From a virus: a DNA stretch of 31,090 nt. This document shows, piece after piece, positions 1 through 31,090 of the stretch (position 1 is its first letter; each line of letters opens with the position of its first letter). The notes under the pieces are model-generated. The model saw only the letters and a program-made list of their open reading frames with translations. It did not search any database and had not been told where the DNA came from. Position numbers and translations under genes: made by a program. Where the stretch lies: positions 1 to 31,090 of IMG/VR virus record IMGVR_UViG_3300035698_034749. One strand, 5' to 3'.

Positions 1-3000
1 TTTATGACGAGGAGAAGGGACAACATGTTGTTCGAACAGTAGCTAATGATTCTAATCCTTATTATATAAGACTCTTAAATGCTGTTTATTTTCATCTTTC
101 TCCAGGTAAAAAATATATTGTAAAAGCAGAATATAAAACATTTCCAACTGGAAGAGGTTATGTATCTTTATGTGATATGAATTGGACAACCGCTGGGGGA
201 ATACCAACTCATAAAAATTATTATAATTTCCCAGAAGGAAGTAATCAGTGGGAAATACAAACTTACGAAGTTGAAATTCCCTTAGTAGATGATTCTGGAG
301 AAAGTGTTGCCAATCATGATTATAGATTTTATCTTTATAGTCATTTATCTTGGGATATTGATGAAAATAGTCCGGTTTATTGGAATTATATTGCTATTTA
401 TGAAGAACACGTAAAGGATATGACAATAGGAAGAAGAACAGAAGATTACATAGAAACAAAATTTATAACAATAGATTTTGGAGATTTACAAGGAGATCCA
501 CTTCTTAATCCATCTATAAGTAATGCTAGTTATACAGAGAGTGCCGCGGGAGAACCTAAAACTGAAGTAATTTATTACGACGATCCTTCTGCTGGTCCTT
601 CTCAAGAAGAATTAGTAAAATTTAGAACAATAAAAGGCAATAATTATTTATATGTCTATTTCGATTCAGGAAATTTTTCAATAGATGCAGACGGTATCCC
701 CATAGAATTTCTTGTTTTAGAAATAAGGTATAAAGATGATTTTGGTTATAGTAGTACTATTTATCCTAGCGTAAATAGTGTAATAAATATGAATGCTCAT
801 ACCGATAAGGGAGAATTAGATCCTTTTCTTTGGTATGGACATGAAATAGGCCAGGAAGTAAGAGAACAAGCACAGATTGCAAATTTAGGGCAAAATGACG
901 ATGACACTTGGAAGTGTAAAACAATTTTATTAGGTTGTGATTCAAGATTTCCTCTTTCCCGTTCTATAAATGGGCAATTTAGTTTTTGTTTTTATATGAG
1001 TTCTGTTAGTTATAAGATAGATTATGTTTCTTTAAAAGCTGTTTCTGAAAGTTATGTTAATGATTATTTAAAGACAGAAAGATTTGTCAATAATTTTTAT
1101 CTTGCTCAACTTCCTCCTGATAGACCTGTTGAAAATCCCTCAGAACCTATTTCAAATCCTTCTGTTGAAAATCTTTTAATTTTTATGAGAGATAATGATA
1201 GAATGATACGTGAGGACACTAGACCTCAATTAGAAGAAATAAATAATACTTTAAATATTTTTGGGACAAAAGGAGAATTATTAGTTACTAGTTTTGGTAT
1301 ATATTCAGGAATGGGTATCAATGATTTAGAAATTTCTGCAAAACAATTAACTGGAGCTAAAAAAATAGATCCAGATTATATTGAATTATTTGAAGTTATC
1401 TGTGATTATAAGAGATTAACGACTTATGATTATGTATTGACCAATGATCATTATTGTGCCAAAATTCCAGATAGAATAGAAAAATTTACCCAAATATCTA
1501 TAAATTCTAACAGTTCAAAAAGAATATGGATATATATTCGCATTCCTGTAAATTTTTCTGCGGGGAATTATTCTGGTGAAATTACAATAAAGAAAAATGG
1601 AGAATTACTTGATTCTGTATCTATAAATTTGGAAGTTGTTGATATTGAATTACAATCTTCTGATATTCTTAATGATGTATGGGTTGATCCTTTTTATGAC
1701 GTATATGCCACAGTAACAAATGATGTTCATAAATTATATAGAGATACCCAACTTACTCCCTTTGTAAGATCTTTCTATAGGGGAGTTGAAGCGATAGAAG
1801 ACAGCAATGGAATAGTTGTTGATTTCTTTACTTATTATCTCGAAAGAAATATAGATGAATTGATAAAACAAGGAACAGTACAAGATAAAATTACAATAGA
1901 TATTTTTCATATGGTACATTATCTTTGTTTTAATAATTTTGGGTTTACTGTCTGGGGAATATCGAATTATAGTATTTATACTGATCTTTCAAGAAGCGAT
2001 GTCAGGGATGCCATTCGACTACTTATAAGAAAATTAAAAAATATAGCATCAGAAAGAAGCATTCAAATTATTTTCTTTGTAAGAGATGAACCAGGAATTA
2101 ATATACATTCGAGAATAGTGTGCGATAGAATTTTTACTTATGTAAAAGAAGAAGGAGAAGAGACTATGGCTACCTATTATCCAGTTTGTGATCTTCCTCT
2201 CGATGCTGGTATTTATACGGGAGTTCCAAATAATACTATTCCTCCACTAACTGATCTTGTCGATTATAAAGTTTTTTCTATAAGTGGTATAAAAACAGGT
2301 TATGAATCTTTTCAAGATTCGGCTTATTATGGTTTTTTGGGAGATTATACAACTAATTTTTCATATTTAAGAATTCTTACTTACAATAGGTTCGCTCACG
2401 GGATTCAGGCTTATGTTCTTGGATCTAGTTATACACATGTTTATACTAATACTGGATGGACAGGAGATCCATGGAATGATTTCGATATTGGATCATATTG
2501 GAAATTTCCTTCTTGGCTTCTTGGCTCTCCGACATGGGATGATGGGTATATAACTCTTATGAATGCCGAAGGTATAAAAGAAGGAATAACTGATTATCGT
2601 TATATAAAAACATTAGAATATTTAATTGATACTTATCCAGATGTTGATGAATCTAAAGAGGGTGAGATTTTTCTAAAAGGATTGAAGGAAAATATAGATT
2701 ATAATACGGGAATTATGTTTGGTAAAGAGGGCACGTTGGGTTTTTATCCTTCAATTTTAGAGACTGTTTCTACATCAACTCAGGACACAGTTGATAATGT
2801 ATATGATGATTTTGAAGCTTTTTCTAGAATAAGAGAAAAAGTTAAAGACTTTATAGTTGCTATTTTAGAAGCAGGTCCTCCTGTTCCTCCACCTGTTCCT
2901 ACTATAGTTCATTTTTATAAAAAAATTGCAGATTTAATAGATTCTATGCAATCGAAAGGAGATACAATTGTAGAACTTTTGTCTAGTATAGATAAAAGTT

Positions 3001-3284
3001 TAGCAAATTCGGATATTTCTAATTTAAATTTGGATAAATTGTATTTTCATTATGTATTAATTCAAACTCAAGCAAGACAAAGTGATGAACATCATCAATA
3101 TAGTAATGAAATTTTAGAATTTGTAAAAAATTTACAGGAATCAATTATCGAACAATTTGTTTCTTTAGATAATTTTTTTAAAACATATAAAATAAAAGTT
3201 TATCCCGTTTTTGCTGCTATTTGTGAAGCGGTAGGTTATCCTATTCCTTCTGGTTATATCATTTATCCAAAAAGTATTTCTTAG
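1..3284 (+). CDS. Virion-associated GH123/DUF4091-like protein, 5' end outside window
   Basis: The reading frame is open from base 3 back to the window edge, so the real start lies upstream; the first in-window ATG (177) is not the start. Seen: a beta-rich N-terminal part (LSPGKKYIVKAEYKTF near base 100), then a stretch around 1500-1650 (IWIYIRIPVNFSAGNYSG) like the beta-sandwich that precedes GH123 catalytic domains. A barrel-like region follows with FFVRDEPG at about 2070-2097; its adjacent Asp-Glu (2085-2090) matches the catalytic D-E pair of GH123. GIKEGITDYRYIKTLEYL (about 2570-2625) matches the end of DUF4091/GH123 domains. A PPVPPPVP linker (about 2878) leads into a helical tail. GH123 enzymes cleave GalNAc-containing glycans. 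Its position just before terminase suggests a tail fibre, spike or depolymerase; the substrate is unknown. Nine bases separate it from the next gene. Confidence 0.6.
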   Translation, partial: YDEEKGQHVVRTVANDSNPYYIRLLNAVYFHLSPGKKYIVKAEYKTFPTGRGYVSLCDMNWTTAGGIPTHKNYYNFPEGSNQWEIQTYEVEIPLVDDSGESVANHDYRFYLYSHLSWDIDENSPVYWNYIAIYEEHVKDMTIGRRTEDYIETKFITIDFGDLQGDPLLNPSISNASYTESAAGEPKTEVIYYDDPSAGPSQEELVKFRTIKGNNYLYVYFDSGNFSIDADGIPIEFLVLEIRYKDDFGYSSTIYPSVNSVINMNAHTDKGELDPFLWYGHEIGQEVREQAQIANLGQNDDDTWKCKTILLGCDSRFPLSRSINGQFSFCFYMSSVSYKIDYVSLKAVSESYVNDYLKTERFVNNFYLAQLPPDRPVENPSEPISNPSVENLLIFMRDNDRMIREDTRPQLEEINNTLNIFGTKGELLVTSFGIYSGMGINDLEISAKQLTGAKKIDPDYIELFEVICDYKRLTTYDYVLTNDHYCAKIPDRIEKFTQISINSNSSKRIWIYIRIPVNFSAGNYSGEITIKKNGELLDSVSINLEVVDIELQSSDILNDVWVDPFYDVYATVTNDVHKLYRDTQLTPFVRSFYRGVEAIEDSNGIVVDFFTYYLERNIDELIKQGTVQDKITIDIFHMVHYLCFNNFGFTVWGISNYSIYTDLSRSDVRDAIRLLIRKLKNIASERSIQIIFFVRDEPGINIHSRIVCDRIFTYVKEEGEETMATYYPVCDLPLDAGIYTGVPNNTIPPLTDLVDYKVFSISGIKTGYESFQDSAYYGFLGDYTTNFSYLRILTYNRFAHGIQAYVLGSSYTHVYTNTGWTGDPWNDFDIGSYWKFPSWLLGSPTWDDGYITLMNAEGIKEGITDYRYIKTLEYLIDTYPDVDESKEGEIFLKGLKENIDYNTGIMFGKEGTLGFYPSILETVSTSTQDTVDNVYDDFEAFSRIREKVKDFIVAILEAGPPVPPPVPTIVHFYKKIADLIDSMQSKGDTIVELLSSIDKSLANSDISNLNLDKLYFHYVLIQTQARQSDEHHQYSNEILEFVKNLQESIIEQFVSLDNFFKTYKIKVYPVFAAICEAVGYPIPSGYIIYPKSIS

Positions 3285-3293
3285 TTATTTCAA

Positions 3294-5201
3294 ATGGCTA
3301 AAAACAGAAAAAAATTAGTTAGCGATATAATATCAGATATAAAAGATAATATTTCTCTTGAAATAGAGAAAAAAACTTTTATTCCAGATATTATAACATT
3401 TTGTGAGAGTCCAAAGTGGTTAGGACTTCCTTATCATCCTACTAATCCTATTTATTTATATCCTCTTCAAAAAATAATTTTGAAAGTTTTTTATAGAGGT
3501 TCGGTTGGAAATAAGAATTTGAAGTTAACAGAAGTAGAAATAGAAACTTGTAAAAAATTACAACTTATTGATGATGATAAGGGAAATGTATTAGGAAAAT
3601 ATTATAATGATGACGTTTTTAGAGAATTAGTTCTGGTTTGGGGAAGACGGAGTGGAAAAGATTTTCAAGTAAGTATTATTGCTCTTTATGAGGCGATGAA
3701 ATTATTAGAATGTCCAGGAGGAGACCCTTATTCTTTATATGATATATCTTCTTCAACAACTATCAATGTATTGACTATTGCTAATTCAAAAGACCAAGCT
3801 CGAAGAGCTTTTGATGAGATTAGAGAAAAACTTATTTTTAGTGAATATTTTTCAAGTAAATATATGAAAGAAGGACTTGGGGCTTCTTCACTTTATCTTT
3901 TAACTCCAAAAGATAAAGAAGATAATAAAAATTTCAAAGAAAAAGGAGTTCCCTTGAAGAAAGGATCTATTGGAATTATAGTTGGACATAGTAATTCTGA
4001 TTCTTTATTGGGAATGGGTTGTATGGTTCTTATACTTGACGAAGTTGCTTCGTATAAAACGTCTGGCGGAGCTTCATCAGGTGATAGAATTTATAGTGCT
4101 TTGACTCCTACTGTTTCTACTTATTGTAGAAAAATTTATAAAAAAGATGAAAATGGAGATTTTGTTAAAGACGAACATGAACAAAGAGTTATTATAAAGA
4201 GGATATATGATGGGAAAATAATAAGTATTTCATCTCCAAGAGCAAAAGAAGGAAAATTCTATGAACTTTATAGTACAGGGAAAAATGTTCCGAATAGATT
4301 AGTTTGTCGTCTTCCGACTTGGCAAGTTAATCCTAATCACACTAGAGAATCTTTAAGAACTTCTCAAGCTAGTATGTCTGAATCTGAATTTAATATGGAA
4401 TTCGGAGCTGAATTTAGTGGTATTGGGGCAGAGAATTTCTTTACTGAAGAACAAGTTAATTTATGTTTTAAGGGACATAACTTACAAAATAATAGTATGG
4501 GTAGACCTGGAAAAATTTATTTTGTTCATTTAGATCCTGCTACTTCTAGTCATAACTATGCCTTGGTAATAGTTCATAAAGAATATTATATTAATGTTCA
4601 AACTAATAAATCTGAGTATATTATAGTAGTTGATCATATTAAATATTGGACTCCCACGAGTAGTCCTATAAATCCCAACGAAGTAATTAGTTATGTAATT
4701 AATTTGAAAAGAAGATTTCATATAGGGTTATTAACTTATGATCAATTTGCAAGTAGAGAAAGTATCTTAAAATTAAGAAAAAAAGGAATTCCAAATAAAG
4801 AAACTAGATTTACTCAAAAATATAAAAATCTTATTTACAGAGAAGTTGAAGATTTAATAAACAATGGTAGATTAAAAATTCCTTATGATAATTTATTAAG
4901 AAATGAAATGATTGAACTTCAAAGGAAATTTACTTCAACAGGTTTTAAGGTTTTTCCGAAAAAAGAAGGAGATGGAGTAAAAAGTGATGACGTAATTGAT
5001 TGTGTAGCTGGAGCTTGTTATTCTGCTATAGAATCTCATGTAAATAAATTACCTTTTGCTAAGAGAGTTTATACTGGAACAGAAGGAGTAGGTTCTAATA
5101 TGTTTTGGAGAAATATGCAAGGAGGAGGATATCATGGAACCGGTCAACAAGTTACAAGATTTTTAGAAAGAAAAAATAGTTGGCCTTCGTATAGGAGATA
5201 A
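3294..5201 (+). CDS. terL: Terminase large subunit (packaging ATPase and nuclease)
   Basis: This 635-residue protein has the two-domain layout of phage large terminases. The ATPase domain shows a Walker A variant GRRSGKD (residues 117-123), Walker B MVLILDE with D249 and E250, and a coupling motif SISSPRAKEG (311-320). The nuclease domain (RNase H-like fold in this family) shows HLDPA with D414, TYDQF with D483, and SDDVIDC with D565/D566, which would be the metal-binding acidic residues. It moves DNA into proheads through the portal encoded at 16328 and cuts it. Length is normal for the family and there is no intein, unlike the portal. The ribosome site upstream of ATG 3294 is weak, which suggests translation coupled to the gene before it. 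I see no clear small terminase nearby. Confidence 0.95.
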   Translation: MAKNRKKLVSDIISDIKDNISLEIEKKTFIPDIITFCESPKWLGLPYHPTNPIYLYPLQKIILKVFYRGSVGNKNLKLTEVEIETCKKLQLIDDDKGNVLGKYYNDDVFRELVLVWGRRSGKDFQVSIIALYEAMKLLECPGGDPYSLYDISSSTTINVLTIANSKDQARRAFDEIREKLIFSEYFSSKYMKEGLGASSLYLLTPKDKEDNKNFKEKGVPLKKGSIGIIVGHSNSDSLLGMGCMVLILDEVASYKTSGGASSGDRIYSALTPTVSTYCRKIYKKDENGDFVKDEHEQRVIIKRIYDGKIISISSPRAKEGKFYELYSTGKNVPNRLVCRLPTWQVNPNHTRESLRTSQASMSESEFNMEFGAEFSGIGAENFFTEEQVNLCFKGHNLQNNSMGRPGKIYFVHLDPATSSHNYALVIVHKEYYINVQTNKSEYIIVVDHIKYWTPTSSPINPNEVISYVINLKRRFHIGLLTYDQFASRESILKLRKKGIPNKETRFTQKYKNLIYREVEDLINNGRLKIPYDNLLRNEMIELQRKFTSTGFKVFPKKEGDGVKSDDVIDCVAGACYSAIESHVNKLPFAKRVYTGTEGVGSNMFWRNMQGGGYHGTGQQVTRFLERKNSWPSYRR

Positions 5202-5266
5202 ATTAAAAGGATTTTGATATTAAAAACAAAATATAAAAGAAATTGATAAAAGTAGAGGATAAAAAA

Positions 5267-5977
5267 ATGACCAAATTCAATTTAACTAAGATAGCTAAAA
5301 AAACTGGATATAGAAATTATAGTAAGATGTTAGAAGATAGAACAGAGGAAATGAATTTATCAGCTGAAGTTCCTTCAAAAAATGTGAATTTAAAAATGAC
5401 TACTAAAGAAAAAGATAATACAATTCCATATGAAAAACAAATTGATGCCATAAGACAAGATGGTGATGATTTAACGATAGCAGAGAAAGCAATAAATGAA
5501 AAAGAGAAGTTATTTAATGATAGAAGGATAAAAGAATGGGATACTAATGTTATGCCTATTAACCTAACAACAGAATCTCATGTACAAAAACAAATTGATG
5601 TATTAAAAAAAGCAGAAGAAAAAGATAAAAGAGATACTACTTTTTGGGATAAATGGGTTGGAGTTCAAATGGAAGGGAAAACTACGAAAGTAGATGAGAA
5701 TATAGATGTTAGCCAATTAGAAAATCAGCCTGATAGATTTTCAAGATTAGATAAGAATAATCCTTTATCTAGTGGAACAGAAGGAAAATTTGATGAAATG
5801 GTAACGGCTTCTTTAAAAGACGCAGATGCTATGCTTTTTCATATTTATGCTTCTGCATACAAGGAAAAAAGATTTTTGACCGCAGGAGAAAAACAGAAAG
5901 TAATAGATATTAATAATATTAAATCAAAAATGATTGCAGATAATTTAGAGATATTAAAGAAAAAGAAAAATGCCTAG
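5267..5977 (+). CDS. Unknown phage protein, 236 aa
   Basis: I do not recognise this protein. ATG 5267 is preferred over TTG 5243 because AGAGGA lies seven bases before the ATG. It begins MTKFNLTKIAKKTGYRNY, a variant of an F-N-L-x-K-I-A phrase also found in the genes at 14416 and 21843. The rest is charged and mainly helical (EKAINEKEKLFNDRR, KKAEEKDKRD), with a C-terminal helix ending in Lys residues. No membrane segment or catalytic motif is visible. It follows terminase after a 65-base gap and overlaps the next gene by eight bases, so it belongs to the same late operon and is probably a head, connector or assembly protein. Confidence 0.75.
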   Translation: MTKFNLTKIAKKTGYRNYSKMLEDRTEEMNLSAEVPSKNVNLKMTTKEKDNTIPYEKQIDAIRQDGDDLTIAEKAINEKEKLFNDRRIKEWDTNVMPINLTTESHVQKQIDVLKKAEEKDKRDTTFWDKWVGVQMEGKTTKVDENIDVSQLENQPDRFSRLDKNNPLSSGTEGKFDEMVTASLKDADAMLFHIYASAYKEKRFLTAGEKQKVIDINNIKSKMIADNLEILKKKKNA

Positions 5978-6467
5978 TTGGTATTCGAAATTAAAAAATC
6001 CTGAAAAACAGGAAATGGCTCGTTATGTTAGCACTATAATTGCTGATATAATGGCAAATTGGTATAGTAAAGTAAAATTATCATATCGAGGAACAATTCC
6101 TAAGATGGAGGATCCGGATGAGAGGACTAGAGATCCTTACGGAAAGAATCCAAATACTTTTCAATTAACAAAACCTGCGCCTCTTTGGGGAGGTAAGAAA
6201 AGAAAAGGATATCCTAAAGGAGTTAGTTTTCTAGATGATGATGAAGATATTTTACTTCCAAATAAAAATCTTCCTTCTGAAAATGTTTTAATGGATCAAG
6301 AACCTCCTACTGGAGAAGGAGCAAATGACGAAAGATTTGTTGCAGACGAGGATAAAATGCCTATTAAGAGAAAATTAGAACCTATTGGTCCTCATAATAT
6401 GCAAAATAAATTAAGGGGAAGAAATATTTTTGATTTAGTTTCTCAACATTCTAGATCTCATTTCTAA
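5970..6467 (+). CDS. Unknown phage protein, 165 aa
   Basis: Unrecognised. ATG 5970 overlaps the stop of the previous gene (AAATGCCTAG), a typical translational coupling arrangement. The N-terminal 45 residues are likely helical (PEKQEMARYVSTIIADIMANW). The middle is rich in Pro, Gly and charge (PLWGGKKRKGYPKG) and probably disordered. The C-terminal part is acidic, then basic. No family motif is seen. The context of terminase and head genes suggests a structural or assembly role. An 82-base gap containing a small inverted repeat follows. Confidence 0.7.
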   Translation: MPSWYSKLKNPEKQEMARYVSTIIADIMANWYSKVKLSYRGTIPKMEDPDERTRDPYGKNPNTFQLTKPAPLWGGKKRKGYPKGVSFLDDDEDILLPNKNLPSENVLMDQEPPTGEGANDERFVADEDKMPIKRKLEPIGPHNMQNKLRGRNIFDLVSQHSRSHF

Positions 6468-6501
6468 AATATTTTGTTTTTTCTAATAATATTTTTTTTA
6501 G

Positions 6502-6527
6502 TTGTCGATACTTTGAGTTAGTGACAA
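6502..6527 (+). other. Small inverted repeat in the 82-base gap before the Lys-rich gene
   Basis: TTGTC at 6502-6506 pairs with GACAA at 6523-6527, and ACT (6510-6512) can pair with AGT (6520-6522) inside it. It lies in one of the few real gaps of the block, upstream of a GGGG ribosome site. It could be a weak RNA hairpin or an operator. It has no T-run after it, so it is not a standard terminator. Confidence 0.25.
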
Positions 6528-6549
6528 ATTATTAAAAAAAGGGGAAAAA

Positions 6550-7656
6550 ATGATATTTCAAGTAACTTCTAAACTAAAAGGAACTTTTGTTCTTAGGTCA
6601 CTGAAACATCCTTTACGTAAGAATCAAAAAATAGAAATAAATAGAGAAATCTTAAATGCAGATGACTTAAAAATGGCGATTAAGAAGAAAATTCTTATTC
6701 CCATGGAGAAGAATTTGATAATTAATCAAATTGAACTCGAGGAATCTTATAGATTAGTACTAGTTAATAAAACAGATAAATTACTTATTTTAGGTCAAAC
6801 GAGAGTAGGTCCAAAGGGTAAAGTTTTTATAACTAAGTCTATTTTGGAAAGTAGTGAAGTAAGGGCAGCAAAATCAGTTGATTCTATAGAGATTATAGAA
6901 ATGAAAGGAGGAAAGATTAAGAAGGAAGAAAAAGTTAAAGCAACTGTTTCAGAAGATAGTTTAGAAGATAAAGCAGATAAAGAACAAAAGAATATTAAAG
7001 ATTCTTCTGTTGTTTCGGAAGATAAGACAAATGAAGAACAAAAAGATATTAAAGATTCTTCTGCTGTTTCGGAAGATAAGGCAAAGGAAGAACAAAAAGA
7101 TATTAAAGATTCTTCTGCTGTTTCGGAAGATAACCTAGAAGATAAGACAAATGAAGAACAAAAAGATATTAAAGATTCTTCTGCTTTGACATGGGATTTT
7201 ACAAAACAATCATTAGAAAAATCTGAGTTAATTTCTGGTCCTGCTTCTATTAAATATATAAAAGAAGAAAATAAAGATAAAAAAACTAAAAAAACAAAAA
7301 AGAAAAGTAAAATGAAAAGAAAAATTTCTAAGAAAAAATCTTCTAAAAAGAAATCTTCTAAAAAGAAATCTTCTAAGAAAAAAATATCTGGAGAAAAAAA
7401 AAGCATCATTAAAAAAAAGGATAGAAATGTAGAAAAATCGAAAGAGAAAGAGATAAAACCCATAGGAGTAGCAAGGCCCGAGAAAAACTCAGAAGAAGTT
7501 ATTGTCGAATTAGATAGTAGAGGAAATCCAGTGAAACCGTCTGAGACTTTAAGACATCTTATAGATGATATAAAAGACGGTGAAGTGGATTTTGTAGATG
7601 AGGAACAGGAAAAACAAAGAGTAGAAGAAAGAGGGCTTGATATTGATTTCGCATAA
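6550..7656 (+). CDS. Lys-rich repeat protein, 368 aa, histone-H1-like composition
   Basis: AAAGGGG lies just before ATG 6550. Residues 1 to about 130 look folded and beta-rich (YRLVLVNKTDKLLILGQTRV) and match no family I know. Next come four repeats built on EEQKDIKDSSAVSEDK (bases 6950-7190), strongly acidic and probably disordered. A basic block then follows (about 7270-7440) with four KKKSS units, resembling the Lys-rich tails of histone H1-like and other DNA-binding proteins. The end is acidic. It may bind DNA or RNA, or be an internal head protein, but this rests on composition only. The repeats differ by whole codons, so the frame is under selection. Confidence 0.75.
   Translation: MIFQVTSKLKGTFVLRSLKHPLRKNQKIEINREILNADDLKMAIKKKILIPMEKNLIINQIELEESYRLVLVNKTDKLLILGQTRVGPKGKVFITKSILESSEVRAAKSVDSIEIIEMKGGKIKKEEKVKATVSEDSLEDKADKEQKNIKDSSVVSEDKTNEEQKDIKDSSAVSEDKAKEEQKDIKDSSAVSEDNLEDKTNEEQKDIKDSSALTWDFTKQSLEKSELISGPASIKYIKEENKDKKTKKTKKKSKMKRKISKKKSSKKKSSKKKSSKKKISGEKKSIIKKKDRNVEKSKEKEIKPIGVARPEKNSEEVIVELDSRGNPVKPSETLRHLIDDIKDGEVDFVDEEQEKQRVEERGLDIDFA
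6950..7190 (+). repeat. Four coding tandem repeats of 54-66 bases
   Basis: Four consecutive units encode (S/N)LEDK-x(2-3)-EEQK(N/D)IKDSS(A/V)-VSED. Units 1 and 4 carry an extra LED-type insertion; units 2 and 3 are almost identical in DNA, for example AAAGATATTAAAGATTCTTC. Near identity of DNA points to recent unit duplication. The repeats are in frame, have no unique spacers and are not CRISPR. Confidence 0.85.
7330..7385 (+). repeat. KKKSS coding microsatellite, 15-base unit
   Basis: Four in-frame units of about 15 bases (AAAAAGAAATCTTCT type) encode KKKSS repeats inside the Lys-rich protein. They give a strongly basic segment, and copy number is likely to vary between relatives. Confidence 0.8.
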
Positions 7657-7679
7657 AGTTTTAAATAATAAAGTAAATT

Positions 7680-8480
7680 ATGGACACTTGGATAATCCTC
7701 AAGAAAGAACTAAGTTATTACGGTATTCGTGTAATAAGTGGTAAGAGATGTCAAACATATAAAGCAGATGGTTCTTTAAAAACACAAGGAATTGTTAGAC
7801 TTATTCAAAGGATAGGAAAACAAATAGAAGAACAGAAAAAACTTTTATTATTTTTATGGAAAGAAATAGTAAAATTATTACAGGAAAAAAATGAAAATCC
7901 TGATTTAATACTTGATACTAAATTAGTTGATTTATTTATTTTTTCTTTGCAAGATTTTTCTAAGTTTCTTCTTTGTTTTGATGAAACAGAGAATTCTATT
8001 TTTAGTAAGATTATTGATTCTGCTTTAAATAGAGATATAAAAACCTTTACTAGTTTTCAAATCTCTAAGTTATCAGATTATAAGATCTCTGTGGATTGGA
8101 TTCATAGAACTATTAGCAGATTATTATATATCAGAAAAATGTTGGCATATGCTTTAATCGGGCAAAAAAAAATTATTGGGAAAAAATTAAAAGTTATAAA
8201 AGTTGCCAAAGGAGGAGCAGGAATATCTGGTCCTTGGGCACATTTAGATTTACCTATGGAAGAAAGAGTTTATCCCTTTAGAAGTGAAGAAGATAATGTC
8301 ATGGGAAGAAGTAAAGAAAAAAAGAGACAAAGAAGATATGTTAAAAACTTACAGACATATAATAGTGAAGGAAATGTTGCAGAAGGACATTACTGGAGAG
8401 AATTAAGGAATGAACCTTATAGTTGGTATGATAGAAAATCGGAAGAACCTTATCCACATCGTTATTTATTAAATTACTGA
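7680..8480 (+). CDS. Unknown phage protein, 266 aa
   Basis: Unrecognised. Seen: a helical N-terminal two thirds with repeated amphipathic helices (RLIQRIGKQIEEQKKLLLFL, WIHRTISRLLYIRKMLAYAL). A basic, aromatic C-terminal tail follows, with KEKKRQRRYVKNLQTY and then WRELRNEPYSWYDRKSEEPY. Its Trp/Tyr-rich end is unusual for a soluble helical protein and may be a docking segment. ATG 7680 has no clear ribosome site. The gap after the previous gene is 23 bases and the next gene starts eight bases after its stop. A virion or head-completion role is possible but unproven. Confidence 0.7.
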   Translation: MDTWIILKKELSYYGIRVISGKRCQTYKADGSLKTQGIVRLIQRIGKQIEEQKKLLLFLWKEIVKLLQEKNENPDLILDTKLVDLFIFSLQDFSKFLLCFDETENSIFSKIIDSALNRDIKTFTSFQISKLSDYKISVDWIHRTISRLLYIRKMLAYALIGQKKIIGKKLKVIKVAKGGAGISGPWAHLDLPMEERVYPFRSEEDNVMGRSKEKKRQRRYVKNLQTYNSEGNVAEGHYWRELRNEPYSWYDRKSEEPYPHRYLLNY

Positions 8481-8488
8481 GAAATTTT

Positions 8489-8923
8489 ATGAGAAAACAA
8501 GGACAATCTATTTTAAATCAACTTATTAGATATATGCCGAGTTTAAAAAATAAAATTATTAAGAACAAAAATTATGTTGATTCTGTTGCAGCAAGAACTT
8601 TATTTTTAGTATGGAAAAATGCCGGAGATACAAATCAAAATAAAGTTTATAGAAGACCAGCTAATCTTTCATTGGTAGATATTAAAAATATGCAAAAAGA
8701 AGGGTTGATTAGACCTGTGGGAAATAATATAGAAATAACAGATAAGGGAGAGAAGGTAATTAAAATTATGGTATTAGGAGATGATAGATCTTCTTTTGAT
8801 CGAGATGATACGATAATTGATTATAATGAAGCTCTTAATAGGTCAAAAGAAGTTAAAACGGCAAAAAAACATAAAGTAGCTAATAATTGGTGGAATAGGT
8901 TTAAAACAGAAAATATTTTATGA
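8489..8923 (+). CDS. Small protein with winged-helix-like region, 144 aa
   Basis: Residues about 30-95 look like a winged helix: a first helix (VAARTLFLVWKNAG), a recognition-helix-like LSLVDIKNMQKEGLIRPVG, a short beta wing (NNIEITDKGE) and a closing helix (KGEKVIKIMVLG). The phrase I-T-x-K-G-E-K is common at the end of MarR/PadR-like winged helices. It could bind DNA or be a head-tail connector using the same fold; being embedded in late structural genes makes either possible. The C-terminus is short and basic. It overlaps the next start in an ATGA arrangement (8920-8923). Confidence 0.65.
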   Translation: MRKQGQSILNQLIRYMPSLKNKIIKNKNYVDSVAARTLFLVWKNAGDTNQNKVYRRPANLSLVDIKNMQKEGLIRPVGNNIEITDKGEKVIKIMVLGDDRSSFDRDDTIIDYNEALNRSKEVKTAKKHKVANNWWNRFKTENIL

Positions 8924-9321
8924 AGATAATTTTAGTTATTTATACTATGAAGGAAGAGCCGATAGAAGAGAAACAAGAAAATCAATTAAGATGGTATGAT
9001 ACTATAAAAAAAGAGATGCAATTTTTTGTTGGAGGACAATTAGAATTTGAATATAGACATGATGATTATCTTGCGGGACAAGGATATAAAAACACGTATC
9101 GATTATTACCTAAATCAGTAGAATTAGTTTTGATAAAGAAGAAAAAAGTTTCAAATAAAAATGATATTTTGAAGTGGTTCAATAGTTATTCTAATTATAA
9201 TAATACTAACTCTACAATAAACTATATTCATGATGAGGGAATTAATTTTAACGTTCCAGATGCAGAAGTAAATGATTTTACTTATGATTTAGATAGAAAT
9301 AATATTGACTATAGGACTTAA
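8920..9321 (+). CDS. Unknown phage protein, 133 aa
   Basis: Unrecognised. It overlaps the previous stop by four bases. A second ATG at 8947 (MKEEPIEE) could be the true start, since the first nine residues are hydrophobic and odd for a soluble protein. Seen: a beta-rich middle (GGQLEFEYRHDDYLAGQGYK, SVELVLIKKKK) and an Asn/Tyr-rich acidic end. The next gene begins directly after its stop, so the two are probably translated together. Confidence 0.6.
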   Translation: MKIILVIYTMKEEPIEEKQENQLRWYDTIKKEMQFFVGGQLEFEYRHDDYLAGQGYKNTYRLLPKSVELVLIKKKKVSNKNDILKWFNSYSNYNNTNSTINYIHDEGINFNVPDAEVNDFTYDLDRNNIDYRT

Positions 9322-9723
9322 ATGTTTTCTAGCATATTTAACCAAGGTAGATTTTTAAAGGTAGAAGTGGCTGAAACTTCATTTTCTCATGCACGAGGCT
9401 TGATGTTCAGGAAAAGAATACCTGAAGATTCAGGTATGTTATTTAAATTTAGATCTCCGCAAAAATTAAAATTTTGGGGATTAAATACTTTTATGCCGTT
9501 AGATATAGCCTTTGTTTCGTCTGATAATAAAATAACAAAAATTAGCAAAATAAATCCTTTATCGATCAGTCTTGTTTCTAGTGATATAGATTGTCTTATG
9601 GCAATTGAATGTAATTTTAATTTTTTTTCGAAGAATAAAATACTAACTGGAAATAAAATTAATATTATAAAAAAAGATATAGATACTTTTGTAATTTTTG
9701 AAAAGGAAAGGGGAAAAAAATGA
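9322..9723 (+). CDS. DUF192 family protein, 133 aa
   Basis: It matches the DUF192 pattern well: HARGLMFRKRIPEDSGMLF, then KFWGLNTFMPLDIAFV, then a short strand pair and CLMAIECNFNF, the usual 'lpedeGMLF...FWMkNT.ipLDi.F' order. In cellular members an alanine-rich 'alEv.aG' stretch follows, here ALEV-like AIEC. DUF192 proteins are small beta-barrels without an agreed biochemical role; most bacterial ones are exported, but this copy has no signal peptide. ATG 9322 directly follows the preceding TAA. Its occurrence within a phage structural cluster suggests a virion or assembly job, which is inference. Confidence 0.8.
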   Translation: MFSSIFNQGRFLKVEVAETSFSHARGLMFRKRIPEDSGMLFKFRSPQKLKFWGLNTFMPLDIAFVSSDNKITKISKINPLSISLVSSDIDCLMAIECNFNFFSKNKILTGNKINIIKKDIDTFVIFEKERGKK

Positions 9724-10238
9724 AAATGACACTTGCACAAATACAGGGGATGGAGGGCAGTTTAAGAAAATTAACCAATAAAGAATTAAAAGTTAAAATT
9801 GCCTATCGCTTAGGAAAGTTACTGAAGATTATTGGTACAGAGCTTTCAGAATTAGAAGAAAATAGAGGAAGATTAATAAGAAAATATGGTTTTGAAGTAA
9901 AACCAAACGAAAAAGATAAAAGTGCAGTTGCTCGAGGAAAACAATATCAAGTAAACAAAGAAAAAGAAGTAGATTTTTATAGAGAATTTAATGAGTTGCT
10001 GCAGGAAGAAATAGAAATAACTTTTGAACCTGTTTCAATTAAAGAATTAGGAGATGTAGATTTTACTCCTGCTGATATAATCAGATTAGAAGGAATTATA
10101 GGAGTGGAATCGGATGCCAAAGAAATAAAAAAAATTGAGAAAAAAGAAATTTTAGAAGAAACAACTGAAGAAGAAATTTCAAAAGAAACAACTGAAGAAG
10201 AAGCGGGAAAAACAAATAAAACAAAAGAAACTGAATAA
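9720..10238 (+). CDS. DUF1617-like small phage protein, 172 aa
   Basis: A strong AAGGGG site precedes ATG 9720, which overlaps the previous stop (ATGA); ATG 9726 is also possible. Residues 15-130 resemble DUF1617-type phage proteins: a long helical pair (KLTNKELKVKIAYRLGKLLK, then GTELSELEENRGRLIRKYGF), a gap, EFNELLQEEIEITFEPV, and the end phrase DFTPADIIRLEGII. The last 40 residues are an acidic Glu/Thr-rich tail with repeated ETTEEE, probably disordered. The family function is unknown to me. The assignment is from memory of the pattern and needs a profile search. Confidence 0.6.
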   Translation: MKMTLAQIQGMEGSLRKLTNKELKVKIAYRLGKLLKIIGTELSELEENRGRLIRKYGFEVKPNEKDKSAVARGKQYQVNKEKEVDFYREFNELLQEEIEITFEPVSIKELGDVDFTPADIIRLEGIIGVESDAKEIKKIEKKEILEETTEEEISKETTEEEAGKTNKTKETE

Positions 10239-10274
10239 TTGTTTTTAAAAAAACAAGGATTTAATTTTTTAAGA

Positions 10275-12056
10275 ATGAAAGAAATTAAATATAGAAGAAA
10301 AAAAAGTCAAGTTCTTCCAGAAGAACCTCTGAATATAGAGGAACCGATAGAAACAGAAGAAGAACTACCTATTGTTAAACCAGAAGAAATAGGAAAATAT
10401 TTGGTTGATAATCTCGAAGGAGAAGGAAGGCTTGATAAACAGTATGAAGAAGAAATAGAAGAAGAAGAAAACGAAGTTCCTATAGAAATAACAAAAGAAG
10501 AAATTCCTGATTTTGCGACAGTTCAGGATGCTTTAAACTGGGCAGTTGAAAATAATAAAGTAGTAAGAATAAATTATGTTACAAGAAAAGGAATAGATTT
10601 AACTAGACTAGTAGAACCTCAAGCTTTGTTTTTTGCAACAGGGACAGGAAATCAAATAGTTGTTACTTATGATAGATCAGTAAGAAATATTAGGGCTTTT
10701 ATAGTTTCTAATATTTTAAATTATATTTTTACTGGTAAAGAATTTAAAAAAAGATTAAGGGTTTTACCAGCAACAACCAAAAGGAAAATTGCTATGGAAA
10801 ACAAAATTTTTGGGGATCTTAAAAAGATAGGAGATGAATTACAAAAAGTTGGATTAGAAAAAAGTGCAACAATAGTAACAAACACTATGAATAATTTACT
10901 TAAGATCAAAATCGCTCAATATGTTGGGATTCAGGGATATTGGTTAAGAAATGGAAGATGCTGGAAAAATTGTTATCGTCATAAAAGAGCTGAAGATCCG
11001 AAGAAAGGTGCTCAGAGTGTTTGGATGGAATGTTGGAAGGAATATTTAGCTTCAATTAATGATGATACGAGCGGATGGGAAAAATATGCTTCTGAAGAAA
11101 AAAAAATAAAATCTTCTACTAAATTTAGTAAAGAAATTAAATTAGCAAAGAAAAATTTTGTAGAGAATATTGATAAAAAATTTAAAAACGGATTGTCAAA
11201 AGGTGAAGCAATTTTTGCTGTGATAAAAGAAGAAGTTGAGAAACCTTTTAAAAGTTTATTAACTGAATCTAATGATTTGCTTGATCTATCTAAAATTTTA
11301 TATGATAATGGACATAAAGAACTTGGCGAAAAACTGGCAACAATTTCTCTTAAAATACTGAAAGAAGCTCAGTTCGGAGGGACATGGTGGCAAAAAGGAG
11401 TCAATTTTTTTCGTTCTCCCGAAGGTCAAGTAGCAAAAAGGATAAAATATTTAATCCAAAGAATTAATCAAATAATGAGGATGATACAGGGGGGAACGAG
11501 AAGATGGAGTTCTAAAGAAAAAATAATAAAGAGTCAAGTTTCTCCAGGACAAAGTCAATTGTTAAAAACTGTTACTGATGAATATCAAAAATTTGTTTCT
11601 GATGTAAGAGAAGAAATAGCTATTTTAAATGAGATGTCTATTAAAAATCCAAAGGTAACACCTCTAGTAAATAATGTTTTGATAGCTATGAGAAATTTTC
11701 TTGTTGAAAATAATAAAGCTTTTAGTAGAGAAGGTGGTTTCTCGGGAAGAGTAATAATGAATAACTTAGGAACATTATTGCAAAGCGCTACAGGAGCACA
11801 AGAAAATATATCTCAAGATTTGGGAACAGAAACACCTTCAGAGCAAATAAACAGGGCACCAGTTGAGAATTCCGGAGGACAGTCTCCTAAAATACCACAA
11901 GAAATGGCAGCAATGACAAGTTCTAATTTGATTGATATTTCTAAATTAAATGAACTAAGTGCTCCGGTATTGATGGAAATAAGAAACAAAATAAATCAAG
12001 CACTGTCATTAATAGAACAAACAAGAATAAAAGGAAGATTTGGCCCAAAGAAATAA
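10275..12056 (+). CDS. Large structural-cluster protein with WYL-like barrel, about 593 aa
   Basis: ATG 10275 is chosen over TTG 10239, which would add 12 residues; neither has a well-spaced ribosome site. An acidic N-terminal region is followed by a WYL-like SH3 barrel at 10507-10770: ALNWAVENNKVVRINYVTRK, LVEPQALFFATGTGNQIVV, and RNIRAFIVSNILNYIFTGKE. WYL domains usually bind ligands or nucleic acid in bacterial regulators. A Cys/Trp segment follows (GYWLRNGRCWKNCYRHKR and SVWMECWKEY, about 10938-11046). Long helical regions and a helical C-terminus (ISKLNELSAPVLMEIRNKIN) complete it. Two K-x-A-Q sites occur (KIAQ, KEAQ). No helix-turn-helix is seen, so a transcription regulator is less likely than a virion protein. 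Confidence 0.7.
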   Translation: MKEIKYRRKKSQVLPEEPLNIEEPIETEEELPIVKPEEIGKYLVDNLEGEGRLDKQYEEEIEEEENEVPIEITKEEIPDFATVQDALNWAVENNKVVRINYVTRKGIDLTRLVEPQALFFATGTGNQIVVTYDRSVRNIRAFIVSNILNYIFTGKEFKKRLRVLPATTKRKIAMENKIFGDLKKIGDELQKVGLEKSATIVTNTMNNLLKIKIAQYVGIQGYWLRNGRCWKNCYRHKRAEDPKKGAQSVWMECWKEYLASINDDTSGWEKYASEEKKIKSSTKFSKEIKLAKKNFVENIDKKFKNGLSKGEAIFAVIKEEVEKPFKSLLTESNDLLDLSKILYDNGHKELGEKLATISLKILKEAQFGGTWWQKGVNFFRSPEGQVAKRIKYLIQRINQIMRMIQGGTRRWSSKEKIIKSQVSPGQSQLLKTVTDEYQKFVSDVREEIAILNEMSIKNPKVTPLVNNVLIAMRNFLVENNKAFSREGGFSGRVIMNNLGTLLQSATGAQENISQDLGTETPSEQINRAPVENSGGQSPKIPQEMAAMTSSNLIDISKLNELSAPVLMEIRNKINQALSLIEQTRIKGRFGPKK

Positions 12057-12147
12057 ATTAAAACTAATTAAAAAAAAAGGATTTTAAAATAAAATAATTA
12101 AAATAAATTGTTAATAAGAGTCTAAGATTTTTTAAAGGAGAAATAGT

Positions 12148-13080
12148 ATGCTATTCGTTACAAATCGTATTCATACTGGCAACTCTAAAAGTTTTGATGA
12201 TTTTGTTGAAGATTATCAAAAAAGTAAAGAACAGATGATCAAGAAAGCTTCTGTAAATGAATCAGAAGAAGTTAAGGTTGCCGAAACAGATGAAGCCGAA
12301 TCAAGTGGTCAGTTAAAAGTTGAACCCCTACATCAAACAGGAGAGTCTATTACGATGCCCGCTAAGGGTCCTTCAGCAAAAGAGAATGCTGGAAAATCAA
12401 CAGCAGGTCCAAAGGGAAGTGAAGACGAACAAGGAAAAGATAGTGGACAACCAACAGCTGAAGCAAAGTTAGTTAATCATCCTACAAAAGAAAAAACTAC
12501 AGACGCAGAGGTAGAAAAAGAAGTAAATAAAGAAGCAGCAAAAATAGAGGATGAAGAAAAAACTGAAGAAAAAACTGAAGAAAAAACTGAAGAAAAAAAT
12601 GAAGAAAATGGAGAAAAAGAAGATAATGGAGAAAAAGAAGATAATAGTGGTGGATTGACCCCAGCTCAAGAGAAAAAACTTCCTGAAGCTTTAAAAGAAA
12701 AAATAAGAGCGAAGAAAAAAGGAGAAACAGAAGAAGAAACAAAAGAGGCTCAACGAGGTAGACAAGGTGGTCCTTTAGCAGCAGGTCCTGGTGGAAAATG
12801 TAAATGTCCTAAATGTGGTAAAGAATTTGAACATAAAACGGGAGTACCTTGTATGGATAGAGAATGTCCTAAATGTGGAGTTAAATTAATAAGAGAGGAA
12901 ACAGGAGATGAAGATTCAGAAGATACAGAATCAGAAAATAAAGATGAAGTTAAAAAAGCTTCCACTAGAAAATTTGTCAAAATAGCAAATCTTGATGAAA
13001 AAACAAAAACTTGGTTAAAAGACTATTGGAAAAAGCTTTATCCGGCAGAATATGTTGATGCCATGGTAGCAGATAAATAA
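12148..13080 (+). CDS. Acidic low-complexity protein with zinc ribbon, 310 aa
   Basis: AAAGGAG lies eight bases before ATG 12148. The first two thirds are low complexity: Glu/Lys-rich with TEEK and NGEKED repeats, probably disordered. The zinc ribbon at 12766-12897 reads GPGGKCKCPKCGKEFEH, then GVPCMDRECPKCGVKLIRE, with four CxC/CxxC-type cysteine pairs able to bind zinc. It is almost the same as the 73-residue protein at 22927, also in DNA. After it come KKASTRKFVKIANLDEKT and a helical C-terminus (WLKDYWKKLYPAEYVDAMV). The role is unknown; a scaffold or assembly protein with a zinc-bound docking module is possible. Confidence 0.75.
   Translation: MLFVTNRIHTGNSKSFDDFVEDYQKSKEQMIKKASVNESEEVKVAETDEAESSGQLKVEPLHQTGESITMPAKGPSAKENAGKSTAGPKGSEDEQGKDSGQPTAEAKLVNHPTKEKTTDAEVEKEVNKEAAKIEDEEKTEEKTEEKTEEKNEENGEKEDNGEKEDNSGGLTPAQEKKLPEALKEKIRAKKKGETEEETKEAQRGRQGGPLAAGPGGKCKCPKCGKEFEHKTGVPCMDRECPKCGVKLIREETGDEDSEDTESENKDEVKKASTRKFVKIANLDEKTKTWLKDYWKKLYPAEYVDAMVADK
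12555..12650 (+). repeat. Glu/Lys coding repeats (12- and 18-base units)
   Basis: Three consecutive ACTGAAGAAAAA-type units encode TEEK, followed by two copies of an 18-base unit encoding NGEKED. They sit inside the acidic part of the zinc-ribbon protein and explain the long Phe-rich minus-strand reading frames there, which are not genes. Confidence 0.8.
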
Positions 13081-13109
13081 TTAGATTTATTTAACTTGGA
13101 GTTTAAGAT

Positions 13110-13772
13110 ATGGCTATTGTTCCAGCAGGCAAAATGCGTTTGATGGAAGCTCAAAATATAGATGATCCTCTTTATGATCCGAGTTCTCCTGAAGAATCTC
13201 TAGAAATTAAACCTGAAGAGGAAAATTTATCAGGAATAGGAGCTGGAGTAGTTCCTGAGGGAAAACCCGAGATAGAACCTAAAAAAATAGAAGAACCTGG
13301 TAAAGAGACTTTATCTGATTATATATTTAAAAAGTTACAAAGTTTTGGTTATCCAGGTCGAAGATTAGAAGAATTCAAAAAGAAATTTGTTGTTCAAGAA
13401 GTTGCTGTTGATGGAACTGAAAATATCAAGATTGAGATTCCTGATAAACATTATCCAGATCCCGCTACCGGTGAAACAAAAACTATAGAAAGTAAGGATC
13501 TAAGCGAAATAGTAAGGGAAATAGGACGACTTTTTGGTCTTAATTTTATGGGAGCACATCGTTCAGAAGGAAAATGGTCAATAGATTTTACTTCTGCTAA
13601 ACCTTCTGAAGATGAGCAAGAAAAATCTGTAGTAAAAGATAATCTTGATGAAGTTTATGGAGTTCCTTCAAAAAGTAAGAAATCAAGACCTGTTCATGCT
13701 TTTACAATTTATGAAATGATAAAAGGTAGTAAAGATGGTCTTGCGGAGAAACTAAAAAAAATTCTTAGCTAA
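13110..13772 (+). CDS. Unknown phage protein, 220 aa
   Basis: Unrecognised. TGGAG precedes ATG 13110. An acidic, Pro-rich N-terminal third (about residues 15-70) is probably disordered. The folded part follows: a helix pair (LSDYIFKKLQSFGYPGRRLE), a beta stretch (KIEIPDKHYPDPATGE), a helix (KDLSEIVREIGRLFGLNFMG) and a short strand (GKWSIDFTSA). The C-terminus (AFTIYEMIKGSKDGLAEKLK) is helical. The alternation of an acidic linker with small domains is shared with neighbouring genes and suits assembly proteins. It is followed by a gene with no ordinary start codon. Confidence 0.75.
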   Translation: MAIVPAGKMRLMEAQNIDDPLYDPSSPEESLEIKPEEENLSGIGAGVVPEGKPEIEPKKIEEPGKETLSDYIFKKLQSFGYPGRRLEEFKKKFVVQEVAVDGTENIKIEIPDKHYPDPATGETKTIESKDLSEIVREIGRLFGLNFMGAHRSEGKWSIDFTSAKPSEDEQEKSVVKDNLDEVYGVPSKSKKSRPVHAFTIYEMIKGSKDGLAEKLKKILS

Positions 13773-13805
13773 TTTTTATTAGAAAAAGAATAGGAGAAGA
13801 TTACT

Positions 13806-14423
13806 ATTTATAAAACAAATGAACAAAATAAAGTTAATTTTTTATTTGATAAAATAAAAATAATAAGTAAGAAAAAAGAGAAAAATGATAAGAAATTAAA
13901 AATTCTTGCAGAAAGTCAAAAGTCTAAAAAACTAGATAATCATGATGATGGATATAAGACTGATAAATTTATTCTATCAGCTAAATCTGGAATTGTTTCT
14001 GACTTCGGAGGACCTAAGAAATATATTAAAAGTGAAACTGCAAATACAATTTGGAATAGTAATAGAAGTAAACAAATAGTAGATGAGACACAAATAGAGA
14101 AAGAAGAAGCAATAGAAAATAAACCAGTTGAAAAAATGAAAGAAGAAAAAATAGCACAAAATCCAGTATTTACTCCATTATCACAAGACAAAGAAGCTCC
14201 AGCAATGAAATTTAGAAATTCAAAATCAAATATAAGTATTTTCGGTAATAAAAATTTTGATATGTTACCTGAAAAAACTGCTGGAGAAAAAGTAGTAGAA
14301 CAAAATAAAAAAAGAAGAGAACAGAAAGATGAATCTTGGAAAATGAATAGGAGAAATTTTTCTTCTAAAACAATATTGAATAGAATGTTTGATAATTTAA
14401 CTACTAAAAAAAATAATGAATAA
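13806..14423 (+). CDS. Unknown protein with apparent ATT start, 205 aa
   Basis: The frame is open from 13794 to 14423, but it has no ATG, GTG or TTG until ATG 14136. The 110 codons before that ATG look like normal coding sequence (SEIK-rich, no stops, FILSAKSGIVSDFGGPKKY). A good AGGAG (13792-13796) lies nine bases before ATT 13806, so I propose ATT as start (ATT TAT AAA ACA). A shorter product from 14136 (95 aa) remains possible. The protein is charged and Lys/Asn-rich, with EEKIAQNPVF and a basic helical end; no family is recognised. The stop overlaps the start of the next gene by eight bases. A sequence error at the start cannot be excluded. Confidence 0.6.
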   Translation: MYKTNEQNKVNFLFDKIKIISKKKEKNDKKLKILAESQKSKKLDNHDDGYKTDKFILSAKSGIVSDFGGPKKYIKSETANTIWNSNRSKQIVDETQIEKEEAIENKPVEKMKEEKIAQNPVFTPLSQDKEAPAMKFRNSKSNISIFGNKNFDMLPEKTAGEKVVEQNKKRREQKDESWKMNRRNFSSKTILNRMFDNLTTKKNNE

Positions 14424-15633
14424 TACAAAAATGGCTCAAGATAATACTGTTGTTCCTATTACTATAAATCCTGGACTTGATACAAGAAGTCAAATGCAAC
14501 AAGTTATAAAAGCCTTATTACAAACAGGAATTAAAACAGAGGACATAGAACAATATCTTTTAGAGTTAAGAGAACTGGGAAGTCAAATGCCAGCTATTGA
14601 GGAAATAGGAGAAACAAAAAAAGAAATGGAAGAAACGGCAAAAAATGTTCAAACTGCTGTAGGTATTCCTGAATCTGATATAGGGGAGATTGCAATGGGA
14701 AATACGAAAATATATAATCTTAAAAAAGCTCAAGAAGCACTTCCTCCGATGGATCCTATGGGACTTCCTGATCCAGAAATAAGAGGAGATCAACTTGAGA
14801 TGGAAAATAATGTACCTCAGTGGGAAGAAACTCCTGCTTTCCAAGATGGAGGAGATTTGAAAGATTGGTTAGATCAAAAAGATGCTACTTCAGCTAGAAA
14901 TGAATTATTAAATTATGTAGCGAGTTCTGAAATTCAAGAAACTATAGAAGATTCATTAAATACTTATTACGAAGGAGAACTAAGTTCAAATCAGAGACTT
15001 AAACTTGCTGCTGGTATTTTTGAATTATTACCTGATAATTTAAAGAAACATGATGTTACCGACACAGGGACTTTAATAACTCCATATATCTCTGGTTGTA
15101 TGGAAGAAATTGATAAAATTATCAGAAAAGCAGCATGGAATTATGTAGTTACAAAAGATAAAAAATTTAATTTGAAAAAAATTGCTCAACATAAATCATT
15201 TGAAAATACTTTTATGTGGGGTCCCGATCAAGTAAGACTTGATCCATTTTATAGACAACCTGTTTCTGATTGGCATATAGTTGAAAGAAATAAGGGTTTT
15301 GGTTTAACTATTGATGATATTTGGAATATTGATTATGAATCACTTTGGCGTAATACAATAATGGATAAATACTCTCGTCCCTATAGGGATAAAGAAGGGA
15401 AGTGGGTAGGAGGATACATTGAAAAAAGATTTGAAGTAGATAAGAATATTCCAGAAGCGAGTAATTATCAATTAAAACCTGGGCAAAAAAGAAAATCACG
15501 TCCTCCTGAATACGGAGTAATAGAAGGAAGATTACAAGATGCCAGAGCAAAAGGAGAAGTTGAGGGAAGTCCAGTAGTAGAAGATATAGAACCATTTAAT
15601 TGGAAAGAAGCTCAGTCTAAAAAAAAAAGATAA
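14416..15633 (+). CDS. Unknown structural-cluster protein, 405 aa
   Basis: ATG 14416 overlaps the preceding stop. The N-terminus is a short leader NTKMAQDNTVV, then helices (VIKALLQTGIKTEDIEQYLL, ELRELGS). The middle is acidic with a helical bundle region (ARNELLNYVASSEIQETIED). A hinge DKKFNLKKIAQHKSFENTF precedes a conserved-looking, Trp/Tyr-rich domain (SDWHIVERNKGFGLTIDDIW, ESLWRNTIMDKYSRPYRDKE). Four K-x-A-Q sites occur (KMAQ, KKAQ, KIAQ, KEAQ), the most of any gene here except the terminal region of the protease gene. The last codons run through ten A residues, where a shift into the next frame would fuse it to the following protein. Function unknown. Confidence 0.75.
   Translation: MNNTKMAQDNTVVPITINPGLDTRSQMQQVIKALLQTGIKTEDIEQYLLELRELGSQMPAIEEIGETKKEMEETAKNVQTAVGIPESDIGEIAMGNTKIYNLKKAQEALPPMDPMGLPDPEIRGDQLEMENNVPQWEETPAFQDGGDLKDWLDQKDATSARNELLNYVASSEIQETIEDSLNTYYEGELSSNQRLKLAAGIFELLPDNLKKHDVTDTGTLITPYISGCMEEIDKIIRKAAWNYVVTKDKKFNLKKIAQHKSFENTFMWGPDQVRLDPFYRQPVSDWHIVERNKGFGLTIDDIWNIDYESLWRNTIMDKYSRPYRDKEGKWVGGYIEKRFEVDKNIPEASNYQLKPGQKRKSRPPEYGVIEGRLQDARAKGEVEGSPVVEDIEPFNWKEAQSKKKR
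15619..15633 (+). other. A10 run at gene end, possible slippery site or homopolymer error
   Basis: Ten A residues (15619-15628) precede GATAA. In the frame of the 405-residue protein they read AAA AAA AAA AGA TAA. A -1 slip on A AAA AAA would enter the frame of the downstream protein, which is open from 15621 and has no ordinary start codon for 55 codons. That would give a fused product of about 630 residues. A homopolymer-length error or transcriptional slippage would look the same. Confidence 0.35.
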
Positions 15634-15650
15634 AAGCTCAAATATCTAGC

Positions 15651-16310
15651 ATTTATACCGAGAAATTAACTAAAAAGATTAAGGAATTAGAAGAAAAATT
15701 AAAAGAAGTTCCTCCTGAAAAAAGAAATAGTCGAGAAATTTTAAAACTTAAATCTGAAATTAATCACATAAGGGAGCAGTCTGGATTGCTTCCTTATAGT
15801 TTAGGCTTTTTAAAAAATAAAAAAAAAGCTCAAATAAGAGAGTTAAAAGAACTCCAACCTCTTAAACCACTTAAACCACTTAAGTTTCCTGGTGACTTAG
15901 ATCCTTCAAAACAAAAAATAGTATGTCGTTATTGTGGCGCAACAATGTCTAGTCCAGATGCACAAACAGATTCTGCCGTATCTTCCACTTGCCCGAATTG
16001 TGGAAGAGAAAATGCAGGTATAATAATTGATACATATCAACACAAACCAGATCAAAAAGGGAAACAATATAACCCGTTTAGTACTAACCAGCCTCAATAT
16101 ATAAATAAAATAACTCCTTTAGCCTATAACCATAGTAAGATTAAAAAAGATAAAAAAAAAGGAAATAAATTTAGAGTGAAAGATGAATTTATTTCTGAAG
16201 AAATAAAACAATGTACAGATAAAGAAGAGAAAAGAATAAATAGAAAAAAAACTGTCGATAATATATTAGAAGTAACTAAATCCTGTGATGATCTTGAGAT
16301 AAATGGTTAA
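15651..16310 (+). CDS. Coiled-coil and zinc-ribbon protein, start uncertain
   Basis: The coding frame is open from 15621, but the first ordinary start codon is TTG 15786, which has AGGGAG nine bases upstream. The 45 codons between 15651 and 15786 look coding and form a clear coiled coil (LTKKIKELEEKLKEVPPEK, REILKLKSEINHIREQ). ATT 15651 (ATT TAT, as at 13806) or a frameshift from the previous gene could explain this. A zinc ribbon follows with VCRYCGATM and STCPNCGRE (two CxxC pairs, about 15922-16005). The C-terminal 70 residues are Lys/Glu-rich. No specific family is recognised; it differs from the GPGG zinc ribbons elsewhere. Confidence 0.55.
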   Translation: MYTEKLTKKIKELEEKLKEVPPEKRNSREILKLKSEINHIREQSGLLPYSLGFLKNKKKAQIRELKELQPLKPLKPLKFPGDLDPSKQKIVCRYCGATMSSPDAQTDSAVSSTCPNCGRENAGIIIDTYQHKPDQKGKQYNPFSTNQPQYINKITPLAYNHSKIKKDKKKGNKFRVKDEFISEEIKQCTDKEEKRINRKKTVDNILEVTKSCDDLEING

Positions 16311-16327
16311 AGAGTGAGAAATAGAAT

Positions 16328-19300
16328 ATGGCAATAAAAATGATATTATCAGATAATTCTCCTAAAAACAAGAAAAGGATGGTTAATGCATCTGGGGGGA
16401 AAGCAGTAGAAAATAGTTCTGGTAATTCTCAGAGAAAGTTTGCTGGAGCAAGCAATGTTAGTGTTCCTATAACTAAATCTGCCCAGTTCGCAGGTTCAGG
16501 AGCTAACGTAGTTTGGTCACAACCAATGTTCTTTAGCCCGTTGCACACGCCAATGAACTGGCAGATAGCATCAAGAAGACGCGAGGTTTATCAATGGTGT
16601 CGTTTCTATTATTGTTTTACGCCCGATAATATGGTTCTTATGGCTGATGGAACAGAGAAAAGGATTGATGAAGTTAAAATCGGAGATGAAATTATTAATG
16701 GAGAAGGAGGAATAAGTTTAGTAAAAAAAGTATATACAAGACTAATATCTGAGCCTATTTTAAATTTAAAGATCGGAGGGATTAATAGGAAGATTCGAAC
16801 TACTTTTGAACATGAAATCCCTAGGGTTTCTGAAAGTAATTGGTTAAAATCTGATCTCACAACTCCATCTTTGCGTAGGAAAGGAGAAAGAATTCGTGAA
16901 AATGGACAAGTTGAATTAAAAGAAGAATGGGATTCTGTTAAAACTATTGAAATTGGAGATAGATTATTTTTACCTAGAACTTTAATTGGAAATGGGTTTG
17001 ATAAAGAAAAATATAATGATGAAATATTTTATCTACTTGGTTTATTTTTAGCCGAAGGTTCATATTATTGGTATAAATATAAAAGAAAAAAAGAACCTAA
17101 AGCTCTTCGTTTTTCAATTCATGCTAAAGAAGTAGAAACTATTGGTAGGAAAATAGAAAATATAGTTAGTAAGTTAGGTTTATCTGTTTGTCATTATCAT
17201 CAGAATAATGAAGAGTGTGTAGATCTTGTTTGTTTTAATACTAAACTTGCTAAATACTTTTATAAGATTGTTGGAGAAGGATGTAAAAGGAAAAAAATTC
17301 ATAAAGATTTTCTTAATAATGCTAATGAGGTTCAACTTTTATTATTTCTTGCAGGTTATATAGATGGAGATGGTTGTATTGATCCTCATCATGGTTGTCA
17401 AATTATAACTGCTTCTGATATTTTGGCATCACAGATTCCTTTTATTCTAGAAAAACTTGGATTTACATTTTCTATTTATAAAACAAAACCAGAAATTAGA
17501 AGAATTCCTAATAATAAATTATCAAGTAAAAAAATATATAATTATAATATAAGAATATCTCGGCATTCATTGGTAACAAGTAATCTATTGAAATATTCTG
17601 TAAATAAGAATATTTGTCTTGAAACTCATCATACAAAATATAGAGAATATCTTTATCTTGGAGATAAATTATATAGAGCAGTGTGTGGTATTGAGAGAGA
17701 GTTTTATGAAGGAGAAGTTTTTGATCTAGAACTAAAAGATGTACATAGTTACTGTGTGAATAGATGTGTTGTCCATAATTCAAATGAGCCGAAGGTAGCT
17801 GCCGGAGTAGATTTTTATTCTAATTTTTCTATGAATAATTTTAAATTAGAATGTAAGAGCAAAAAGGTTTTAAAATATTATGAGAAACTTGCTGATAAGT
17901 TAGAATTATCTGAGAAATTAAATTATATCAGTCATGAATATTTTCTTTTAGGAGATGTTTTTCCATTCTTAGAAATTTCTTGTCCCAAATGTGGCGGACG
18001 AGGAATTACTTCGGAAGGAGAAAGATGTAGGCATGAAGATGGAACCTTTAAATCAGTTAAAGTAATGAATCCTGACTATATGGAAGTTAAGAGCAATCCA
18101 CTTGCATCTGAGCCAGAATATTATTTAGTTCCTGATGAGGAATTAAAAATGCTTATTACTAGAAGAGAACCAAGAAAACTTTATGACAATTTACCAGATG
18201 AATTAATAGCTCTTGTTTCTTCGGGACAACCGATTCCACTTTCTTCCAGATCTGTTAGTCACATAAAACATAATGCAAGTCCTTATGGTACTTTTGGAAA
18301 TTCTATGTTACAACGTTTATTTACTATGCTTGCATATAAGACAAAGATAATGACTGCCAACTGGATAGTTGCTGAAAGACTCATAGTTCCTGTTAGAGTT
18401 GTTAAGGTTGGAGAGAAAGAACGTCCTGCTACCGAAGCAGATTTACAAGATATTGTCAATCAATTATCAGCAGTAGCAAATGATCCTAATTTAACTATTG
18501 TTACTCATCATGCGATAGACTTCGACTGGGTGGGAGCTTGTCATGCCGCAGATACTGAAATATTAACAATTCATGGCTGGAAAAGATTTTATGAAATTGA
18601 TGAGAATGAAATTGTTGGTACATATAATACTCAGTTTAAAGAAGTGCAGTTTCAACAAGTTCAAGAATATCATGAATATGATTTTAAATCTACTGATAGA
18701 TTGAAGATGTATCATTTCAAGGCGCATTCTGTTGATATTAACGTTACTCCAAATCACAGAATGCTTGTAGAACGTAATGGAGTTATGAAAGAAATTTATT
18801 CTCAGGAAGTTAAACATAATGATAAATTTATTTCAACTGTAAATTGGAGGGGGATAATTCCTTCTGTTTTACCCTATTCACATTCTTCTCTTTCTCATTT
18901 AACTCTTGATGAATATCTTGAACTTATAGGTTATTATATAACTGAAGGTGGAGCGAAAGAACATAAACATATTAGTTTAGAAAATAAACTTATTCGAGGT
19001 TCTACTTTTAGCCAAAGAGAAGAAAGTCCTATTTATAACTCTATGAAAAAATTGATTAATAAAGTTTGTCCAAGATATTCGGAACATAAAGATAAAAGAT
19101 ATACACAAGTTTGTTCTTCTATGACAATAAATAGTTCTGAAATCGGAGAATATTTTGCTAAGGAGTTTGGTTCTCATTGCTGGAATAAAAAAATTCCAAG
19201 ATGGATTAAAAACCTTCCAAAAGATAAATTAAAAATCCTATATGATGCTATGATGGCTGGAGATGGGAATATAAGATATGATGGTTTACAGCCTAGATAT

Positions 19301-21850
19301 AAATATACTACTACGTCTAGAACATTATCTGATGATTTTTCTGAAATTTGTTTGAAATTAGGTTATTTTACTATTCTGAATATAGAGAAATCTGAGAAAC
19401 AAAATATAAGAACATCTTATATTTTGTTTTGGTCCGAGGGAAGACGACATGTAAAATATAATATTAGAAAACAACATATTAAGAGAGCAGACTACGAAGG
19501 GAAAGTTTATTGTGTAAAAGTTCCTAATACATGGATCGTAACAAGAAGAAATGGCAGGATTACTGTTCAGGGGAATACTGGGAAGATCCACAATATTACT
19601 CAGGAACTGGAATATGTAGGAAAAGAGATGTTAGACGGGCTGATGTTAAATCAAGCTATCTTGAACGGCGAGGCAGCCGGGTATAATTGTATGGATGAAG
19701 ATACTTTAACTTTAACTAATTCAGGTTTTAAAAGATATAATGAAATAAATGAAATTGATAAAATTGCTTGTTATAATCCAACAACTAGAGAAGTAGAATA
19801 TCATCCTTATAGTCAAAAATATGTATATGATTATGAGGGAGATCTAATTCATTTTCAGACTACAAGAATAGATGTTAGAGTAACTCCAAATCATAAAATG
19901 TATACTCAAAAGAGAGATCATAACAAATATGAATTTACTGAAGCAAAAGATATAAAAAGAAGATCTAGATTTATTGGTAGAGTAGAGGGTTTTTCCGGGA
20001 ACTACACTAAAAAAGTAAAGATAGGAGATACAGAATTATCAATTTATGATTATTGTGAATTAGTTGGTTTTTATGTTTCAGAAGGATGCACTGCTGCCGA
20101 AAAGAGAAAAAATAGAATTAATCAATTAACTACTAGTATTCATCAGTCTAAAAACGGTAAGGCATATAAACAAATAGAAAATTTATTTAACCGTTCTTTT
20201 CATACTCATCACGTCACTCATAACGGTTTTCAGGTTTATAATCCTGAATTGTCAAAACATTTAAAAGAAAATTATGGTGGACATGCATGTTATAAGAAAT
20301 TAACTCCTTTTATTAAGAATCTTGTGCCAGAATGTCTTGAAATTGTTATTGAGGCAATGGCAAAAGGAGATGGACACATTTCAGGAGAAGAAAAAGAAAA
20401 GAAATATATAACTTATTGGACTTCTAGTCATCAATTAGCTGAAGATTTTGCAGAAATTAGTTTTAAGTGCGGTTATTCAGTTATGATAAAAGAGATTAAG
20501 AAAAAAAATAAGAAAATTTATTTTAATAAAACTGGTCATCGGTTTATAACTCGTCATCCTGTATATGTTGTTTATGTTTCCAAAGGACGAAAAGGAAAAA
20601 ATCCTGTTTTGGATTCAAGAAGTGTTAGATATGATCATAAAGAAATAGTAAGAGAACAATATAAAGGAAAAGTTTATTGTTTTGAAGTTCCTTATCATTT
20701 ATTTGTTACAATGAGAAATGGGAAAATAACTGTACAAGGAAACTCCGCTCAGGTTGGAGTTGAAGTTTTAATTCGTAGATTAGAGAATTGGAGAAACAAA
20801 CTCAAGGATTGGGTAGAGAAACATATATTTTTACCTGTTGCTATGATGCAAGGATTTATAAATGAGGAAGAATCAGAACTTTCTGGTGAAATTATTTATC
20901 TTTATCCTAAATTAATTTGGAATGACTTACAATTAAGAGATAAAACAAATAAAATACAATCACTTATGCAGTTACATGATAAAGGATTAGTGTCTGCTCA
21001 AAGTATTCTTGAAGAATTGGGACTTGACTATGATACGGAAGTTGAAAAAATAAGAGAGGAACAAGTAATGGCTTCTGCTGCTGGAATGATAACTCCTGGA
21101 GCAGGAGGAGGAATGTTAGGGACTATGGGAATGGGTTCGATGCCTGGAGGTGCTGGTCTTCCTATGGAACCTGGATTGATGCCTGGAGGAGGTGGAGGAA
21201 TGGGAGGAGCTGGAGAGATGGGAGGAATTGGGGGAGCTGGAGGAGCTGCTCCGGCCGGAGGAATGGGAGGAGCACCTATGGCAGCACAAACTTTACCTGC
21301 TATAACAAAGAGAGGGAAGGGGAAAAAAGAAGAAGAACAAGTTCCTCCTATGCAGATGATTAAATTGACTAAATTAGAACAGAAAATGTATAAACTTTTA
21401 CAAGAGATGAAGGTTCCTTTTCCTCTATTTGGACAATATTCTGTAAAACTTCCTGGAGAGCAAAGACCATTTCTAATAGATTTTGCTTATCCTAAGATAG
21501 GAGTAGGAATAGAAAGTGATGGAAGCATATGGCATGAAAGAGAGGATTTTGCACAGAGGGACAGAATAAGAGATCAGAAATTAGCAAGTGTGGGATGGAG
21601 AATTTTGAGATTTAAAGAAGATGCAATAGAAGATCATTTAGATGCCGTATCGGATATAATTTATAAAAATATAGTGGAAGCAGGGAAAAAATTAAAAAAG
21701 AAAGCGGAGGGAAATAATGAAATTATCAAATATGCCACTGCTTCTGAATTTTTAGAAAATAATAAGGCAGAAAATATAGGAATAAATGTAGTAACTATGC
21801 CACAAAATATAGGTTATGTATATTTAATTGGGACAATTAATAATGTATAA
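16328..21850 (+). CDS. Portal protein with three inteins and C-terminal nuclease-like domain
   Basis: The 1840-residue precursor becomes about 753 residues after removal of three inteins (residues 96-484, 738-1083, 1121-1472). The exteins join as ..WCRFYY-SNEPKVAAGVDFYSNF.., ..DFDWVGA-TGKIHNIT.. and ..GEAAGYN-SAQVGVEVL.. The extein matches large-phage portals: FLLGDVFPFLEI, a small Cys cluster (CPKCGGRG), MNPDYMEVKSNPL, YYLVPDEELKML, a Gly-Thr-Phe-Gly loop and the long helix region LEYVGKEMLDGLMLN. The portal forms the ring through which DNA is packaged and to which the tail joins. After VGVEVLIRRLENWRNKLKDW and a Gly/Met-rich linker (21074-21290) comes a DUF559/Vsr-like domain. ATG 16328 has only a weak ribosome site. 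The stop overlaps the next gene. Confidence 0.88.
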   Translation: MAIKMILSDNSPKNKKRMVNASGGKAVENSSGNSQRKFAGASNVSVPITKSAQFAGSGANVVWSQPMFFSPLHTPMNWQIASRRREVYQWCRFYYCFTPDNMVLMADGTEKRIDEVKIGDEIINGEGGISLVKKVYTRLISEPILNLKIGGINRKIRTTFEHEIPRVSESNWLKSDLTTPSLRRKGERIRENGQVELKEEWDSVKTIEIGDRLFLPRTLIGNGFDKEKYNDEIFYLLGLFLAEGSYYWYKYKRKKEPKALRFSIHAKEVETIGRKIENIVSKLGLSVCHYHQNNEECVDLVCFNTKLAKYFYKIVGEGCKRKKIHKDFLNNANEVQLLLFLAGYIDGDGCIDPHHGCQIITASDILASQIPFILEKLGFTFSIYKTKPEIRRIPNNKLSSKKIYNYNIRISRHSLVTSNLLKYSVNKNICLETHHTKYREYLYLGDKLYRAVCGIEREFYEGEVFDLELKDVHSYCVNRCVVHNSNEPKVAAGVDFYSNFSMNNFKLECKSKKVLKYYEKLADKLELSEKLNYISHEYFLLGDVFPFLEISCPKCGGRGITSEGERCRHEDGTFKSVKVMNPDYMEVKSNPLASEPEYYLVPDEELKMLITRREPRKLYDNLPDELIALVSSGQPIPLSSRSVSHIKHNASPYGTFGNSMLQRLFTMLAYKTKIMTANWIVAERLIVPVRVVKVGEKERPATEADLQDIVNQLSAVANDPNLTIVTHHAIDFDWVGACHAADTEILTIHGWKRFYEIDENEIVGTYNTQFKEVQFQQVQEYHEYDFKSTDRLKMYHFKAHSVDINVTPNHRMLVERNGVMKEIYSQEVKHNDKFISTVNWRGIIPSVLPYSHSSLSHLTLDEYLELIGYYITEGGAKEHKHISLENKLIRGSTFSQREESPIYNSMKKLINKVCPRYSEHKDKRYTQVCSSMTINSSEIGEYFAKEFGSHCWNKKIPRWIKNLPKDKLKILYDAMMAGDGNIRYDGLQPRYKYTTTSRTLSDDFSEICLKLGYFTILNIEKSEKQNIRTSYILFWSEGRRHVKYNIRKQHIKRADYEGKVYCVKVPNTWIVTRRNGRITVQGNTGKIHNITQELEYVGKEMLDGLMLNQAILNGEAAGYNCMDEDTLTLTNSGFKRYNEINEIDKIACYNPTTREVEYHPYSQKYVYDYEGDLIHFQTTRIDVRVTPNHKMYTQKRDHNKYEFTEAKDIKRRSRFIGRVEGFSGNYTKKVKIGDTELSIYDYCELVGFYVSEGCTAAEKRKNRINQLTTSIHQSKNGKAYKQIENLFNRSFHTHHVTHNGFQVYNPELSKHLKENYGGHACYKKLTPFIKNLVPECLEIVIEAMAKGDGHISGEEKEKKYITYWTSSHQLAEDFAEISFKCGYSVMIKEIKKKNKKIYFNKTGHRFITRHPVYVVYVSKGRKGKNPVLDSRSVRYDHKEIVREQYKGKVYCFEVPYHLFVTMRNGKITVQGNSAQVGVEVLIRRLENWRNKLKDWVEKHIFLPVAMMQGFINEEESELSGEIIYLYPKLIWNDLQLRDKTNKIQSLMQLHDKGLVSAQSILEELGLDYDTEVEKIREEQVMASAAGMITPGAGGGMLGTMGMGSMPGGAGLPMEPGLMPGGGGGMGGAGEMGGIGGAGGAAPAGGMGGAPMAAQTLPAITKRGKGKKEEEQVPPMQMIKLTKLEQKMYKLLQEMKVPFPLFGQYSVKLPGEQRPFLIDFAYPKIGVGIESDGSIWHEREDFAQRDRIRDQKLASVGWRILRFKEDAIEDHLDAVSDIIYKNIVEAGKKLKKKAEGNNEIIKYATASEFLENNKAENIGINVVTMPQNIGYVYLIGTINNV
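16613..17779 (+). mobile_element. Portal intein 1 with LAGLIDADG endonuclease, 389 aa
   Basis: It starts with Cys96 (CFTPDNMVLMADGTEKRIDE) and ends in VVHN, followed by Ser485. The splicing parts are the N-terminal block with Cys1, TTFEH (TxxH-type block B), a block F-like GEVFDLELKDVHSYCVN, and the terminal His-Asn. The endonuclease part shows two LAGLIDADG helices: LLGLFLAEGS and FLAGYIDGDGC. Both carry the acidic residue expected for a metal-binding active site, so homing activity is possible. It is clearly different in sequence from inteins 2 and 3. Confidence 0.9.
18539..19576 (+). mobile_element. Portal intein 2 with LAGLIDADG endonuclease, 346 aa
   Basis: It starts with Cys738 (CHAADTEILTIHGWKRFYEI) and ends NGRITVQGN before Thr1084. 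Block B is NVTPNHRM and block F is YEGKVYCVKVPNTWIV. The endonuclease helices are LIGYYITEGG and LYDAMMAGDGN. The residue before the final Asn is Gly rather than the usual His, and +1 is Thr, both known but less common. It resembles intein 3 along its whole length. Confidence 0.9.
19688..20743 (+). mobile_element. Portal intein 3 with LAGLIDADG endonuclease, 352 aa
   Basis: It starts with Cys1121 (CMDEDTLTLTNSGFKRYNEI) and ends NGKITVQGN before Ser1473. Block B is RVTPNHKM and block F is YKGKVYCFEVPYHLFV. The endonuclease helices are LVGFYVSEGC and VIEAMAKGDGH. It is only 37 extein residues downstream of intein 2 and shares its C-terminal TVQGN and several inner phrases (ADYEGKVYC against REQYKGKVYC), which indicates common origin. 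Confidence 0.9.
21350..21685 (+). other. DUF559/Vsr-like nuclease domain at portal C-terminus
   Basis: Residues about 1675-1786 of the portal precursor. Order of motifs: LTKLEQKMYKLLQEM helix, RPFLIDFAYPKIGVGIESDG with Asp1718 and Glu1729, a WHERED loop with His1736, then RDRIRDQKLASVGWRILRF. This follows the DUF559 pattern 'DF..p.....IEvDG..H....D..Rd..L...Gw.vlRf' of Vsr-related PD-(D/E)xK nucleases. The key acidic residues and His are present, so it may be active. It is in the same frame as the portal, separated by a Gly/Met-rich linker. Confidence 0.8.
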
Positions 21851-22295
21851 AAAATATAACTTATCAAAAGTTGCTTATAAGAGGATTAGAGATAGAGGTA
21901 TTAATTGGAAAGAAAGATATCGCCAGAGATCTATTCAGTTGAAGAGAAGATTTGATAAAGATATAGGACCAATGGCTTATTTGAGATGGGAAGGACATGA
22001 TTATACAACTGATTCTGATTATTTTGTTGTAGCTGGTCCTGCTATGACAAAAGATTTGAAAAAGAGATTTTTTGCAGGAATTAAGAAAATGCCTCGTGAT
22101 CCAAGAGCTAAAATATATGCTCCAAGTGGAGAATATTTTTCTACATTAATGGGAGCTTTAAGTCATTTAAGAGATAAGTGGGCAGTTCCTTTTCCTAGAG
22201 GAGTATCAAATTATACACTTCGAGATTTAGTGAATGTAAACATACCAAGACATGTTAGGGGGTCAACTATTTCTTCTATTAAGAAGGAAAGTTAA
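21843..22295 (+). CDS. Unknown phage protein, 150 aa
   Basis: ATG 21843 is preferred over TTG 21828, and it overlaps the end of the portal gene by eight bases. It begins MYKKYNLSKVAYKRIRDRGI, another variant of the F/Y-N-L-x-K-I/V-A phrase. Then come a basic helix (WKERYRQRSIQLKRRF) and a compact mixed region (AYLRWEGHDYTTDSDYFVVA, KIYAPSGEYFSTLMGALSHL, VPFPRGVSNYTLRDLV). No family is recognised. Its place directly after the portal fits a small head or connector protein. A gap of about 110 bases follows. Confidence 0.7.
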   Translation: MYKKYNLSKVAYKRIRDRGINWKERYRQRSIQLKRRFDKDIGPMAYLRWEGHDYTTDSDYFVVAGPAMTKDLKKRFFAGIKKMPRDPRAKIYAPSGEYFSTLMGALSHLRDKWAVPFPRGVSNYTLRDLVNVNIPRHVRGSTISSIKKES

Positions 22296-22351
22296 ATAGT
22301 AATATTCAGTATCAGAGTCGATTGAGTAATTCTTTAATAAAAATAGAGGAT

Positions 22352-22379
22352 TTTTTATTTTTTTTCGGCAAAATAAAAA
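22352..22379 (+). other. AT-only inverted repeat in the gap before the zinc-ribbon genes
   Basis: TTTTTATTTT (22352-22361) is the exact reverse complement of AAAATAAAAA (22370-22379), with TTTTCGGC between. The stem is all A-T, so it is weak. It sits in a 112-base gap after the portal block and before three zinc-ribbon genes, where a promoter or a weak terminator would be expected. I see no clear -10/-35 pair. Confidence 0.25.
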
Positions 22380-22407
22380 GTAACACAAAATTTTGAGGAA
22401 AATAATT

Positions 22408-22638
22408 ATGAATGTTTTGAAAGAAAAGAAAAATAGAATAAGAAAAATTAAGAATAGTACTAGAAGAAGAATGCGAAATTTAATAAAAGGAAAATTTGGG
22501 ATAACAGGTAATTGCTGGTGTCCTGTTTGTAAAAAAGAATTTAAACATGAATTAGGGATTCCTTGTTTTCAAACAAAATGTCCTGAATGTAAAGGAAATT
22601 TAATGAGAAAACATAATCTGGAAGGAGAAAATGAATAA
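22408..22638 (+). CDS. Small zinc-ribbon protein, 76 aa
   Basis: ATG 22408 with GAGGAAA eight bases upstream is preferred to TTG 22393. A strongly basic N-terminal third (KEKKNRIRKIKNSTRRRMRN) is followed by the zinc ribbon GNCWCPVCKKEFKHELGIPC and then FQTKCPECKGNLMRKHN. It is the most diverged of the four copies of this module: the GPGG lead-in is reduced to GITG and the last knuckle reads CPECKG. The stop overlaps the next start by one base. Function unknown. Confidence 0.7.
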   Translation: MNVLKEKKNRIRKIKNSTRRRMRNLIKGKFGITGNCWCPVCKKEFKHELGIPCFQTKCPECKGNLMRKHNLEGENE

Positions 22639-22877
22639 TGAGATTTGGTAGATTTAGTCAGAATGCGGGAGAAAGATTGGGTAGAGAAGAATTCGGTAGA
22701 GGAAGAGGATTTGGTAGGAGAATGAGATCTTATGAACCAGGTCATTATAGAGCAGGACCAGGAGGAGAATGTGAATGTCCTCAATGTAATAAAAAATTTT
22801 CTCATATAGTTGGAGAACCTTGTATGTATAGAACCTGTCCGGATTGTGGAACAAAATTAGTTAGAAAAATAGATTAA
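22638..22877 (+). CDS. Small Arg/Gly-rich zinc-ribbon protein, 79 aa
   Basis: GGAGA lies upstream of ATG 22638. The N-terminal half is rich in Gly, Arg and Phe (RLGREEFGRGRGFGRRMRSY) with RGRG steps typical of flexible nucleic-acid-binding tails. The C-terminal half is the zinc ribbon (AGPGGECECPQCNKKFSHIV, then GEPCMYRTCPDCGTKLVRK). A role in RNA or DNA binding is plausible from composition only. Confidence 0.75.
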   Translation: MRFGRFSQNAGERLGREEFGRGRGFGRRMRSYEPGHYRAGPGGECECPQCNKKFSHIVGEPCMYRTCPDCGTKLVRKID

Positions 22878-22926
22878 AAGAATCAAAAAATAATTGATTT
22901 ACTAGAATAATAAAGAAGGGAAAGTA

Positions 22927-23148
22927 ATGAAATATAGTCAATTAAAACAAAGTATAAAGAAGTGGGCACAATTAGGTAGAGGAGGAAAACCCCTCGGTAG
23001 AAAAGGAGGTCCTCTTAAGGCTGGCCCTGGAGGAAAGTGCGAATGTCCTAAGTGTGGTAAGGAATTTGAACATAAAAGAGGAGTACCTTGTATGGAGAGA
23101 AAATGTCCTAAGTGTGGAGTCAAATTAGTTAGGAAAGATGAAAAATAA
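22927..23148 (+). CDS. Small zinc-ribbon protein, 73 aa, near-copy of the module at 12766
   Basis: GAAGGG precedes ATG 22927. A basic leader (LKQSIKKWAQLGRGGKPLG) with one K-x-A-Q site is followed by AGPGGKCECPKCGKEFEHKR and GVPCMERKCPKCGVKLVRK. The module nearly matches the one in the 310-residue protein at 12148 in both protein and DNA, which suggests duplication about 10 kb apart. The next gene begins inside its last codons (23138). Confidence 0.8.
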   Translation: MKYSQLKQSIKKWAQLGRGGKPLGRKGGPLKAGPGGKCECPKCGKEFEHKRGVPCMERKCPKCGVKLVRKDEK

Positions 23149-23431
23149 AATGAAAGTAATTAAAACTTTTAGTTATAAAAAAAATAGTCAAGAAAATATT
23201 TCCGGAAAAGAAATATTTCGAAAAAATTTAGAAATGTATAAAGATCCAAGAAAAGCAGCAGAAGCTACTCTTGATATGTTAACTGGAGGAGTTTTTGCGG
23301 CTGTTGAATCTATAAGTAGGGAAAAATTTATTGATAAGGCATTGGAAAAATGGATTGGAAGAAGAGAAATTCCTTCTGACACTCCAATGGGATTAGAAGA
23401 TGATAATCCAGTTCCTGGAATAGATTATTAA
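23138..23431 (+). CDS. Unknown small protein, 97 aa
   Basis: ATG 23138 overlaps the previous gene by 11 bases; ATG 23150 is an alternative. Seen: a basic start (MKNKMKVIKTFSYKKNSQEN), a helical middle (RKAAEATLDMLTGGVFAAVE, FIDKALEKWIG) with a short Ala/Gly-rich hydrophobic stretch, and an acidic, Pro-rich end (GLEDDNPVPGIDY). One short hydrophobic segment does not amount to a membrane span. It is ten bases before the protease gene and probably co-translated with it. Confidence 0.65.
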   Translation: MKNKMKVIKTFSYKKNSQENISGKEIFRKNLEMYKDPRKAAEATLDMLTGGVFAAVESISREKFIDKALEKWIGRREIPSDTPMGLEDDNPVPGIDY

Positions 23432-23441
23432 GGAAATTAAT

Positions 23442-26400
23442 ATGTCTTTTAAAAAAATAGCAATTATAGATATTACAGCTCTTAATCATCCAGAAGGATG
23501 GGAGATATATAATCTTCCTAATCAAATTAAGACAGCTTCTATCGATCTTTCTATAGATGAAGATTTAGGGGGATTCGATTTAAAACAAGCTACAAAAGAG
23601 TTTCCAGAACATCTCTATATGAAAATTTTTGCTATTAAAAAAGATGAACCTAATGATAATGGAGACGCTTTTTCAGAAGATGAATTACAAAAATCTACTC
23701 ATACTTTTATTGGAGTTCCTCTTTTTACTAATCACCAAAATGATGATGTGGAAAAAGCAAGAGGTGAGTGTGTCCATGCTTGGTATGATAAGAAAAAAGG
23801 AGGGATTTTTCTTGTAGCTCGTGTTGATAAAATTGCCTATCCCAGGTTAGCAAGAGCTATAGAGCAGAAATACGTAAAAGGAACATCCATGGGCACTAGC
23901 GTAGAATATTCTTGTTGTTCTATTTGTCATAAAAAAAGCGAAACACCTGAAAATTATTGTACTCATATTAAAGAAAGAAAAAATAGAAATTTCTATGGAG
24001 ATATTAAGTGCGCTTATCATGAAGATTCTAATGTTCCAGATGATGAAAAATGTCCTTTGTGTGGTTCGATAAGAAAAACTGCAAAAATAATAAAACATAA
24101 TGGAACAAAGATATATGAACATAATTATGGATTGAGATTTATTGAAAATAGTTTTGTTGTGAGTCCTGCTTGTCATGAATGTGGAGTAAGTTGTATTCTT
24201 CATGTTCCTGAACTACAAAAGAAAGTAGCTTCATTAAGAGAAACAGTTGATGAATTAATTAAATATTCAGAGAGAAAAGAAATTCCCGAAGAATTAAAGA
24301 AAGTAGCAGGAGTTAGAGAATTAAACGATCTAAAAGAAAGTATGACTAAATTAGAAACCGTTGTCCAAAGTATGTTAAAACAAAAAGAACAAGTTTCTAT
24401 GGAATATGTTTCTGATTTAGTTAAAGCAATGGCAGACGTACAGGGAATAGCAGATGAACTAGTGGAGATGGGCTATGCAAAACTTCCATCTCCTACAGGA
24501 ATTACAGAAGAAGGAGATGCTACTCTTGAACCACAAACATTTTCTGAACCAGTTGGGGTAACTGGGACTGTTCCTCAAATAGGACAAGGAGAAGGACAAT
24601 TTAATACTCAGGAACTTGGAGGAATTGGTTCTATAACAAAACCTGCAAAATCTTTTAAAAAAATAAAGGATTTTTTAAGTATAAGTGGAAAGTTGTTAAA
24701 TAAAGTATCTTCTTTGAAAAATATTTTATTTAAAAATAAACAAAAGGATAAAAACATGGCAGATATTATTACAGAAGTTTCTGCTAATATAAAAGATCCA
24801 GAATCTTTAAAAATTTTAATAAGTAAAATAGATGGTCAAATTTTTATTACAAAAGCAGAAGGAGAAAAAATTATAAAGGTTTCAGATATTACTGAGTTTC
24901 CTGAAGAAATGCAGGAATTAATTAAAAAAGATCCTGAGAGAGCGGGACAATTAATTTTAAAAAATGATAATTTGAAAGAAACTAGAGGAGTAAATATGTC
25001 TAATAAAAATACAAAAACAGCAGCGGATTCAAGTAATCATGAAGTGATTACAGAAAAACAATTAGAGAAAAAAGAAGAATCACTGCACCCTAGATTAGAT
25101 ACTAGCTATAATACTATCACAGAGGGAAGTGAACAACTATCTCGAGGTTCTGATTTAGAAAATTTAACTACAAGTGAAAGTCCTGAAACTCATAAGGGTT
25201 CATATGAAACTATTACGGAAGATCAACTAGATCTGTCAAACGTTACGGCAGAGATAATTCATTATAATGATACTCCAGATGTGATTACAGAAAAACAATG
25301 GGATGAAATGAGTAGACTTGTAAGCGCTAAACTTAGCGAAGATTATACTTCTGTTATAACAGATAAACAATTAAGAGAACTTCTCCTTGCTCATAGATTT
25401 ACAGGTCCGATTGATATTATTACTCAAAAACAACTTGAAGGTATAGACATGACTGAAGGATTAAAAAGATGGGCTAGTAAAGAATATACACAATCATTAA
25501 CTCAGGTAGCTACTAAAGCTATTGTGGATTCTATAGTTAAATTTAATAAATCACCTAAGGAATTAGCAAAGATAGCTTCTTGGATTAGCGATAATGATAA
25601 AGTAAAATCAAAAGTTGCTTTTTTGTCAGTTATGAATGCCTTACCTAATAAAAAAGAAGAAAGAGAAATAATAGCAAATAAAGAAAGGTATTTTAGCAAA
25701 AAAGCTTCTTCTTCAATTACTCCTACGGTTGATGCTTTGATAATTGCTGTTGCCGACAATGCAAAATTTGGTTTGAAAGCAGAAGATGTCTTTGATTATA
25801 TTTCTTATAGTCTTAGAAGTAAAACCGCTATGGCAAAGGTAGATGAACTGGTACAAATAAAAATGGGAGATGTCGATACGTTAGATAAAAAAATTATAAA
25901 TAAATATGATGCCTTTGAGACTGCTATAAAAGAGTTAAGTAAACCTGAAGATGGTAAATATAGAATTTATGCGACCCTTGAAGATGTCGATGCTCCTGTT
26001 ACTGATAAAGAAGGTTTTTTGAAAGGACTTAAAAAGTTAGCACAACAAGAAATTGGTAGTGATGTTGCTGCTGCTATTATTAAGGTTCAAGTTGGAGATA
26101 ATGGAGAATTAATTATAGATATAGAAGAAGGAGGAAAAAATGAAGTTAGTGCTGATGAACTTGGAAATATCATAGAAGGTCCAGTAGAAGATATAGAAAT
26201 GAAAGAAAAAGAAAACGAAGAATCTCCTTGTGCAACAGCGATTTCTTCTGATGAACAAGAGAATAAGAAACTTGCTAGTGCAAGAGAAGAGATAGTAAAG
26301 AAAGCTCAAATGATGGGAGGAGAAATGGGGGGTCAAGGAGGAGCTTCTCAAGGTCCAGGAGCTGGAGCAAGTCTTCCTATGGCTCCAGGAGCCGGGGCTG

Positions 26401-29066
26401 ATACTGCTCCTCTTGAGACATTCACAGGAGAACCTGAAATGGGAGAAGAAGAAGGAACAGGAGAAGAAGATCTTGAACCATTGCCTCCGGGTTCTATTTG
26501 CCCTGTTTGTGGCAGTCATGATGTTGATGTTGTGGCAGGAACAGCAAGATGTAAAAATTGTGGTTCTGAGTTTAATATAAAGATAGAATTAGAATTTACA
26601 AAATACAAAGGTGTAAGTCCTGAGGGAGAAGAAGGAGAAGAAGGAGAAGGAGAAGAATTAGGAAACGAAGAGGGAGAGTTTGGGGAGGGAGAAGGTTTTG
26701 CACTACCAGAAGAAGAAACTCCTGCCGTTGCTGCTTATACTAAATTGACTCCAGAAACTTTAAAGAAAATTGGAGAAAAAAAGATTAAATTAGGAACAAT
26801 TAGTCCTGCTACCGGAAAAGCAAATACCTTAGATTTGGGAGAAGGTAATCATGTCTGTCTGGATACAGGAACAAGATATAAAGTTTCCTATGTAACAGAT
26901 AATAAGGCGAAAGAGATTTGGGGACAATGGACATGGATTCCTAAAACAGCGATGATAGATTGTCCTTCCTGTAAAAAAGCAAAACAGAAATTTGTTGAAG
27001 CTCTTAAAAGGGCTGAAATAAAAGAAGAAAATTTTGAAAAAATGGAATTACGGGAGAAAGTTAAGGTAATTGGTAAATTAGTAAAAGCAGGAGCAATTAA
27101 GTCAATTAAAACAGCAAGTAAAGAAGGTTCTGTCTTAGAAGATTATAAACTTGCCTATGGTACTTATGGAAAGAGTTTTCCAATTGAGGGGTGTAGGGAA
27201 AAACTTGCTCGTAGATTTGGACAAAATGCACTTGCTTTAAGCGGACCTTGTGAAGGTCAGAATTTAGTAGATTGTGTTTGTAATCAATTAAAACAAGCAG
27301 ATATTTATACTCATGGTTTGGCAATTAAACTTGCTGAAGCATGGCATGATTGTTCTGGAGATGAAGAATGTATTGCTGATCAAGTTCGTGCAGGATACAC
27401 TCTGAGGGAGGCTTCATCTATTTGCGAAACCTTAAAAATTGCAGTTGCGGCTCCAGAAGATTTGTTAGCAGATGAACTGGAAAATCAAGGGGAAGAAGAA
27501 ACTGGAATCGAAGGACCTCCAACAGAACCAATTGAAGATATAGATCCATTCGAACTTGAAGAAGGAACAGTAACAATAGAACTTCCAAAAGAAGTTGCAG
27601 AACAAATAGGAGAAAAAGTAGATGAAGCTTTGGGAGAAGCAGGTTCGGAAGAAATAGAAGTGCCTGAAACTCCTATTGAAGAACCTGGAGAAATTGGACC
27701 TGTAGAAACAGGTGAGCCAGGAGAAGAAATTTTTGAAGAAACTAAACCTGTTGAACCTGTTGATGAAGGAGTTCTTGAGGAAACCAAACCTGCTGAGATT
27801 CTAGAAAATGAAACAGATGAAAATGGAACAATAGAGACTGAAGAACAAGAAGAAAAAAATAATAAAGTAGAAATAAGCCTTGACGGTCAAAAAATAAGCG
27901 AATCTGAATATAGTTTAAAAGAAGGTTCTAAAATGAAAAGTAAAGTAGGAAAGACAGGAAGAATTAGTATGGATCTTTCTTCTGTTATTAATACTATAAA
28001 TAAAAAAACAGGAGAAAAAGAGATTCAACAAGAAAATGCTCAAGATTCTACAGATATAGGTTCTTATACTGCCGGAGAAGATGGAAGTAAAATGGGACAT
28101 GAAAATGAAACAATTCCGTCTGCTCAAAAACCAAACGTTCCAAGAGATAATGCCACAATGGTAGAAGAACCTACTGAGTTAAATCCTGAAGATAAACCTC
28201 AGCCTGTTATCCCTTCTGATAAAGCAACTATGGGGCATGAAGATGAAGTTGGTTTAGCAGGAGGAGATACCAGATATACAGGTGGAGACAAAGGACAAGG
28301 CAAAACAGAAGTAGCTTCTATTGAAAAAGAAAATATAAAAAAAGCAGAGGAAGAAGATGATTTTGATATTATGCATATGAGAGGTTTTGGTTCAAGTAAG
28401 GAGGGTTTATCGAGGTTGGCAAAAAGAATAATTGAAGCTGGAGATAAGAAACTGGAACCGAAAGCTCCTGTTTCTGTTGATAAAGATATTCAACCGATTC
28501 AAGATAAAGGAACATTGGGTAACGAACCAAAGTTTGATCCTGATGAACCGACTAAAACAGAAGGGAATAAAACTGAATCTTTAATGGGACATGAAAATGA
28601 GACATTAGGAGATATTCCGAAATCTCCTGCTGATCATCCTTCAATTCCTGCTAATGATGCTAGGATGGGGAAAGAGGAACTTTCTCCTGAAAAGCAGACT
28701 AAAGATAAAGGCACGGTTATAGCCAAGGGCGATAGGGAGTCTGAAGCTATTAGGGTTGCTGGTAGAATGCTTGAAGAAAAGAAGATTACAGCTTCTGAGC
28801 TTCAAAAAAAGATAGAAGAATTAAAATCCTATAAGCTTGCTCAAATCAAAGATTTTGAAAAATCAATCTTTGCGAGCAAAAAAGGACTTGACACTGTGTC
28901 GGACGGTATGTCTCAAGCCGTAATTATAAATGAGACAAGTAGTGTGAGGAACTCTAAAGATGATTTGTCAAATAAATTAGCTAGTTTATTTAGTCTTGAA
29001 CAACAAAATCAATTAGCTGATGAGGACTCGACAACTCAACTAAGAAGAAGTTTTGGAAAAAAATAA
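23442..29066 (+). CDS. Prohead protease fused to giant scaffold-like region, 1874 aa
   Basis: AAGGA precedes ATG 23442. Residues 1-260 are a phage prohead serine protease: TFIGVPLFTNHQNDDVEKAR with likely catalytic His98, and YVKGTSMGTSVEYS with likely Ser149. Cysteine clusters follow (CSICHKK..NYCTHI, KCPLCGS, CHECGVSC) that probably bind zinc. A coiled coil (about 260-320) leads to a region with two internal starts (Met439, Met519). Then come five ITEKQL repeats, a long acidic part, another zinc ribbon (ICPVCGSHDVD..RCKNCGSEF), a Cys-rich domain (27180-27430), a Glu/Pro-rich tail and MGHENE repeats. It should cut scaffold and itself during head maturation. The usual family size is a few hundred residues, so the fused part probably acts as scaffold, as in lambda C/Nu3. 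Confidence 0.82.
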   Translation: MSFKKIAIIDITALNHPEGWEIYNLPNQIKTASIDLSIDEDLGGFDLKQATKEFPEHLYMKIFAIKKDEPNDNGDAFSEDELQKSTHTFIGVPLFTNHQNDDVEKARGECVHAWYDKKKGGIFLVARVDKIAYPRLARAIEQKYVKGTSMGTSVEYSCCSICHKKSETPENYCTHIKERKNRNFYGDIKCAYHEDSNVPDDEKCPLCGSIRKTAKIIKHNGTKIYEHNYGLRFIENSFVVSPACHECGVSCILHVPELQKKVASLRETVDELIKYSERKEIPEELKKVAGVRELNDLKESMTKLETVVQSMLKQKEQVSMEYVSDLVKAMADVQGIADELVEMGYAKLPSPTGITEEGDATLEPQTFSEPVGVTGTVPQIGQGEGQFNTQELGGIGSITKPAKSFKKIKDFLSISGKLLNKVSSLKNILFKNKQKDKNMADIITEVSANIKDPESLKILISKIDGQIFITKAEGEKIIKVSDITEFPEEMQELIKKDPERAGQLILKNDNLKETRGVNMSNKNTKTAADSSNHEVITEKQLEKKEESLHPRLDTSYNTITEGSEQLSRGSDLENLTTSESPETHKGSYETITEDQLDLSNVTAEIIHYNDTPDVITEKQWDEMSRLVSAKLSEDYTSVITDKQLRELLLAHRFTGPIDIITQKQLEGIDMTEGLKRWASKEYTQSLTQVATKAIVDSIVKFNKSPKELAKIASWISDNDKVKSKVAFLSVMNALPNKKEEREIIANKERYFSKKASSSITPTVDALIIAVADNAKFGLKAEDVFDYISYSLRSKTAMAKVDELVQIKMGDVDTLDKKIINKYDAFETAIKELSKPEDGKYRIYATLEDVDAPVTDKEGFLKGLKKLAQQEIGSDVAAAIIKVQVGDNGELIIDIEEGGKNEVSADELGNIIEGPVEDIEMKEKENEESPCATAISSDEQENKKLASAREEIVKKAQMMGGEMGGQGGASQGPGAGASLPMAPGAGADTAPLETFTGEPEMGEEEGTGEEDLEPLPPGSICPVCGSHDVDVVAGTARCKNCGSEFNIKIELEFTKYKGVSPEGEEGEEGEGEELGNEEGEFGEGEGFALPEEETPAVAAYTKLTPETLKKIGEKKIKLGTISPATGKANTLDLGEGNHVCLDTGTRYKVSYVTDNKAKEIWGQWTWIPKTAMIDCPSCKKAKQKFVEALKRAEIKEENFEKMELREKVKVIGKLVKAGAIKSIKTASKEGSVLEDYKLAYGTYGKSFPIEGCREKLARRFGQNALALSGPCEGQNLVDCVCNQLKQADIYTHGLAIKLAEAWHDCSGDEECIADQVRAGYTLREASSICETLKIAVAAPEDLLADELENQGEEETGIEGPPTEPIEDIDPFELEEGTVTIELPKEVAEQIGEKVDEALGEAGSEEIEVPETPIEEPGEIGPVETGEPGEEIFEETKPVEPVDEGVLEETKPAEILENETDENGTIETEEQEEKNNKVEISLDGQKISESEYSLKEGSKMKSKVGKTGRISMDLSSVINTINKKTGEKEIQQENAQDSTDIGSYTAGEDGSKMGHENETIPSAQKPNVPRDNATMVEEPTELNPEDKPQPVIPSDKATMGHEDEVGLAGGDTRYTGGDKGQGKTEVASIEKENIKKAEEEDDFDIMHMRGFGSSKEGLSRLAKRIIEAGDKKLEPKAPVSVDKDIQPIQDKGTLGNEPKFDPDEPTKTEGNKTESLMGHENETLGDIPKSPADHPSIPANDARMGKEELSPEKQTKDKGTVIAKGDRESEAIRVAGRMLEEKKITASELQKKIEELKSYKLAQIKDFEKSIFASKKGLDTVSDGMSQAVIINETSSVRNSKDDLSNKLASLFSLEQQNQLADEDSTTQLRRSFGKK
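24743..24758 (+). promoter_or_regulatory. Internal ribosome site and ATG in the protease gene (Met439)
   Basis: AAAGGA (24743-24748) lies seven bases before an in-frame ATG (24756). The peptide that would start there, MADIITEVSANIKDPESL, looks like a natural N-terminus after a Lys/Asn linker. It could give a 1436-residue product without the protease. Confidence 0.45.
24984..24998 (+). promoter_or_regulatory. Internal ribosome site and ATG in the protease gene (Met519)
   Basis: AGAGGAG (24984-24990) lies five bases before an in-frame ATG (24996), better than the ribosome sites of most genes in this window. The product would begin MSNKNTKTAADSSNHEV just before the ITEKQL repeats and be 1356 residues long, a candidate free scaffold. 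Confidence 0.55.
25040..25440 (+). repeat. Five diverged ITEKQL coding repeats
   Basis: EVITEKQLE, ETITEDQLD, DVITEKQWD, SVITDKQLR and DIITQKQLE occur about every 25-45 codons. A shorter sixth form NTITEGSEQL lies between the first two. The DNA differs between copies, so this is old, selected protein repetition rather than recent duplication. Confidence 0.8.
28089..28680 (+). repeat. Diverged MGHENE coding repeats near the scaffold C-terminus
   Basis: KMGHENETIP, NATMVEEP, KATMGHEDEV, GTLGNEPKF, LMGHENETLG and ARMGKEELS recur with Pro/Asp-rich spacers. The pattern is about D-x-A-T-M-G-H-E-N-E. Function unknown; the even spacing suggests repeated binding sites. Confidence 0.65.
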
Positions 29067-29093
29067 ATTTTTTAGGTATAAAGGAGAAAAATT

Positions 29094-29663
29094 ATGGCTC
29101 TTATAGTAGAATATCATGTTCTGGCGGACATGTATCCGATGGGGAGCACTGAGATTTTAGCTGGGATGAATGTAAGTCTTAATGGGGCTGGTCAGGTTAT
29201 TCCAACTCCTCTTGCAGGAAATGTAGAAACTGTTCTTGGTATTGCTGGTGATTCTGATAGACATACTCAGGGTCAGACAACCGCATATTCTGACCAGGTT
29301 CTTATTGGTGCTGGTGGAGGATGGGCAGGAGGCGCTGCTGGTACTACAAGATGGACTGAAAATAGAGTACCTGATTTCTATGATGAAACTGCTGCTGCTG
29401 GGAAGATGACTATTTATCATGGCGGTGGAAAATTTTGGATTTCTTGTGATTTATTTGATGATGAAGGAACTACTGTTGCTGTTAATGATATGCTTACAAG
29501 AAGTGGAACAGTGGCAGGAGAATGGAATGGTGGAGCTACAGGAGGTCAGGAAGTTGCCATAGCGGTTGGTACATGTCAGCAATATCCAAGCGGTGTTCCG
29601 GGTACAGACGTTCAAGGTTCTATTTCATTGGGAGATTATGTCCCAGTAGTTCTTAGACGATAA
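29094..29663 (+). CDS. Probable head decoration-like protein, 189 aa
   Basis: AAAGGAG precedes ATG 29094. The protein is beta-rich, Gly/Thr-rich and low in Lys, unlike its neighbours, as expected for a shell protein. The opening (TEILAGMNVSLNGAGQVIPT, then VLGIAGDSD) resembles capsid-decoration proteins of the 'aGd.V.l...G.v......iGia' type, and the end (ISLGDYVPVVLRR) is also beta. Its place between protease and major capsid protein is where decoration or stabilising proteins usually lie. The family assignment is inferred from pattern and position. Other options are a minor capsid protein or a head fibre base. Confidence 0.55.
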   Translation: MALIVEYHVLADMYPMGSTEILAGMNVSLNGAGQVIPTPLAGNVETVLGIAGDSDRHTQGQTTAYSDQVLIGAGGGWAGGAAGTTRWTENRVPDFYDETAAAGKMTIYHGGGKFWISCDLFDDEGTTVAVNDMLTRSGTVAGEWNGGATGGQEVAIAVGTCQQYPSGVPGTDVQGSISLGDYVPVVLRR

Positions 29664-29690
29664 GTTTAATTAATTAGTACAAGAGCTATA

Positions 29691-29720
29691 TTTTAGGATT
29701 ATTATTTATAATACCTAAAA
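29691..29720 (+). promoter_or_regulatory. Hairpin in the leader of the major capsid gene
   Basis: TTTTAGG (29691-29697) pairs with CCTAAAA (29714-29720), and inside it ATTAT (29698-29702) pairs with ATAAT (29708-29712), leaving a five-base loop and one bulged A. No T-run follows, so an RNA-stability or processing hairpin upstream of the AAGGAG site (about 29735) fits better than a terminator. Confidence 0.45.
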
Positions 29721-29747
29721 ATAGAGTTAAAAAAAAGGAGAATTATT

Positions 29748-29912
29748 ATGGCTATGACCAAAAGTGGTTTAACAGACCAGGATAAAGAAATGGTTATTGC
29801 CCAAGCGTTAGAAACTGATGAAGGTAGAACCGCGCTCGCCCAAGCTATGGTCGAGCCGATTAGACGTTCATTAGAATATCAAGCTGTTGGTAGGAAGCTT
29901 CTTATGGTGGAT
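29748..29912 (+). CDS. Major capsid protein, exon 1 (residues 1-55)
   Basis: AAGGAG lies before ATG 29748. The exon encodes MAMTKSGLTDQDKEMVIAQA through GRKLLMVD and ends at base 29912, exactly on a codon boundary. Read on into the intron, the frame stops after ten more residues (QPKKLVHLAM). The join to exon 2 gives LLMVD-ELPQGALARYERDV, the continuous sequence expected of this HK97-fold capsid family. Base use is more balanced and codons more varied than in nearby genes, as expected for a highly expressed gene. Without splicing only a useless 65-residue peptide would be made. Confidence 0.9.
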
Positions 29913-30300
29913 CAACCTAAAAAACTTGTCCACCTTGCAATGTGAATTGCATAAAATAAACCGGACTCATATCGGTGAAACCTAAGTCTTTTAAAATTAA
30001 GAAGATATGGCAATACCGAGGGAAGTTTAAAGAAATTTCAAGTAATGAATAAAAAATTGAAAATGAAAAAAGACAAATTATATAAAGTTAAGAAAACATC
30101 TATGAAAAAAATGGGAAGTATATACAAAATTGATGAATATAAAATTGGAATTTCTAATAACCCCGTAGAGACTTGTTATAAATATAACAGAGTGTCAGAA
30201 CTGAGATGTTCTGGTGCTAACACGTCCGGCTCTCTTTTAAATTTATTAGAAGAGATGATGGTATAGTCCAGTCCCCAGGAAACTGGTGAGAATATAAATG
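29913..30300 (+). mobile_element. Group IA self-splicing intron in the capsid gene, 388 bases
   Basis: Pairings read from the sequence. P1: exon GGTGGAT (29906-29912) with GTCCACC (29928-29934), ending in the required U-G pair at the splice site. P10: AACTT (29923-29927) with exon 2 GAGTT. P2: TGCAA/TTGCA near 29936-29950. P3: CCGGAC (29961-29966) with GTCCGG (30224-30229). P4: TCGGT (29972-29976) with ACCGA (30015-30019). P6: GGG/CCC (30020, 30161). P7: G-[A]-GACT (30168-30173) with AGTCC (30265-30269), including the bulged A. P8: CTCTTTT (30232-30238) with AGAAGAG (30248-30254). P9 near 30270-30285. Two extra hairpins after P7 (30175-30188, 30197-30212) fit subgroup IA. The last base is G30300. 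Confidence 0.92.
30045..30266 (+). CDS. Small reading frame inside the intron, possible endonuclease remnant
   Basis: A 73-codon frame starts in the P6 loop, where T4 td-type introns carry their endonuclease genes, and then runs through the P7-P3-P8 core. Its middle, GSIYKIDEYKIGISNNP, resembles the opening strands of GIY-YIG/T5orf172 nucleases (IY.I....KIGIS..P). The rest is dictated by the ribozyme core and lacks the expected Arg and later motifs. It has no good ribosome site. It is probably a decayed homing-endonuclease gene; chance is possible. Confidence 0.3.
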   Translation: MNKKLKMKKDKLYKVKKTSMKKMGSIYKIDEYKIGISNNPVETCYKYNRVSELRCSGANTSGSLLNLLEEMMV

Positions 30301-31008
30301 GAGTTACCCCAGGGAGCTTTGGCAAGATATGAAAGAGATGTTGCTGCTATTGCTTGGGTGGTTTCCCGAAGAGGTGCAGTTCCTGATCAAATTCAGGAAG
30401 GTGAAGAAGTTCTAGTTCCTACTTTTGAAATTGCTGCAAATCCGACAGTAAGACTTAGTGAGATTAAAGCTCGTAGGTTCTATATTGTGGACAGGGCTCA
30501 GATTAAAGCCAAAGAAGCAATTCAAAAGGAAGAAGATACAAATATCTTTAATGCTTTACTTGCTGCTGTTCTTGCTGCTCAGACAGTAACCAACTATGGA
30601 GTTTTAACTACTGCTGCTCTTAATGAAGCTTTTATGCAAATCGAACAACATGATTTAGTTTGTGCTAAAATTATTGTTCACGCGTTTCAGTATGCGGCAA
30701 TAAGAACATTTGGTAAGGATTTCTATGATGAGGCAACTCAAAGAGAGATTATTACCACAGGTTTGTATGGACATTTGTGGACAAGTGATATTCACGTTAG
30801 TTCACGAATGCTTACAACTACTGTTCTTTTGACTGCTTCGCCTGAGACAGTTGGAGCTTTTCCGATCAGACAAGACATTACCGTTTTGCCTGCGGACGAT
30901 CCTCGCAAATTACGGATCGGCTGGGTCATTTATGAGGAAGTCGGAATTGTAGTTATCAATGATTATGCAATTTCAAGAATCAATGTTGTGGAACCAGAAG
31001 TTTCTTAA
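30301..31008 (+). CDS. Major capsid protein, exon 2 (residues 56-290), HK97 fold
   Basis: The true exon begins at GAG 30301; the ATG at 30298 contains the final G of the intron and is not a start. It encodes ELPQGALARYERDVAAIAWV, then a beta/alpha core (VLVPTFEIAANPTVRLSEIK, RRFYIVDRAQIKAKEAIQKE), a helix-rich Ala segment, TTGLYGHLWTSDIHVSSRML, and an end VLPADDPRKLRIGWVIYEEV followed by GIVVINDYAISRI. This run is typical of a widespread HK97-type major capsid family. With exon 1 the shell protein has 290 residues, normal for the family. It lacks the N-terminal delta domain of longer capsid proteins, in line with a separate scaffold. Confidence 0.92.
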   Translation, partial: ELPQGALARYERDVAAIAWVVSRRGAVPDQIQEGEEVLVPTFEIAANPTVRLSEIKARRFYIVDRAQIKAKEAIQKEEDTNIFNALLAAVLAAQTVTNYGVLTTAALNEAFMQIEQHDLVCAKIIVHAFQYAAIRTFGKDFYDEATQREIITTGLYGHLWTSDIHVSSRMLTTTVLLTASPETVGAFPIRQDITVLPADDPRKLRIGWVIYEEVGIVVINDYAISRINVVEPEVS

Positions 31009-31033
31009 TTCTAGTCTTTAGAACCAAGAAATT

Positions 31034-31068
31034 AAAGGCAGATTTTTAAAAAATCTGCCTTTTTTTAT
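31034..31068 (+). terminator. Rho-independent terminator after the capsid gene
   Basis: AAGGCAGATTT pairs with AAATCTGCCTT around a short T/A loop, followed by a T-run (31060-31066). It is the strongest hairpin-plus-T signal in the window and closes the late block, 26 bases after the capsid stop. An ATG at 31074 may open the next gene, but too little remains to judge. Confidence 0.9.
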
Positions 31069-31090
31069 TTATAATGTCGAAAAATAAAAA

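Follow-up and report, generated by a model that had tools for sequence, protein, structure and literature searches.

A DUF559/Vsr-fold nuclease domain fused to the portal protein in a phage clade with very large members

The portal, one of the best-conserved components of tailed phages, is commonly viewed as a non-enzymatic DNA channel and sensor. Nucleases and other effectors that work beside it have been described as separate proteins. In phage T4, the portal-bound resolvase gp49 frees packaging that has stalled on branched DNA (PMC9958956), and gp4, a head-completion protein of the PD-(D/E)XK superfamily, is reported to be required for packaging (PMC7824862, PMC1189080). The MuF toxins are portal-adjacent head proteins that end in a C-terminal toxin and are followed by a small gene (PMC5576092). 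Neither a portal-nuclease fusion nor a role for one is described in the open-access papers searched; the preliminary description of this DNA likewise knew of no described role.

The window, that is, the whole stretch of 31,090 nucleotides analysed, is a 31-kb virus fragment from IMG/VR. The neighbourhood of its portal gene is that of tailed phages, with a terminase, a head protease and a major head protein.

3294..5201, + strand: terminase large subunit (TerL; phrog_2, E 1.5e-25), its own nuclease motif intact
16328..21850, + strand: portal protein ORF, 1,840 aa with inteins, ~753 aa spliced (phrog_16240; homology to phage G gp14)
23442..29066, + strand: head maturation protease domain inside a 1,874-aa protein (phrog_18299, E 9.8e-13)
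30298-31008: major head protein

Comparison with PHROGs assigned ORF 16328-21850 to phrog_16240 (E 4.5e-31) and phrog_113 (E 1.1e-4), indicating a portal, and the remaining matches of this ORF stemmed from its intein regions. The ORF is homologous to Bacillus phage G gp14, which is annotated as a portal, and an intein-free homologue (L031) matched Portal_Mu with an E value of 4e-4 and a score under the cut-off of that model. The full-length predicted model of the L031 portal, built from a five-sequence input, had a pLDDT of 40.5. Judged by its sequence, ORF 16328-21850 is a tailed-phage portal protein.

The length of 1,840 aa overstates the size of this portal, because the ORF holds three inteins, whose edges were set by comparison with intein-free relatives.

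16613..17779, + strand: intein 1, 389 aa, residues 96-484, between RFYY and SNEPKV (Pfam Intein_splicing and LAGLIDADG_3)
18539..19576, + strand: intein 2, 346 aa, residues 738-1083, between WVGA and TGKIHN (Pfam)
19688..20743, + strand: intein 3, 352 aa, residues 1121-1472, between AAGYN and SAQVGV (Pfam)

The mature protein is thus expected to have ~753 residues, in agreement with the ~760 aa of intein-free relatives. Inteins are sporadic in this gene, 30 of 85 full ORFs being 800 aa or shorter.

The part of the portal gene behind the last intein, together with the gene that follows, comprises these features.

21077..21364, start approximate, + strand: flexible linker of 97 aa, rich in Gly, Met, Ala and Pro (70% G+M+A+P), with a KRG motif close to its end
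21365..21685, + strand: DUF559/Vsr-fold nuclease domain (PF04480, AlphaFold2 model, Foldseek match to 3r3p)
21479, 21512, 21533 and 21569-21574: key residues of the nuclease, namely, D1718, E1729, H1736 and R1748-D1749, respectively
21686..21847, + strand: C-terminal tail following the nuclease, of low conservation (~20% identity)
21828..22295, + strand: conserved gene, 155 aa, of no known family, overlapping the end of the portal gene; candidate partner

The preliminary description had proposed that a DUF559/Vsr-like nuclease is fused to the portal at 21350-21685. That site corresponds to residues 1675-1786 of the 1,840-aa ORF and was correctly chosen, and D1718, E1729, D1731-G1732 and H1736, which it had singled out, are all present. 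Pfam DUF559 (PF04480) matched residues 1715-1782 with an E value of 5.8e-9 (36.2 bits, for a cut-off of 20.6) and was also matched by all 39 relatives of alignment A3 (E up to 0.01), five of which matched a PvuRts1I-like Pfam model as well. The AlphaFold2 model of the domain (pLDDT 85.7) gave a Vsr-like fold in the Foldseek search, the top PDB match being the catalytic domain of I-Bth0305I (3r3p; E 6.3e-5, TM 0.81 by target), followed by PvuRts1I, with a Neisseria endonuclease-like protein and AbaSI lower down; Vsr-fold RAP domains of mitochondrial proteins were also among the fold matches. A profile search agreed with this order (I-Bth0305I, E 0.0015). The match to TnsA was weak (E 0.34). In 10 of 12 large contigs, the portal copy is the sole DUF559. 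Pfam, the fold search and recurrence in relatives bear out the fusion, confirming from sequence and predicted structure that the portal C terminus is a DUF559/Vsr-fold nuclease domain.

IMG/VR was searched with the portal core alone and with the core of phage G, and the presence of the domain was scored afterwards. Among 106 distinct portal cores, 83 were fused to the nuclease, 19 were without it and four belonged to ORFs cut by a contig end; no complete portal of the clade without the nuclease was found in these searches. Since the fusion recurs in 83 distinct portals, it is no assembly accident. A maximum-likelihood tree built from the core had a branch of 100% SH-aLRT support that separated all fused and truncated rows from the 19 portals without the domain, that of Bacillus phage G included; the outgroup branches are long, making the order within the outgroup unsure and leaving the fused/non-fused split unaffected. 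On present evidence, the domain appears to have been gained once, and loss was not seen. The fused clade includes contigs of 548, 494, 476, 371 and 334 kb, indicating very large phages. When 50,697 phage records were searched by tblastn, the C-terminal part gave weak, partial matches only, and the records nearest to the portal core (Bacillus phage G gp14, Virus Rctr197k and an uncultured 485-kb phage) all lacked the domain. Two scans of GTDB species genomes, one with the domain and one with the portal core, found no relative and hence identified no host, and the phage and genome collections searched yielded no cultivable member of the clade.

Residues D1718, E1729, G1732, H1736, D1745, R1748, D1749, W1757 and R1761 were invariant in all 80 distinct complete domains. 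Mean pairwise identity was 49% for the nuclease domain, 61% for the portal and 20% for the C-terminal tail. The dN/dS ratio of close pairs ranged from 0.042 to 0.111 (the values for distant pairs were saturated and were disregarded), and nuclease and portal distances were correlated (Mantel r 0.68, p 0.001). A decayed or chance domain is ruled out by the DUF559 matches in relatives, the invariance of these residues and the low dN/dS. Relatives that had lost the acidic residues, which the preliminary description had regarded as a finding that would speak against activity, were looked for in the survey of portals that it had advised, and none occurred among the 80 complete domains, the acidic residues being kept in every one. 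Its cautious view that the domain may be catalytic is thereby strengthened as regards the residues, and from these and the predicted fold we infer that the domain is probably an active nuclease.

In five contigs (L046, L047, L080, L145 and L162), an intein of 365 to 387 aa splits the nuclease domain, its insertion point lying exactly between the catalytic E1729 and C-D-G (E|C-D-G). Splicing is therefore needed in these five to restore the active site. In general, native inteins tend to occupy conserved positions close to active sites (PMC3359363), and an invariant active site that is invaded by an intein in some phages provides natural evidence for the need of that site.

Across 42 relatives, the linker between the last portal helices and the nuclease nearly always has 94 to 119 residues. 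Toward its end, 72 of 80 members carry a basic KRG/KKG-like motif, which several others lack. The sister portals L170 and L174, although without the domain, have a Gly-rich tail at their end, and in a further sister group the C terminus is extended by another sequence of several hundred residues, indicating that the portal C terminus tolerates additions here. The crown of the T4 portal is located inside the capsid, and a C-terminal GFP fusion to this portal is tolerated with packaging kept (PMC9958956); in the P22 portal, the partly disordered C-terminal region points toward the head interior (PMC4992974). By analogy with these portals, the nuclease domains would lie on the head-interior side, in twelve copies.

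A homologue of gene 21828-22295 was present at 201 of 211 fused loci, which overlap between searches and are not a count of independent contigs, and at none of the non-fused portal loci; one extra match (L081) comes from a small fragment of a fused contig. At 8 of the 10 fused loci without this neighbour, the contig ends just behind or inside the portal gene, and the other two (L213 and L214) are divergent. The product may be an inhibitor or cofactor of the nuclease or, alternatively, a mere marker of the clade.

The explanation that we tentatively prefer, and that we would put just short of even confidence, is that a catalytic Vsr-fold endonuclease has become a lasting component of the portal, passed on by vertical inheritance, and processes phage DNA at packaging or head completion. 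Twelve copies of the nuclease, according to the usual stoichiometry of portals, would be suspended from the crown by linkers of ~100 residues, which would position them in the head interior beside the portal. There, they might nick or trim aberrant structures or the last-packaged DNA end, a task performed in other phages by separate portal- or head-associated nucleases, such as gp49 on gp20 and gp4 of T4. The parallel with gp49 is imperfect, since gp49 acts at the motor and the C-terminal domain of the portal is expected inside the head. The Asp residues of the TerL nuclease (D414, D483 and D565/D566/D569) were conserved in five genomes, ruling out the portal domain as a substitute for a lost TerL nuclease; the portal nuclease would thus be an added activity. 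A role in packaging or maturation is what we infer from these features. We hold a little more loosely to the wider proposal that the tethered nuclease performs an obligate packaging or release step in the head, with the product of 21828-22295 as its regulator or partner, and that it defines, for this clade of large phages, a kind of head architecture not described before. A lack of other resolvases was considered as a possible reason for the fusion: RuvC was not found in six contigs, most contigs being fragments, a search with TnsA_N gave no match in any control genome, and Endonuclease_7 scored above the cut-off in 2 of 12 contigs. The separate endonuclease VII-like proteins encoded by these two contigs, G001 and G012, count against the preferred explanation.

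A nuclease in the head might instead serve in the next host cell. The head maturation protease, encoded near the portal (23442-29066), could cut the linker at the KRG/KKG motif, and the freed nuclease would be stored in the head, leave with the DNA and cut host or defence DNA early in infection. The conservation of this basic motif in most members agrees with such a course, as do the precedent of P22, in which internal head proteins located at the portal exit with or before the DNA (PMC4992974), and that of the MuF toxins, whose small following gene recalls the small conserved gene behind the portal in the window. However, the motif is missing in some members, and MuF head-borne toxins are patchy and variable (PMC5576092), so that a weapon fits less well with a domain that is universal, of single origin and under purifying selection. 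We consider an ejected effector unlikely, although it comes next after a role in packaging or head completion. Universal vertical inheritance and purifying selection likewise lead us to favour a housekeeping role in the head over the two roles that the preliminary description had raised beside packaging, namely, action on host DNA at entry and the exclusion of rival phages. In this latter explanation, modification-dependent cutting of DNA as it enters the head would distinguish self from non-self and block the intact packaging of rival or host DNA. It would account for the sparing of the phage's own genome, and the fold is near those of the modification-dependent enzymes PvuRts1I and AbaSI, the PvuRts1I-like model being matched by some of the relatives; the likeness to PvuRts1I is nonetheless weaker than that to I-Bth0305I, and we regard this explanation as improbable.

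Equally improbable, in our estimation, is a domain that holds or senses DNA within the head and does not cut it, for instance to gauge how full the head is or to anchor the DNA end. RAP domains, which have the Vsr fold and appeared among the fold matches, can bind RNA without cleavage, and FASTKD4 is thought to bind and not to cut (PMC11879112); yet FASTKD4 has an Asn at the position of the catalytic His (PMC11879112), whereas the catalytic positions of the portal domain, His included, do not vary. At the bottom of this order stands a selfish homing endonuclease domain carried by the portal gene, which we deem very improbable even though the nearest fold is that of an intron homing endonuclease and the same gene is rich in homing inteins. 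Homing elements are sporadic, as are the inteins of this gene, whereas the nuclease was found in 83 of 83 complete portals. The inteins, gained and lost in a gene that retained its nuclease, thus provide an internal control against this reading, which we reject because the distribution of the domain is fixed and single-origin, no complete member of the clade being without it.

The whole clade, with contigs of up to 548 kb, bears the portal nuclease. Should this nuclease prove active on DNA, the phages would either perform an undescribed processing of DNA at or in the head or bring a dozen copies of a nuclease into each infection. Among known systems, the domain shares with the Vsr-like EDxHD homing endonucleases, represented by I-Bth0305I (3r3p), the fold, the E-x-(D/N)-G-x-x-W motif and the following helix. 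I-Bth0305I is intron-encoded and mobile, whereas the window nuclease is firmly built into a structural protein and shows no sign of mobility. The DUF559 (PF04480)/MTES_1575 restriction endonuclease family (PDB 3hrl) has the D, E-x-DG, H and RD...GWRILRF signature in common with the window domain, but those viral proteins that matched DUF559 in the fold search are listed as stand-alone. T4 gp49 (endonuclease VII) on gp20 is likewise a nuclease held at the portal with a role in packaging; its fold is unrelated, and it is a separate protein whose substrate is DNA that has stalled at the motor. T4 gp4 is head-associated and belongs to the same broad nuclease superfamily but is a separate protein of the TnsA-like branch and does not form part of the portal, the window domain being nearer to DUF559 and I-Bth0305I. 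In MuF polymorphic toxins, a head protein at the portal carries a C-terminal nuclease or other toxin and a small gene follows; these are separate portal-binding proteins with patchy, variable toxin domains, unlike the one domain type present in 83 portals, and Pfam and PHROGs gave no match to a MuF domain in the window portal. Bacillus phage G gp14 and its relatives (phrog_16240) have a homologous portal core (~32% identity) and, unlike the window portal, are without the nuclease domain. Each element on its own, be it the portal, the DUF559/Vsr nuclease or a nuclease associated with portals, is already known, and it is the fixed fusion of portal and nuclease that the open-access papers searched do not describe.

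The portal end is overlapped by a conserved unknown gene (window positions 21828 to 22295), which is kept in 201 of 211 fused loci, these loci overlapping between searches and therefore not representing independent contigs. This gene was absent from every non-fused portal locus examined. At one relative locus (L216), its counterpart is the start of a far longer ORF. Behind the portal, the window carries three small tandem ORFs (22393 to 23148) that contain CxxC zinc-finger-like motifs and resemble one another, with no counterpart among the other contigs retrieved.

Further downstream, the major head protein gene is interrupted by approximately 380 nt (29914 to 30299), the split point being GRKLLMVD|ELPQGA. 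The interruption contains a group I intron-like core, which matched Rfam family RF00028 with a score of 21 bits, below the gathering score. The same gene is uninterrupted in two relatives, namely, the locus encoding the intein-free portal homologue (L031) and L033.

The intein load of the portal genes of the fused clade is very high, with multiple insertion sites per gene, including the nuclease active site, and the portal ORF reaches up to 2416 aa in one case. In three large contigs (G015 and G016, corresponding to loci L248 and L250, and G013), TerL was also observed to carry an intein-like insert, with the Walker A motif (GRR|C) as its insertion site.

Portals of a sister group (L173, L177, L183, and L187) are extended at the C-terminus by another type of sequence, several hundred residues long, for which a Pfam search of L177 and L187 returned no match. 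Missing from the portals of phage G, Rctr197k, and LR745208, a zinc-ribbon-like CxxC...CxH insert (CPKCGGRG...CRH in the window) is present in the portal core of most clade members (alignment A6).
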